This document shows positions 1 to 64,000 of a stretch of DNA of 64,000 nucleotides, piece after piece. The stretch is taken from assembly GCA_903813345.2 (NCBI GenBank), contig CAIIXF020000004.1, positions 26,599,985-26,663,984 of the forward strand, read 5' to 3'. Both the position numbers and the translations under genes were made by a program. The notes beneath the pieces were generated by a model. The model had not been told where the DNA came from and did no database searches. It saw nothing but the letters and a program-made list of their open reading frames with translations. The stretch is from Owenia fusiformis (Eukaryota > Annelida > Polychaeta > Sabellida > Oweniidae). Numbering within the stretch: the first letter of the stretch is position 1; each line of letters opens with the position of its first letter.

Positions 1-1854
1 GTTGAAAGGAGGCCCTTACAAAACTAACAAAGATGTCTGCCTAGGTGGTATTCGATACCTGACTGCTGTTCAATCTGGGATTTGTTTAATCTACTGCCCT
101 TACTGAGGTGGATTTCCACCAAACTGTTTTTTCTGTTTCCCTCGCAAAAATAAAAAGAACCGACAGGATTTCTACTCGGAAGCAGGGGGAATTCCTTGTC
201 GATAAGTTAGGTTTTTTTCCTTAAAATCACGCGCATGTCATTGATAGCCAACTCATGCACAGGATGTCATTTGCATCATATGTAGAAAAAATATAATTGA
301 CATGTTGGAAGTACAAAAGATAATTTATCATGAAAATGAGGAAGTCCTTCTTGAGAGATAAGATGAAAAATGTGCATTTAACGAATTTTGCTTCGTTTAA
401 AAATCTGTAAAAATTGGGGTACTTCAAATCATTCGGGGGCATCATAGATTATATAGAATAAATGATTCAATTTCAAAAATAATTTTCATTTCATACTTTG
501 GAAACGATAATGAGTTACAACCTAAGCTCTCAAGTGTGCAGACTTTTTGGTTGAATAATATAGCCCTTAGTTGCCCCTAAAAAAATACTTTTGAAGGTGG
601 TGACGTTGCGCCTCTTTGAATAAAACCCATACCTTAGAAGAGTATAGTATCACTTCAAAAAACTTACCAAATTTTTTACCATACTGGACTGGCGTGCACT
701 TATTCATTCAGTGAATCGTAGTAGATTTAATGCACTCACGGCTTGTACATGTTAAAATCCTCGTGTTTAAATTTAGGCTACCACCATTATTCAAAGTCTT
801 GAAACAAGACATTCGTTTAAAGGAGCACGTAGGTTATCGCAAACAGTTTCAAACGATTCTAACTTGAATTATGAATATTTTCTGATCATGAACATGGGTG
901 TATATTTTAGATCCATTCATTATCTTCAAGAAAAGTATATATAATGATAATTTAGTTAATCAGACCTAAGTGATATTGAAGGAGCAATGGACCAATCAAC
1001 ATACTTTTTCAAAAATGTTGACCTAATTTTCACCAAAAATGCAACCTATTATTATATTGTTGAATGCATAATTAGAATGTGCTTTGAGACATGGTCGATT
1101 TCCTAAAAGGAAAATTTGATTGCTCCAGGGACTTTGAAGATATTCAATTTGGATGACCAAAATGAACTGAAACCAATGGATAGCATGAGATTTTTCAATG
1201 GAGAAATAACATGGGGAACACTTATTTTAATGTAATTAAGTTTTTCTTTCAAGAACTATTTGATACATCAAAATAAAGAATAGTCATGCATTAAACATTG
1301 TAAAAAATGATTGCATTTTTGGTGAAAATGGGGTCAACATCTTCAAAATGGGGTCAAAAAGTGTGTTGATGGGTTAATTGCTAGTTAAATATCTCCGAGT
1401 TTGTTTGAATTTATTATTACTGTGCATAATTTTCTTTGAGATAATGAATTGATCTAAAAGATAAACTTGTCTTCATTGTCAGAAAATAGTCATAATTCAA
1501 GATATACCCTTCTGAAATTCAAGGGCTAAGTGCCGATGGAAGTTCCCCTGACTTCAATTGTTGTGACTTTTTCTTTTGAAGCTATCTCAGGAGCATCTGT
1601 GTTCACAATTCCTCCACCAGATATTGCAAAACCTCGAGAAAGAATTGCCCATGGGCTGCTTTTCTCCGCTTTAACCCACAGATGACTCAGGGCTGAACCA
1701 TGCATGACGTGGACAGATGAGCGCATCTTTATGTGCAAGGAAGTGGTGGCAATTTGGAGGGGTATAGGATGTATTCTTGCAAGAGTATGACACTTTACAG
1801 TCTATGCCACACCTGTCACACTTTCTTCCAATAGCCCCTATGCCCCTTGTACTG
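1..1854. other. non-coding stretch, no gene recognised
   Basis: Only short ORFs without recognisable motifs are present. The sequence is AT-rich, and two copies of a phrase close to 'aaaatggggtcaa' lie near 1325-1360. I see no splice-bounded coding exon, RNA gene or transposon terminus. Confidence 0.5.
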
Positions 1855-2250
1855 ACTTTTGCAATGTTTAAAACTTGGGTCCGAGCTGAATTTTGCCCCT
1901 CTTTGCAAAATTAATGATTATTCCGCCAGCCATGACTCTCTGTGAATGAATGATATTCCATTGCAAAGAGGAGTAATTTGGCTTTTTGGTACATTGAATG
2001 AAAAGGATGCAGTCAGCATTGGTTTTATGTTTTTTTCCAATTTTGCATCGGGCTCCGTACACTGACTTTTGTGATGTTTATAACTTGGTCAAAAGCTAAT
2101 TTTGGCCTACTTGGCAAATGGAATGATTACTCGCCAAACCATGACCAAATATCCATGAATGATATATTGTAAAGAGGAGACACATGGCTTTATGGTGCAT
2201 TGAATGAAATCAATGCTGTAATCACTGGTTTTGTGCTTTTCCGAGATAAC
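1855..2250. repeat. two tandem copies of a ~200-bp unit
   Basis: The blocks at about 1855-2050 and 2055-2250 align along their length: 'actgacttttg..atgttta', a Cys/His-free AT-rich middle, 'gaatgatat', 'aaagaggag', 'ggctttatggt', 'cattgaatga' and a closing 'ggttttgtgctttt'. They are diverged by substitutions. No coding potential or transposon terminus is recognisable, so this may be an old local duplication or part of a dispersed repeat. Confidence 0.6.
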
Positions 2251-2475
2251 AATCTGTTGCGTTTTTTTTATACGCACTGTAAATATGCATACGGAAGGGA
2301 TGGATAATCAAGTAAATCATTTGTTTTGCTTAGTTTGACATGTAATCGTGAAAGGCTACTTCATTGAACAAAAGAATACAATCATAGCGTGTCACAACCC
2401 AAGAGATAAACTATTATTTTCAAATGTTTTATTATTCATCGTTCCCTCGACTCTTTCTGGCTTTGATTCACCCGT

Positions 2476-2994
2476 GCACATCTATTGTCATTTACCAGTG
2501 TGTATTTTTCATTACATCTATTGTCATTTACCAGTGTGTATTTTTTCATTACATCTATTGTCATTTACCAGTGTGTATTTTTTCATTACATCTATTGACA
2601 TTTACCAGTGTGTATTTTTCATTACATCTTTTGTCATTTACCAGTGTGTATTTTTTCATTACATCTATTGTCATTTACCAGTGTGTATTTTTCATTACAT
2701 CTATTGTCATTTACCAGTGTATATTTTTTCAGTACATCTATTGTCATTTACCAGTGTGTATTTTTTCATTACACCTATTGTCATTTACCAGTGTGTATTT
2801 TTCATTACATCTATTGTCATTTACCAGTGTGTATTTTTTCATTACATCTATTGTCATTTACAAGTGTGTATTTTTTCATTACATCTATTGTCATTTAACA
2901 GTGTGTATTTTTTCATTACATCTATTGTCATTTACCAGTGTGTATTTTTCATTACATCTATTGTCATTTACCAGTGTGTATTTTTCATTACATT
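2476..2994 (-). repeat. 36/37-bp minisatellite A (about 14 copies)
   Basis: The repeat core reads 'ttgtcatttaccagtgtgta' then a run of T and 'cattacatcta'. Units alternate between 36 and 37 bp through one extra T. On the minus strand the unit reads N-E-K-I-H-T-G-K followed by stops. This closely resembles the repetitive C-terminal tail (NENVHTGELQ-like) of the zinc-finger gene that ends at 4464 on the same strand. Forward ORFs across the array are consequences of the repeat and are not called as genes. Confidence 0.85.
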
Positions 2995-3079
2995 TTGCAT
3001 CGTTATGTGATTTACTTTTGTGCAGTTTATAGATAGTCTTTCATTGTTTTGCGATTCAACAGTGTGTATACATGTACCT

Positions 3080-3668
3080 ATTAAGATGGCTTATGTAATT
3101 CACGGGTGTGTATCTTATACTTGGCAGTTGTATGTGATTGTTATGTAATTCACGGGTGTGTATCTTACACTCGGCAGTTGTATGTGGTTGTTCTGTAATT
3201 CACGGGTGTGTATCTTACACTTGGCAGTTGTATGTGATTGTTATGTAATTCACGGGTGTGTATCTTACACTTGGCAGTTGGATGTGATTGTTATGTGATT
3301 CACGGGTATGTATCTTACACTTGGCAGTTGTATGTGATTGTTATGTGATTCACGGGTGTGTATCTTACACTTGGCAGTTGTATGTGATTGTTATGTGATT
3401 CACGGGTGTGAATCTTACACTTGGCAGTTGTATGTGATTGTTATGTAATTCACGGGTGTGTATCTTACACTTGGTAGTTGTATGTGATTTTTATGTGATT
3501 CACAGGTGTGTATCTTACACTTGGCAGTTGTATGTGATTGTTATGTAATTCACCAGTGTGTATCTTACACTTGGCAGTTGTATGTGATTGTTATGTAATT
3601 CACGGGTGTGTATCTTACACTTGGCAGTTGTATGTCATTGTTATGTGATTCACCAGTGGGTATCATTT
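3080..3668 (-). repeat. 50-bp minisatellite B (about 12 copies)
   Basis: The unit contains 'ttcacgggtgtgtatcttac', then 'acttggcagttgta' and 'tgtgattgttatgtaa'. On the minus strand its core reads I-H-T-R-E-L-H-N-N, again like the H-T-G-E-L-Q-N-N phrase of the nearby zinc-finger gene tail. The bridge between arrays A and B (3040-3075) is an intermediate form that still reads V-H-T-V-E-S-Q-N-N-E. The 50-bp period is not a multiple of three, so the array is not coding as it stands. Confidence 0.85.
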
Positions 3669-4463
3669 CATTTCACATTGCAATAGTATGGGGTTTTCTT
3701 CAAAATGGGACCCACATCAAGGGATTTTTCAGTGACCCACTTTAGCAGCACGTCCCCATATAGCCAATATGGGAATACTCCCCCCCCCACACACACACCC
3801 CGGGCCTACTGTATGTCAAGTGCAACTTTGCACCATCTACTCTAAGGGGAGAACATGTAGATCACTCACCACCTCTAATATTCTCTATCTGAAGAGGTAG
3901 GGGGTGACTTACTCCCCATGATTAATTCTGTCCACAGGCCAACGGAGTCAGATAACGTATTTCATTCTAGAGTCTGTTGAAGGAAATACGTACCTGTTAT
4001 TCATGTCATTGCATCTTTCACCTGTTCACAGGTAATATTTTCAGGTGTTCAGAGAGAAAGGGGTATACCATCTTTGAAAGTACCCTTTGCACCTGTTTCA
4101 GTTCGCTTTTTAAGTTGTATGATTTTCTAGACCACTAAACTCTGCGCGCAGGGTGCTTTGAAAGAGACATTACCCTCATGCAGTAAATGAACACAACTTG
4201 TATGATTAAAAAATGAGTACTAGATACAGTTATCCATTTTATTGTTTTTGCAGTATTACTCCATGATATCCTTTTCGCTCACATGATAACTAATAAATTC
4301 AATGCAAATAACAAAATAGTAACATTGGAAATAAAAAAGTGTACACTATAAATGATAAAATATTGTTTTCAGATAACGCTGCAATATTTTGTATTTTGCA
4401 AAGTAATGTAACTAATTGATTTCCGGATGGCTTTGGAATGTTTAGAGACTCACCAGCATGTAC
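3669..4463. other. 3' flank of zinc-finger copy 1, duplicated at 14345-14672
   Basis: No gene is visible. From about 3975 the sequence aligns with 14400-14672: 'acgtacctg', 'atctttcac', 'cacaggt', 'attttattgtttttt', 'gtacactat'. It therefore belongs to the same segmental duplication as the zinc-finger genes. The last part (4340-4390) holds 'aatgataaaatattgtttt', shared with 17339-17360. Confidence 0.65.
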
Positions 4464-7400
4464 CTAATTTTCATTTGAATTGTCATTGTTTTGTAACTCA
4501 CCAGTATGTACATTTTCATTTGACTTGTCATCGTTTTGGTTTTGTGATTCATCATTGTGTATCTTTTCATTCATCTTTGCATTATTATTTGAGGAAGTAT
4601 GTGTCTTTAGATGAGATCTCAAGTTACTTGAATGAACAAACTTTTTGTCACATATATCACAGGCATATGACCTTTCACCAGCGTGTGTTTGTTCATGTGA
4701 TCTCAAGTTGCCACGAGTAGTGAACAGTTTGTCACAAATAGAACAACTATATGGCTTTTCGCCAGTATGAAGCCTTCTATGTCTTTTCAAGCCATAGCGT
4801 GAAGCAAATTTTTTGTCACAAGTAGAACAAACGTGCGGTTTTTCACCAGTATGTATTCTAACATGTGTCTTTAAAGTATCAAACGAGGAATGCTTTTTTC
4901 CACAAAATGAACATAGATACGGCTTCTCACCAGAGTGTTTTAGTTTATGGAACTTTAAACCTGACACAAATCTGAATGTTTTGTCACAGATAGAACAAGA
5001 GTATGGACGTTCACCAGTGTGGATTCTCTCATGGGATTTTGCATTAGAAGCACCAGAAAAACGTTTATCACAAAAGGTACATTTGAATGGTTTTTCACAG
5101 GGTGTGGGCATATTTGTATGTGTTCTTTCATGTCTTTTCATAGAGCCAGACTGTGAGAATGTTTTCTCACATTTTGAACATTGGAATCTTTCACCAGTAT
5201 GAATTCGAACATGTTCTTGCAAATGACCACTCTGTTGAAATGTTTTTCTACAAACGGAACAGGAATATGTATTTTCTCCAGTGTGAATATTTTGATGTGT
5301 TTTCAAAGCATCAGCCCGAAATTATCTTTTGCCACAAATAGAACATGGATATGGTTTTTCTCCAGTGTGAGTATTTTGATGTATTTTCAAAGCATAAGCC
5401 CTAGAAAACTTTTTGCCACAAATAGAACATGAATGTGGTTTCTCGCCAGTATGTATCATTTCATGTCGGGTTAAGTCTGAGGGGGATAAAAAACCCTTTC
5501 CACAAGTAGAGCATATACATAGAGTTTTACCAGTATGCTGCATGTTATGGACTTCTAAGGCCCTAAAACTTTTACAAACTTCACTGCAAAGGGTACATGT
5601 GTAAGGATTTACACCAGTGTGTAACAATTTGTGTCTTTTAAAAGACCGTTCACACTTAAAGGATTTGTTGCATACTGAACATATGTGGTCTTCTTTCATA
5701 CATGTCCTTTCATGCTTTTTGAGGTAAGAAGACGTACTGATTTTTCTGTTACAAATTGAACATTCAAATGGTTTTTCACCAGTATGTGTCAATTCATGGT
5801 TTTTCATTTCCGAGAGATGTTTGAATGGCTTGTCACAAAATGAACATTTGTAACGTTTCTGTTTTACTGATTCTCCGCATATATGGAGTTTTAAGGTTTC
5901 AGATGAACGAAACTTTTTGCAACAAATCGAACATATGTTTGGTATTTCACCAGTATGAATTTTTTCATGTTGTTTCAAATGAGCATTTTGTCTAAATCCT
6001 CTGGCACAAAAAGAACATTTGTAAGGCCTTTCCCCTGTGTGGAGCATCAAATGTCTTTTAAAAATACAATTTTTTAAAAATGTTTTCTCACATACATTAC
6101 AGGTAAATTGTTTTTTATCAATCTTTACACCAGTGTGTATTTGCTCATGTTCTTTTAAGAAGCGACGTTCGTTAAATTTTTGGTCACAAAAATTACATGG
6201 AAATGGCTTCTCTCCAGTATGCCAGCGTACATGTCTAGTCAAGCTATTCACTTGTGTAAATCGTTTGTCACACATTTTACATGCGAATGGTTTCTCACCA
6301 GTGTGAATTCGTTCATGTCTTTTCAAATCAGAAGAACGGGAAAAAGTTTTGCCACATGTCGAACATCCAAATAATTTTTCATCGGTTTGTACATTTTGCT
6401 CATGCTCTTTTTGTTTGTGACGTTTCAAGTGAGCAGACTGTCTATATCTTTTGTCACATAAACTACATTTGAATGGCTTTTCACCTGTGTGTGTCATTTC
6501 ATGTTTTTTCAAGTGATAAGCAACAGTAAACGTTTTACCACAGACTGTACACATGTGTAGGTTTTTACCAGTGTGCTTTCTTTTGTGATATCTCAAAGTG
6601 AATGCTTGTGAAAATGACTTACCACAAACATTACATGTGTGTGGTTTTTTACCAGTGTATTTTATACCAGCTTTTCTGTTAGACTTTATTTCAAGAGATG
6701 TTTCCAAATCAACTCTGACATCATTATCTGGGGCATAATCACTGTCATCGTCCCTGTCATTATCAATGACATCCTCACCCTCATCTGTTTCTATTTCATC
6801 GTCGCTCTCTTGTTCAATTTTAACAAACGCTTCTGCAACAGAACTGTCCTCTTCACCATACTCAGTGTTCTCATGAATACCAAGTTCAATTTTAACAAAC
6901 ATTTCTGATACAGTGCTGTCTTCTTTAGCATACTCATTGTCATCATAGCTACCAGGTTCAGTTTTGACGACTTTGTCAAAACCATTGTACATATCCTTCA
7001 TTGTAAGTTCAGAGTTGACATATGATTCTGTTTTACTAAATATGTCAAGATCATTGTTTAAGTCCAAGGTGTGTTCAGAACTGACATCAACACCTGGTTC
7101 TGTTTTAACAAAGACTGGCATATCAAAATTATTGTGCTCAGATGGTGATTCAGATATCACATCAACACTAGTATTGGCTGTTGCATTATCCATTGCAGAT
7201 TCAGATTTGACATCAAACACTACTATGGGCTGTTGTATTATCAATTGCAGATTCATATATGACATCAAACACAACTATTGGCTGTTGTATTTTCCATTGC
7301 AGATTCAGATATGACATCAAACACTACTATGGGCTGTTGTATTATCAATTGCAGATTCATATATGACATCAAACACTGCTATTGGCTGTTGTATTTTCCA

Positions 7401-7694
7401 TTGCAGATTCAGATATGACATCAAACACTACTATTGGCTGTTCTATTTTCCATTGCAGATTCAGATATGACATCAAACACTACTATTGGATGTTGTATTT
7501 TCCATTGTAGATTCAGATATGACATCAATACTACTATTGGCTGTTGTATTATCCATTGCAGATTCAGAGCTGTCATCAGTCTCAATTCCAGTTTTGAAAA
7601 ATGTTTTGTTTGGTTTTGATATCCATTTCAGATTCACAAATCTCCATCTTTTCCATTATCTATGATATGGTATTTTTGTCCATCCATAGCAAAC
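4464..7694 (-). pseudogene. poly-C2H2 zinc-finger gene, copy 1, broken
   Basis: The locus encodes an acidic N-terminal region with repeated V/I-K-T/I-E motifs followed by 24 C2H2-type fingers with TGEKP linkers. It is a paralogue of the intact gene at 17379-20054. Three lesions are visible. The ancestral start (7685-7687), just after a splice acceptor at 7695-7697, meets a TGA after 17 codons. Six 52-bp repeat units then throw the frame. An in-frame TAA at 5322-5324 replaces the Tyr codon of finger 16, whose paralogue reads KRYSR. The frame resumes unchanged after the TAA and runs to the tail stop at 4464. Fingers 1-15 remain in one frame (5322 to about 7250), so a shortened protein from an internal ATG is possible. 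The family generally binds DNA in the nucleus. Confidence 0.8.
7188..7568 (-). repeat. 52-bp tandem array in the N-terminal coding region
   Basis: There are seven consecutive units: six of 52 bp carrying 'gacatcaaacac', and one of 51 bp at the 5' end of the gene carrying 'gacatcaatac'. The paralogue at 17379-20054 has 51-bp (17-codon) units reading DVISESAMDNTT-like. The extra base shifts the reading frame in each of the six long units. It probably arose once and was then spread by unit duplication. Confidence 0.8.
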
Positions 7695-7697
7695 CTG

Positions 7698-8975
7698 AAA
7701 ATGAAAAGAAATTAAGCATTATTTTAAACCATAGGCAAAGGTCGATAGAAATAATTTTTAAATAAAGATGGCATGGTAATCGATATGTGTTTATTTATAA
7801 ATATTCTAGACAAAATTTTATATTCAGAACCTATGTTTTAAACTATACCATAAATCATGGGATAGACTTTTTAAACTTTTTGTGATGATGTGGATTTATA
7901 ATTTCATTTCATTCATGCGAAAATGTACGATTGATAACAAAATAACCTCAGATTGAAGTAGGAATCTATAATTCAATCAATGTTAACTAAAATGGCTGAA
8001 AATAAAAAATGCAGGATAATGCAGGACACCTGAAATTATTTATAAAGCTACCAATGGTTGAAAAGTGAATTTTGCATGACAAGATTGGTGGCCATTTTGA
8101 AAATAGGCGAGCTTTTGAACCAGGAATCAAACATAAATTAAAACATTTTCACTCTTGTTCAATGTTCTTTGGTAAGGTAACATGTTTTATAGAAATTTTC
8201 ACATTTTTCAAATGTGTGCCTCCCGTGCCAGTAGTATTCTCAGAAATTTTCAAAAATAGAACTCACTTTTTGGTCACCATGGTACCTTTTAAGACCAAAG
8301 CACTTGTATACTGTCAATAATCTGCAAAAGGCTAATGAGCCCATATTAAGGAGATACTTACAATCCATATAATTTTAGATTGCGTTGACATGAGATGTTC
8401 ATTTTGATGTTTCGATTCTTGAAATACAATCATGGACAATTATAGGAAATTGCATTTAAATCTTGGTACATTTTTCCTTAGGCTAATTCATTTTTTAAGA
8501 TTTCATTCACTCCAGTCTTACTTTGATCTAATTCATGCCATTTGCAATTTTCGGGAGTTTTGAACAATTCATTATTATCCGTTAAGGTATCATGATACTT
8601 GACAAGAAATGACAAAACAGGAAGTGACAAAACCATGCTGGCTTTCAAACATTTTTTGAACCAAGATAACAGAGTTCTGTTTTGACCTCCAGTCAGTTGT
8701 TCCACATATCATTTACATGACCAGGATCACAATGTACATGGTCAGAATGACCCTAAACATGATAAAATAACTTTTTCAGCCCTCTGAAAATGTGACTGAA
8801 AAATATCTTAAAGTAGGCCCTAAGGAAAGTTCACTGAACAGAATCTTTTGAAAATTTCAGAAAATGTGGCCAATATATTGCTCTCTAAATTACGGCTTAT
8901 TCCAGGTGGCAAAAGGCTGAATTATCAGATCAGCAGTACAGCCTTTGAAAGCCCAATTGAAAAAAGCCTATGGAA
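7698..8975. other. upstream intron/intergenic DNA, no gene recognised
   Basis: This lies upstream of the acceptor for the zinc-finger copy 1 coding exon, so at least part should be an intron leading to an unseen 5' exon. ORFs here are short and without family motifs. Confidence 0.45.
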
Positions 8976-9232
8976 AATCATCTCCAATTATCACCTAACT
9001 TACTATTGATAATTAGTTGAAAGTTAGGTGTAAAAATTCACATGCAAATGAGCTAATTATCAACTTAATTAACGCTTAATTTGCAACTTAATTAACGATT
9101 AACTACCATCAATATGCAAATGAGCTATTTACGTAAATTAGTTGAAAGTTAGTTGTAAGTTTGATGTAAGTTAATCTCTAATTATCACCTAACTTACTAT
9201 TGATAATTAGTTGAAAGTTAGGTTTAAGTCAG
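8976..9232. repeat. self-complementary AT-rich repeat with duplicated ends
   Basis: The phrase 'aattatcacctaacttacta' followed by 'ttgataattagttgaaagtt' occurs at about 8985-9025 and again at 9180-9224. Each copy can fold on itself (CACCTAACTT against AAGTTAGGTG). The spacer holds two 'atgcaaatgagct' copies. A related run of 'gataattag' phrases lies at 10130-10400. This looks like a foldback/MITE remnant; no target duplication was identified. Confidence 0.5.
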
Positions 9233-10429
9233 ATTTGTGACATCTCAAAAATGACTCGCTTTTTTTTGCTTCTCTTCACTCGGAGATTTTTGCTTCATCT
9301 TGAACTATTTTGTGACGGAATATTCATCTTAATTAGGATCTTTCAGAACAGACAACATTGAACTTGAACTATTGAAATTTCACAGCAAGAGGAGGGAAAA
9401 CCCCATGATTCAATTGATGACATACGATTTCCTCCTTCGCACACCTCCTTTTGTCGAAAACGTACCCTCCATCTTGGTTTTCAAAGTTTTCAAATTGACC
9501 TAGTTTTAAACCAATCAACGATCGACTCACTAAACCAATCAGCGACGATGTCATCTCAATACAGATTTACATTATAAGCGTATGTCATCTTTGAACAATG
9601 GGGTTTCTCCCCCTCTTTTTTAAAGCTATTCTATTTTGCAAATTTTTATAAGATTCATGAAAAGCATGTGAAAACATCATTATTGCCATCAACAACTAAA
9701 ATCAGAACACAAACATTAGATTATAATGTTACATAATAAGGACGTAACAGATATAATCAAAAATATGTTTTGAAATGTCTTTGATCTAACAATCATTATT
9801 TAGAAGAGCACATTTGGATTACTTGTGAAATATAGGTAACCCATGTTAGTACCTAAATTGCATTCTAGGATTAATATTATACGATCTGATTCAAAAAGAT
9901 TTTTAAATTCATAAACATTTCAGACAGAAGTGTGAATAAGATTTAACATACATTGTATTCATGTTCTACATACCCTTATAATAATGTTGACCAAATTTCA
10001 TGGTAGTATAGGCACCATTCACGTTGTAATTCTCAATTTTATGAGAGAAATATCTCTCACATGTTTTCTTTTTCCACCATCTTGAAATTAAATTTAGGGG
10101 GTTTGTATTTCTAAATCATGGGCCTAATTTACTACTAATTATCATTATAATCATCCTATATGTTAACTATCAACCAATTATCTACTTCAGAACAAAAACG
10201 TTTTAATTTACCACTTACTATCACCCTCAAACATTTCATATCTTAATTATCAACTAAAAATCATAAATCAGCATTATTGTAAGTTAATTTACGTTGAACT
10301 TGCTACTGATAATTAGGCCATAATTATCATTGATTTAATTAACGCTTAACTTTAATTCCAATTGCCAGCAGAATTGTTGATAATTAGTTGATAATACTTA
10401 GTGTATTTGACTCCATTTTTTATATACCG
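9233..10429. other. non-coding stretch, no gene recognised
   Basis: AT-rich DNA with no motif-bearing ORF. The part at 10130-10400 repeats the 'gataattag/ctaattatc' vocabulary of the element at 8976-9232. Confidence 0.45.
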
Positions 10430-10710
10430 TGTGATGTATATGGTATCTGCGTGAAAAGTCCGAACAAAATGTGTTAGTTTTTTTCAGCGTTCGGTTTTGT
10501 GCTGTATTGGCGATCATTTTTTGGAAGTTTTTCTACAGGAATATTTTTGCTGGACAATAATCAGGTAAAATGCGTATTGACGTGACATATTCTGTCATGC
10601 AAAAAAAACTGCCGTGACTTTACATTTCCAGCAAATGTGTGACAAATACGCAAATTGCGGGACAGTTGGACAGCCTGTATGAGGCTGCGCATAAGAAGTG
10701 AGTATAGCTC
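10430..10710 (-). repeat. dispersed repeat, inverted copy of 62742-63020
   Basis: Read on the minus strand it shares with 62742-63020 the order 'caactgtcccgcaatttgcg', 'tatttgtca', 'catttgctg', 'aaaatacgcat', 'aaaaatatt' and 'ttcggacttt/ttcggatttg'. The two copies lie 52 kb apart in opposite orientation. No coding content is recognised, so it is probably a non-autonomous mobile element. Confidence 0.65.
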
Positions 10711-11197
10711 CCACAATTCTTTCATATTCTATCGTATTCGGGGATTCCCCATTACATCATCTCCCGCATCATCTCCAATCAAATTGCTGGATGTGATCAC
10801 GTGAACAATCACGAGCATGTGCTCTCTCAGTGCTTTGCATGCGCAGAGTTAAATATGAAATCGAGGGAATGGAATAAGATCAGTTCAACTTCAACATCTG
10901 TTACAGTTAATAAAATTTGTTTTCGAACGTGCCAATACGAAAGGTCATCATTGGGAAATCTCCCCCCCCCCCCTGAGGCTGCGAGTGAGACTGTGTCGAG
11001 TGATATGATTTTTGCGTTGGGAAAAATGTGTGTCACAATCCAGCAGTCAGAGGTGAGGAGGTTAGGATATTCATCGACAGAGTAGGTCACCCCAAGCATC
11101 AATTTCATTTTTGTGTTGTACTAATAACAAAAATTCATACCTTAGCTTATTATGTTCGTGGAAACACAACGAGAGAAATCAAAATATATGGATTTAC

Positions 11198-11555
11198 TAA
11201 CTTCCGGTTGGTTATTTCCGGTATTTTTAGGGATCGATCAATCTGCAATGTTTCGTGCTCTGCACTGTGCACTTGTATGCCCGGCCTTTTAAATCGCAAC
11301 CCACTTTCACGTCTGACTGATCAGTAGACTTAAAACCAAGGCCGAGATATTTAAGCAATGAAATCATTTAATCGGACAACACAATTGTATGTGAATAACT
11401 AAAGCACAAAGTAAGCAGAACAACCACTGACAAGAACGCAATATCTGTATATATAATGTAGGCACAAGTTATCACTTGCCCTAATAAGTATAAACATAGG
11501 GTAAGTTATGTAGTGGCGTTAGGCAATAAATATTGACCATTCAATGATTCAAAGC
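11198..11555 (+). repeat. dispersed repeat with paired TTCCGG motifs
   Basis: It begins 'aacttccggttggttatttc', then 'gggatcgatcaatctgcaa', and ends near 'caataaatattgacc'. It matches 21812-22175 in the same orientation across about 350 bp (TTCCGG pair, GATCGATCAAT, GGACAACACA, CAATAAATAT). The first 60 bp also match 63378-63440. The family is not identified. Confidence 0.6.
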
Positions 11556-12263
11556 CGTGACAGCATTATCTGCTCGTATCCCGCAATTTATACAGTGTAC
11601 ATCAGGCCAAGGGGGGGGGGGGGGTTCACATTTGACAAGTGCTAAAATGGTACATAAACTACTTAGTAAATGTTTCTTTATGCTAACACCCATACTTTAT
11701 ACAACTAATTGAACTAATCCAATGTACTATGCTACAGTACATGTATGTATTTTTACCTGTTTGAATCACTTATGACTTATTGCCGCTTTAAGTCCATCTT
11801 TTCAAGATGCTTGAATAAAGCAAGGACGTCCTTGTGTAGAGGCCCACTCATTATAATATAATCAGTTATTGCTTAGTAATCATATATTCATACTAGAATA
11901 ACGTCATTGTATCAATTGAATAGTAAGATAGTCAAAACTGCAGTCAGCTGATTTGAGCAAAGCCTGGTGATGTCAATTTCACCTCATAAAGTACACTCTG
12001 AGTCATTCAAAGTATGATGCAGTTGTTCTAACTATGTCAGAGTATCTATTTCATTTGGCCTTGTAAAAGTTGAAACGTTGCTTTATTTTTGGTACGTCAT
12101 ATTGTGTCATATCATTATTGTACCTACATCATTTTGTTACTTACATCACGTTTTAATGGAAAATTGTCTTGTATAAAGTGAGAGGATTGTACGAGCTCTT
12201 TGGTAAGCAATTTCGGATCATCAAGGGCACATCTTGGCTGGTAAATGATTGGAACAACTTTGA
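11556..12263. other. non-coding stretch, no gene recognised
   Basis: It contains a G homopolymer of about 14 bases near 11611. No coding exon or transposon terminus is visible. Confidence 0.45.
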
Positions 12264-12374
12264 AACTTCTATTGTACTTTTGACTTCATTTGTCCTCTTA
12301 TAGAAACTTGAGAAAATTTAGAACTTTCAAGTTTCTATAAGAGGACAAATGAAGTCAAAGGTACAATAGAAGTT
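12264..12374. repeat. near-perfect 48-bp inverted repeat (hairpin)
   Basis: The arms at 12264-12311 and 12327-12374 are reverse complements except for one or two bases; their outer ends read AACTTCTATTG and CAATAGAAGTT. The loop is about 15 bases. The transcript of either strand would form a long stem. It could be a foldback element or an inverted duplication, and a small-RNA precursor is possible but unsupported. Confidence 0.85.
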
Positions 12375-13231
12375 AGACATTGATTATTTCAATGTTGGAA
12401 GTCTGTTGGAAGTCAAACATGCACAGAAGCTGTGATAGGTTTGAAATAGAACAGAATTACAAGATGATCATTTTAAATGAGGTAATTACGTGTAGGAACG
12501 AATAGAACTTATTTAGGTGAGCATCAGTTTTTACTTTTAATGAGAGATTATACCATTTCTATTTCATTTATCTTGTTTTACTAAAAGAATCATGAGAAAT
12601 TTATAAGCCTTATGAAGGAAGAGATTTAAAGATGATTTATAGTAAAATTGGAATCAGTTTATATACAGGTAGTTCTGACATTCTGATAGCTTAATGTTGT
12701 TTTAACTTGGTATCAATGGGGAAATTATTATTTTATCATTTAATAAGAACAATTACTTCAGGTTTTTAAGGAATTTTATGATATTCACCTGACTGCAGAT
12801 TTTTGCTTCTGATGTTTGCTCTTAACTACATTAACTAGAATTGATTTCTTCGTTAGCGATACTTTAATAGTAAGGTTTTGGTATGTGAAATATTTTGTAT
12901 GTAAAATAAATTAATGAATAAGATGAATGGTAAAATTGTTCATTGTCTTCTTTTGAGTTAAAAATTTGCGTCTGTGAATTATTATTAATATTTGGAGTTT
13001 TGGTTTGTTTTAGTCTTTCAATATCTAGACATAAAATTAACCCTTTGTCTTTACAATCATCGATCAATTATTGAATCATAAAATGCTAGCTTCATTAATA
13101 TTCCCGGTCGTAGCTACCTACTTATTATATAACTCTGGAGCTAGTATTTTATACTTGAATAAAGTTTATTCTCTATTAAAGGAACAAGGCCTGTAAATAC
13201 AAAATTCGAATTTTTACTTTTTTTGAACTAA
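12375..13231. other. non-coding stretch, no gene recognised
   Basis: AT-rich. The ORF at 12864-13067 (minus) contains an LILCLDIE phrase faintly like a reverse transcriptase core, but nothing around it supports that reading. Confidence 0.4.
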
Positions 13232-13371
13232 TGCCTGGGTCACATATGCTCCGATCCATCGGCCGGCGCCCGGCCGATTGAGTATTTTGTTCAAAATTGA
13301 ATACAACATTGAGCAAAAAACTCAATCGGCCGGGCGCCGTAGTGAAAATCGGAGCAAATGTGACCAAGGCA
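13232..13371. mobile_element. 140-bp MITE, PIF/Harbinger-like, copy 1
   Basis: The terminal inverted repeats begin TGCCTGGGTCACAT and end ATGTGACCAAGGCA. The inner arms include the GC-rich ggcgcccggccgattgagt palindrome. It is flanked by the 3-bp duplication TAA on both sides (13229-13231 and 13372-13374). A second copy of identical length with flanking TTA lies at 50382-50521. A TWA target duplication is characteristic of PIF/Harbinger elements. It has no coding capacity. Confidence 0.85.
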
Positions 13372-13374
13372 TAA

Positions 13375-14344
13375 CAGGGCAACATTTGGCTTAAGGCCAG
13401 GGTGCATATTGGGAAATTTTCTGCATTCCTCAATTGAGTCACATGTTATTTTTCAAACAAGAATAACTTCTTCCCAACTTACACTTTATCAAAACATTCT
13501 TCTCACAAGTCTTTTCTAGGCACATAAGTGCACTCTTTGTGCAAAACTGGAAGATATAGACAATGTGGGGAAGGAGTGATTCTTGTTTGAAAAATAACGC
13601 AGAAAATTTCCCATCATGCACCCTGACCTAAGATCTTCTTTGACATACCTATTTTCTTAAAATGTATGGATTGAAGCTATTTGACACACCTATTTTCTTA
13701 AAATGTATGGATAAACTATAAATATCAGCATTAAGCAGAGTAAAGATTCAGTTCAAAGCTTCTATAAAGGGAGTCCACTTATAGATTTTGAAGATCCGAC
13801 TCGTTTCAGGAGGAATATCAGCTGAAATGATGCTCATCCAGGGGGTTTCTTTGGAGATAATAAAAATATATGTTGTCTTGATGAAATATCCAAACCTTAA
13901 CTATATTTTGACACCGGTCCATGATCGTAACCCCTCTGCACTAGTTGTTGCACCTTTAAACTTACTTGTACTTACTATTGTGTTATGTACATGTATCAAA
14001 TACCAATTGACAACGAACAGTATTGAAACAGTAAGCATACCCAGATCAACAGGCTTATACGGTCCTGAATTGTGATAATTGTCACATGAATCTGAATGGT
14101 GAATCTGGAATGATGTGGGGGACGGTATTAGACATTGTTTCTTTTCACGTTGGATTATTGGTTTGGGATGGTTGGGATTTGTTTTCACTATGACTGGTGT
14201 ACATTTAGATGTTTTATTTTCCTCTGGGTTTTCTTACAATTTCTGGTCATTTCCCATTTGCACATATATTTAATTCTGCTGAATTGAAATGCACCGTACG
14301 AAACTTTTAGTCTAACAACATTAGACCTAGCCTGAGGCCTCGTT
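13375..14344. other. non-coding stretch, no gene recognised
   Basis: Positions 13380-13625 contain an imperfect inverted repeat ('gggaaattttctgc' and 'gcagaaaatttccc'; 'caccctgaccta' and 'taaggccagggtg'), so part of it may be another foldback element. A phrase 'cacacctattttcttaaaat' occurs twice near 13640-13710. No gene is visible. Confidence 0.5.
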
Positions 14345-14672
14345 TCTTGTCTGACATGTCTTAATAATGGCCAAGATAATCCAAAATAGTAAAGAAAGCC
14401 GTTATTGAGTTTAACGACGTTGGGCTACGTACCTGTGTATCTTTCACAGGTCATATTTCCAGATGCTCAAGGGGAAAAGGGGAAATAACATTTGCTAATG
14501 AAAAATGTTCAGATATTCAAGATCACAAGGAAGAATCGCAGTAAAATAACAGAACTTGGATAATTAAAGAAGGATTGATTCAAATTTTATTGTTTTTTGC
14601 CGTATTACAACATGGTGTATATTTTTGTTCACAGATGTTAATAGCTAATTAAAGTAAAACATCGTACACTAT
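14345..14672. other. 3' flank of zinc-finger copy 2, left part
   Basis: Homologous to 3975-4346 downstream of zinc-finger copy 1. The alignment stops at 'gtacactat', and the continuation 'aatgataaaatattgtttt' reappears only at 17339. This brackets a composite insertion. Confidence 0.7.
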
Positions 14673-15395
14673 GACACTATGGACTAGAAAACGGCAACTC
14701 CACGGAGTAGCAAATCCCAACGAACGAATGGTGCACGAAAGGGATCCCTATAATACCAGAAATAGAGCGACTTATGACCAACCCAAAACTCGAACAAATT
14801 ATGGCAGATCATCTTTATCCTTTTCAATACCACAACTTTGGAACAAACTACCAGAAAGACTTAAAGAAATAAAAAGTATCTATATATTTAAAAAGAACTG
14901 AAAAAACTGTTTTTGGAGAGCTATTAATTCACTTGATATTTTGTTTTGTTTTCTCCTCACTGCCCTCGCCATCCCTCCCACCCCTTCTCTTGTGTATTCT
15001 TATTTGTCCTCTTTTATTACTGGACATAACATATCGCTCAGCTTATCAAAATTGTTATAATCAAACACCGTTTTTTGATTCTTTTGACTCGATTGATATT
15101 TATTTCTGACATAGCCTGCTGTTTACAGCTTCCATCTATCAACCCCTCATTATGTATGTTTGTACTCAATGGGTCTCTACTCAGATGTGACAAGCAAAAA
15201 ATGAACATTTGTATGGTCGAATGCAAAGACAAGTCCCCAACTGCACTTTAACAGGTATGACAACACACAACTTTTATTGTAAAAATTTGTTGGGAATATA
15301 CACTTTTTTAAGTGTCACCCACTCATGCATTGTATATTTGTGTGAATTTAAAAAAGGAAATAAACATAAAAAAACATAAACATAAACAAATAATA
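14673..15395 (+). mobile_element. 5'-truncated LINE fragment (C-terminus plus 3' UTR)
   Basis: The ORF at 14671-14901 ends with the conserved carboxy-terminal segment of CR1/jockey-group LINE polymerases: YNTRN, then R-T-N-Y-G-R-S-S-L-S-F, PQLWNKLPE and LKEIKSIYIFK before the stop. A T/C-rich 3' UTR follows, closing with 'aaataaacataaaaaaacat'-type simple repeats. Only the last 70 or so residues remain, so the copy is dead on arrival. It forms the left part of the 14673-17339 insertion. Confidence 0.75.
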
Positions 15396-15414
15396 TATAT
15401 GAATCTGTATTTGT

Positions 15415-17035
15415 CACAAAAATACAAACATTAGAGCCATATCATAATTATTCTACCAATTGAAGCTTTTGGGTGACCATTTAAGAATTCAAAGGTACAA
15501 ATAATAACAATTGAATTTTCATAGGCGCAAATCAGGAAAACAATACCATAATAACAGTGATCCACCCTTTCCTTCAATTTGAGAATAATATAACCATACT
15601 TTGAGGAGATCAGAAAATTATTGCGAAAGGCTGCCAATTTGAATTTTACAAGGTCCAAATCAGAAAAAGATACGATAGTTGCAATCTACTCTAAATTGCC
15701 TTTCATTTGAATATAATAAAGCTTTATTTAGAAAGATCTCAAAATTAACACAAATTCCTGTTTGCAGCCATTTTGAATTTCTGAGGCACAAATCAGAAAG
15801 ACAATACCATAGTCATGGTCTACCCTAAACTTCCTCATATCCAGCAATCGTAATGTTAAATCGGACATCACCTTATCTCCTAACTGGTACTATTACTGAG
15901 ATTTCGTATCAACACTTTAGTCTACTAAATTATTGTTTAAAACTCATATATGTGAGCGTTAATGCAGGGGCATTTCATACAGCCTATAAACACCGCCCTT
16001 TCATTAAATGTGTTTTCTGGTTTCCTTAATTTCGCCAATTTCTTAAGAAATTGATGGAAAATTTGAAGATTATATGATCAGACACATAAACATGGCATAT
16101 ACCACATAAGTTTCTCATATTTAGTTGTTGTTTTTTAGTTGCTGTTTTTTGTTGAACCATATATCACGTACATGGATAACGTATTTTATTTACAAGTAGG
16201 CTGCATCTTGTATTAGACCAACATAGCATCAAGTTTCACTAGAGCTGCTAAGAACACTTCTTATCAGATGTGTTGACAGCTCTCCTGATAAAGAAAGTGA
16301 CCGGAGATTTCTGGATTTGTTATATTTGAGTATAATATAGCCATACTTTGAAGAGATGAGAAAATTATTGCGAAAGGCTGCCAATTTGAATTTACAAGGT
16401 CGAAATCAGAAAAAGATACGATAGTTGCAATCTACTCTAAATTGCCTTTCATTTGAATATAATAAAGCTTTATTTAGAAAGATCTCAAAATTAACACAAA
16501 TTCCTGTTTGCAGCCATTTTGAATTTTCTGAGGCACAAATCAGAAAGACAATACCATAGTCATGGTCTACCCTAAACTTCCTTAGATTTGAGTATAATAT
16601 AGCCATACTTTGAAGAGATTAGAAAATTATTGCGAAAGGCTGCCAATTTGAATTTACAAGGTCCAAATCAGAAAAAGATACGATAGATGCAATTTACTCT
16701 AAATTGCCTTTCATTTGAATATAATAAATCTTTATTTAGAAAGATCTCAAAATTAACAAAAATTCCTGTTTGCAGCCATTTTGAATTTTCTGAGGCACAA
16801 ATCAGAAAGACAATACCATAGTCATGATCTACCCTAAACTTCCTTAGATTTGAGTATAATAAAGCCGTGCTTTGAAGAGATGAGAAAATTATTGCGAAAT
16901 CTCACATAAGGCGAAATTTGAATTTGAATTTTACCAGGCCCGAATTACAAAAACGAATCTACTCTAAATTGCCTTTCATTTGAGTAGAAAAAGCTATACT
17001 TCAGAAAGATCTCAAAATTAACGCAAATTACTGCG
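15415..17035. repeat. 262-bp tandem repeat block
   Basis: Near-identical units start at 16340, 16602 and 16864, an exact 262-bp spacing, with an older copy at about 15590. Shared phrases are 'ccatactttgaagagatgag', 'attgcgaaaggctgccaatt', 'gatacgatagttgcaat' and 'gtttgcagccattttgaatt'. The ORFs crossing it are by-products. Confidence 0.85.
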
Positions 17036-17339
17036 TTTTCTCAACCCTGGGGGTCAAGGTGAAAAATTCGGAATATATAGATAATAATATAGATAATAAT
17101 ATTTATTACTTTGGTTTAAAATCAAAAACTTAAGATTTTCACGAAAATTGCCCGCCATTTTTAAAGCGGCGGCCATATTGGATTTTTTGGGTTGCGTACA
17201 ACTATTGGCCAATATACCATTTACCTATATATCTTATTACCAAATATGAACAAAATACATCGACTAGTTTTCGAGTTATCTTCCGGACTGACGGACGGAG
17301 GGCTTCACTATCTCACTACTGAACTACGTTCGTTGAGAT
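17036..17339 (+). repeat. terminal part of a dispersed GACGGACGG-ending repeat
   Basis: It holds 'gcggcggccatattgg', 'accaaatatgaacaaaatac', 'gttttcgagttat', then 'gacggacggagg' and 'gaactacgttcgttgagata'. The same succession closes the satellite block at 58080-59095 ('ccgaacttcgttcgatggga'), so both are copies of one family. It ends exactly where the duplicated zinc-finger flank resumes. Confidence 0.7.
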
Positions 17340-17378
17340 AATGATAAAATATTGTTTTAATTTACAGACGATATTGCA

Positions 17379-20054
17379 TCATTTTGTTACAATACTGGAT
17401 GTACTTAATTTTAATTTTTCATTGTGTTGTAATTCGCCAGTATGTGCATTTTCATTTGACTTGTCATCGTTTTGTGATTCATCATTGTGTACATTTTCAT
17501 TCATCTTTGCATTATTTTGTGATGACGTATGTGTCTTTAGATGAGATTTCAAGTTACTAGAATGAACAAACTTTTTGTCACACATATCACACGCATATGA
17601 TTTTATACCAGCGTGCGTTTGTTCATGTGATCTCAAGCTACCACTAGTAGTAAACCGTTTGTCACAAATAGAACAACTATATGGCTTTTCGCCAGTATGA
17701 AGTCTTTCGTGTCTTTTTAAGTCGTTACAAGAAGTAAATTTTTTATCACAAGTAGAACAGACGTGCGGTTTTTCACCAGTATGTATTCTAACATGTGTCT
17801 TTAAAGACTTAGACGAGGAATGCTTTTTTCCACAAAATGTACATGAATACAGGTTCTCACGAGAGTGTTTTTCTTCGTGAAACTTTAAACCGGACACAAA
17901 TCTGAATGTTTTGTCACAGACAGAACAAGAATATGGTCGTTCATCAGTGTGGATTCTCTCGTGTGTTTTTGCATTAGAAGCACAAGGGAAACGTTTATCA
18001 CAAAAGGTACATTTGAATGGTTTTTCACAGGGTTTGGGCATATTTGTATGTGATCTTTCATGTCTTTTCATTGAGCCAGACTGTGAGAATGTTTTCTCAC
18101 ATTTTGAACATTGGAATCTTTCACCAGTATGAATCCGAACATGTTCTTGCAAATGACCATTCTGTTGAAATGTTTTTTCACAAACAGAACAGGAATATTG
18201 TTTTTCTCCAGTGTGAGCATTTTTATGTGTTCTCAAGGCACTAGCCCCATAGAAGCCTTTGCCACAAATAGAACATAAATGTGGTTTTTCCCCAGTATGA
18301 ATGTTTTGATGTGTTTTCAAACCATCAGCCCGAGAATATCTTTTGCCACAAATAGAACATGAATATGGTTTTTCTCCAGTGTGAGTAGTTTGATGTGTTT
18401 TTAAAGCATTAGCTCGAGAAAACTTTTTGCCACAAATAGAACATGAATGTGGTTTCTCGCCAGTATGTATCATTTCATGTCGGGTTAAGTCTGAGGGGGA
18501 CAAAAAGCCCTTTCCACAAGTAGAGCATAAAAGTAGACTTTTACCATTATGCTGCATTTTATGTACTTCTAAGGCCCTTAAACTTTTACAAACTTCACGG
18601 CAAATGGAACATGTGTATGGCTCGACACGAGTGTGTAACAATTTATGTCTTTTAAAAGACCGTTCACACTTAAAGGATTTGTTACATACGGAACATACCT
18701 GTATTTGGTTTTCTTTCATACAAGTCCTTTCATGCATATTGAGGTAAGAAGATGTTCTAATTTTTTTGTTACAAATTGAACATTCAAATGGTTTTTCACC
18801 AGTATGTGTCAGTTCATGGTTTTTCATTTCGGTTAGATGTTTGAATGGCTTGTCACAAAAAGAGCATTTGTAACGTTTCTGACCTCCAAATTCCCCGCAA
18901 ATATGGCGTTTTAAGGTTTCAGCTGAACGAAACTTTTTGCAACAAATTGGACATTTGTTTGGTATTTCGTCAGTATGAAGTTTTTCGTGTTGTTTCAAGT
19001 GACTATTTTGTCTAAATCCTCTGTCACAAAAAGAACATTTGTATGGCTTTTCCCCTGTGTGGAGCATCAAATGTCTTTTTAAAATATAACTTTTTGAAAA
19101 TGTTTTCTCACAAACATTACATGTAAATTGTTTTTTAACAATTTTAACACCAGTGTGTATTTGCTTATGTTGTTTTAAGAGTCGACGTTCGCTAAATTTT
19201 TGGTCACAGTAATTACATGAAAATGGCTTATCTCCAGTGTGCCTAGTCAAGCTATCATCTCTGGGATTATCAATGACACCATCTGCGACATAATCACTGT
19301 CATCATCCCTGTCATTATCAATGACATCATCATCTGTTTCTGTTTTATCGTCGCTCCCTGGTTCAACAAACGCTTCTGTAATAGAACTGTCCTCTTCACC
19401 ATACTCAGTGTTCTCATCATCACCAGGTTCAATTTTAACAAACATTTCTGATGCAGTGCTGTCCTCTTTAGCATACTCATTGTCGTCATAGCTACCAGGT
19501 TCAGTTTTGACAACTTTGTCAAAACCATTGTACATATCCTTCATTGCAAGTTCAGAGTTGACGTATGATTCTGTTTTACTAAATACGTCAATATCATTGT
19601 TTAAGTCCAAGGTGTGTTCAGAACTGACATCAACACCTGGTTCTGTTTTAACAAAGACTGGCATATCAAAATTATTGTGCTCTGCAGATGGTGATTCAGA
19701 TATGACATCAATACTAGTATTGACTGTTGTATTGTCCATGGCAGATTCAGATATGACATCAATACTAAATTTGGCTGCTGTATTATCAATTGCAGATTCA
19801 GATATGACATCAACTCCAGGTTCTGTTTTAATAAAGAATGGCATATCAAAATTGTTGTGCTCTGCAGATGACAATTCAGATATGACATCAACATTGGTTT
19901 TGGCTGTTGCATCATCCATAGTAGATTCAGAGTAATCATCAATTTCGATTTCTGTTTTTATAAATGTTTCAAGTTCCCCTTGTTTGGCATGCATTTTAGA
20001 TTGAAAAGTCTCATTCATATCATTCATTGTTCTGTGATCTTTTTCTACATCCAT
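17379..20054 (-). CDS. poly-C2H2 zinc-finger protein, copy 2 (891 aa)
   Basis: Probable nuclear DNA-binding regulator. Residues 1-270 form an acidic, Ser/Thr-rich region with repeated DVISES-type units and at least five F/V-I/V-K-T/I-E motifs matching the SUMO consensus psi-K-x-E. From about residue 285 there are 20 tandem C2H2 fingers, mostly CxxC-12-HxxxH with TGEKP linkers; two use a late Cys in place of the second His (RHIC, HERTC). A charged tail follows (NEN..HTGELQ repeats). The ATG at 20054 lies seven bases after a splice acceptor (TTTTCAG), so a 5' non-coding exon is expected at higher coordinates. Compared with copy 1 it lacks five fingers where SLTRH is fused to the acidic region, but it has one finger (HLCSICGKGF) that copy 1 lost. 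Its targets are unknown. Confidence 0.9.
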   Translation of the reverse strand: MDVEKDHRTMNDMNETFQSKMHAKQGELETFIKTEIEIDDYSESTMDDATAKTNVDVISELSSAEHNNFDMPFFIKTEPGVDVISESAIDNTAAKFSIDVISESAMDNTTVNTSIDVISESPSAEHNNFDMPVFVKTEPGVDVSSEHTLDLNNDIDVFSKTESYVNSELAMKDMYNGFDKVVKTEPGSYDDNEYAKEDSTASEMFVKIEPGDDENTEYGEEDSSITEAFVEPGSDDKTETDDDVIDNDRDDDSDYVADGVIDNPRDDSLTRHTGDKPFSCNYCDQKFSERRLLKQHKQIHTGVKIVKKQFTCNVCEKTFSKSYILKRHLMLHTGEKPYKCSFCDRGFRQNSHLKQHEKLHTDEIPNKCPICCKKFRSAETLKRHICGEFGGQKRYKCSFCDKPFKHLTEMKNHELTHTGEKPFECSICNKKIRTSSYLNMHERTCMKENQIQVCSVCNKSFKCERSFKRHKLLHTRVEPYTCSICREVCKSLRALEVHKMQHNGKSLLLCSTCGKGFLSPSDLTRHEMIHTGEKPHSCSICGKKFSRANALKTHQTTHTGEKPYSCSICGKRYSRADGLKTHQNIHTGEKPHLCSICGKGFYGASALRTHKNAHTGEKQYSCSVCEKTFQQNGHLQEHVRIHTGERFQCSKCEKTFSQSGSMKRHERSHTNMPKPCEKPFKCTFCDKRFPCASNAKTHERIHTDERPYSCSVCDKTFRFVSGLKFHEEKHSRENLYSCTFCGKKHSSSKSLKTHVRIHTGEKPHVCSTCDKKFTSCNDLKRHERLHTGEKPYSCSICDKRFTTSGSLRSHEQTHAGIKSYACDMCDKKFVHSSNLKSHLKTHTSSQNNAKMNENVHNDESQNDDKSNENAHTGELQHNEKLKLSTSSIVTK

Positions 20055-20061
20055 TGTAAAC

Positions 20062-21811
20062 CTGAAAATAAGGAGAAATTATTTATCCTTACTGTTATTG
20101 CACAAGACCAAACATACAGAATTTCGAGAAATTAATAAATGCAAACAAAAATATATTTATAAAACTCTGTAAATTCTTGATCGATGCTGGGCATTATGAT
20201 TTAATGATTCATCAGTACATCTTAATTCCATTTAAAAAAGTTTGCAAAGTTTAAAAATATTTTTTAAATATCTATATCCAATGTTTAACCTGAATATAAG
20301 ATGCCAAACCGTCACCTTAATTATGTATACCATATTCCCTCTAATAAATGCACATACTCCGATCCAATAAACGCCCACCCACCTACATAACTGGGCGATA
20401 ATAGGGTTAGTTGAATAAATCACTTTCTGCTATCGATTTAGCCATTTCTGTCCATAATGTTGTTACAGACTTGTCTTCGGAAACTTTAAAATTATAAAGA
20501 TCATGATAACCTTAAAGTGATGAGTTAAAAGCTAATGAATGTTAATTCTAACTTGAGCGATCCGGTCGACATAACATTTTCTATGCATTATGGGAGTTTC
20601 TGATCCAGAAATATTTCTCCGCCTTTACCCACACAAACATACATTCATGCCAGTCACATTGGAGGAAGGGGAAAATCATGATATACCCTATTATCGCCCA
20701 TACATGCCCCTTTCTAAAATCCCAAGGGATTTTGTAATTGGAGACGTCTCCTTGAGGAGAATTTGGGAAACACATTGTGCGTTTATTAGATCAAATACTA
20801 TACAAATATTGAATGATGTTGAGTGCAATACCTGTATATATTTCTGAGGGTGTATTCCACGCAGTCCAATTTTAGGGCATACAATGTCTTATCTCAGGGC
20901 ATACAATGCCAAATCCTATGTCATACAATGTCCAATCTCACATGTCTCAGGGTAAATAATGTCAAATCTCAGGAATTTGAATGCTGTTTATTGAAAGGTG
21001 TGGGATGCTCACTCCACACTGTTTATCTTGCAAGTAAATCTGAAAGCAAAATACACAAAATGTAATTACATTTTTAGAAATGTTGGCCAGTTGACAAAGC
21101 TGCATGTTATGTGAAGTTAATTTCAGTTTTGAAAGAATAAAATGAAATCTGATTGCTAGTATTTCTTGACAAATTAAATTAACTTAACCCTGTAACATGT
21201 GTGAAAATTTGAAGTAAATCCATCAAGTGGTTTTCCTGAAATTGTGATGACAAGAAAAGTGAGACGCCGCCCAAAGCCCGCCCGCCAAGCTGTCGGCAAT
21301 ACTTCTTTTGACTTCTGGTTTTGACTCTGGTTTATATTTGGTAATAACATGGGCTCTATCGGTGGTAAAGCCCACGGTAATAATCATTGAGTTGGTGTAT
21401 ATTTCACATTTTCTCTCACTTTGTTGATTTTGTATACTCTAAGAATTATTTTGATACTAGATGATCAGAATCGCTTGCAGCTCGTAGATATTGAGGATAT
21501 TTAGAAGGTGCTGACTGACTGAGATCAGAAATGCACTGACTGAGTCAATCAGCCCATATGAGTCAATCATGAAAGCCAATGAGTAGGCTAGCTTGCAATA
21601 GACTGTGTTATCGCGATAATCAATACATCGCGGAGATCTTGCAGAGAAAGTGGGCGCGATTTGTCGATACAAAAGCTACCTCAATCATCCATTTCATTTA
21701 CCTGTTGTAATAATTACAAAATTACTTACCCCTTTGTTCAAAATAGCGCTAGATTTTGGCAACAAATGAGAAAATCGAAATGTTATTCTTGACTATATTA
21801 TTATTATTTAC
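20062..21811. other. upstream/intronic DNA, no gene recognised
   Basis: It begins as the intron upstream of zinc-finger copy 2. At 20870-20985 a short phrase 'gggcatacaatg..aatctca' recurs four or five times. The ORFs at 20590-21065 have no family motif. Confidence 0.45.
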
Positions 21812-22175
21812 TTCCGGTGGACTAGTTCCGGTAGGGATCGATCAATTTGCAAGATTTTGTACTCTGTATTATTGTGAACTAATTGATTGAACTAAATCGT
21901 GAGCTGCAGTAAGACTGAATCGAGGTCGAGTCATTAGCGTTTTGAACTGCAATTATTAAATTGGACAACACAGTCGTGATGTGCATATCTGAACACAATC
22001 ATGAGTTAAACAGCACACTCACAAAGGTACAAGCCATAGCTTCGAACATGCGTTTAGGCCAAATAGCTTGGCTTGGTCGGTCAAGCATTTAGTTAAAGTG
22101 AAACTACGGACCTCTGCCAGATTACCTCTTCTGGTGTCTACTGTCTAGGCTCAATAAATATACCCATTTAATGTT
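21812..22175 (+). repeat. dispersed repeat with paired TTCCGG motifs, copy 2
   Basis: Same order of landmarks as 11198-11555: ACTTCCGGTGGAC..TTCCGG, GGGATCGATCAAT, GGACAACACA, CAATAAATAT. Near the end, 'cggacctctgccagattacc' also occurs inverted at 62686-62715. Confidence 0.6.
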
Positions 22176-22490
22176 GGAATTAATAGGTCAGATAATTTAT
22201 TAAATTACATTGCCATGCCCCCCCCACCCCTTGGGTTGGGCCAGACATTTTTTAAGGGCCCCTTTCGTTAAGGGCCCTTTTTGGCAAAACTTTTAGGCCA
22301 AATTATCAAGAAATGACATTTTATGTAGAACTTGAAATCTGCCCCCCCCCCACCCTCTTGTTAGCTCCTGAATCCGTCAGTGGATTTGTGTATGTGGTTT
22401 GAATAGCCGGGATGCTGCTAAATAACGATTAAAATGGTATGACGGACTTTACACTATATATCAGCGTAGATAGATATTGCACAGCGCATT
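22176..22490. other. non-coding spacer with GGGCCC-rich stretch
   Basis: It holds 'aagggcccctttcgttaagg' and two C runs. A similar 'gggcccctaaaaccgaaaag' block lies at 31130-31270. No gene. Confidence 0.45.
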
Positions 22491-23572
22491 CACTGTTCCA
22501 CAACTAGTTACTACGGAACGTCAATGTAACAAAATGGATAGACTTCCTGGATACGTTTTTTGTATCTTGGATACGTTTTTTCTCGATTTAACTTACGTAT
22601 AATTTGTAATGACCCGAGGGCGCCCCAGGGGAATAACTAATTAACCAACGACTATAATGAGTATAGTGTAACAAGCCAGATAAAGAAATTGAAAGAAAGT
22701 GTGCTAAATTCAATGCCCCGTGTGGGAATCGAACCTAGGACCCTTGGATCCAAAGACTGATGCTCTACTTACTGAGCTATAAAGGCTTATGCCACTACAA
22801 TTTGGTATCAAGGGTCGTTACACCATCTCCCCCTTTGAAAGGACCACGCCCTAGTGGTCAGCCCCGCTTCCCTAGCAGTGACTATCACACACACACGGGC
22901 GCAAAGGATACAACCAATGCTCTGATCCCACATCTGACACCAATGTAATGACCCGAGGGCGCCCCAGGGGAATAACTAATTAACTAACGACTATAATGAG
23001 TATAGTGTAACAAGCCAGATAAAGTAATTGAAAGAAAGTGTGCTAAATTCAATGCCCCGTGTGAGAATCGAACCTAGGACCCTTGGACCCTTGGATCCAA
23101 AGACTGATGCTCTACTTACTGAGCTATAAAGGCTTAAGCCACTACAGCTGGGCTGTAGTAGCAACTTGCTATCAAGGGTCGTTACAAATTCATGTCAGGT
23201 TGCGGATTATCATTTGGCACAAAGTTAAACAATATAGTCGAGCTCTTAGAAATGTTCTCGATTTTGAATTTGATTTTTAAATAAAGCTGTACTGACTTCA
23301 TGCATTAGACCATCGCTTTTGTTACATTGACGTAAGTCGTCAAAGTAACATTGGTGACCTTCGTCATATCAATGTTACAAAAGCAAGGGGTTAAATATAT
23401 AAATTGAAACTTCATTGACTAAACAAATTCCCAATGGAAGAAACTTATTAAAATACTATATTTTTTAGCTTTGTGCCAAATTATAATCGAGAAAACAAAA
23501 AACTCTTAACCAGGAAGTTCATCCATTTTGTTACATTGACGCTCCGTCAAAGTAACTAGTTGTGGAACAGTG
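22491..23572. mobile_element. 1.08-kb non-autonomous DNA transposon with 5-bp target duplication
   Basis: The ends are inverted: CACTGTTCCACAACTAGTTA at 22491 and its complement finishing at 23572. The homology continues inward through 'cgtcaatgtaacaaaatgga' and 'acttcctgg'. GCATT flanks both sides (22486-22490 and 23573-23577). The interior has no transposase and carries two copies of a tRNA-like repeat at 22612-23188 as a nested insertion. The superfamily is not determined. Confidence 0.8.
22612..23188 (-). repeat. two tandem copies of a tRNA-derived SINE-like unit
   Basis: Copies at 22612-22838 and 22945-23188 share 'taatgacccgagggcgcccc', 'aagccagataaag' and 'ggtcgttaca'. Read on the minus strand each contains a tRNA-like head: 'tatagctcagtaagtagagc' (A box) and 'ggttcgattccca' (B box), ending GGGGCA. 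The second copy has an extra 'gacccttg'. The anticodon stem does not pair well, so I call a tRNA-derived repeat and not a tRNA gene. A related tRNA-like piece is at 49165-49372. Confidence 0.75.
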
Positions 23573-23617
23573 GCATTGGTAGAATTGTCTGGGAAATTGG
23601 ATCAGAACATAATACCC

Positions 23618-23795
23618 TGCGTGCAGAGTCTAGTTAAATATATAAGCACAAATGCCAAAAGGGAAGGGTGACTAAAAACTTTAAGGAAACCCAACAAGAA
23701 AAGCAAGTAATTGTGTAAATCTGTAAAACTACAGACGAAGCTCTCTTTTAAGAAGTGAAGTCAAACGAATGCAAAGGGTAGAACATAACGAAATG
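23618..23795 (-). repeat. short dispersed repeat ('gcattcgtttgacttcactt')
   Basis: On the minus strand it reads 'ccctttgcattcgtttgact', 'tcacttctta', 'ctgtag', then 'taactagactctgc' and 'gcag'. Further copies are at 30268-30350 and 54195-54262 on the plus strand, with an end fragment at 4137-4152. All end in a CTCTGCRCGCAG palindrome. Origin unknown. Confidence 0.55.
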
Positions 23796-24090
23796 CTGAT
23801 CGTAATCATGGGGTAAACCCAATTTCAGATCATTCCTGGTGATATCATTTATCTACACTCATTACACTCGGCGATAAAATGAAATCACTCAAAATGGTGT
23901 GATATGTATTAAGCTATGATTTAATTGTTCAGTCAAAAGCTGATGACTGTGAACATGTATCGATGGCATGACAGAGAAGGAAGTTTCCAGACATGTTTCA
24001 CTATCATAATCACTATTTTCATTATATACTATCACGTTTTGAGAGATCCACAGTATCAAACACAAAGCCTAAAAGAGCTAGTAAAACAAT

Positions 24091-24381
24091 ATGGACTTAT
24101 TGATGGTTATAATTTGTATATTGTTTATGACAATCCAAGAAGTTCACTTGGAATGCGGGGAACTAGTACTACAAGATGAAATAAAAATAAGTTGCAGGTA
24201 TCCGGAAGACAAACAAACAATAGGGTTAGACCTGAGTAATAATATTCTGCAGGACATTCCTCGCCAGTTCTGTGATTCTGGAGATTTGATATGGCTTGAT
24301 GTATCAAATAATAACTTGACGGAAATCCAAAGTGACATTTTCAATAACTGTTCCAATTTGCAACATATAATTTTGAAGAAT
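24091..24381 (+). pseudogene. Toll-like receptor, segment 1 (signal peptide and first LRRs)
   Basis: The ATG at 24091 opens a hydrophobic signal sequence (MDLLMVIICILFM), a short Cys-containing cap (LECGEL, KISC), then leucine-rich repeats (GLDLSNNILQDIP, WLDVSNNNLTEI, NLQHIILKN). The reading frame is broken after codon 97 by the LINE at 24382-27299. The frame and LRR phase resume exactly at 27300 (N-N-K-F pattern). In the family this ectodomain binds microbial ligands or cytokine-like partners outside the cell. Without the insertions the receptor would be about 687 residues. Confidence 0.85.
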
Positions 24382-24716
24382 TTATTTAGACTTTTTATTT
24401 ATTTATTTATTTAGAAAAAATGTATATACAATAATAATACATGACTAATACTGACACCAAATGGCATATAAAAGTATAATGTCAAGTACCAAAAAAAAGT
24501 ATCACTAGCAAATATAAAAAATATATATATATAGTCTAACTAGTTTACAAGGGTATATAGGTATATGAGTTTCATATATACAAGTATTTACATGATATAA
24601 CATAGTACAATGCATACACTAAGCATGTATGTACGTTGTGTTTAAATGATGTGCCATGACTATTGTAATATACAATGCGTGGATAGTAAATAAAGATGTT
24701 TAATAAGACAGATTTT

Positions 24717-27140
24717 TTATAAGTAGCTTGACAAGAGGTCAGATTTGTAGGCCTTTTTAAAGGAGGTTATAGATTTTGACATTTTTGTGGAATTTTTAAG
24801 AGAATTCCATAGTGAAGGCCCATTCCGTTTTATGGAAAATTTGTTCGCATGTTCAATATGGAAGTTGTCACATTGGCGGGTATTATAACTATGTGTATCA
24901 CAGTTTATTTGGAAATTTGTATCGAGTAGAGAATTTAGTATTTGGTCACCATCTTTTACTTGGTACATGAAAATTGCTGTATTCAGCTTATTTATATCAT
25001 ATATATTCAGAAGATTAAGTTCTTTGAATAATGGAGCTGTATGATCAAGGTATTTTTTTCCTAAAACAATGCGAACAAATCGTTTTTGAATCATGTGAAT
25101 TTTATTAAGATAAGATTTGTAGTTGTTACCCCAAATAATATTGCAGTAATTAAGTTGAGAGTGAATAAGAGAGTAGTATATACTGAGCAAAGCACTTTTT
25201 GTTAAAAGATTATGGACTCCATACAAGACCCCAATGCACTGAGAAATCTTTTTTTCTAAGTTTTTGATATGCTCTTTGAAAGTTAAATTGGCATCAATAG
25301 CTATTCCTAAGAAAGATATAGTGATGTCTTGCTTGAGTTTGGTGTCATTTATTTTGAGAAAATGATTGTTAGAAGTTTTACCTGGTCCAAAGAGAATCCA
25401 TTTAGTTTTGTCAATGTTTAAAGAAAGTTTATTGGCATTGATCCAGTCACTGAGCTTTGAAAGTTCTTCATTTGCGGTGTCAAATAGAGTGGGTAAATCT
25501 TTGTGAGAGGCCAAGAGATTGGTATCATCAGCAAATAGTATGAATTCAAAGAAATCAGAGGATTTGTAGATGTCATTTATGTAAAGAAGAAATAAAATAG
25601 GACCAAGCACTGAACCTTGAGGGACACCATGAGATAATGAGGTTTGTTTCGATTTACAGCCATTAGAAATAACAGTCTGAAGACGTTGAGTTAAGTAACT
25701 TTGAAACCAAGAAAGGGTAACACCGCGCATTCCGTAGTGTGAGAGTTTATCTAATAATATATTATGATCAATAGTGTCAAATGCTTTTGAGAAGTCTAAT
25801 GATATCCCTAGTGAAGGAATTTTGCTTTCATTTGCACATCTTATCTTTTCAATAAAAGTTAGAAGTGGCATGTATGTAGACTTTTTCTTCTGGAAACCAA
25901 ATTGGTTTTTATAAAGTATTTCAAATTTGTTTAGAAAGCTTACAAGGCGAGAGTGTACGCATCTCTCGAGTAATTTTGAAAATACGGATAACACTGAAAT
26001 GGGCCTGTAATTTGAAAAGAGCTGAGTATCTCCCTTTTTGAAAATTGGTGTGACTTTTCCTACTTTTAATTGATTGGGAAATGTTCCAGTTGATAGTGAG
26101 AGATTGAAGATATATAGTAGTGGCCTGACGAGATAAGCACCAACAGATTTTATTATATCAGCCTTGAACCCATCAAGGCCTGGCGCGGCTGTATTTTTTA
26201 AGGCTGTCATTTCTGTTGATAGCTCGCTTTCTGTTATCGGGCTGAAAAATAAGGATGAAGAGACTTGTTTAATCTTCTTGAGATGCTCTTTAAAGGATGA
26301 ATTAGATGTGGGGATTTTATCTGCCAATGATTTACCAATATTGGCAAAATAATTATTGAAACCATTGGATATTTTTGAACTATCATTACTGAGGACCCCG
26401 TTAATAAGCATAGGGACAGTTGATGTTTTGTTGAACTTTGAGCGCCCCAACACTTGATTTATTAGTTGCCATGTTTTTTTCATGTTTCCACTCACCATTG
26501 CAAATTTGTTTTCAAAGTGCATTTGTTTGGCATATCTAATAATATGCTTGAGCTTATGACTGAATGATTTGTAGATTTTCTTATTATGTTCATTGGGGTA
26601 TTGGATGAATTTTTTGTATAAATTATTCTTACGTTTCGCTGATGTCAGTATTGCAGTTGAAAGCCATGGGCGTGAGGGGTCAAAGTAATATGAAGATTTG
26701 AATGTTTTTATAGGAAAACATTGATTGAATATGATTGAAAGTTCTTTATCAAAATTGGAATAAGCTTCATTTACATCGTTAGTATTTTCAATATTATGCC
26801 ATATCATAGTTTTGACTTGTTCTTTGAAGCTTGATTTATTGGTGTTATTAAATTGCCTGAATGAAACTGTGGACGTTTTAATTTTTTGGGCTTGCATTTC
26901 AGTAAGGGCGTATATTGGAAAGTGATCAGATATGTCTTCAAGAATAATACCTGCTCTAGAAATACTTGGAGCATTTGTAAATATATTGTCAATTAGAGTC
27001 GCAGTGTTTCTGGTTATTCTGGTTGGTCTATAGATAAGTGGTATAAGGTTATGTGAGTAAAATAGATTTAAAAAATCCTGAGTAGCATGGTTGCTTTCTG
27101 CTTTTAAAAGGTCACAATTAAAATCACCAAGAATATACAC
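24717..27140 (-). CDS. LINE ORF2 part: endonuclease C-terminus and reverse transcriptase
   Basis: The frame of about 807 codons starts inside the endonuclease (YILGDFNCD near residue 2, TLIDNIFT, SDHFP at residues 71-75). It continues through the reverse transcriptase: PGLDGF at 320, NYRPIS at 377, LDFSKAFDTIDH at 448-459, GVPQGSVLGP at 505-514 and the catalytic FADD at 536-539. It ends with the typical C-terminal YNTRQ..LWN motif. The catalytic residues are intact, but the reading frame has no natural start and a frameshift separates it from the upstream endonuclease piece, so the copy is not autonomous. Confidence 0.88.
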   Translation of the reverse strand: MYILGDFNCDLLKAESNHATQDFLNLFYSHNLIPLIYRPTRITRNTATLIDNIFTNAPSISRAGIILEDISDHFPIYALTEMQAQKIKTSTVSFRQFNNTNKSSFKEQVKTMIWHNIENTNDVNEAYSNFDKELSIIFNQCFPIKTFKSSYYFDPSRPWLSTAILTSAKRKNNLYKKFIQYPNEHNKKIYKSFSHKLKHIIRYAKQMHFENKFAMVSGNMKKTWQLINQVLGRSKFNKTSTVPMLINGVLSNDSSKISNGFNNYFANIGKSLADKIPTSNSSFKEHLKKIKQVSSSLFFSPITESELSTEMTALKNTAAPGLDGFKADIIKSVGAYLVRPLLYIFNLSLSTGTFPNQLKVGKVTPIFKKGDTQLFSNYRPISVLSVFSKLLERCVHSRLVSFLNKFEILYKNQFGFQKKKSTYMPLLTFIEKIRCANESKIPSLGISLDFSKAFDTIDHNILLDKLSHYGMRGVTLSWFQSYLTQRLQTVISNGCKSKQTSLSHGVPQGSVLGPILFLLYINDIYKSSDFFEFILFADDTNLLASHKDLPTLFDTANEELSKLSDWINANKLSLNIDKTKWILFGPGKTSNNHFLKINDTKLKQDITISFLGIAIDANLTFKEHIKNLEKKISQCIGVLYGVHNLLTKSALLSIYYSLIHSQLNYCNIIWGNNYKSYLNKIHMIQKRFVRIVLGKKYLDHTAPLFKELNLLNIYDINKLNTAIFMYQVKDGDQILNSLLDTNFQINCDTHSYNTRQCDNFHIEHANKFSIKRNGPSLWNSLKNSTKMSKSITSFKKAYKSDLLSSYL

Positions 27141-27299
27141 TGTTTTTTTTCCTTGGAGATAGTATCAAGAAGTGCTTGAAGATCAGTATTGAATTCCTCT
27201 TGATTAGTGTTAGGAGGTTTATATATAATTGAGATTAGGATGTTTTTATTTTTTGAGTTGGTAAGCTGGATGGTCAGGGATTCACATGAGTCGTGGAAT
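27104..27299 (-). pseudogene. LINE endonuclease fragment, frameshifted
   Basis: It encodes CESLTIQL, NILISIIYKPP and EEFNTDLQALLD, the middle of an APE-type endonuclease. The frame leaves the following YILGDFNCD frame at an A8 tract (27140-27150 region on the minus strand). The change is consistent with slippage in the homopolymer. Beyond 27299 the sequence belongs to the TLR gene. Confidence 0.75.
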
Positions 27300-28647
27300 A
27301 ACAAATTTGAGGTCGTTCCAACTGGATTGTTTAGTAGACTGTCGCACATAGTGTCAATCGACCTGAGTCAGAATAGAATAATCGAAATACAAAGGAACGC
27401 ATTTTTAGATAACTATGAACTCATGTACCTGAATGTAAGCTTTAATGACCTTCAATCAGTGGACACGTATATATTTGAGCTGATAGGGAAGGCGCAAGGG
27501 GAAACACATAAAGTATTTGATTTCTCGCATAACAATCTCGAATCGTTTCATAATTACAACGGCAAAGTTCGTCAGGATTTCCGAAACAAAAAATATTTGG
27601 CTTTTATGGATTTAAAATATAATCAATTTAAGTACATAAATCTTGATCTTTTTAGACCATTTTCTCTAACCACATTAGATGGTTGGCTCCAGTTCATTAT
27701 TACCACCCTTGCCGTCCAGGCACAGCTATTCGCTGACTTCTCAAAAAACCCAATCACGTGTGACTGTAATATGTTTGACGTCCAAAGAATGCTTAAACTT
27801 ATAAAACGGCATACATCTTTGCCGAAATGGTTATCTCCTACTAGTTTGGGGAACTCTAGTCAGCTAGCAAGGTTCATATTTTGGGAAGAGCATTCCTTGG
27901 TATGCATGTACCCTCCTGAGCTACACGGCAGTAAGTTATCCCTCGTAAATGCTGGTGACCTCGTGTGTGACGTCACGGATGGATGTCCTGTATATTGCAG
28001 ATGTATTCGGAGTCCCAGTTTGAAACGCCTCATAATTGAATGTAGCAATAAACATTTGACAGGTCTACCCCCAACCCTTCCTCGTGTTCAATCTGACAAT
28101 GAAAAGATAAACATCTATGTACGTGATAATTACATTGAAGATCTGCAGTACAGATCATACTTCAATGATGTGGCCATATTGGATGTATCACACAATCAAA
28201 TAAAAAGTATCGATAGTGCAGCTATAGAAAATCTGACCAACTTAGAACAACTTATTTTGTACAACAATAACTTGGAATATCTGCCAAAAAGATTGCCCTT
28301 AGTGAAGAATCTAAAAAACATTTCTCTTCACGGAAATCCATTAGTGTGCAGTTGTAATACGGTTTGGATCAAAGCATGGCTTCGAAGTCTAACCGACCGT
28401 TATGTGTTACATAAAAGTAGAAAAATAACATGCGTTGGTGAAACAGAACCTATCATAGAACGGGAAGTCCACGTAGACTTGTGTAATGTGAATTTTGGAG
28501 TTGTTGTAGTTATTCCGGTTTGTAGTATGATTCTTTTTATTTTCATTCCGATGACTTTATTCTGTTTTAAGGATGTCTTAATACTGCTTATTAGAAAACA
28601 GACGGAATACCCAGAACACCCTGAAGACAAACAATACGATGCATTTG
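27300..28647 (+). pseudogene. Toll-like receptor, segment 2 (LRRs, cysteine clusters, membrane span)
   Basis: It continues segment 1 in frame. Domain order: LRRs (VPTGLFSRLSHIVSIDLSQN and more), an LRRCT cluster (PITCDCNMFDV..CMYP..VCDVT) at 27745-27970, an LRRNT cluster (GCPVYCRC..IIECSNKHLTGLP) at 27985-28075, further LRRs, a second LRRCT (PLVCSCNTVWIKAWL..ITCVG..DLC) at 28335-28480, one hydrophobic membrane span at about 28495-28570, and the start of the TIR domain (QYDAF). The internal LRRCT-LRRNT pair is the mccTLR layout. The frame ends in the MITE at 28648. Confidence 0.88.
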
Positions 28648-28894
28648 CATCCTCCTAGGCAGGTGTCCAGAATCCGTACCTCCTTCTTCCCCCTGCTATA
28701 ATCAATTTGGACGCGCCCGATTTAACTGAGTCACGTGATCTAATTATGCGCAATGACTTATACATGATTTCTGTCGCAGTGTTGCGACAGCCAATCAGAT
28801 TGCGAGTTCTTAATCGGGGAAATGGTTACTGCTTATCACAGGGGTAAAAAGAAAGAATATGTTCTGGATTTTGAAACCCTGTGATCGGAGGATG
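28648..28894. mobile_element. 247-bp MITE in the TIR domain, 9-bp target duplication
   Basis: ATGCATTTG occurs immediately before (28639-28647) and after (28895-28903) the element. Its ends are CATCCTCC and GGAGGATG, short inverted repeats. The interior has a small TGTCGCA/TGCGACA hairpin and no ORF. A 9-bp duplication fits Mutator-like elements, though the short ends do not prove it. Its first codons add SS-stop to the receptor frame. Confidence 0.9.
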
Positions 28895-28902
28895 ATGCAT
28901 TT

Positions 28903-29328
28903 GTGGGGTATGTCATTGACGACGTCCACTGGATAAAAGATGTTTTAATTCCCATTCTTGAGCCAAAATACAAACTCTGTATTCACAACCGAGATTTCGT
29001 AGTGGGCAGACCAATTGCTGATAACATTGCGGACGCCATTGAGAAAAGCCAGCGCACGATTATGGTGCTATCTCCCAGGTTCTTGGATAGTGGTTGGTGT
29101 AAAGAGGAGTTCCTGATCGCTCATAGACAATACATGTTACACCCCAGCCAGGTTCTCATACCAATCTTGCTAGACGATTTTCAACAGACTCTGCCAACAA
29201 TTCCTAACTATGTAAAATGTTACTTACAGACACATACCTACCTAGAATCTGATGATATACTCTTTAGGAGAAAACTTCAAACACAGATGCCTCGGACAGC
29301 CCTAAAAGAGATCATAAAAAACATGTGA
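28903..29328 (+). pseudogene. Toll-like receptor, segment 3 (TIR domain)
   Basis: The frame of 28647 resumes here: the codon split by the MITE becomes GTG, giving Y-D-A-F-V-G-Y at the junction, a canonical TIR box 1. There follow box 2 as NRDFVVGRPI, the IEKSQRTIMVLSPRFLDSGWCKEEF core and VLIPILLDD, ending with a stop at 29326-29328. Family TIR domains recruit MyD88-type adaptors in the cytoplasm. The box 3 FW pair is not obvious (LFRRKL). Interrupted as assembled; a haplotype without the MITE could be functional. Confidence 0.88.
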
Positions 29329-29969
29329 TTCATATGTAAAGGAAAAATCTGCCAAAAATCCCAAAATTTGGACTTCTAATGTACCAGTCACATTTTATCT
29401 ATGGCGGCCGTAGCTAAAATAAAATTGTATGTAAATATGCAGCATAATATAGGGATGAGCAGTTCGATGTATATTTTTCTATATCGACTTTGTGAGGCTA
29501 CATACACCGTTGAGCAAATATGACCGAGTCTTAACTTTCGGCATATGCATTTCTTTTTGCTCCGATTACTAGTCTCAATATCCCTTGTTTCATATAGGAA
29601 ATGTGTATTTCTCCCCGAGATAAACCGCATATCCAATATATATCTCATATATCTATAGTCAGAGGTTATCTACTGGGAGGGATTGGATATGGATTTTAGT
29701 TGAAATTTGAATTATAATATTGACCGAGATATAGTTTATTTAGTTTTAGTTTATTTATAGTGGTCAGTCTTACAATTCAATAATAAATTATTATTGAACT
29801 AAATTATGTGTTTTATTTATTTATTATTAACTAAAGTATTGAGCTCTTATATTTTAGTGATATATAAAACCCGTGTTCAATTTTCGACCAGGAAGTAAGC
29901 CTTATGTATCATGAAATTGAATCACTGAGTGATGATTTAAATATCACATGATGATCTGCGTAAAAATAG
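29329..29969. other. TLR 3' region, no further gene
   Basis: It contains a short AT-rich piece at 29735-29830 ('gtttatttatagtggt') that also occurs at 38022-38050 and looks like a LINE 3' end. Nothing else is recognised. Confidence 0.45.
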
Positions 29970-30151
29970 CAGGCCCGTAGCCAGGATTTGCCAAGGGGGT
30001 TCACTTTTTGAAAAATACCAGGGGGAGTTCACTTGTGACAATTTTGGTCCAAAATGGCTAAAATCACTTAAAAAGTGCTGAGAATTGTGAAAAACTGCAT
30101 GATTTTTTGGCCAGGGAGTGGGTTGCTCGAATCCCCCTGGCTACGGGCCTG
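29970..30151. mobile_element. 182-bp MITE with CAGGCCCGTAGCC ends
   Basis: The termini are CAGGCCCGTAGCCAGG and its complement CCTGGCTACGGGCCTG. AATAG flanks both sides (29965-29969 and 30152-30156), giving a 5-bp duplication. It has no ORF. 'Cccgtagccagg' ends are familiar from short repeats in many animal genomes, but I cannot assign the superfamily from sequence alone. Confidence 0.85.
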
Positions 30152-30156
30152 AATAG

Positions 30157-31499
30157 TAAAATGCAGTGTATATGTATATTTCCATGAAATCTTTATGGAT
30201 TTAATGATTAATTAACATCGATGTGGATATTTTATAGTGTTTGCCAAAGTTTTTGTTATAACCATATGCATTTGCATTCGTTCGATTTCACTTATAAGAG
30301 AACTTCGTCTGTAGTTTATAACTGGACTCTGCGCTCAGGGCGGGGCTCAGGGTAAGTTTTTGTTTGCAAAAAAGTAAACATTTGCAAAGACAAAGCAAAA
30401 GGGTATTTTCAATATACTGTATAGGATATCCTATGATTTATTAGTCACGAGTGGCACGATGTTATAATTATCTAGAAACGGATTGGATATTTGCACGAGC
30501 GAGCGTAGAGCTTTTCTGCTACTGTGAAAAGAATTTAAACATTGAATTTTGACATATTGCACGATGCTCTTATATATGTGATAGCCTTGGCTTAAAAATC
30601 GAGCTCAGACTAATCTCCAAACAAGAAGCACAGTAGACCTACTGGAACATTTTGGATCAGTGTTACGGCATAAATAATTACTCAATTCAAACATTGACAT
30701 TTTAAGAATCCATGCATACGTTAGGTTCAACTTGACTCTATATAATAGTTAAATCGTCTTCGATCATCTTTCAAACCCCTTCTTACAAGTTTTTAAAATG
30801 TTTTAAAGGGTTCTTATGAAATGTGTTCGTAACGTCAACTCGACCCTATCGTCCTTTCACTTTAGCCAAGGTTTAACAGAATACAGATTTTATATCAAAT
30901 CAAATATCAAATCTTGAAATGTCTATCGATGACACATTTTGAAAATGTAAAAACATAATGAACATTGTTCAAATTACAATTCAAATATTTTTTGACGTTG
31001 GGTACTTCTAAATATTAATTTCCTGACACGTGTGTTTACCTACGTTCGCAATTAGGCAGCTCGAAGTACCTAGTGAACTCCTCATGATTGGGATCCAGGG
31101 TTTTTGTGTTTTTTGTTGAGCTACAGGGCCCCTAAAACCGAAAAGTGGGCCCAAATTTTGAAATTTAGAGGGTAATTTTCTTCCAAATTTGGCCTGAAAT
31201 TAAAAAATAAGGCCTTACGAGGCCCAGTATAATGGCCAAAAAGGCCCACTTTTGGGGCCTTATGGCCTTTTTTCCTCAAGTGGGTTATTATCTACATCAT
31301 GGCATATCAAGGCCTTCAATCTGTTTTCTTTCAAGTTACACTGCTTTTGTTTTGTATGACATAAGGTGTACGATTTTGTTTACACAAAATTGATTTACTT
31401 TTTGAGTTTTCTATTTTTGGAAACGTTCTCAGCGCTGGCATTGACAGATCATCTGATTTTCAAGTTGAAAACCTCTCTTCAATCATTTTTGCCATCATA
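30157..31499. other. non-coding spacer, no gene recognised
   Basis: It includes a dispersed 'gcattcgtt' repeat copy (30268-30350) and a GGGCCC/AAGGCCC self-complementary block (31118-31275). No coding exon is visible. Confidence 0.45.
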
Positions 31500-31596
31500 A
31501 GATTACTTAAAGTAAAATGAGACAATCGACAATTCAGAGTTCAGGTTTCAATCGTCCGGTCGAGATCTCCGAGTTACAATTCGCAGATGTTTTAAC
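31500..31596 (+). promoter_or_regulatory. conserved 5' flank of lectin copy 1
   Basis: Matches 45585-45669 upstream of lectin copy 2: 'acaatcgacaattcagag' against 'acaattgacgattcagag', 'caatcgtcc', 'cgcaga'. The similarity runs directly into both ATGs, so it is the duplicated 5' UTR and perhaps part of the promoter. No TATA box is assigned. Confidence 0.55.
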
Positions 31597-34500
31597 ATGT
31601 CGGCGGGTCACATTTTCTTGTTGGTGACGGGAGTGTTGGTGGCAAATTCTATTGCAGAGTATCGAGACATCGATCGAAATAGTCCTCGAGGTCAGTTTTT
31701 TGACTTTATATGTTTATAGTTTAAAAGGGGTCAATGCCCAACTCTGATATTTGAATACACCAAATTCAACATTTCGATGTTTGGTTTCTTCATTTTAAAG
31801 AAGCGATTTAACATGGGATTCAATCATTTTAAAGAAGCAATTTAACATTGAATTCAATCATTTTAAAGAAGCAATTTAACATGGGATTCAATCATTTTAA
31901 AGAAGCAATTTAACATGGGATTCAATCATTTTAAAGAAGCAATTTAACATGGGATTCAATCATTTTAAAGAGGCAATTTAGCATGGGATTCAACCATTTT
32001 AAAGAAGCAATTTAACATGGGATTCTATGATTTTAAAGAAGCAATTTAACATGGGATTCAATCATTTTAAAAAAGCAATTTAACATGGGATAAACCATTT
32101 TAAAGAAGCAATTTAACATGGGATTCAATCATTTTAAAGAAGCAATTTAACATGGGATTCAATGGAAGGAATAAACCAAATGAGAACCTTTAGAAATCAA
32201 GTTCGGTCATTTTACAGGTTATTTAAAATTAAAAGGTTTTATAGAATTTTGTGGTTTTATTTTTTACAGATTGCATGTTATTCACAAACTGGCGCTACCA
32301 GGGAAAATCCCGGAGTAAATTCATTTGGAAATTCGAGGATTGCCGCCAAAGTAACGTTCAAACACTCTGTGAACGACGGAAAGATGCATCAGGTATTAAT
32401 AAAACGTTGATTTATAATTGTCGTTGGAATAAATTAAATAGCGAATAGCAGCTAACGTCTTTCATACAGTGTTACACGAAACTACACAAAGTTGATTAAA
32501 TCCTGGGATAACATTACTTCATGCTTTCAGCTTCGTTTGTACAATTTTCAGGAAAATGTCCAGAGGATTTCCCAATGGCTATTGGAGACAGTTGCTACTG
32601 GTTTGATTTGACTCCAGTATCGCATAATACCGTGAGACCAAAATGTGCGCGTAAGGGAGGAGATATCGCTGCTATCGACACACCAAGGGAGGCACGAGAA
32701 TTGGGAAAACTACTAGCAGCGGTACCCGATGCGGGATTTTCGAGCTTCAAAGAATTCCGAATAAAATATTGGACTGGTAGGTACAAACTAAGAAACTTCA
32801 TTTTCATGCCAAGTAATCAGGGATCAATACCTGGCCGGTATTCAGCGTTCATTTTTCGGCGTCTGTAACATCGTTCGGTAGTCGGCACCTGAAAAAATGG
32901 CAGGTAGTGACATTTTGCATGTTCTTGCCTTGTTTCATTTTGATTTGTTGGGCAATGCTTGCAAATCGGGATTCTGTGTCAAGCCGGAAGGAGTGTACGT
33001 TTTTGAATGGCATAAAATAATCAAGAATCCCGTCAAGAATAAACACAAGTCCAACCTAACCAACGCCCTCAACATATTCCCGAGATTGAATACCCGGCTT
33101 CTTGACTTAGTGTAGTGCTACACTGAACGAAAAACCATTGATTTGGTCATTGTAGGATACAAGGAGTATGTGAACCAACAAGAGGACCGTAAATGTGTGA
33201 TTCTCACAAACAGGAGGAACAAACACAACAACCCCGGGAAATTCTATAAAACTAAAGAGAGTTGTGACGGCATGTCCCAATTACTCTGTGAGATGGACAT
33301 TCCATCAACAGGTGAGAACCTAATAAAGAGCTGCATGGAAATCCATGGCAACCATGTCTGTTACACTAAATATTTCTTCCAGTTTAATTTATTGTTTTAT
33401 GATACTATACATACTGTATTTCCCGCTTCATTTTGCACATGCAACTTGGATTAGAGGGGACGACTGCAAGACCCGATATTTTTATGAGATAATTTAATTC
33501 TTTCCGATGGAAAAGGAAATCAAGATTGCCCCAGTTGTTGATGTCTATTTATGATGATGATTTCACACTGATGGTTTCTATTAAGCTTACTTCTAAGACG
33601 GTCTTTTCCACTATATTTATACATTATTTAATTTTGATTTAATTAAGGTACATGCCCTGATGGTTTCAACGACTTCCAATTGGGTGGTTCGTGCTACATG
33701 GTGGACTTTGCCTTCAATGAGCACGACAGGAACAGCATGTTCTGTAGGGTTGCAAACGACGCCGGCCATCTTGTTCGAGTTGGTTCAAATTTTGAGAAAA
33801 TCGGGGAAGAACTTTTAAAGCTATCTAACTTTCCCAAGGGTTCAACTGTTGAGTTCACTCTTGAGAACTCCAACCCCAGGTACTTATTTATGTCATTTTT
33901 TGCTCTACTGCCCACAGTAAGACTCAAGACTGCAGCTAAAGTACCATAAAATATATGTTCTCGTCAACTTAAATGCCAAATGTGAAGTTTCAAATTTTAT
34001 CATTTAAGTGTGTCTTACATGAGGAAATGATGTAATCGGTTTTTAATTTCCATATCACAGTACAGGAAAAGGTATTGTCTAGGATTGAAGTTCAACGTCT
34101 TCATTTTGAATACGTTGACAAGCATTGAGTGGTCTCTGCGTAGAAGGTAAGGATCCCCTTGCCGTCAATAACGCTGAATAGTCGATTACGTCACTTCCTG
34201 TCAAAATCTTTAAGATTACAGCATAGTGCCAATAATAACTGATTTTTGTTCAATTTTCAATTTCGATCATGTTAAATATTCTCGACTATTTTTACATTTA
34301 TTTGTAAGTATACGAGGGTTGTCCCAGAAGTAATGCACTATATGCTCTAACTTGCTTTAATATTCCTCAATTCAGCTGAAATTTTGTGTATAATACAATT
34401 AAAGTTTTATTTGTTATATCCTGAAGTTTCAGCATCAAACATTAATATTAAGTCTTAATATGGTTGTTATAGCAACATGGGGGTAGGGGTGGGCGGGGCA

Positions 34501-35711
34501 GGTACCAATTTTTCTAATTATGAAAAGATCCAAAGTATTATTTTATTAATATTTATTTCTTTTAAATGGTCAAAATGTTTGGGAAATTGTTATATCTATT
34601 CAGTATGATATTAACCAAGTACAAATAATGACAATTAGCAATGTGATGTCATAATACCAGAGTTCAATAGTCACAAATTCAAATTCAGTCACAGTCAAGA
34701 AATTGCAAAAATGGCTGCAATTCTCACCTGATAACAGAAGGCCTTGCGTTTTGTGGCCTAATTTCATACTTCACTTGGTCTCTCAGCCACACAAACTTAT
34801 GCTATTGTGAAGAAAGTATAAAAGGAGTATACACCAGATAAAACCACAATTATGAGGTGGCAGAAAAGATTTAAAAATGATGACTGGACCCCGGATGGCA
34901 ACTCCAAACATGGGAGGCAAAAACTCCACAAATCACAGTGGGAGAAATTGCTAAGAGTGTTTGACCTGACAGGCATCAAAGGTACATGACATGCAAAGGG
35001 CAATATTTTGAGAAAATGTGAAGTTGGACACTGTGCAATATACATCCATTAAATCTAGGATGTGCTCATAGTAATTTAGTATCTTAAAATGTATTTTTGA
35101 GCATACTTCTTATTGCTACACAAAATGGTATTTGTTGATTAATTATTTCATATTTTCATTTTTTATTCATTTTGATGTGGCTGTATAACCTGCCCCACCC
35201 TACCCAAACTCACCAACTTGATTTTATTATAACATCAATATAGTTTTATCAGCCAACATGAACATTTGTAGAGTAATCAAAATGTCTCTAAGGAACATTT
35301 ACTGAAAATTTCATGGAAAAACATTCATTATTGATAAAGTTAGAGCATATAGTGCATTACTTCTGGGACAACCCTCGTACATAGTAGAAAATAGGTTTAT
35401 GCAATCATTTACCTTTAAATACATTTTTTTTAATTTAAATCACTAGGAAACTTGACAACGCTGTAAAACTACACATTTTTGCATGATTTTCTTTTGAATT
35501 TTTAAAATCTTTCCAACACATCAGAAAAACTGCTACAATTGACTATCGTTATTTTGTTAGGTTGACAAATATGCTAATTTGATTCCATGTATTTAAAATT
35601 AAATTGATGTTTTTTGTTTCAGGTCGAGCAGGCCTACCAAAGGGAGACGTCCCAAAGACATGCGCCCCATTAAGTACAACTAACTCAAATACTGCCAATG
35701 TCTTTGAATGA
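31597..35711 (+). CDS. secreted C-type-lectin-like protein, copy 1 (six exons)
   Basis: Exons: 31597-31690, 32270-32392, 32552-32776, 33156-33311, 33648-33879, 35623-35711. All have GT-AG borders and phase-1 junctions except the last. Exon 1 is a signal peptide (GHIFLLVTGVLVANSIA). Exon 2 resembles the C-terminal half of a lectin fold (DCMLFTNWR..DCRQS..TLCE). Exons 3 and 4 form a full domain (CPEDFPMAIGDSCYWF..GGDIAAIDT..WTG, then SCDGMSQLLCEMD). Exon 5 is another N-terminal half (CPDGFNDF..SCYMVDF). Exon 5 has one base more than copy 2 (232 against 231). Splicing as drawn reads exon 6 in a different frame and stops at 35681-35683; the copy-2-like frame would end at 35711. No EPN/QPD or WND calcium motif is seen. 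Likely a secreted recognition protein. Confidence 0.82.
31788..32163 (+). repeat. 34-bp intronic minisatellite (about 11 copies)
   Basis: Unit 'ttcaatcattttaaagaagc' + 'aatttaacatggga' in intron 1 of lectin copy 1. Copies are 85-100% alike, and one lacks four bases. Copy 2 has no such array at the matching site. Confidence 0.9.
34313..35377. mobile_element. degenerate mariner-type element in lectin copy 1 intron 5
   Basis: Perfect 41-bp inverted ends begin CGAGGGTTGTCCCAGAAGTA and are flanked by TA (34311-34312 and 35378-35379), as in Tc1/mariner. The 1,065-bp interior retains a decayed transposase N-terminus: the plus strand near 34780-34980 still reads TTIMRWQKRF and GRQKLHKSQW-like phrases of a helix-turn-helix. 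Most of the catalytic region is deleted or unrecognisable. Confidence 0.88.
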
Positions 35712-36529
35712 TCGTTTACAGACAAGAAGTTTTATTTTATGCTTTGTCACACTGGGTGTACCAATGACACATGGCCGTTAACGAGCGGGAAAGGGTCAAC
35801 GAGAGGCCGATTGGGTCCCTCATTTATGATATGTACTTATAATCATTAATGGCAATAAAATCTCTTGATGAAAAAGACCGATGAAATTGAAATAAATACA
35901 TTCACAGTTATTTTATTAGAATAACTGAATTAATCTTTATTGAATATTGACGCAAACTGTATGTGATTCATGGAAATTGAATCGTTCTCCTTTCACGTTG
36001 TCTTCATATGATTTTTTACGACTTTTGAAAACTGTTAAAAAGTGGCAGGGACACTTTGAACAAAAAGGAAGTTGTAAATGCGACTCTGAGCATATCGAGA
36101 AAAAACGTGTAAATACAGTTGTAGTTTAATTATGATTCTTGAATATTTTGAATAAAATCATGATATCCTTAGCTATGGTGCAGTGTTGGACTATGTGAGT
36201 CAAAAAGGGTAACTAAACAAATGGATTTAAAGACATGTTTAGCAGAATTATAGTAATATATATGATCCTTGTTTGATGCTCTTTCATTCCATTACGTTTA
36301 ATAGGTTTATTTTTAAACGTCAGGATTTTATGGTCAATTTTAAGAACGTGCTCCAAATGCCGACTTATGCTCGTCTTATGAACCCACAGACTATCATTAT
36401 CTAAAGATACAACAACCCGAGATAAGAATCATCAGTGAACGTACAGTGAACAACTTCGTTCGGCGCGTTTTGGCTTTCCTCCAGAGACAAGGCCGACACT
36501 AGGAGCATATTTTGTAAAATGGCCATGAA
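35712..36529. other. 3' UTR and spacer
   Basis: The first 150 bases are the lectin copy 1 3' UTR. The rest shows no gene. Confidence 0.45.
35854..35859 (+). terminator. polyadenylation signal AATAAA, lectin copy 1
   Basis: AATAAA lies about 145 bases after the exon 6 stop, in a region homologous to the 3' UTR of lectin copy 2. In copy 2 the homology is cut by the MITE at 50382. Confidence 0.5.
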
Positions 36530-36840
36530 ATATTGAAATTAGACCAATCACCCAGATGCGAGTAGGTAGTTACCACTTTCACCACAAGGTGGCTAATTCG
36601 GGGGAAATAACATGGCAGGTATGTAAAAAGTCCCCTTAAACTTGAATTCATCAGTTTTGGTGGTTCATTTTACATATTACGCTTATTTTTCTGATACATA
36701 GTTATACAAATATATGTCCAGTAAAAGAAAATGTTATCTGTTCAATACAAGAAAAGACACTTTTTGTGATTTCATAACATGAGATCTCTGGGGAATCTCC
36801 CCGATCTAGAACTAGAAGTCACATTTTCAAAGAAAAACAA
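36530..36840 (+). repeat. dispersed repeat, inverted relative to 53575-53865
   Basis: It shares with the reverse complement of 53575-53865: 'cagatgcgagtaggtagtta', 'ccaaaactgatg/ttttagtgg', 'atatgtccagtaaaagaaaa', 'tgttcaatacaagaaaagac', 'ctagaagtcacattttcaaa'. The two copies are 17 kb apart and flank the lectin/DIRS region in opposite orientation. No ORF is recognised. Confidence 0.7.
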
Positions 36841-38071
36841 GGAAAAAATAAAGTTGATCTGTTTTATTGTTAAAACAAGGTTTTGACCTAAAGGCTATTT
36901 ATTTTGTTGATACTCCCAACTCGAACAATTTTATGTTTGAAAAACATATAGTCGTATAGTCGAACAAATATAATTTCGACAATCATGATACGTACAGCTA
37001 CCTTTGGTTTTAATCAGATATGATAGTTGTGGTGATTCACAGTCAAAGATTTTGAATACATTGCCATCTTTTTTTGCAAACATCATTTCTATCGTAGACT
37101 AGTACAGTAGCCTTGCCCAAGTCGGTACTTTTAATAATAGAAATCAAGATAAGTAAGAGACCGACTTGGGCAAGGCTAACAGTATGTATGTGAGGCTCGT
37201 TTGACTTATTTACCATTAAAGAGATTAGAAAGAAATGAAACAGTGTTGAATAAGAGGAAGATTCGTAAAACATACGCATTTCCCCCATACTGTTTACACA
37301 CACCATGTTTCATGTATGTGATGAAAAGTTTAATAGCTAACTGGGTTCTGATTACACCAGAAGGGTTTAGCTTGCACTATTTTTCACAACGCATACGTGA
37401 ACGGCGCGGAATGATTTAAGCGTATTTACATGTGTGTACACATGGAGTCAATTTTCATGTAGAAATGTCGTACTTCTATTAATTTTAGGCTGACATTTGT
37501 CATTTTGATTTTGCAAGTATTTAGAGTAAGTCACATGGAGGGTATATTAAAGTTTAAAATTTATACAGGAAGTTGACAATTACAATGATGTACATCAACA
37601 TTTTTTTGTTCGTTTATTAAATCACATATAATTAATGTACACATACAAATTGATTCTTAAGTCGCCATTAAGTCGGCATTATATAAGAATGTAAGGGGGC
37701 TAGTGGATGTTGTAGGGGCTAGGCAGACAGGATGAGGGCTGGAGCAAGTGTGACATTAACATTGTGATCAGTCGGTTAGTTCTTTTCAAATGTTTTAAGG
37801 TGTCACAATTTTCTTTAAAGATGTGTCGAGTGGAAACGTCATTCTGTATATATTATATCAGATATTGTTTAAGGACTTTAACAGTTTAAGGAAAACATTG
37901 GCATGTCCTTTTAAAAGATAACTTCCAATTAATCACTCTCTCCATACATCCTTATTCCTTTATGTACATGTTCATGATCAGAGTTAAAAGGTTTTGAAAA
38001 GCTTGGATGTTTGTTTGTTTGTTTTTATTTTTTATTTATAGTGGTAAGTCTATACAACAAAGTCAAACAAA
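36841..38071. other. spacer, no gene recognised
   Basis: Positions 36880-36965 ('gttttgacc', 'aactcgaac', 'aaaaacatatagtcgta') match 45045-45115 in inverted orientation. Positions 38015-38070 resemble a LINE 3' end ('tttatttatagtggtaagtc'). Confidence 0.45.
37109..37177. repeat. 18-bp perfect inverted repeat with 33-base loop
   Basis: AGCCTTGCCCAAGTCGGT at 37109-37126 is complementary to 37160-37177. It is a short stem-loop of unknown role; it might be a foldback element end pair. Confidence 0.7.
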
Positions 38072-38184
38072 ATTGAAAGTTAAACGATACTTTCAAGGAA
38101 AGTTGAAGTTTGACTGGAATTCTACCGACTTGCTAAACACCAATAGATTACATGAGATGATTCACTGCGCATGCGTAGGTTAGA
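38072..38184. repeat. DIRS left terminal repeat
   Basis: It starts 'attgaaagttaaacgatac'. Positions 38119-38184 ('attctaccgacttgctaaa' through 'cgcatgcgtaggttaga') are inverted relative to 43208-43274. The outer 47 bases are unique to this end apart from their complement in the internal region. Confidence 0.88.
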
Positions 38185-38329
38185 ACTTTAAAGTAAATCT
38201 ATTTGTCCAGATGAAAATAAATACTATAATAATGATATTGTAAATTTGATATCTTATTATGTGATTACATGTAAAATAAATTATAAATGATTATACATGT
38301 TCTCAAAGGGTGTGGCTTCATAGGGCGGG

Positions 38330-38450
38330 CATGTAATCTATTGGTGTTTAGCAAGTCGGTAGAATTCCAGTCAAACTTCAACTTTCCTTGAAAGTATCGT
38401 TTAACTTTCAATTCTACCTCCTTGCTAAAACCAATGCCGATTACATGAGA
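38330..38450. repeat. DIRS internal complementary region
   Basis: 'Catgtaatctattggtgttt' through 'taactttcaa' complements 38072-38154. It runs on directly into 'ttctacctccttgct..gattacatgaga', the complement of 43234-43274. The block is therefore a copy of the two element ends fused head to tail, as needed for circle formation in DIRS1-like elements. Confidence 0.9.
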
Positions 38451-38591
38451 CTTTAAAGCCATCTGGACATATTAGATATTTAATGGAATTTTGCAAATTA
38501 AATTTCCATTTCAAAAGACAAGATATTATAATTAATGTATTAATACATTTATTTAAATCATGTTATTAACCTGATAAACACATCATAACTG

Positions 38592-39536
38592 TTACAGTAC
38601 ATTAAGAACCTTATTACAAAATGAATCGTTTTGTTTCACCACTGGCTTATTATAAAATTTTCTGAAACACGACTCGTTGCTCCAACCAGCTGTTTTCAAA
38701 ATGCATTCAATGTTAAGTCCATTTCGACTTGCTGCAGAAACAGAAGCACTTCTTGTGCTGTGGGGTTTGAAAACTTTTGTATCAATACCAGATTCTGTTA
38801 AAACTGTTTTAACCCATCTACTCAAAGTATCCTTCGAAACAGATTGATGGGGTTTTATAAAGCTTATGAACAAACTTGTACATTTCCCTCTTAAAGGCTC
38901 AGTTCGTTCACAATAGGTTTTCAATGTTCTATATACACAAATACTTGGATCTATATATTTTTCTAGTCGTACAACTGGGTTTTTAACTCCCGCCTTAGAC
39001 TGTTTAATGTTCTGGTTTATAGTAAAAACAAAACAGTTCTCCTCAGAAATGAGGTTTTCAATGTCCAACAAGGCCAATGTTTGCATTCGTTGTGCTGTAG
39101 TAAGTGCTATCAATGTTACTAGTTTCAGAGATAAATCACGTAATGTTAATTTTTCCAGCGGAAACAAAAGTTGAAGGTGTCTTAAAACAATTGAAACGTC
39201 CCATATTGATTGATACCTAGGTTTAGGTGGATTCGAATTATATACACCTTTCATAAAACGAATCACAAGTGGGTGCTGTCCAAATGAAATATTTCCGTCA
39301 TAGATAAATGATGATAAGGCACTGCGTGCTGTATTTATCGAGCTGTAACTTAGAGTTTCTTGGTGTAAACTAACTAGGAAGTCCAACCCTATTTGTATAG
39401 ATGGGTGAAGGGGATCAATATGCCGTTTAGAGCAGAACTGAACCCATCTTTTGATGTAGACATTGTATTGTTTTTGGGACTGTGGTCTCCATGATTGTAC
39501 GATAACGTCTGTTGCTTCCTTAGAAACTCCTTGGTT
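38592..39536 (-). CDS. DIRS tyrosine recombinase
   Basis: Integrase of the lambda/Cre fold that joins the circular DNA to the genome. Counting from the Leu at 39386, the catalytic residues are Arg100 (TTAQRMQTL), His209-x-x-Arg212 (PHSTRSAS), Trp235 (TAGWS) and nucleophile Tyr245 (KFYNKP). The open frame extends upstream to 39536, where it begins after a TAA, and includes the typical N-terminal DNA-binding segment (W-VQFCSKR-IDP). No ATG precedes that segment, and the frame overlaps the RT frame by 148 bases in -1 register. Expression as a fusion by frameshifting or from spliced RNA is likely. Confidence 0.88.
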   Translation of the reverse strand, partial: NQGVSKEATDVIVQSWRPQSQKQYNVYIKRWVQFCSKRHIDPLHPSIQIGLDFLVSLHQETLSYSSINTARSALSSFIYDGNISFGQHPLVIRFMKGVYNSNPPKPRYQSIWDVSIVLRHLQLLFPLEKLTLRDLSLKLVTLIALTTAQRMQTLALLDIENLISEENCFVFTINQNIKQSKAGVKNPVVRLEKYIDPSICVYRTLKTYCERTEPLRGKCTSLFISFIKPHQSVSKDTLSRWVKTVLTESGIDTKVFKPHSTRSASVSAASRNGLNIECILKTAGWSNESCFRKFYNKPVVKQNDSFCNKVLNVL

Positions 39537-41590
39537 TTATAAGATTTCCCGGACAATGAACATGCTACGATGGTCATTTTTCCCATCAAAGGGTGGTGAA
39601 CACCGGGTTTGTGAGGAAGTCCCAGCAATGTCTTCCGACGTGGTAATACTACTGGGTTCGATACCAGCAGGCTCAGTAGCTTTGGCCACCAGGGTTGCGT
39701 CGGCCAGAAAGGTGCGATTACTATTGCATCTGCTTGGTCTTGTTGAATTTTCCGAAGAACAGGCATGAGGAGACTGAAAGGAGGGAAAGCATACATTACA
39801 TCATTGTTCCAACATATGGAAAATGCATCAACAAATTGTGCGTCGGGATCTGGCCTCCAGGACACGAACTTCTCAAGTTGAGCATTTAATCTAGAAGCAA
39901 ATAAATCAAGCGTTGGCGTTGGAAATTCACCTATTCTACATATCATGGTAAAGACATGTTTATCCAACGTCCACTCTGTTCCATCGTGAAACGTTCTGGA
40001 TTCGTGATCAGCTTCGATGTTACTGATACCTGGTATATGAGAGGAAGATAACCAAATATTTCTACATATGCACCATTTCCAGATGGTTTTTGATAAGATG
40101 TTACATTTCGTAGATTTAGTACCTCCCATGTTGTTGACATACGTCATAGCCGTCGTATTGTCTGTTTGGACCCTTATATGTATGTCCCTATACGACCTAC
40201 AAAATGCTTTCAACGTTAAGTAAATTGCTAACAACTCAAGGTAATTGATGTGATTAGTGGATTCATCAATAGACCATCTTCCACCAGTCTTTACATTATT
40301 TTTCACATCAAAACCACCCCAGCCTTCATTACTGCTGTCACTACGAAACGTTAAGTCAGGATCTGTAACAGAGATAGGGCTTTTAGACGATCTGACATTG
40401 CTAATCCACCAATTGATTTCATCGATTGCATCCTGGTTAAGATACATTTTCGCGTCAAAATTGCCAAAATTTTGCGTTAATGCATTGCTTTTTTGGATTT
40501 CAAGGTGACGGTAGTATAACTGACCAAACCTAACCCCTTGGAAAGAAGCAACCATTTTCCCAATTAATTTTGCAACTTGACGTATAGTAATGTTGTCTAT
40601 GTGTCGGATGGTATCAATACACAATGAACGCAAGGCTTCTGTTTTGTCATATGGTAATTTTATTTCCATAGTATTTGAATTTATTTCAAACCCAAGAAAC
40701 TGTACCTTTTGTGAAGGGATCAAGTCACACTTTTCTGGATGAAGAATGAAACCAAGTGTCTGCAGTTGGTGTATAGTATCAGCAATATTGTATTTACATT
40801 CCTCGTAGGTATCTGCAAATAGACACGTATCGTCAATGTAAGCCACAGACTTTCTACCCTGGTTTCGCAATTTTGCATAGACTGGTTTCAAAATCTTTGT
40901 GAAAATACGAGGGGCAGAACATAAGCCTTGTGGTAGACAAGTGTATTGATATATTTTACCCTTCCATTTAAATTGGAGGTATTTCTGAGAATGTTCAGAC
41001 ATGGGTATACTATAGTAACTGTCTTTGATATCACAGGTGGCCATATAACAATTTTTGGTGACAAGATTTGTGGCATTTTGAAATGTTTCCATCTTGAAAT
41101 GATGATACACAATATGCTCGTTTAATGGTTTTAAATTCAGAATAGTCCGCTTGGACCCATCACGCTTGGGTGTCAGAAAAATGGACGATAAATATCCTAT
41201 TTCAGAACAATCAACTTGTTTCAAAATACCCTTATTCAAGAATTTCTCGATCTCATGATCTACAGCCAAGCATTCCGAATCAGAAAAAACCATTGGACGA
41301 CAATCGGTACACGATGGTATGTTGTTAACGTCAACAAATTCAATATCATAACCTTCAATTATTTTGAGAATTGTTGGGTCGTTAGTGATATTTTTCCATT
41401 CATCATAGAAATATTTCAATCTGCCACCTTCGAACAAATTTAACTGAGATCTAAGTGAATTTCTTACCTCAGTAGGATCAGTTGTAGCTATTTGCTTTGC
41501 TGATTCTCGTAATCTTGAGACTGGCCTCTCTTCTGAGATTTGCCTCTTCCTCTTCCGCGTTGGGAGTTGTTTTGCTGGGAATATCCCCAT
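39389..41590 (-). CDS. DIRS reverse transcriptase, RNase H and methyltransferase-like domain (733 aa)
   Basis: Copies the element RNA into DNA. The ATG is at 41590. The reverse transcriptase spans about residues 100-310, with LNLKPLN at 151-157, Asp187 in CDIKDSYYS, LPQGLCSAPRIF at 219-230 and the catalytic YIDD at 251-254. RNase H spans 413-535 with Asp418, Glu452, Asp477 and Asp528 as likely metal ligands. Residues 557-645 (PTLDLFASRLN, VDAFSICW, FPPF, IVIAPFWP) match the Dam-methyltransferase-like domain typical of DIRS elements. The frame overlaps gag (41488-41590) and the recombinase frame. All core residues seem intact. Confidence 0.9.
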   Translation of the reverse strand: MGIFPAKQLPTRKRKRQISEERPVSRLRESAKQIATTDPTEVRNSLRSQLNLFEGGRLKYFYDEWKNITNDPTILKIIEGYDIEFVDVNNIPSCTDCRPMVFSDSECLAVDHEIEKFLNKGILKQVDCSEIGYLSSIFLTPKRDGSKRTILNLKPLNEHIVYHHFKMETFQNATNLVTKNCYMATCDIKDSYYSIPMSEHSQKYLQFKWKGKIYQYTCLPQGLCSAPRIFTKILKPVYAKLRNQGRKSVAYIDDTCLFADTYEECKYNIADTIHQLQTLGFILHPEKCDLIPSQKVQFLGFEINSNTMEIKLPYDKTEALRSLCIDTIRHIDNITIRQVAKLIGKMVASFQGVRFGQLYYRHLEIQKSNALTQNFGNFDAKMYLNQDAIDEINWWISNVRSSKSPISVTDPDLTFRSDSSNEGWGGFDVKNNVKTGGRWSIDESTNHINYLELLAIYLTLKAFCRSYRDIHIRVQTDNTTAMTYVNNMGGTKSTKCNILSKTIWKWCICRNIWLSSSHIPGISNIEADHESRTFHDGTEWTLDKHVFTMICRIGEFPTPTLDLFASRLNAQLEKFVSWRPDPDAQFVDAFSICWNNDVMYAFPPFSLLMPVLRKIQQDQADAIVIAPFWPTQPWWPKLLSLLVSNPVVLPRRKTLLGLPHKPGVHHPLMGKMTIVACSLSGKSYKTKEFLRKQQTLSYNHGDHSPKNNTMSTSKDGFSSALNGILIPFTHLYK

Positions 41591-42708
41591 TGATAGTTGC
41601 TGCGTCCCTGGCCTTGGTATAAAAAATGGTTCTGGGAACGCCCTCTACCACGTGAACGACCTCCACGTCCTCTAGCACCACGGTTATTTCCTCTTGATTG
41701 AGAAAATACTGATCCTCGAACTTGAGCTTTGTTCATTTCAGCGATATCCTTTACTTGTTTTGTAACATCATCGCCAAATAAATACTTGGTTACTGATGCA
41801 GATTTGTCACACAGGTGCTTGAATCCTTGTGCTATTTCCGGTTTGAATAATTCCCGGCGCCTCATGTTCAATTTGTAGTTGGCTTGACACGACATTTGTA
41901 TGCTATCATATAACATCAGACCAATTTTTCCAAATTGGTCTTCATATTCGTCAGAATTAGTTGCCAACTTAGATTTGATTTGATCCAGTATTTCTAATGA
42001 TTTCGTGGCAGCCACTATAGCACTTATGATAGGCTTCTGAGCCTGTTGTAGTCGTACATCACTGGTACGGAGATCATATGAAACCCTTGACCATATTTGT
42101 TCATTAACCTTTGCAACACAGAGTAAAGGTGCGTTATTTGGAGTTTTATAAGTGTCATGTTTAGATTTTTCATCATCTCCATCCAAGTTGGTTTGAATCA
42201 ACTCATTCACTAAAGAAGCAGCTGCTGCTGCAATCGGTGGACCTTGGTCCTCCTGAGGTTTTATTTGAGATTTAAGTTGTTTCATAAAATCCGACATAAC
42301 AATTTCGTTATCACTCGAATTGCTGGCTTTTGATTTCTTAGATGGAGGTTGAGAACTTTCACTGTCCTCATCATAATCATACTGATCTTGATCATATTCA
42401 TCATCATTATCATTGAACGGATTGTCCTCCTCGAGAGAGTTTGGATTTTGCCTCATTGCATCTTTAATGTCCTTCAATGATGACGACATTATGTCAGCCA
42501 TAGAATCTTTCATAGCGTTCATTCCACTTGTGATGGCATTTGTTAGGCTTAGGAAATCATCCTTACCTACATGAGCTATATTAGCATCTTTCTTAGAATT
42601 TGTTTTAGATTTTGATTTTGATTTTCCTTTTACATCTGAAGATTTTGGCAAATCAAGGAGACTTTCTTCGGTCTCCATATCTATATCTCCGAGTTGAGAT
42701 TGTGCCAT
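41488..42708 (-). CDS. DIRS gag-like protein (406 aa)
   Basis: First frame of the element, starting 566 bases inside the right end. It has an acidic and Lys/Ser-rich N-terminus (KGKSKSKSKTNSKK), an acidic stretch (NDNDDEYDQDQYDYDEDSES) and a central Leu-rich part. The tail of about 60 residues is rich in Arg-Gly (GRGGRSRGRGRSQ), suited to nucleic-acid binding. There is no CCHC knuckle. It overlaps the RT frame by 103 bases in the -1 register. Confidence 0.82.
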   Translation of the reverse strand: MAQSQLGDIDMETEESLLDLPKSSDVKGKSKSKSKTNSKKDANIAHVGKDDFLSLTNAITSGMNAMKDSMADIMSSSLKDIKDAMRQNPNSLEEDNPFNDNDDEYDQDQYDYDEDSESSQPPSKKSKASNSSDNEIVMSDFMKQLKSQIKPQEDQGPPIAAAAASLVNELIQTNLDGDDEKSKHDTYKTPNNAPLLCVAKVNEQIWSRVSYDLRTSDVRLQQAQKPIISAIVAATKSLEILDQIKSKLATNSDEYEDQFGKIGLMLYDSIQMSCQANYKLNMRRRELFKPEIAQGFKHLCDKSASVTKYLFGDDVTKQVKDIAEMNKAQVRGSVFSQSRGNNRGARGRGGRSRGRGRSQNHFLYQGQGRSNYQWGYSQQNNSQRGRGRGKSQKRGQSQDYENQQSK

Positions 42709-43207
42709 ATTGACTGATAAAGTCGTGTTGAGTTACACTGATCTCTTTACTATATAGTGTATTGAGAGTTTTTAGCAATCACTCAGAGCTAAGTCAGCTC
42801 GTAATTATATTCACTCAGAGCCAAGTCAGCTCGTAATTTTATTCACGCAGAGCCAAGTCAGCTCGAAAGAATTACTTCAAGCGTGATCTATAAAAACAAA
42901 ACGCTTTTCACAATGAAAGCCCAGTAAGGCTATGACCATTGGTTTATTTTGTAAAAAGTTTTCCCGCGTTTTGCGAGACAAAGAAATTCCCAATCAGGGG
43001 TAAGCTGCTATTCACACAGTAATTGAACCCCGAGTCAGGGTTATTTATTCATCAAAATATATCCAGTTAGATATATATCAATGTATTGAATGTACTGAAC
43101 ATTAGACAAGGTAGCTAAAGTCCAGGCATAAAACCGCAAAGTGAATTCTCACCTGCTGAGCAGCTCAAATGTGGAACACGTCCACCTACCTGCAAAGTCG
43201 CAATAAA

Positions 43208-43274
43208 TCTAACCTACGCATGCGCAGTGAATCATCTCATGTAATCGGCATTGGTTTTAGCAAGGAGGTAGAAT
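43208..43274. repeat. DIRS right terminal repeat
   Basis: Inverted match to 38119-38184; it ends 'ttttagcaaggaggtagaat'. Just inside (42770-42890) a 'gagccaagtcagctcg' phrase is repeated three times, perhaps a 5' UTR feature of the element. Confidence 0.85.
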
Positions 43275-44704
43275 AAGTTTATGTAAAACAACCCAGCCCA
43301 CCTTGGGCTTATTAACCACTTCAAATAACATTTAATAACAAATTCAAAATATAAATATAAGTTACAGGTTCATGGATCCTTATAAATCAGCTGCTGTCTT
43401 CTTACATATGCCTCTCTAATATATTTAACAATTTTACAAGTCTCATTTTCAAAAAGATAGCAAACCTATGAATGGACAAACAAACTACTTGTTTGGAACT
43501 AAACAACTTGTATGATTTAAGATTGTACAAAAACATACGTGATCTAGCAGCTGTAATCATTAGCACAAGGTCAGCCACTATAACTTTTAAAGAAAATAAC
43601 TCAGACATAGCTAGCCAAGTTGTGTCCGATCCAGCCAATCCGAAGACGCTATTTTACATAACTGCATTCCATTATGTAACCAATTAACAACTCAAGGTCA
43701 CTAGTTAAGCGGTTGTCAAGGTGATAACTTGACTCCTCAGATTGAAAAATTGATAACTTGCCAGCTGACCCATACAAAAATTTTCATTAAAAATATATTG
43801 TTTTGGTGATTTCGTACCTGTAGAAAACATTTTGCAATGTGTGAAAGTAATTTAAGCCCAAGACTCAATGCATTGTGTAATGCCCATTCCTTTGAGGCGT
43901 TGTTTCATTAAATTCTCTTGCAATTTTTGGAAAGCAACACGTTCAAGGGATGGTCATTCCACATTGCACCGATTCAGGGGCTTAAATCCTTAAACACAAC
44001 TTTGATAAAAAAAATTCACTCATTTTTTCAACATTACTCACGATATCCATGAATCACTACATTTTCAGGTGGTGAAAATCAAATTTCTTTAACCCTGGCG
44101 ACGTGGTGACATTTTGAAAAAGTGAAACAGCCTAAATAAGACAATCACCTGATCATGATGGCCTTGGAAAGTCTAACCTGCATTGCTGCTTGGACAACGA
44201 GCTTCTTAACTTGTATCAGTACTTTTCGTAATCCCGTGTTAAAGGACCGTTACGATCTGAGAACACGTTTGAATAAGAATCAACATCGCCCTCAATATTT
44301 CAACCTAATTTTCTTTTACCTAAGATCACAAGTGACAAGCAAAACACCATCACAAGTTTACGAATACGGTCACCTCTGATCGTGATGACCTTGAACGTAC
44401 TTTTAGAATACAGTGTTTGAACTTCAAGATTTCCATTGGTTAAAACACAACTGACAAGTTAAACAATCTTCTTTGGGAGTCAATTAGGTTGACAAAAAAT
44501 AAGGTTGTTACTCCCCCCCTGACTGGAGGTTGGAATGAATTCAACACAAAATGTCAAAAAGAGATCGATTATTCCCCACATCATTGATAAATAATTTCTA
44601 GTGATCTGGCTACAAAGGGAAAAACTTGAACCCCTATAACAATTTTGTAATTACAGTAAAATAATAATAAAGAAAATTAAACTACATTCTTCAAATTACA
44701 TATA
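43275..44704. other. spacer, no gene recognised
   Basis: ORFs at 43402-43687 and 44155-44379 have no family motif, splice support or homology to other parts of the window. Confidence 0.45.
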
Positions 44705-44880
44705 ATGCTACTTTGATATGATGAGTTGTATTGGGATGAGATGTCTTGAAATGAGTTGTCTTGGGATGAAATTCTTGAAATGAGTTGTCTTGGGATGAGA
44801 TGTCTTGAAATGAGTTGTCTTTGGGATGCATTGTCTCGAGGATGAGTTGTCTTGGGGATGAGTTGTCCTGTTACCGTCAA
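44705..44880. repeat. degenerate minisatellite ('gatgagttgtcttggg')
   Basis: Eight or nine variants of 'gatgagttgtcttgggatga' or 'gatgtcttgaaatgagttg' lie in a row. The minus ORF across it is an artefact of the repeat. Confidence 0.8.
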
Positions 44881-45584
44881 AATTATGTTTGTATAACTTG
44901 GTTTGATAGTTTAAGTTTAAAATAGTTTATTTAAGTGTCACTGGTATACAATTAATACATATATTAGGACATAGTTAAAATACCACCAGCCGACGTCGGC
45001 TTATAGTCATAATGTTATGATAGTCACGATGGAAGTAAATGCAAAAATACGACTATATGTTTTTCAAAAATAAAATAGTTCGAGTTGGAGTACCTTTGGG
45101 TCAAAACCTTGTTCTAGCAATAAAATAAATCAAGTCCAAACTGAATCACTTTCCAAAATCTTAGTTCATTGAACTCAGGAGAAATTAGTAGCTCCCATAA
45201 TTCTTTGCTATTACTTGATTTCAAGGGCTTCCCCTTATATTTCCCTAGATGGTCCCACGAGCCTTATATGGATATTCAAAATGGCGGACAAAAGTAAGTT
45301 GGATTCCTATATGGCCCTATAAGCCTTATATGGATCTGTCACATGGATATCACCTGATCAGATACCAACCCGGAATTTTAGGAAACCCCCACCACCCCTG
45401 TTTGAACTCATGTAGGTCGTGCTGTACCTTGGGGATAGAGGTTCATTGATGAGCTGACATTCAAGGGCTGACATTGCTCTATACCATCCACCGTTTATGT
45501 CATTGTGCCACAGCGAGCAATGTTTACTATTCAAAACAAAGAAGATCCCCTCTATATCATAATTGTCACTAATGGGTTATTTAA
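44881..45584. other. spacer upstream of lectin copy 2
   Basis: It contains the inverted match to 36880-36965 and, at 45250-45330, repeated 'gccttatatgg(at)' phrases. No gene. Confidence 0.45.
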
Positions 45585-45669
45585 AGCAATGTCACACAAT
45601 TGACGATTCAGAGCTACAGTTGCAATCGTCCAGGCGTTTTCCTTTAGCTAAATACGCAGAGGCCTAACA

Positions 45670-46680
45670 ATGTTGACGGACGCCATATTTTGGTTGGTGA
45701 CAGGGACGTTGGTGGCAAATACTATTGCAGGTCCTGGTTAGTATGATTACTTTTACATGTTTTTCTAAAACAAGCAGAACACTTACAATGTTGACGGGGC
45801 ACATATTCTGGTTGGTGACAGGAGCGTTGGCGGCAAATACTATTGCAGGTCCTGGTTAGTATGATTACTTTTACATGTTTTTCTAAAACAAGCAGAACAC
45901 TTACAATGTTGACGGGGCACATATTCTGGTTGGTGACAGGAGCGTTGGCGGCAAATACTATTGCAGGTCCTGGTTAGTATGATTACTTTTACATGTTTTT
46001 CTAAAACAAGCAGAACACTTACAATGTTGACGGGGCACATATTCTGGTTGGTGACAGGAGCGTTGGCGGCAAATACTATTGCAGGTCCTGGTTAGTATGA
46101 TTACTTTTACATATTTTTCTAAAACAAGCAGAACACTTACAATGTTGACGGGGCACATATTCTGGTTGGTGACAGGAGCGTTGGCGGCAAATACTATTGC
46201 AGGTCCTGGTTAGTATGATTACTTTTACATGTTTTTCTAAAACAAGCAGAACACTTACAATGTTGACGGGGCACATATTCTGGTTGGTGACAGGAGCGTT
46301 GGCGGCAAATACTATTGCAGGTCCTGGTTAGTATGATTACTTTTACATGTTTTTCTAAAACAAGCAGAACACTTACAATGTTGACGGGGCACATATTCTG
46401 GTTGGTGACAGGTGCGTTGGCGGCAAATACTATTGCAGGTCCTGGTTAGTATGATTACTTTTACATGTTTTTCTAAAACAAGCAGAACACTTACAATGTT
46501 GACGGGGCACATATTCTGGTTGGTGACAGGAGCGTTGGCGGCAAATACTATTGCAGGTCCTGGTTAGTATGATTACTTTTACATGTTTTTCTAAAACAAG
46601 CAGAACACTTACAATGTTGACGGGGCACATATTCTGGTTGGTGACGTTGGTGGTAAATACTGTCCAATATGAAGATTTAC
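45670..46680 (+). repeat. 118-bp tandem array of the signal-peptide exon (9 copies)
   Basis: ATGs stand at 45670, 45788, 45906, 46024, 46142, 46260, 46378, 46496 and 46614, exactly 118 bases apart. The first eight each encode a 22-residue signal peptide followed by CCTG and a GTTAGT donor, in phase 1 with exon 2. Copies 2-8 differ by only one or two bases. The last copy is altered (GTGACGTTGGTGGT) and lacks the donor. The unit contains 46 or so bases of the next copy's 5' side and a 'ttttctaaaacaagcag' stretch that could serve as an acceptor. Confidence 0.93.
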
Positions 46681-49600
46681 ACGTTTAGGATTTAAAGGGG
46701 CTCGTGCAGTGTCTAACTCTGCTACCAAATACACCAAATTAAAAGCGAATCAATAAATTATATTGACATCAGTATGTTTTAATATAAATCTTATTTTCTG
46801 TAAATAGTTTTCAATTTCAAAATTGGGTTGTTCAATTTAACAAAGTACAGTCAATATAAGGAATATAAACTGGACCTGTAGAGAGGAGCATGTACTCATA
46901 TTCATTCAACTTTTCTATAATTGCTCGCTTTATTTTTTACAGATTGCTTGTTGTTTACAAACTGGCGTTACCAAGGAGAATCTCGTAGTAAATTTATTTG
47001 GAAGACTGAGAAATGCCTACAAAGTACAGTTCAAACGCTGTGTGAACAACCGAAAGATGGATCAGGTAATAGAAAATTGACTGGTACAGGTTATACAACT
47101 ATGTAACGACTGAATACAAGATCGAGAATAAATTAAAAAAAAATTATATTCATGAAGGAAAAGGGCTATATACCACATACACTCCCCTCCAAAAAGAAAA
47201 TCCAGCTAATTTCACTAAAAAATGCAAAGGCCATCAACGGGGCCATGTGCTATGTAAACTGGTCCACTTTTATTAAAAAGACCACGGAGAACAAAAATGA
47301 ACAAAGTAAATGCTTGTTTTGTAGTTGGTTATGCCTGAGTCACATTTTCGCTGATTCATCGACCGGCGCCAGCGCCCGTCCGATTGAGTATTTCGTTCAA
47401 AATTGTATGTTCTCCAAATCCTATTTTGTGACAGTTTTTTTCAATGATATGTGAATTAGACCGGCACCAGCGCGCGGCCGATTGAGTATTTTGTTCAGAA
47501 TTGTATGTTCTCCATATCCTATTTTGTGACAGTTTTTTTCAATGATATGTGAATTAGACCGGCACCAGCGCGCGGCCGATTGAGTATTATGTTCAGAATT
47601 GTATGTTCTCCATATCCTATTTTGTGACAGTTTTTTTTAATGATATGTGAATTTAGTTTGATATTTCACAATACCAACAATTCAATTTCATCTATTTTAA
47701 CTTAGGGTAAGAGTAAATTTTAGGCATGAAATAACGTGACCAAATATGCAAGTTCTTCAATCATTACATCACTGACCTCCTGTTCTTTGAACAATTTTTA
47801 GGCGAAAGACAGAGGATTTCACGATTGCAATTACATCTCATCTTCTGTACTTTTTTCAATTTTAGGCGAATGTTCGGAGGATTTCACGATGGCTTTCCAT
47901 AACACCTTCTGTTCCTTACACAATTTTAGGCGAATGTACATGTACACGCACAGAGGATTTCACGATGACTATTACATCACATCTTCTCTTTCCTTACAAT
48001 TTTAGGCGATTGTCCAGCTGATTTCCCAATGGCTATAGGAGACAGTTGCTACTGGTTTGATTTGACTCCAGTAGATCACGACGAAGTGAGTGAAATATGT
48101 GCGCTTAAGGGCGGAGATATCGCTGCCATTGACACACCAAGCGAGGCGAGAGAATTGGGAAAGCTACTTGCAGCGGTACCCGATGCAGGATACAAGAATT
48201 ACAAGGAATTCAGAATAAAACATTGGACAGGTATGTACAAATTAAACTACATGTGACAAAATCATTTCTCGGGAAATTATTACCTGTGCTTATAAGTGAT
48301 TGGTAGTGCAGGTTGCCTAGACAAAAGGCCTTTTGTATTGTTGTTGCTTAAAATGGAAAATCAAGTAAGTACAGTAATCAGTAAAACGATGCTAAAGCAA
48401 TCGCACATACGGCTGGTTTCGTTTTGATTAAGGAAAAGTAAAATTTCATTTTGATTTCTCTACCAATACTTGCAATCCGGTGTCATTCATGCCAGAAAGG
48501 AAAATTTTGGAATAGGTCAGAATAATCAAAAATAAAATCAAGCCAATGCTCCTCTACATCCGAAGATTGAAAATAGTCAAGCTATTTGAGTAGCGTACGT
48601 TGTTGAAACGCAACACTGGACGAAAAACCATTGATTGACTCATTGCCCCTTTAGACCCAGAAAACGACTTTTGCATATGTGCTCTTATTTATTTTTATTT
48701 ATTTATTCGTGCTAGGCCCTATTATTGTATTCCATTTATGTTTACTACCGTTTCATACCGTTATAATTACATACCCTACGGAAAAAATAGATAAATAAAT
48801 AAAAATTCCAGGATACAAGGAGTATGCGAACCAACAGGAGGATTGCAAGTGTTTGATTCTATCAAACTATAGAACCAAAGTGAGCGACCCCGGGAAACTC
48901 TATATAACTAGAGAGGGTTGTGACGGCCTGTCCCAATTACTCTGTGAGATGGACATTCCACCATCAGGTGAGGACTGGCAAAGGGCCATTTTTTATTCTA
49001 TATTTATGTTACACTTACATGTACTACATTTATTTCTTGTTGAATAGATATGTTATTGTACTTTTGCACATTCTGTAAATTAAATTTTTCTATCAGAATA
49101 TTTTGAAACGAAAAATGGAATCAGATTATGGGAACTTTGTTATTGATCATTCCCTCCTTCGCTGATGTTTTCGATTGCCCTTGGGCACGTCCGTCCGGGG
49201 TACTAGACATGAAAGGGAGTGTGCTAAATTCAATGCCCGGTGTGGGGTTCGAACTGGATCATTGACTTTAGCACTCTCCCTTTCATTTCTAGTATATGGC
49301 TTGGGCTGGCCCGTCACACTCCAGGTCCCCGGGCGGAAGTGCCCAAGGGTCGTTATACAATTAACCATTTAATTGGGCGGTTATCAATTACCAATATGCA
49401 AGTTCAGTGAATTTAAAGATTTCTGATTTTGTAGTTTTCGCTACATCTAATTATACTTTAAATCTAATGTTAGTTTAATAGAGGAATTTTAATCTTGCAA
49501 GGACAGGACTCATACAAGGGTTTTAACCTGGAGTCCGCCCATGCCTGGTATACACTAAAATTGACAGCATACTTGGCTTCAAGAGAAACACATGGAGACC

Positions 49601-50204
49601 CGACGACGATTCAATTATTTCATTTTAATTTAATTAAGGTGTATGCCCTGATGGTTTCAACGACTTCAAAGTTGACGGCTCTTGCTACATGGTTGACTTT
49701 GCCTTCAATGAGCACGACAGAAACGACATGTTCTGTAAGGTTGCAAATGACGCCGGCCATCTTGTTCGAGTTGATTCAGATTTTGCGAAAATTGGGAAAG
49801 AGCTTGTAAAGCTACCCAACTTTCCGAATGGATCAACTGTTGAATTCACTCTCGAAGACCCTGCGACAGGTACGTATTTGTGTAGATTTATTTCACGTGT
49901 TGTGAAATTCTCTAGCCTCTATGTGCTTTAATAAAAGTGCAACCAAACAATATTTTCTCATACAAAATTTGAAACATATCCTCATATCAATTCTCATCAC
50001 TTTAAGAAATCTTTGATCATTTTTCATAAAAAAAGTAAGTGACTCATTTTTTTAATTTTTTAATTATATTTAATAAAATCAAAAACGACTAGGCCTTTGG
50101 TTTGATTCGTGCAATTATTAGTAACCAAGATTGTATTTTCTTTTATTTAAGGTCCTATACCACAGTCATGTGCACCGCCGGAGCCTGATAACTCTAACCA
50201 ATAA
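45670..50204 (+). CDS. secreted C-type-lectin-like protein, copy 2 (six exons)
   Basis: Tandem paralogue of copy 1. Exons: 45670-45736 (or one of seven further versions of exon 1, see the array), 46943-47065, 48006-48230, 48812-48967, 49639-49869, 50152-50204. Exons 2, 3 and 4 have the same lengths as in copy 1 (123, 225, 156) and every junction is phase 1. The product has a signal peptide (IFWLVTGTLVANTIA), half a lectin domain (DCLLFTNWR..KCLQS..TLCE), a full domain (CPADFPMAIGDSCYWF..IAAIDT..HWTG with GCDGLSQLLCEMD), a second N-terminal half (CPDGFNDF..SCYMVDF) and a short tail (QSCAPPEPDNSNQ). No canonical sugar-binding triplet is visible. It probably acts outside the cell in recognition or defence. 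Confidence 0.82.
47362..47660. repeat. 98-bp tandem repeat derived from the 140-bp MITE family
   Basis: 'Accggc(g/a)ccagcg' starts at 47362, 47460 and 47558. The first copy is preceded by 'tgcctgagtcacatttt', the end sequence of the MITE at 13232 and 50382, and contains its 'ccgattgagtattt' core. The other MITE end is missing. It lies in intron 2 of lectin copy 2. Confidence 0.8.
47800..48005 (+). repeat. three degenerate duplicates of the exon 3 splice acceptor
   Basis: Before the true exon 3 (48006) three copies of its start occur: 'tttttaggcgaaagacagag' near 47807, 'ttttaggcgaatgttcggag' near 47862 and 'ttttaggcgaatgtacatgt' near 47925, each followed by 'gaggatttcacgatg'. Each carries a polypyrimidine tract and AG. 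The coding similarity lasts about 30 bases and then decays, so these are decoy acceptors or remnants of exon duplication. Confidence 0.8.
49165..49372. repeat. foldback element with tRNA-like core in lectin copy 2 intron 4
   Basis: The outer arms are 'ttgcccttgggcacgtccg' and 'gcggaagtgcccaagggtcg'. The inner arms are 'ctagacatgaaagggagtgt' and 'actctccctttcatttctag'. The centre carries 'aattcaatgcccggtgtggg', also present in the tRNA-like repeats at 22612-23188. Opposing ORFs are shadows of the palindrome. Confidence 0.75.
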
Positions 50205-50381
50205 CTGAAATACTGCGAATGACGTTGATTGACAAGAACAGTTTATTCCTTTTTATGCTTTATCACAAAGGCTGTACCAATGACGCATGACCGGTAACGC
50301 ACGGGTTACGGTCAACCAAAGGCAGATGAAATTTCAATATATCAGTGCATTGCATTGTCATTTTATGAATCATATCTCTTA

Positions 50382-50521
50382 TGCCTTGGTCACATTTTCT
50401 CCGATTTTCACTACGGCGCCCGGCCGATTGAGTATCTTGTTCAAAATTGAATACAATATTGAACAAAACACTCAATCGACCGGGCGCCGGCCGTTGGATC
50501 GGAGCATATGTGACCCAGGCA
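50382..50521. mobile_element. 140-bp MITE, PIF/Harbinger-like, copy 2
   Basis: Same length and inverted ends as 13232-13371, flanked by TTA on both sides (50379-50381 and 50522-50524). It is inserted in the 3' UTR of lectin copy 2: homology to the copy 1 3' UTR stops near it. Confidence 0.87.
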
Positions 50522-50524
50522 TTA

Positions 50525-51139
50525 ATTAACGCTACCTCTATGGGAATCGAGACATTTAAAGTTTATCAAATGTAGCTATAGCTTTCTTTCGATTTTAATG
50601 ATTTGGTTGAAAAACTTTACTAAACCAACTAATTTTAGCAGATTGTAAATAAACTCAAGATTCTATTTGTTGCATTAAACTATATATTTCTATATTATAT
50701 ACAATCCCAACAAGTGAACCTGAGGCCCAGGAATACGTTAAAAATGTATAAAATGTTCGCTAGTGTACTGAGTTGTTATTTAATGCATGGTGTATATATG
50801 TATTTACTAGATTACTTACATATATTAGAATAAGACTGATTTTTATAAGCTTAATGGATAAGAATAAGACTGATTTTTTTTATTAATGACAGTACAGTAT
50901 ACCCGGGCCTCAGAAGTGAACTATTAAGAAAAGCTATGTATAGTATCTCAGCACCTACTACATGTACTAGAAGAGAACCTACACATATCTTTTGCCATCC
51001 AAATACCAGAATTCTACTTTGTTAAACTTGGGCATGATGGTAAAGTGGTAACCTGGTAACAGCTTCTTCATATTATTTAGAACTGATGATCTCAGTCTTT
51101 GTTTCACGGTTTTCAATATCTAGCGAATTCGCAACTTAC
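50525..51139. other. spacer, no gene recognised
   Basis: A phrase 'agaataagactgattttt' occurs twice (50825-50880). No coding exon is visible. Confidence 0.45.
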
Positions 51140-51355
51140 TTATAGCATAGTTTATTATTCACGTATGACTTATGAAGCGTCTGATTACGTCATTATTTAT
51201 TACGCAGCTCTATACGTCGATAATTATGATATTCTTACGTATAGATGATGATTTATAAGAATATCACACTTATCGACATATAGAGCTGCGCATTAAATGA
51301 TGACGTATTCATACGCTTTATAAGTTATACGTTATACGGGAATAATAAACATGCT
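51140..51355. repeat. ~95-bp imperfect inverted repeat (foldback element)
   Basis: Arms run from 'tagtttattattcacgtat' to 'gatattctta' and from 'taagaatatcacac' to 'gggaataataaacatg', with an 18-base loop at about 51240-51257. Matching blocks include 'gcagctctat/atagagctgc' and 'ttacgtcat/atgacgta'. No ORF. It resembles a hairpin MITE; target duplication not resolved. Confidence 0.8.
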
Positions 51356-52325
51356 TTAAGTAAATTGCGAAATCTCTCTAATATCTGCTAGTTTAACCTA
51401 AAGACTATTTTTTGATGAAGTTTCTTTATTAATTAGGCCATCTAAATTGGTGACGTTTCCCAGTGTTCGGGTGCAGTGTTGTGGTATAGGATCAAAATAG
51501 TCACTTTACATTTAAGCTGTACTTATAGCTGATATAATATTATTTGTTCAATCTTAGGTCAGATTTGAGCCCCTGAGAACTTGTAGGTAATTTTTTAGCT
51601 GGTCAATTTGGAGCAAGTTGCAAAAAAGCCCTTTGACCTTGTTAATGTCATTGAAGGTCAAATCTTAAATCTGGTAAATGGTTTTTAAAGAAATTAAATC
51701 AGTCTTATCAGTATTTTTTAAGTTATTTGAAGTTGTAAGATTTTTTAAAGACGCCAACCTTCAACCGCCACCCGTTAGACACCAACCGCCGTCACAAAAA
51801 CGGAGACCATAACAATATGTCACCAATTTTTGGTGTTTGGTGGTGACATAATAGACATTGTTTGTCTTTTAATCTTAAACTGATTAGACCGTATACATTT
51901 TCCATTCTCATTGAGAAGGTCATTCACGATAAACCATAACACCTCATTTCTTCTCAGCCCCGAGATGTTTCAGGTGAAACAGAAAGATGGTATGAGTATC
52001 AGAATGAAGGTTAACGCTTAAAAGTGACACCACCCCGTATTCCTTGAATGGACCCCAGGGCCGTGTACATAATAACTGTATTTCTTTACTTTATAACCCA
52101 GCCCTCAAGACATTCCATTACAATACGTTTAAAACTGACCACATCATATAAAAACAATGACAAAAGGGAAAGGAAAAACAAACATTAAAAAAGGAATATT
52201 GAATAACTTGAAAACCAATACAAGCCCCAATATCCTTATCAATTAATACAAATTATAGAAGTGAATTTATGATGATCATAATCATCATAAAAGTCATCAT
52301 AAAATATCGATGTTATGTTTTTCAG
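51356..52325. other. spacer or intron before the vWA exon
   Basis: No coding exon is seen. It includes 'gatgatcataatcatcat'-type simple repeats at 52270-52305 and ends in the acceptor 'gttatgtttttcag' at 52312-52325. Confidence 0.5.
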
Positions 52326-52948
52326 TGTGCGCCGACATTGTCTTTTCATTTGATATATCGTGTTCGATTGACGCGACAAATATCACGGCGGCGTTGAACA
52401 TTGCCAAGGATATTAGTTTGAATTTGACACTCGACTCACTTAAAGGCTCAAGAATTAGTGGGTTCAGCTATAACGCCGATGTCGTAGATTCATTCTCAAC
52501 TGGCGAACCGGACGATAACCCATCAAATGTTGTGAAGCTGTTATCTGATCTAAAAGTCACTCCTGATACCACTGACGAATGCAGAACAAGGACCGATGTT
52601 GCATTTAATAAAGTAATTGCTACCTTGGCAACACCGAACGACAGGGATGACGAAGCCTATCGCGATGTTGTAATTTTCTTCGGAGATGGCAGAACTTCTC
52701 CTTTGAGGCACCGCCCAGCTGCAATTAAAGCTGCCGAATCAATACGTGACAACGGTGGTGTTGTTATATGGATAGTACTGACCAGTAACCGAGGGTTGAT
52801 TAAGGTTACTGATGGTATTGAAAATGAAATTAAGAACGTTACCTCGGAGGATCCATGTACAGGGGAAAAGTTGATATTCTATCATGACGATCCATTTGTA
52901 ACTCGAAGAATTCTCGGCTTTCTCGACCAAGCCGCTGGTTGTGTTTAA
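52326..52948 (+). CDS. von Willebrand factor A domain, terminal exon
   Basis: The exon begins after an AG acceptor in phase 1 and ends at a stop (52946-52948), about 207 residues. The domain starts CADIVFSFDISCSID, where DISCS fits the MIDAS D-x-S-x-S metal site. It continues with SGFSYNADVV, TRTDVAFNKVI, VVIFFGDGRTS (second metal Asp), GGVVIWIVLTS and ends in a helix FLDQAAGCV. The Cys pair near both ends could form a disulphide, as in extracellular vWA domains. No start codon or signal peptide belongs to it, so upstream exons must exist. The nearest phase-1 donors are those of lectin copy 2, so an alternative 3' terminal exon of that gene is possible. Otherwise a separate gene has unseen 5' exons. 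Confidence 0.78.
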
Positions 52949-53574
52949 CCTTACATCAAGTATTTGGCTTTCCCCTTTGTACCCGAGTTAAGAAGGGATG
53001 TGGTGGGGCATCCTTCAAGATCGGTCCTTCACTGCTTTCATAGCAGATGTAATGCAATGAATTACTCTTGGGCCAAGGATGGTGGTGGGGGGCACAACAG
53101 GGATTGATTCAATATCATTTCTGTAGTTACCAATCTTGAAATTCAGCCTATTTTAGCGACATCTATTTGTTGGTATTAAACATATTTCCAATCTGACTAA
53201 TAGAACAGAAATGGGGATTATAAAGTAGTTTGGATACTTTTTTATTTGTATCACTCATAATAACATTGAATGCAGTGCTGGGCTGTAATCCAGTCCAGAT
53301 TAATGTTATTTCAGGATCAAATGTCCTTCCACCTAGCCAAATATGGATGAAATAACATCATGTTACACCCTCTTCAGAAAATTGACAACCTGACCACCTT
53401 TGAAGAGCGTATCTGAATATTCATCTGAATAAACTAGATGCGAGTAGAAAAAATCTTGATTTACGTCATTAAATATTCAAAATTCAGTCAAAGTGATGTC
53501 ATATTTGAAATCTACATGTAAAAGTACATCTAGAAATATGGTTTCGAAAATTGTTGATCAACTTTGAAAATTAA
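52949..53574. other. 3' region of vWA exon, no further gene
   Basis: No coding exon. The dispersed repeat at 53575 follows. Confidence 0.45.
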
Positions 53575-53865
53575 TTTTTTTTTGAAAATGTGACTTCTAG
53601 CTCGGGTTGATTCCCCATAGACCCCATGTTACAAAATCACAAAAAGTGAAATATCTTTTCTTGTATTGAACAGATAACATTTTCTTTTACTGGACATATT
53701 TTGATTTACATAACAATTAGATACAGAAGGGTTATATGAAAATTGAACCACTAAAACAGATGTAATTTAAGTTAAAGGGAACATTCTACTATACCCGCCA
53801 TGCTATCTGACCCGAACGAGCCACCTGGTGGTGAAACTGGTAACTACTTACTCGCATCTGCGTTA
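53575..53865 (-). repeat. dispersed repeat, partner of 36530-36840
   Basis: Inverted copy: 'aaatgtgacttctagctcgg', 'cttttcttgtattgaacaga', 'ttttcttttactggacatat', 'actacttactcgcatctgcg'. Divergence is moderate, so both are old insertions. Confidence 0.7.
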
Positions 53866-55281
53866 TTCGGATTGTTTCTCAGTTACATATGAGCTGAGAC
53901 TGGTCTCAGATATGAGGATGAAACATGTGAAAAAGATGACTAATTTAATTTTCAATCGCCAAAAGAAACGAGCCGAGCGTAAATTAAAACAAGGCGTTCA
54001 CACTACAAAATGTCACCACCAAGTTATTATTGCAAATGGTTACAAAAATGTAACAAAGGTTCGCCATGGTAACAGATACCATACTATACTGTCTATATCT
54101 ACATGTAGTAGTATTCAGTATTTGCAGAAATATGTTGGAACTCATCACACGTTTATATGTTTGAAAATAAAAATTTGAAGTCAGTCTAAACATACCCTTT
54201 GCATTCGTTTGACTTCACTTCTTACACTGTAGTTTAACTAGACTCTGCACGCAGAGTAGTCTAAACAGTACTTTATAAGTTATTGGAAGTTATATTAAGA
54301 ATTTGTAAGATACGTCCACAAAAAAGTTATTAACCATATGTCACCACTTCTGATTATATATTATAAAATTGAAAATCAAATCTAAAATGTGCATACAAAA
54401 TTAAGATTGTAGTGGAGTTACTAACAAACATAATTTCTGACATGAATAAACCTGGAATTTTCACTCTATCCTCTAAATAAACTACCTGTACAGTACATGT
54501 AATATTACCATGACAAAACTATTTCTAAAATGTTAACTAATCAAAATAACAACCAAGATACTTAGTATATGAAATAAGGTAAATAAAAGGAAGCAAAAGC
54601 AGGTTGATAAAACAAGCTTTTTGAAAAATACACAAAATCACAAATTCAGTCTGCACCTTCTGTTTTACAAAGGTTAATCAATGTATTTTCAAGGGCTTCC
54701 TTTATTACAGTTATCAAAGTAAACATTTTCCTTAAGAAATGCGTGTGTCAACATTGCAAAGATTTTTGTCAAAAAATGATCTAAACTCTAATTTAGATTG
54801 AATGGTGTCATTTCCAAGTGAGACTGAAAATACACTTTACATGAATATGAATCTAGGAACTTCAAAGGTAGGCAGGAATGTATTGAACGAAATTACTCGG
54901 AATTATACAAAACAGTATCATACTAACTTGAGTTTTACAAAATATATTGTCAACATATAGATTAAGATTCAGGTTTCAGATTTAAAAGCGTTATTGTACG
55001 TTCTTTACATATAAATTATTGTACGTTCTTTACATATAAATGAAAATATGTAGGCCAAGTGACGGACCCTTAACAATACCATCATACTGCATCTATACAA
55101 AGTCAATTTAGCAGTTGTCTGATTTGTCAAACATTTTTCTAATTGAAAAGCATTAATTTGAAACAGTTGGAATATAGTTTTCAGCTATGCATTTTCCTTA
55201 CATGGGCCCTCAAGTTACTAGCCTGTGTAAATCGTTAGTCAAATAAATTGTCCAAATTGAAAATTTGAAAGATAAGAGTTT
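53866..55281. other. spacer and 3' flank of zinc-finger gene 3
   Basis: It includes a 'gcattcgtttgacttcactt' dispersed repeat (54195-54262) and a doubled 'ttattgtacgttctttacat' (54990-55040). It also holds a 53-bp tandem duplicate of the gene end at 55184-55236, with a changed base that makes 'cgttagtcaaat' out of 'cgtttgtcacat'. No other gene. Confidence 0.55.
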
Positions 55282-57399
55282 TCAGCTATGAATTTTCCTT
55301 ACATGGGCCCTCAAGTTACTAGCCTGTGTAAATCGTTTGTCACATAAAACACATGGATAAGGCTTCTCTCCAGTATGTGTTCTTTCATGGGCTTTTAAGT
55401 TACCCACTTGTCCAAATTTTTTCTCACATACAGAACATTGATATGGCTTTTCACCAGTGTGGGTCATCTTATGTTTTTTCAAATCACCAGAATGATTAAA
55501 TCTTTTGTCACAAACAGAACATATATGTGGGTTATCATCATAGTGTATTCGAATGTGTGTTTGCAAGGATCCGGCTTGAGTGAACGTTTTCTCACAAATT
55601 GTACATTTGTATGGTGTCTCACCAGTGTGTGTTCTACAATGTGCCCTTAATGTGCCAGCCTGTGCAAAGCCTTTATTGCAAATTGTACAAGTATATGGCC
55701 TTTCACCAGTATGGGTTCGTTTGTGCTTTTTAAAATCACCCGAATGGCTAAAAACTTTGTCACAATATTTACATGTGAATGATTTCTTCCTCGTGTGTTC
55801 CATTTTGTGTGATTTATAGTTAACATGTTGTGTGAAAATTTTGTCGCAAAATGGACATGTGTATGAATTTTCACCAGTGTGTATTCGTTTGTGTGTTTTC
55901 AAGGCTCGAGCCTGTGTGAATCTTTTATCACCAATGGAACGCTTGTATTGTTTTTCATTTGTGTGTATGTTTTCATGCCTTTTTAAATGAGCAGCCTGTG
56001 TGAAATTTTTGTCACATATGGAACAAGTGAATCTTTTTTCTTGATTGTGATTTTGTTTGTGTGTTTTCAAGGAATCAGCCTGTCCAAATCTTTCTTCACA
56101 AATATCACATTTATATGGCTTTTCAATAGTATGTATTTTTTTATGTAATTTCAAGACATCAGCCTGTGCAAATTTTTCCTCGCAAAAAGTACACTTGTGT
56201 TGTTTTTCACTAATGTGTATCTGTTTGTGTGTTTCCAAGGCATCAGCCTGCACAAACGTTTGGTCACAGATCATACATTTGTGTAGTTTTTCACTATTGT
56301 GTATTTGTTTGTGCAACTGCAAGGCATTCGCATGTGTAAATTTTTCCTCACAAATTGTACATTTGTGTGGTTTTTCATTAGCGTGTAGCTTTTCGTGGCT
56401 TCTTAGATGAGCGGCCATTTTAAATCCTTTGTCGCATACAGAACAAATGAAAGATTTTTCACCAATGTGAATGCTCTCGTGAATTACCAAATGAACGAGG
56501 CTTGAGAACGATTCAGCGCAATGTACACATTTAAATGTTTTTTCCTTTGTGTCAGTTTTTTCTTGTATATCTACAGGTACTTGTTGCTGCTCTTCTGGTT
56601 CAGGTTCATTGTTATCATCATATTCTGTTGAATCTATCATTCCAGGTTCATCATCGACCTCATTTGTGTATTCCTCATCGACCTCATTTGTGTATTCCTC
56701 ATTGACATCATTTATGTATTCCTCATTGACATCATTTGTGTATTCCTCATTGACATCATTTGTGTATTCCTCATTTGTGTCCTCATTGACCTCATTCGTG
56801 TATTCCTCATTGACCTCATTTGTGTATTCCTCATTGACCTCATTTGTGTATTCCTCATTGGCCTCATTTGTGTATTCCTCATTGACATCATTTGTGTAGT
56901 CCTCATTCACATCAATCCCAGATTCAACTTTAATTAAAATTTCAGGTTCATTATAAACATCCATCATGGCTTCAGATTTGTCATATGAATCTATATCAGA
57001 TTGAACATGGTTATCTCCAATATATTCAGCTTCATCAACATTCACCTCTTGCTCAACTCTAGCAAATTCACCTTCATCAACATTGACATCCAATGAGGGC
57101 CCATTGTCATCATCATCCTCAGGTTCAGTTTTGATAAACTTTTCCAATTCCTTATTAAAATCCGCTGTTGGTTCAGAACTGATGTCTAGTATAGGTTCAG
57201 AACTGACACTAACTGAAGGTTCAGAACTGACATCCATTGTAGGTTTAGAACCGACATCCGTTGTAGGTTCACAGTTAACATCAATTGTATCTATTGTAGG
57301 TTCAGAACTGACATCCATTGTAGGTTTAGAACCGACATCCGTTGTAGGTTCAAAGTTAACATCAATTGTATCTATTGTAGGTTCAGAGCTGACATCCAT
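55282..57399 (-). CDS. poly-C2H2 zinc-finger protein 3 (about 705 aa)
   Basis: Probable nuclear DNA-binding protein, distantly related to the other two zinc-finger genes (shared IKTEP motif and acidic N-terminus). I take the ATG at 57399: the frame opens downstream of a TAA near 57433 with no earlier ATG. Residues 1-110 contain DVSSEPT/VGSKPT repeats, then FIKTEPEDD and ILIKVESG (SUMO-type), then a run of EEYTNEVN octamers, then an EPEPEEQQQ stretch. From about residue 290 there are 15 fingers to the last residues (AHVRKIHS). Finger 8 ([10 protein letters not shown]) has lost both zinc-binding cysteines. The others keep C2H2 spacing with TGEKP-like linkers, though several linkers are relaxed (ISEKQ, NQEKR, YDDNP). 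Confidence 0.88.
56665..56908 (-). repeat. 24-bp coding repeat (EEYTNEVN) in zinc-finger gene 3
   Basis: About eleven units of 'gaggaatacacaaatg(a)' with DVN/EVN/EVD variants; one unit is shortened to DTNEEYTN. It keeps the reading frame because each unit is 24 bases or, in the short one, a multiple of three. It adds strong negative charge to the N-terminal region. The plus-strand ORF reading SLTSFVYS repeats is its shadow. Confidence 0.88.
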
Positions 57400-57423
57400 G
57401 GTAGATTCAGAACTGACATCCAA

Positions 57424-57839
57424 CCCAGGTTGTTAACTTACATTTTGTTTGCAAGCATATAGATCAATGTCTTGAAACCCCAAACTGGAAAACAGAAGAC
57501 AAACACAATAACAATGAATTATTTTGGCGAACTTGGAGAAAGTGAAACACCAATTTACATATTTTGGCAATCCCTGGGAGTTTTCCCATTATGTTTATTT
57601 GTTATCGAAGTTGTGGCATTAGTAAGAGTATCTACAGTATTTGATTTGGCAAATTCTGGTGAAGTTCAATTTCTGCATTTGTAATGACCAGATTCACAAG
57701 TACTGTACTAGAATTTCAAATGATATTGCTTTTAACGGTTGTTGCATCAACAAAATGATCCCTCCTTGTTCCTCTAATGCCCTAAACTTTTTCAAATTAA
57801 AATGTTTATTGTGAATTCCTTTAATTTGGTGCTATTTAA
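57424..57839. other. 5' flank of zinc-finger gene 3
   Basis: No upstream exon or clear promoter element is recognised. A plus ORF at 57472-57684 has no known motif. Confidence 0.4.
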
Positions 57840-59095
57840 TTTGGAGGATTGAACCAGAACAACGGCAACGCCAAAGCGTAGCGAATCCCATCGAACAGAA
57901 ATGGCTGGCATTTTTACAAACGAAGCGCAAATATCATAGAACAACACACCAGAAAGGCCACCATTTTCAAAATGGTTGCTCACTAGCCAAGTTGTCATCA
58001 GAAGAAATAATATGCTTTTAAGTAGCCACCTCTAAAATTTTTGAAAAATCGCACACGTACTTGTAAAATAACACACATCAAAATGGTGGCCATTTTTCAT
58101 AATGGCCGACTACTCCCCAAAGTTTTATTAGACAATGTGCCATGCTTAAAGTATTCACATATCAAATATGAACAAAATCGGTCCACTACTTTTCGAGTTA
58201 TAGTAAAATATGTTAAAATGGCGGCCATTTTTCAAAATGGCCACCTTCTACCAAAAGCGTCATTAGAAATAGACAGTGTGCCATGCTTATAGTATTCACA
58301 TACCAAATATGAGCAAAATCGCTCCACTTCTTTTTGAGTTAAGGTATGAGTACCGTAAAATGGCCGCCTTCTACCAAAAGTGTCATTGGACACTGTGCCA
58401 TGCTTATAGTATTCACATACCAAATATGAACAAAATCGCTTCACTATTTTTCGAGTTATAGTAAAAAATGTTAAAATGGAGGCCATTTTTCAAAATGGCT
58501 GCCTTCTACCAAAAGTGTCATAGGACAGTGTGCCATGCTTATAGTATTCACATACCAAATATGAACAAAATCGCTCCACTACTTTTCGAGTTATAGTAAA
58601 ATACGTTAAAATGGCGGCCATTTTTCAAAATGGCCGCCTTCTACCAAAAGTGTCTTTAGACAGTGTGCAATGCTTATAGTATTCACATACCAAATATGAA
58701 CATAATCGCTCCACTATTTTTTGAGTTACAGCAAAAATCGCTGTAGCATTATTAATGTCCTTTATAACTTTTTTACATTTAAAACATATTGCTATTACAG
58801 TTTTACATATTGCACCTAAATTACTGTAAAATCGTCACTAAAATGGCCGCCATTTTGAAATGAGCGGCCATTTTGAAAATCGGCTTTCGAGCAGAACTTC
58901 TACCCCCATAGGGTATATGTGTACAAAATATGAACAAAATCGGGCCAACGGTATTTGAGTTATTGCCCGGACGGACAGACGGACGGACGGACGGACGGAC
59001 GGACGGACGGACGGACGGACGGACGTACGGACGTACGTACGGACGGACGGACGGAGGCGTTCCCTATATCCCTCCGAACTTCGTTCGATGGGATA
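57840..59095 (+). repeat. satellite-like block: ~135-bp 'caaaatggcggccat' units ending in (GGAC)n
   Basis: From 58080 to 58735 about five units share 'aaaatggcggccatttttca', 'ctaccaaaagtgtcat', 'gtgccatgcttatagtattc', 'acataccaaatatgaacaaa' and 'ttcgagttatagtaaaat'. A more diverged part with 'atggccgccattttg' follows, then (GGAC)n at 58970-59055 and 'ccgaacttcgttcgatggga'. The same ending closes the repeat at 17036-17339, so this is a dispersed family with internal tandem expansion. Confidence 0.85.
58970..59055. repeat. (GGAC)n microsatellite
   Basis: About twenty GGAC tetramers, interrupted by GGACGTAC variants. It gives Arg-Thr-Asp-Gly and Val-Arg-Pro-Ser repeat ORFs on the two strands, neither real. 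Confidence 0.95.
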
Positions 59096-60485
59096 ACTAT
59101 GTAAAATGCGGATATTGGAGGACTAGCTGGTACAAAGGAGCAAATAATCCACATTGTCAATTGTATTAAACTCACTTCAATATTTGCAAATGGTAATGCA
59201 ACTTTATCTCTCCTGGTATCAGATTGTTTTGTCTGGACCAGCATTGAGTCTTTATCTGTGACTGTGAAATATTTCAAAATTGACATTTTATACCAGGATT
59301 TCTTAAAAAAGTGTATTGAATGTATTGAAATGTTATATTGAATGTAGTAAATGTATCGAATAATTGTATTAAATAAATAATTTTAAAAAAACTACAGTAT
59401 ATGATTTGGCAAATTCTGGTTATATTTCAAAATTGACATTTTATACCAGGATTTCTTAAAAAAAAGTGTTAAGACTTAATTCGATGTCACAGTTTTTATC
59501 AATTCGGCAAATTTAAACGGGATCAAATTGAAGCAATTTACAGTACATGTTTCTTGCCAAATTAAGCACAAAATAATACAGCTATCTATTGACCTTAAAT
59601 GGAAAGTACATTACATGTATTTTCCAAATCCCGGAACTTACCAGAGTCCATAGGATCAGTCTTCATACAAGGCCTTTAATCATATGTCCTCCTTCGAATG
59701 GATGTACAGTAAAACCTGTCTTAGTGAACACCTCTCTCTAATGATCACGTGTCTCTAGTTGACACCCCTCTGAACATACTCCACTGACTTCTGTATTCAT
59801 TTTCTTCTCTGTAGTGAACATCTACTAATCTAATGCGTTCTTTATCGGCAAAAAAATATTCAATATACACAAGCTCTATTGTAATATGAGAAAACAATTC
59901 CAATGGTTTGGTTTGCATTGAGGCTGTGTCAGTCTATCAGGTTATTCTAATTTCCTCACTTCAACATCTAGTGTTCCATTTTAAATCACCCCAGACTACA
60001 GTTACTGGCATTCTGACATTTGTCTTTGATGTATTTATTCAGTTGACATCATTTTGTTACTAAACACACACTGCATATTCTGTATATCAGTCTGGAATAA
60101 AATCAAAATCAGGGTGAAACATTTTGCAGAAAATGTTAATGCTGCAAAATATGGGAAATATGTTCAAAGTGACAGGGAGTGGCGTCACATTCTCAGAAAA
60201 GGCATTTGACTTCGGGAATAAATATTGGAACATATATATATAATAAACAATAGAAATAGCGGAAGCACTCCATTAAATATACGCTCGATTATTTATGTTT
60301 TTATTAACAGACGGTTTCTTGAATGTGTGGTTTTAGTGATTGGAGACGAAGCTAACAACAGTTCGCATCATTTGAGGTATGACATGTGATATTTATTGTT
60401 AACTGACTCCAAAATCAAGGAAATATAAATTTTCCGAAGACTTTGTGCCTTGTCCTTGAGTATATTATTTATTGAGCCTAGACAC
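59096..60485. other. spacer, no gene recognised
   Basis: A 'caaaattgacattttatacc' phrase with 'aggatttcttaaaaaa' occurs twice (59275-59310 and 59430-59465), a local duplication. No coding exon. Confidence 0.45.
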
Positions 60486-60951
60486 TGGTCAAAATGCCCT
60501 TATACGTCACTTCCGCTGAATAGAAAAAAGTAGTTTTCAAAAATGAATGTAGTCCCAACACAATTGTGATCATGACGAGTCAGTAAGCTAGTATGTAGGC
60601 ACAGTTGTCATCTTTTTGCAATGACAACATGCCATTTCTTCTGAAAATGCGTTTATTTGGGTTATCTGAAGGAAAATTTTGAGTCAAGTGGCGTATTAAT
60701 TTTGCCTTAATTTTTGTGAATTTTAATTTCTGTCGGCAGAGAGAGGGGGAAGTGTCACAATTGACCAATTATTTCAAAAAGTAGATGTTTAGCCCCTATT
60801 GAGTTTAGTGTCAAAATGTAGCTTAGACATAGCTTTAGAACCTCAGATAGGCCAGTGAGGTCACATAAATCCATAACTCGAGATAAAAAGTCAGGCGTTT
60901 GCCCTTTTGCCCATTGACTAATAAGGTGACATGAATTAGGGCTGTTTGGCC
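60486..60951. mobile_element. ~466-bp non-autonomous DNA transposon, unoccupied copy
   Basis: The left end 'ggtcaaaatgccct(t)atac' and right end 'ttagggctgtttggcc' are imperfect inverted repeats. The interior is over 95% identical to 61811-62669 apart from a 391-bp insertion in that copy. TA at 60848-60849 is the empty site for that insertion. No coding capacity. Confidence 0.75.
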
Positions 60952-61810
60952 TATTAGTCACATGTGGAAGTGACCAAAATTTTTTAAAACTACTCTGAAT
61001 CGCCCAGAATTGAAGTTTATTAGTGTGAAACATATTTTGGACGGAGGCAAAAAGGGGAATTTTCATGAACAAATTTAATGTTTTTGCTGAATCAACAGTT
61101 TTCGCTTTTTACCCCAAAAACACTGATTTTGACGATGTTTGGCTACAATTTTGTCCTTAATGACACCTATAGATGTCATATATTGTTGTAAATTGGGAAG
61201 CAAATGAGTTGCTGTTCATAATAAAGATTGAATTTTCCATCTTATGGTTTCCAGCAAAGAATGAACGTACATATCAGGGGCACAGTCAGAGATTGGTTTA
61301 GTGTCAATTTTTGATGTATTTGTCAACTCTGAATGACTAAATTCGAGTTAAAACTATCTCAAAAGTCCCAATTCTCTAGGCCAGAGTCAAAACTGATCAA
61401 ATTTGTCATCATTTTTCAAATCAGGAGGTTGTTGAATGGAATAAAATATCAAAAAATTGATAATTTTAGTAAAATTTTGCCTAAGTAGGTCAAATTTGCC
61501 TAATTTTCTGGTTCACGGTTCAGTGATTTTGGCTAAAAATCGCAATATGCAATGAAATACTCAATTTCTTGTCACGATATTGTAAAATGTCACCATCAGG
61601 CAGTAGATTTCATGATGTTCATGAAAAACTAGTCAAATTTAAAGGAAAACCATTGGGTTCTTGGGAAAATGACCCCAGGGGTAATAAAGTAGCCATATTT
61701 TTCATAATTGCTGTCGGAATATTCTTAAACTGCACAAAACTACTTGAAAAACTCTAGTTAATTGGCAAAATGCAATTTCAAGCCAGAAATCATCCAACCA
61801 TGTGGCTATT
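60952..61810. other. sequence between two copies of the 466-bp element
   Basis: No gene is recognised. The two flanking copies are in direct orientation, so this could be the middle of a larger composite or simple spacer. Confidence 0.4.
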
Positions 61811-62669
61811 AGGTCAAAATGCCCTAATACGTCACTTCCGCTGAATAGAAAAAAGTAGTTTTCAAAAATGAATGTAGTCCCAACACAATTGTGATCATGA
61901 CGAGTCAGTAAGCTAGTATGTAGGCACAGTTGTCATCTTTTTGCAATGACAACATGCCATTTCTTCTGAAAATGCGTTTATTTGGGTTATCTGAAGGAAA
62001 ATTTCGAGTCAAGTGGCGTATTAATTTTGCCTTAATTTTTGTGAATTTTAATTTCTGTCGGCAGAGAGAGGGGGTAGTGTCACAATTAACCAATTATTTC
62101 AAAAAGTAGATGTTTAGCCCCTATTGAGTTTAGTGTCAAAATGTAGCATAGACATAGCTTTAGAACCTCAGATAGAGTCCATTTCACTGCTTCATTTCGT
62201 CAGTAGAACGGCAAAAATAAGAAATTGGGAGACCAGTGTGCAATAATATATGGAAAAGTATATTCATAATGTACATGAATGACATTTGTATATTTCAGAT
62301 TTTTTAGTTTTTTGTACAATAAGCCTGTGCCGTCTTGTAATTTGAAGAATTTCAGCCATGTTAATCTTATTGAAAATAACATGGCAGAGAAACACCCAAA
62401 TATAAGAGGCCACACACTTTATAAGTCAAACTAGAAGCAATCCAAGATATACAAATGTCATTCATGTACATTATGAATATACTTTTCCATATATTATTGC
62501 ACAATGGTCTCCCAATTTCTTATTTTTGCCGTTCTACTGACGAAATGAAGCAGTGAAATGGACTCTAGGTCAGTGAGGTCACATAAATCCATAACTCGAG
62601 ATAAAAGGTCAGGCGTTTGCCCTTTTGCCCATCGACTAATAAGGTGACGTGAATTAGGGCTGTTTGGCC
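61811..62669. mobile_element. second copy of the ~466-bp element, carrying a nested insertion
   Basis: Starts 'aggtcaaaatgccctaatac', ends 'attagggctgtttggcc'. It is identical to 60486-60951 at all but a few positions and is interrupted at 62175-62565. Confidence 0.8.
62175..62565. mobile_element. 391-bp MITE with ~120-bp inverted ends, TA target duplication
   Basis: The two halves are nearly perfect inverted repeats starting GAGTCCATTTCACTGCTTCA and ending in its complement. Only about 150 bases of unique centre remain. TA is present on both sides (62173-62174, 62566-62567) and once in the empty copy. A TA duplication is consistent with Tc1/mariner-group mobilisation. Confidence 0.93.
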
Positions 62670-62741
62670 ACTAGCCTACCAAGAAGAGGTAATCTGGCAG
62701 AGGTCCGTGAGTCTGTAGATCTACGGCAATAAATAGCAGGC

Positions 62742-63020
62742 CTGTCAACTGTCCCGCAATTTGCGTATTTGTCACGCATTTGCTGAAGAATTTGAAGTCA
62801 CGCCAGTTTTTTTTGCGTGACAGAAAATGTCACGCAAAATACGCATTTTACCTGTCAAATGTCAAGCAAAAATATTTCTGTAGAAATTTTTTCGAAATAT
62901 GTTTACGATACGGTAAAAATACGAACGCCGGAAAAAACCGAACGCAATTTGTTCGGATTTGTCACGCGAATCCCGTATGTGTCACGCATGTTCATTGGAA
63001 ATTTTTCGTACCTACCCCCC
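62742..63020 (+). repeat. dispersed repeat, partner of 10430-10710
   Basis: Contains three or four 'gtcacgc' phrases, 'aaaatacgcattttacctg' and 'aaaaccgaacgcaatttgtt', ending in a C homopolymer of about 15. The following 63060-63180 is a run of 'aaggtgttcaaa(g/c)tttgg' short tandem repeats. Confidence 0.65.
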
Positions 63021-64000
63021 CCCCCCCCCGTTGACGACATCGCGAGCGTAGCGAGCGCGAAAATTTTGAGGTGTTCAAAGTTTGGCAAAGGTGCTCAAAC
63101 TTTGGCCAAAGGTGTTTAAAAGTTGGCCAAAGGTGTTCAGAATTTGGACAAAAGTGTTCAGATTTGGACTTAGGTGTCCAACATTTTGAAGTCACTCATA
63201 TTAGGTGGTCCCAAGTTGACAGCCCTGAAATAGTTCCCATGTTTACGTAACCATATGTGTCGTAAACTGACAAAATCAGTTTGTTGTTTCATGATTTATA
63301 ATAATAGGAGATTAAAAGTTCTTAATATAGAGAATTACGAGTTATTTGAGCTAAATCTAGAAAATAATATTCATTTTACCTACTTCCGGTGGACCATTTC
63401 CGGTACGATAGGGACGGATCATTTTGCAATGTCTTGGATTGTTGGCTCAGCACAAAATTATCGCAGCAGCAATAAATTCATCACCTCTTTTGGTAATCCT
63501 TATCATGGCCTTTCAAGAGATAACAATAGACGCAGCATAATCAGTCAATATTACAACACAATCAACCAGAATCGAAACAAAGAAAATGCACTATCAACCA
63601 GAATTGAATCACAGACGAAAAACATCATCAATCAGAAGTTGAAACATAGACAAAAGCACAATCAATCAGACTTGAAACATAGACAAAAGCACAATCAATC
63701 AGACTTGAAACATAGACACACCCTGATCAATCAACCACAATCAACATTACAGCGCAATAAACATATTCAAAACACAGACAAAGCACCTGACTCAACCAGA
63801 ATTTAAACATAAACAAAGCACAATCAACAAGAATTAAAGGGATCGAGTCGTCCAGATTTCTATTCTGGACAATCAGTAATGTCCCAATATAATTGCTCAT
63901 AAAGCATCATATATACCTTAGATATATCTTGAGACCAAATCATAAGCACGATATCGACAATATATTGAGGACAACCAAAAGAACAACCAACTGTCAGAAT
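63021..64000. other. repeat-derived terminal stretch, no gene supported
   Basis: Contains the TTCCGG dispersed repeat start (63378-63440) and several 33-bp units of 'cacaatcaatcagacttgaa' type (63590-63730). The 183-residue frame at 63255-63806 is made largely of these repeats and of the dispersed element, so I do not call it a gene. Confidence 0.55.

What the first reader, a model, noticed from the sequence alone, without database searches (positions are those of the whole stretch)
45670..46680. A signal-peptide first exon with its splice donor amplified into a near-perfect 118-bp array
Nine ATG-initiated copies of exon 1 of lectin copy 2 lie exactly 118 bases apart. Eight keep an open signal peptide and a GTTAGT donor in the correct phase for exon 2. 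Copies 2-8 are almost identical, so the expansion or its homogenisation is recent. The paralogue at 31597 has one copy. This could provide multiple start sites, raise transcript dosage, or vary the leader peptide. If each copy has its own initiation region, the array is a set of interchangeable first exons; if only the outermost promoter is used, the inner copies are dead weight inside intron 1.
Basis: partly seen in the sequence, partly recalled or inferred. Interest (0 to 1): 0.85.

Follow-up and report, generated by a model that had tools for sequence, protein, structure and literature searches.

The report
Tandem array of a lectin-like first exon
In what is probably a marine worm genome, the short first exon of a secreted lectin-like gene, with its start codon and splice signal, is repeated head-to-tail eight times; only the outermost copy has a recognisable promoter, so the rest are probably spare splice sites inside the first intron, much like arrays known from amphioxus and human genes.

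Summary
The array is real: eight complete 118-bp units from ATG 45670, plus a ninth (46614) that has lost the GTTAGT donor. Copies 2-8 are identical except for one substitution each in copies 4 and 7. Each complete unit carries an open signal-peptide exon and G|GTTAGT in the phase of exon 2 (8 of 8). The genome is probably an annelid, Owenia-like.

The unit is about 20-25 nt of 5'UTR, the 67-nt coding exon and about 30 nt of intron 1. The only core-promoter candidate found (TTAYTTAAAG, then TCAGAG 31 nt on, conserved with the paralogue) lies upstream of copy 1 and is absent from the array. So the inner copies are unlikely to be self-starting first exons; most likely they sit in intron 1 as extra splice donors.

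The same gene has a second, degenerate array repeating the intron-2/exon-3 acceptor boundary. Boundary-spanning arrays are described already: amphioxus 'mirages', human CBS. What looks new is a unit holding a whole ATG-to-donor exon, outside chordates. No transcripts were available; donor use is inferred. Verdict: new variant of a known kind, moderate interest.

The parts
45577..45586 (+). TATA-like element TTATTTAAAG, the only core-promoter candidate found; 93 nt before the ATG of copy 1
   Evidence: matches TTACTTAAAG at 31503 in the paralogue; the only two TTAYTTAAAG on the + strand of the window, both with TCAGAG at +31; transcription start not measured
45608..45613 (+). TCAGAG, initiator-like site (inferred transcription start region)
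   Evidence: same 31-nt spacing in the paralogue, 31534
45670..45736 (+). exon 1, copy 1 (coding part): MLTDAIFWLVTGTLVANTIAGP + first base of the next codon; donor GTTAGT 45737-45742
45788..46562 (+). exon 1 copies 2-8 (ATG at 45788, 45906, 46024, 46142, 46260, 46378, 46496), each ending at a GTTAGT donor
46409..46417 (+). extra donor-like site CAG|GTGCGT made by the copy-7 substitution; GT starts at 46412; phase 1
   Evidence: highest-scoring donor in 45600-46942 with a recalled consensus matrix; phase
46614..46680 (+). copy 9: truncated, GTTAGT lost, continues into original intron 1
46943..47065 (+). exon 2
   Evidence: AG/GT bounded, 123 nt, dN/dS 0.14 to the paralogue
47361..47653 (+). 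98-bp x 3.0 minisatellite in intron 2, overlapping no exon of the model
47791..47940 (+). second boundary array: about 64-bp units repeating the intron-2 acceptor and the start of exon 3; exon-like starts 47802, 47866, 47930
   Evidence: TRF; blastn E 1.6e-17 and 4.3e-12 to the true boundary; positions; reading on from each of the three meets a stop
48006..48230 (+). exon 3 (lectin-like)
48812..48967 (+). exon 4
49639..49869 (+). exon 5 (looks like the first half of a second lectin-like domain, by eye); later exons not modelled
31597..31690 (+). single-copy exon 1 of the paralogue (94 nt, donor GTCAGT)

Best explanation
This is a minisatellite born from tandem duplication of a splice boundary, of the kind called a 'mirage' in amphioxus. 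A stretch from about 25 nt before the start codon to about 30 nt into intron 1 was duplicated. It then expanded and was homogenised, most likely by unequal exchange or slippage, which left the two edge copies divergent. Transcription starts at the single promoter upstream of copy 1. By default the cap-proximal donor (45737) is used and copies 2-9 leave with intron 1, so the protein keeps one signal peptide. Occasional use of an inner donor would keep the reading frame and a signal peptide, but would put upstream start codons in the leader and so yield less protein. Shown: the array, the unit content, reading frames, donors, edge divergence, and a promoter candidate only at copy 1. Inferred: the transcription start, which donor is used, and the mechanism of expansion.
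For: Unit anatomy by comparison with the paralogue. The promoter-like pair with conserved 31-nt spacing is upstream of copy 1 and absent from 45670-46680. Copy 9 has lost GTTAGT and continues into intron sequence shared with the paralogue. Copies 1 and 9 are divergent and copies 2-8 near identical, the pattern described for amphioxus globin mirages (PMC3087553, passages). The same gene has a second array across an acceptor boundary. The gene looks functional: dN/dS 0.29 over exons 2-4 against the paralogue. Upstream ATGs in transcripts that use donor 2 to 8: 1, 4, 7, 10, 12, 15, 18 (taking transcription to start at 45607).
Against: No transcript, start-site or long-read data. Copy 1, the presumed working exon, is further from the paralogue (14 of 60 sites) than the inner unit is (9 of 60). 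Of the 8 sites where copy 1 and the units differ, copy 1 is the changed one at 6 and the unit at 1, with 1 unclear. That is not what one expects if only copy 1 is under selection, although 6 to 1 is not significant (two-sided P 0.125) and signal peptides vary freely (recalled). All eight GTTAGT donors score alike and low (1.92; real donors of the two genes range from -1.04 to 8.94), and the copy-7 site scores higher (6.83), so the sequence itself does not force donor 1. In human CBS 844ins68, a boundary duplication, the more distal of the two sites is the one strongly preferred (PMC2630376, passage), so the outer copy need not win.
Confidence: 0.77

Rival explanations
1. Donor-competition rheostat: from one promoter, several of the eight donors are used; the further donors give leaders with more upstream ORFs, so array length sets how much lectin-like protein is made and changes the leader (with or without a 15-residue N-terminal extension).
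For: All eight donors are intact and in phase; for donors 2-8 a second in-frame start 45 nt upstream adds MITFTCFSKTSRTLT (MITFTYFSKTSRTLT for donor 5). In human CBS, more repeats of a 31-bp unit at the exon 13/intron 13 boundary were found to go with lower enzyme activity (PMC5188458, a review, passage).
Against: Published amphioxus cases suggest regular splicing despite duplicated splice sites (PMC3087553 and PMC3902484, passages). No RNA was examined here.
Confidence: 0.15
2. Interchangeable first exons, each with its own start site, as in clusters with one promoter per first exon.
For: Each of copies 1-8 has an ATG with A at -3 (by eye), an open signal peptide and a donor.
Against: The conserved TATA-like and TCAGAG elements are absent from the array. 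Only 51 nt lie between one donor and the next ATG, most of it homologous to intron 1 or the 5'UTR. A TATA-less or degenerate promoter is not excluded.
Confidence: 0.05
3. Assembly artefact: the true locus has a different number of copies.
For: Near-identical short tandem units are error-prone; one amphioxus mirage was aberrantly assembled in a draft genome (PMC3087553, passage).
Against: Copies 4 and 7 carry private substitutions and copies 1 and 9 are divergent, so several copies are very probably real. The array is about 1 kb, which one long read would span; how this assembly was made was not established. Exact copy number remains untested.
Confidence: 0.03

Closest known systems
Amphioxus 'mirages' (Adh3, globins BflGb6/BflGb9, TnC, PGBD5)
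   Same: Minisatellite-like tandem units spanning an exon-intron boundary, including splice signals; donor or acceptor side; homogenised inner units with divergent edges (BflGb6); PGBD5 has arrays overlapping two exons of one gene (PMC3087553 and PMC3902484, passages). My look-up by PubMed id for the original Adh paper, an id recalled from memory, found nothing held.
   Different: The host here is probably an annelid, and the unit holds a whole coding first exon with start codon and the end of the 5'UTR; in the passages read the units hold parts or boundaries of internal exons.
Human CBS 31-bp VNTR (exon 13/intron 13) and 844ins68 (intron 7/exon 8 duplication)
   Same: Repeats across splice boundaries, one on the donor side and one on the acceptor side of the same gene; VNTR number varies between people (PMC2630376) and is reported to go with enzyme activity (PMC5188458; PMC1395315; passages only).
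   Different: Short unit late in the gene; no start codon or signal peptide in the unit.
Earthworm metallothionein genes
   Same: Annelid; minisatellites in the first intron, and fourth-exon duplications in one clone that are not in the final transcript (PMC12783039, passages).
   Different: In the passages read, no array with a start codon and splice donor in each unit is described.
Alternative first-exon clusters with one promoter per exon (protocadherin, UGT1A; recalled)
   Same: Several first exons upstream of one common exon 2.
   Different: There each variable exon has its own promoter and its own sequence (recalled); here the units are near identical and no promoter was found in them.

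Membership tests
Mirage (boundary-spanning minisatellite) | tandem array whose unit spans an exon-intron boundary with its splice signal | tested here: met
   118-bp unit with exon, GTTAGT donor and intron start
Mirage (boundary-spanning minisatellite) | inner units homogenised, edge units divergent | tested here: met
   copies 2-8 differ by 0-2 sites pairwise; copy 1 by 8-9; copy 9 truncated
Mirage (boundary-spanning minisatellite) | regular mRNA despite the repeats | not testable with these tools
   no transcript data
Mirage (boundary-spanning minisatellite) | length differs between alleles or cells | not testable with these tools
   one assembly; one place found in it
Mirage (boundary-spanning minisatellite) | found in a cephalochordate (lineage of the described cases) | tested here: inconclusive
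   probably not met: PF16915 annelid linker domain, 3 matches over the cut-off; one of them matches haemoglobin linkers in the PDB weakly, best E 0.0025, beside an unrelated chain at 0.03; size fits Owenia. Species not fixed. A lineage criterion, not a structural one
Alternative first exons with own promoters | promoter upstream of each first exon | tested here: not met
   TTAYTTAAAG, TCAGAG and TATAWA absent from 45670-46680; divergent or TATA-less promoters cannot be excluded
C-type lectin domain proteins | match to the CTLD profile (PF00059) | tested here: not met
   no PF00059 hit for exon 3 or for the joined proteins (best other hit DUF7808, below its cut-off); weak PDB matches to C-type lectins, best E 0.0086 and 0.029, so 'lectin-like' only

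The most novel reading that the evidence does not exclude
The array is a heritable splicing and translation dial: one promoter, eight competing in-phase donors, a stop codon built into each donor (GTTAGT read as GGT TAG), and upstream ORFs that grow in number with each donor skipped, so that array length tunes secretion of a lectin-like protein and can change fast by unequal exchange. A bolder form: the inner units, which keep more of the ancestral signal peptide, are the exons normally used, and copy 1 is decaying.
Probability: 0.13. Interest if true: 0.8.

Novelty: new variant of a known kind. Interest (0 to 1): 0.42.

Why it matters
It suggests that boundary-spanning minisatellites are not a peculiarity of amphioxus, and shows a form in which each complete unit is an ATG-to-donor exon. 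With eight near-identical donors in one transcript it is a natural test of how the spliceosome chooses between equal 5' splice sites, and of whether array length changes protein output. With a second array at an acceptor of the same gene, it also offers raw material for the proposed route from boundary repeats to new introns (PMC3087553, passages).

Tried and rejected
Own-promoter first exons: rejected as the leading reading because the array lacks the conserved promoter elements. Dispersal in the genome: the DNA search found this place only. Amphioxus as source: considered because of the mirage literature, dropped after the annelid linker hit; COX1 gave no match, so the species was not fixed.

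Inner copies as cassette exons: a GCAG before each inner ATG could act as an acceptor, but inclusion gives an early stop in the 3 of 7 inner complete copies translated (copies 2, 5, 8), and the candidate branch region lies very close to the AG (by eye), so judged unlikely.

Are such arrays common here? Edge-repeat test on 60 loci: 30 of 148 Lectin_C matches and 30 of 161 trypsin matches; in both searches only 150 of more than 500 candidates were scored. 6 of 60 were flagged. Looked at one by one, 4 are neighbouring whole CTLD exons of one cluster (L019, L022, L024, L027; by coordinates) and 2 are in-frame collagen-like coding repeats (L020 read; L044, its neighbour, judged by likeness and not translated). 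I dropped these six and count no short boundary array in 60. The test found both arrays of this gene (exons 1 and 3; 2 of 5 modelled exons) and none in the paralogue (0 of 5). Fisher P about 0.005 is post hoc and treats related loci as independent. Limits: exon ends of the 60 loci were only approximated from open frames, their first exons were mostly not in view, and many trypsin matches cover the domain in one open frame and may lack introns. TRF on 37 loci, L008-L044, and self-BLAST on the same 37, with eight stretches inspected, gave one possible case (L021), not resolved and not flagged by the edge test.

Bacterial promoter scan has no bearing on an animal gene and was ignored. Donor scores used a matrix recalled from memory, not a trained model. 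No structure prediction was run.

Literature: ten searches. Those on boundary arrays or tandem first exons (5, 20, 33, 42, 43, 57, 61) listed no annelid first-exon array; coverage is open-licence papers only, and the one paper listed was seen as a listing only.

Full report
What is there. The array is confirmed. Eight complete 118-bp units start at ATG 45670 and a ninth, truncated one at 46614. Units 2, 3, 5, 6 and 8 are identical; units 4 and 7 have one private substitution each; unit 1 differs from the consensus at 8 sites, all within the exon, while its 51 intronic bases are identical to those of unit 2. Each complete unit codes MLT(GH or DA)IFWLVTG(A or T)L(A or V)ANTIAGPG and then TAG, the TAG being part of the donor GTTAGT. 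Splicing at G|GTTAGT joins exon 2 (46943) in frame in 8 of 8 cases.

Unit boundaries. Alignment to the single-copy paralogue (ATG 31597) shows that the left part of the inter-exon segment is the start of intron 1 and that its right part resembles the end of the 5'UTR. After copy 9 the sequence continues as intron 1, homologous to the paralogue's. Copy 9 has lost GTTAGT; a weaker donor-like site in it (score 1.24 against 1.92) is out of phase. The event was therefore a tandem duplication from about 25 nt before the ATG to about 30 nt into the intron. GTTT- and TAAA-containing stretches occur on both sides of the join, which may mark microhomology; this is by eye.

Promoter. TTATTTAAAG (45577) and TCAGAG (45608), 31 nt apart, match TTACTTAAAG (31503) and TCAGAG (31534), 31 nt apart, in the paralogue. 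These are the only two TTAYTTAAAG sites on the + strand of the window, and neither element occurs in 45670-46680. This is the strongest evidence that the array hangs on a single promoter. It is still an inference from sequence.

The gene. Exons 2-5 are bounded by AG/GT and keep the frame; exons 2-4 show dN/dS 0.14, 0.26 and 0.67, together 0.29, against the paralogue. Exons after exon 5 were not modelled. The protein is lectin-like only by weak evidence: no Pfam CTLD hit for exon 3 or the joined proteins, none for six related exons, of which one had a sub-threshold match to a lectin-like viral family, and PDB matches to C-type lectins at best E 0.0086 and 0.029. One search listed ten exon-3 matches in the genome: the query itself, the paralogue and eight weaker ones.

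A second array in the same gene. The acceptor of intron 2 with the start of exon 3 is repeated three times upstream in steps of about 64 bp (exon-like starts 47802, 47866 and 47930; the true one is 48006). These copies are degenerate, and reading on from each of the three meets a stop before the true exon can be read. Two of five modelled exons of this gene carry boundary arrays and none of five in the paralogue; of 60 control loci 6 were flagged and, on inspection, none of the six is a short boundary array (and see Tried and rejected). The association is post hoc and the controls are imperfect.

History of the units. Of 8 sites where copy 1 and the units differ, the paralogue agrees with the units at 6 and with copy 1 at 1; one is unclear. 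Copy 9 agrees with the paralogue at the 4 of those 6 that it covers, and at the site changed in units 2-8 it too keeps the paralogue's base. So copy 1 has changed most. This could mean weak constraint on the exact signal peptide, or that copy 1 is not the sole working exon; the numbers are too small to decide (P 0.125).

How it most likely works. One promoter, cap-proximal donor 1, inner copies removed with intron 1. If inner donors are used, the leader gains 1 to 18 upstream ATGs while the reading frame and a signal peptide survive, in two versions differing by 15 residues. That predicts less protein, not more. The copy-7 substitution creates a further donor-like site, CAG|GTGCGT, the best-scoring in the region by a recalled matrix and in phase; it would shorten the signal peptide.

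Organism. The Eryth_link_C domain (PF16915) gives 3 matches above its cut-off, one with an internal stop. The best of these, tested against PDB sequences, matches a haemoglobin linker at E 0.0025, beside an unrelated chain at 0.03. The assembly of 498 Mb, with matches reaching tens of Mb into each of C1-C12, resembles Owenia fusiformis, 505.8 Mb and 12 chromosome-scale scaffolds (PMC9977687, passages). The species is not proven; COX1 was not found.

What is known. Boundary-spanning tandem repeats are established as 'mirages' in amphioxus, where RT-PCR suggests regular splicing (PMC3087553, passages; PMC3902484, passages), and exist in human CBS at both a donor and an acceptor boundary, with repeat number reported to relate to enzyme activity (PMC5188458, PMC1395315, PMC2630376, passages). 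Earthworm metallothionein genes have first-intron minisatellites and fourth-exon duplications not seen in the transcript (PMC12783039, passages). I found no description of an array whose unit is a complete start-codon-to-donor first exon in the searches, which cover open-licence papers only. I therefore file it as a new variant of a known kind.

Noticed in passing
window 47791-48006: Degenerate tandem copies of the intron-2 acceptor and exon-3 start upstream of the true exon 3: a second boundary array in the same gene.
   Followed up: yes
window 46409-46417: The single substitution in copy 7 creates CAG|GTGCGT, a donor-like site that is in phase but would shorten the signal peptide to MLTGHIFWLVT.
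   Followed up: partly
window 38592-42732 (-): Three long minus-strand reading frames (414, 751 and 314 aa) that look by eye like a DIRS-type retroelement, between the two lectin-like paralogues.
   Followed up: no
window 52265-52948: A von Willebrand factor A domain exon downstream of the arrayed gene, possibly its 3' part; no second copy found in the window.
   Followed up: partly
L021 1360-1473: A 54-bp duplication that seems to contain a tiny exon with AG before it and GTAAG after it; a possible further boundary duplication (by eye).
   Followed up: no
window 31790-32163: The paralogue's intron 1 holds its own 34-bp x 11 minisatellite, unlike any exon by eye.
   Followed up: no
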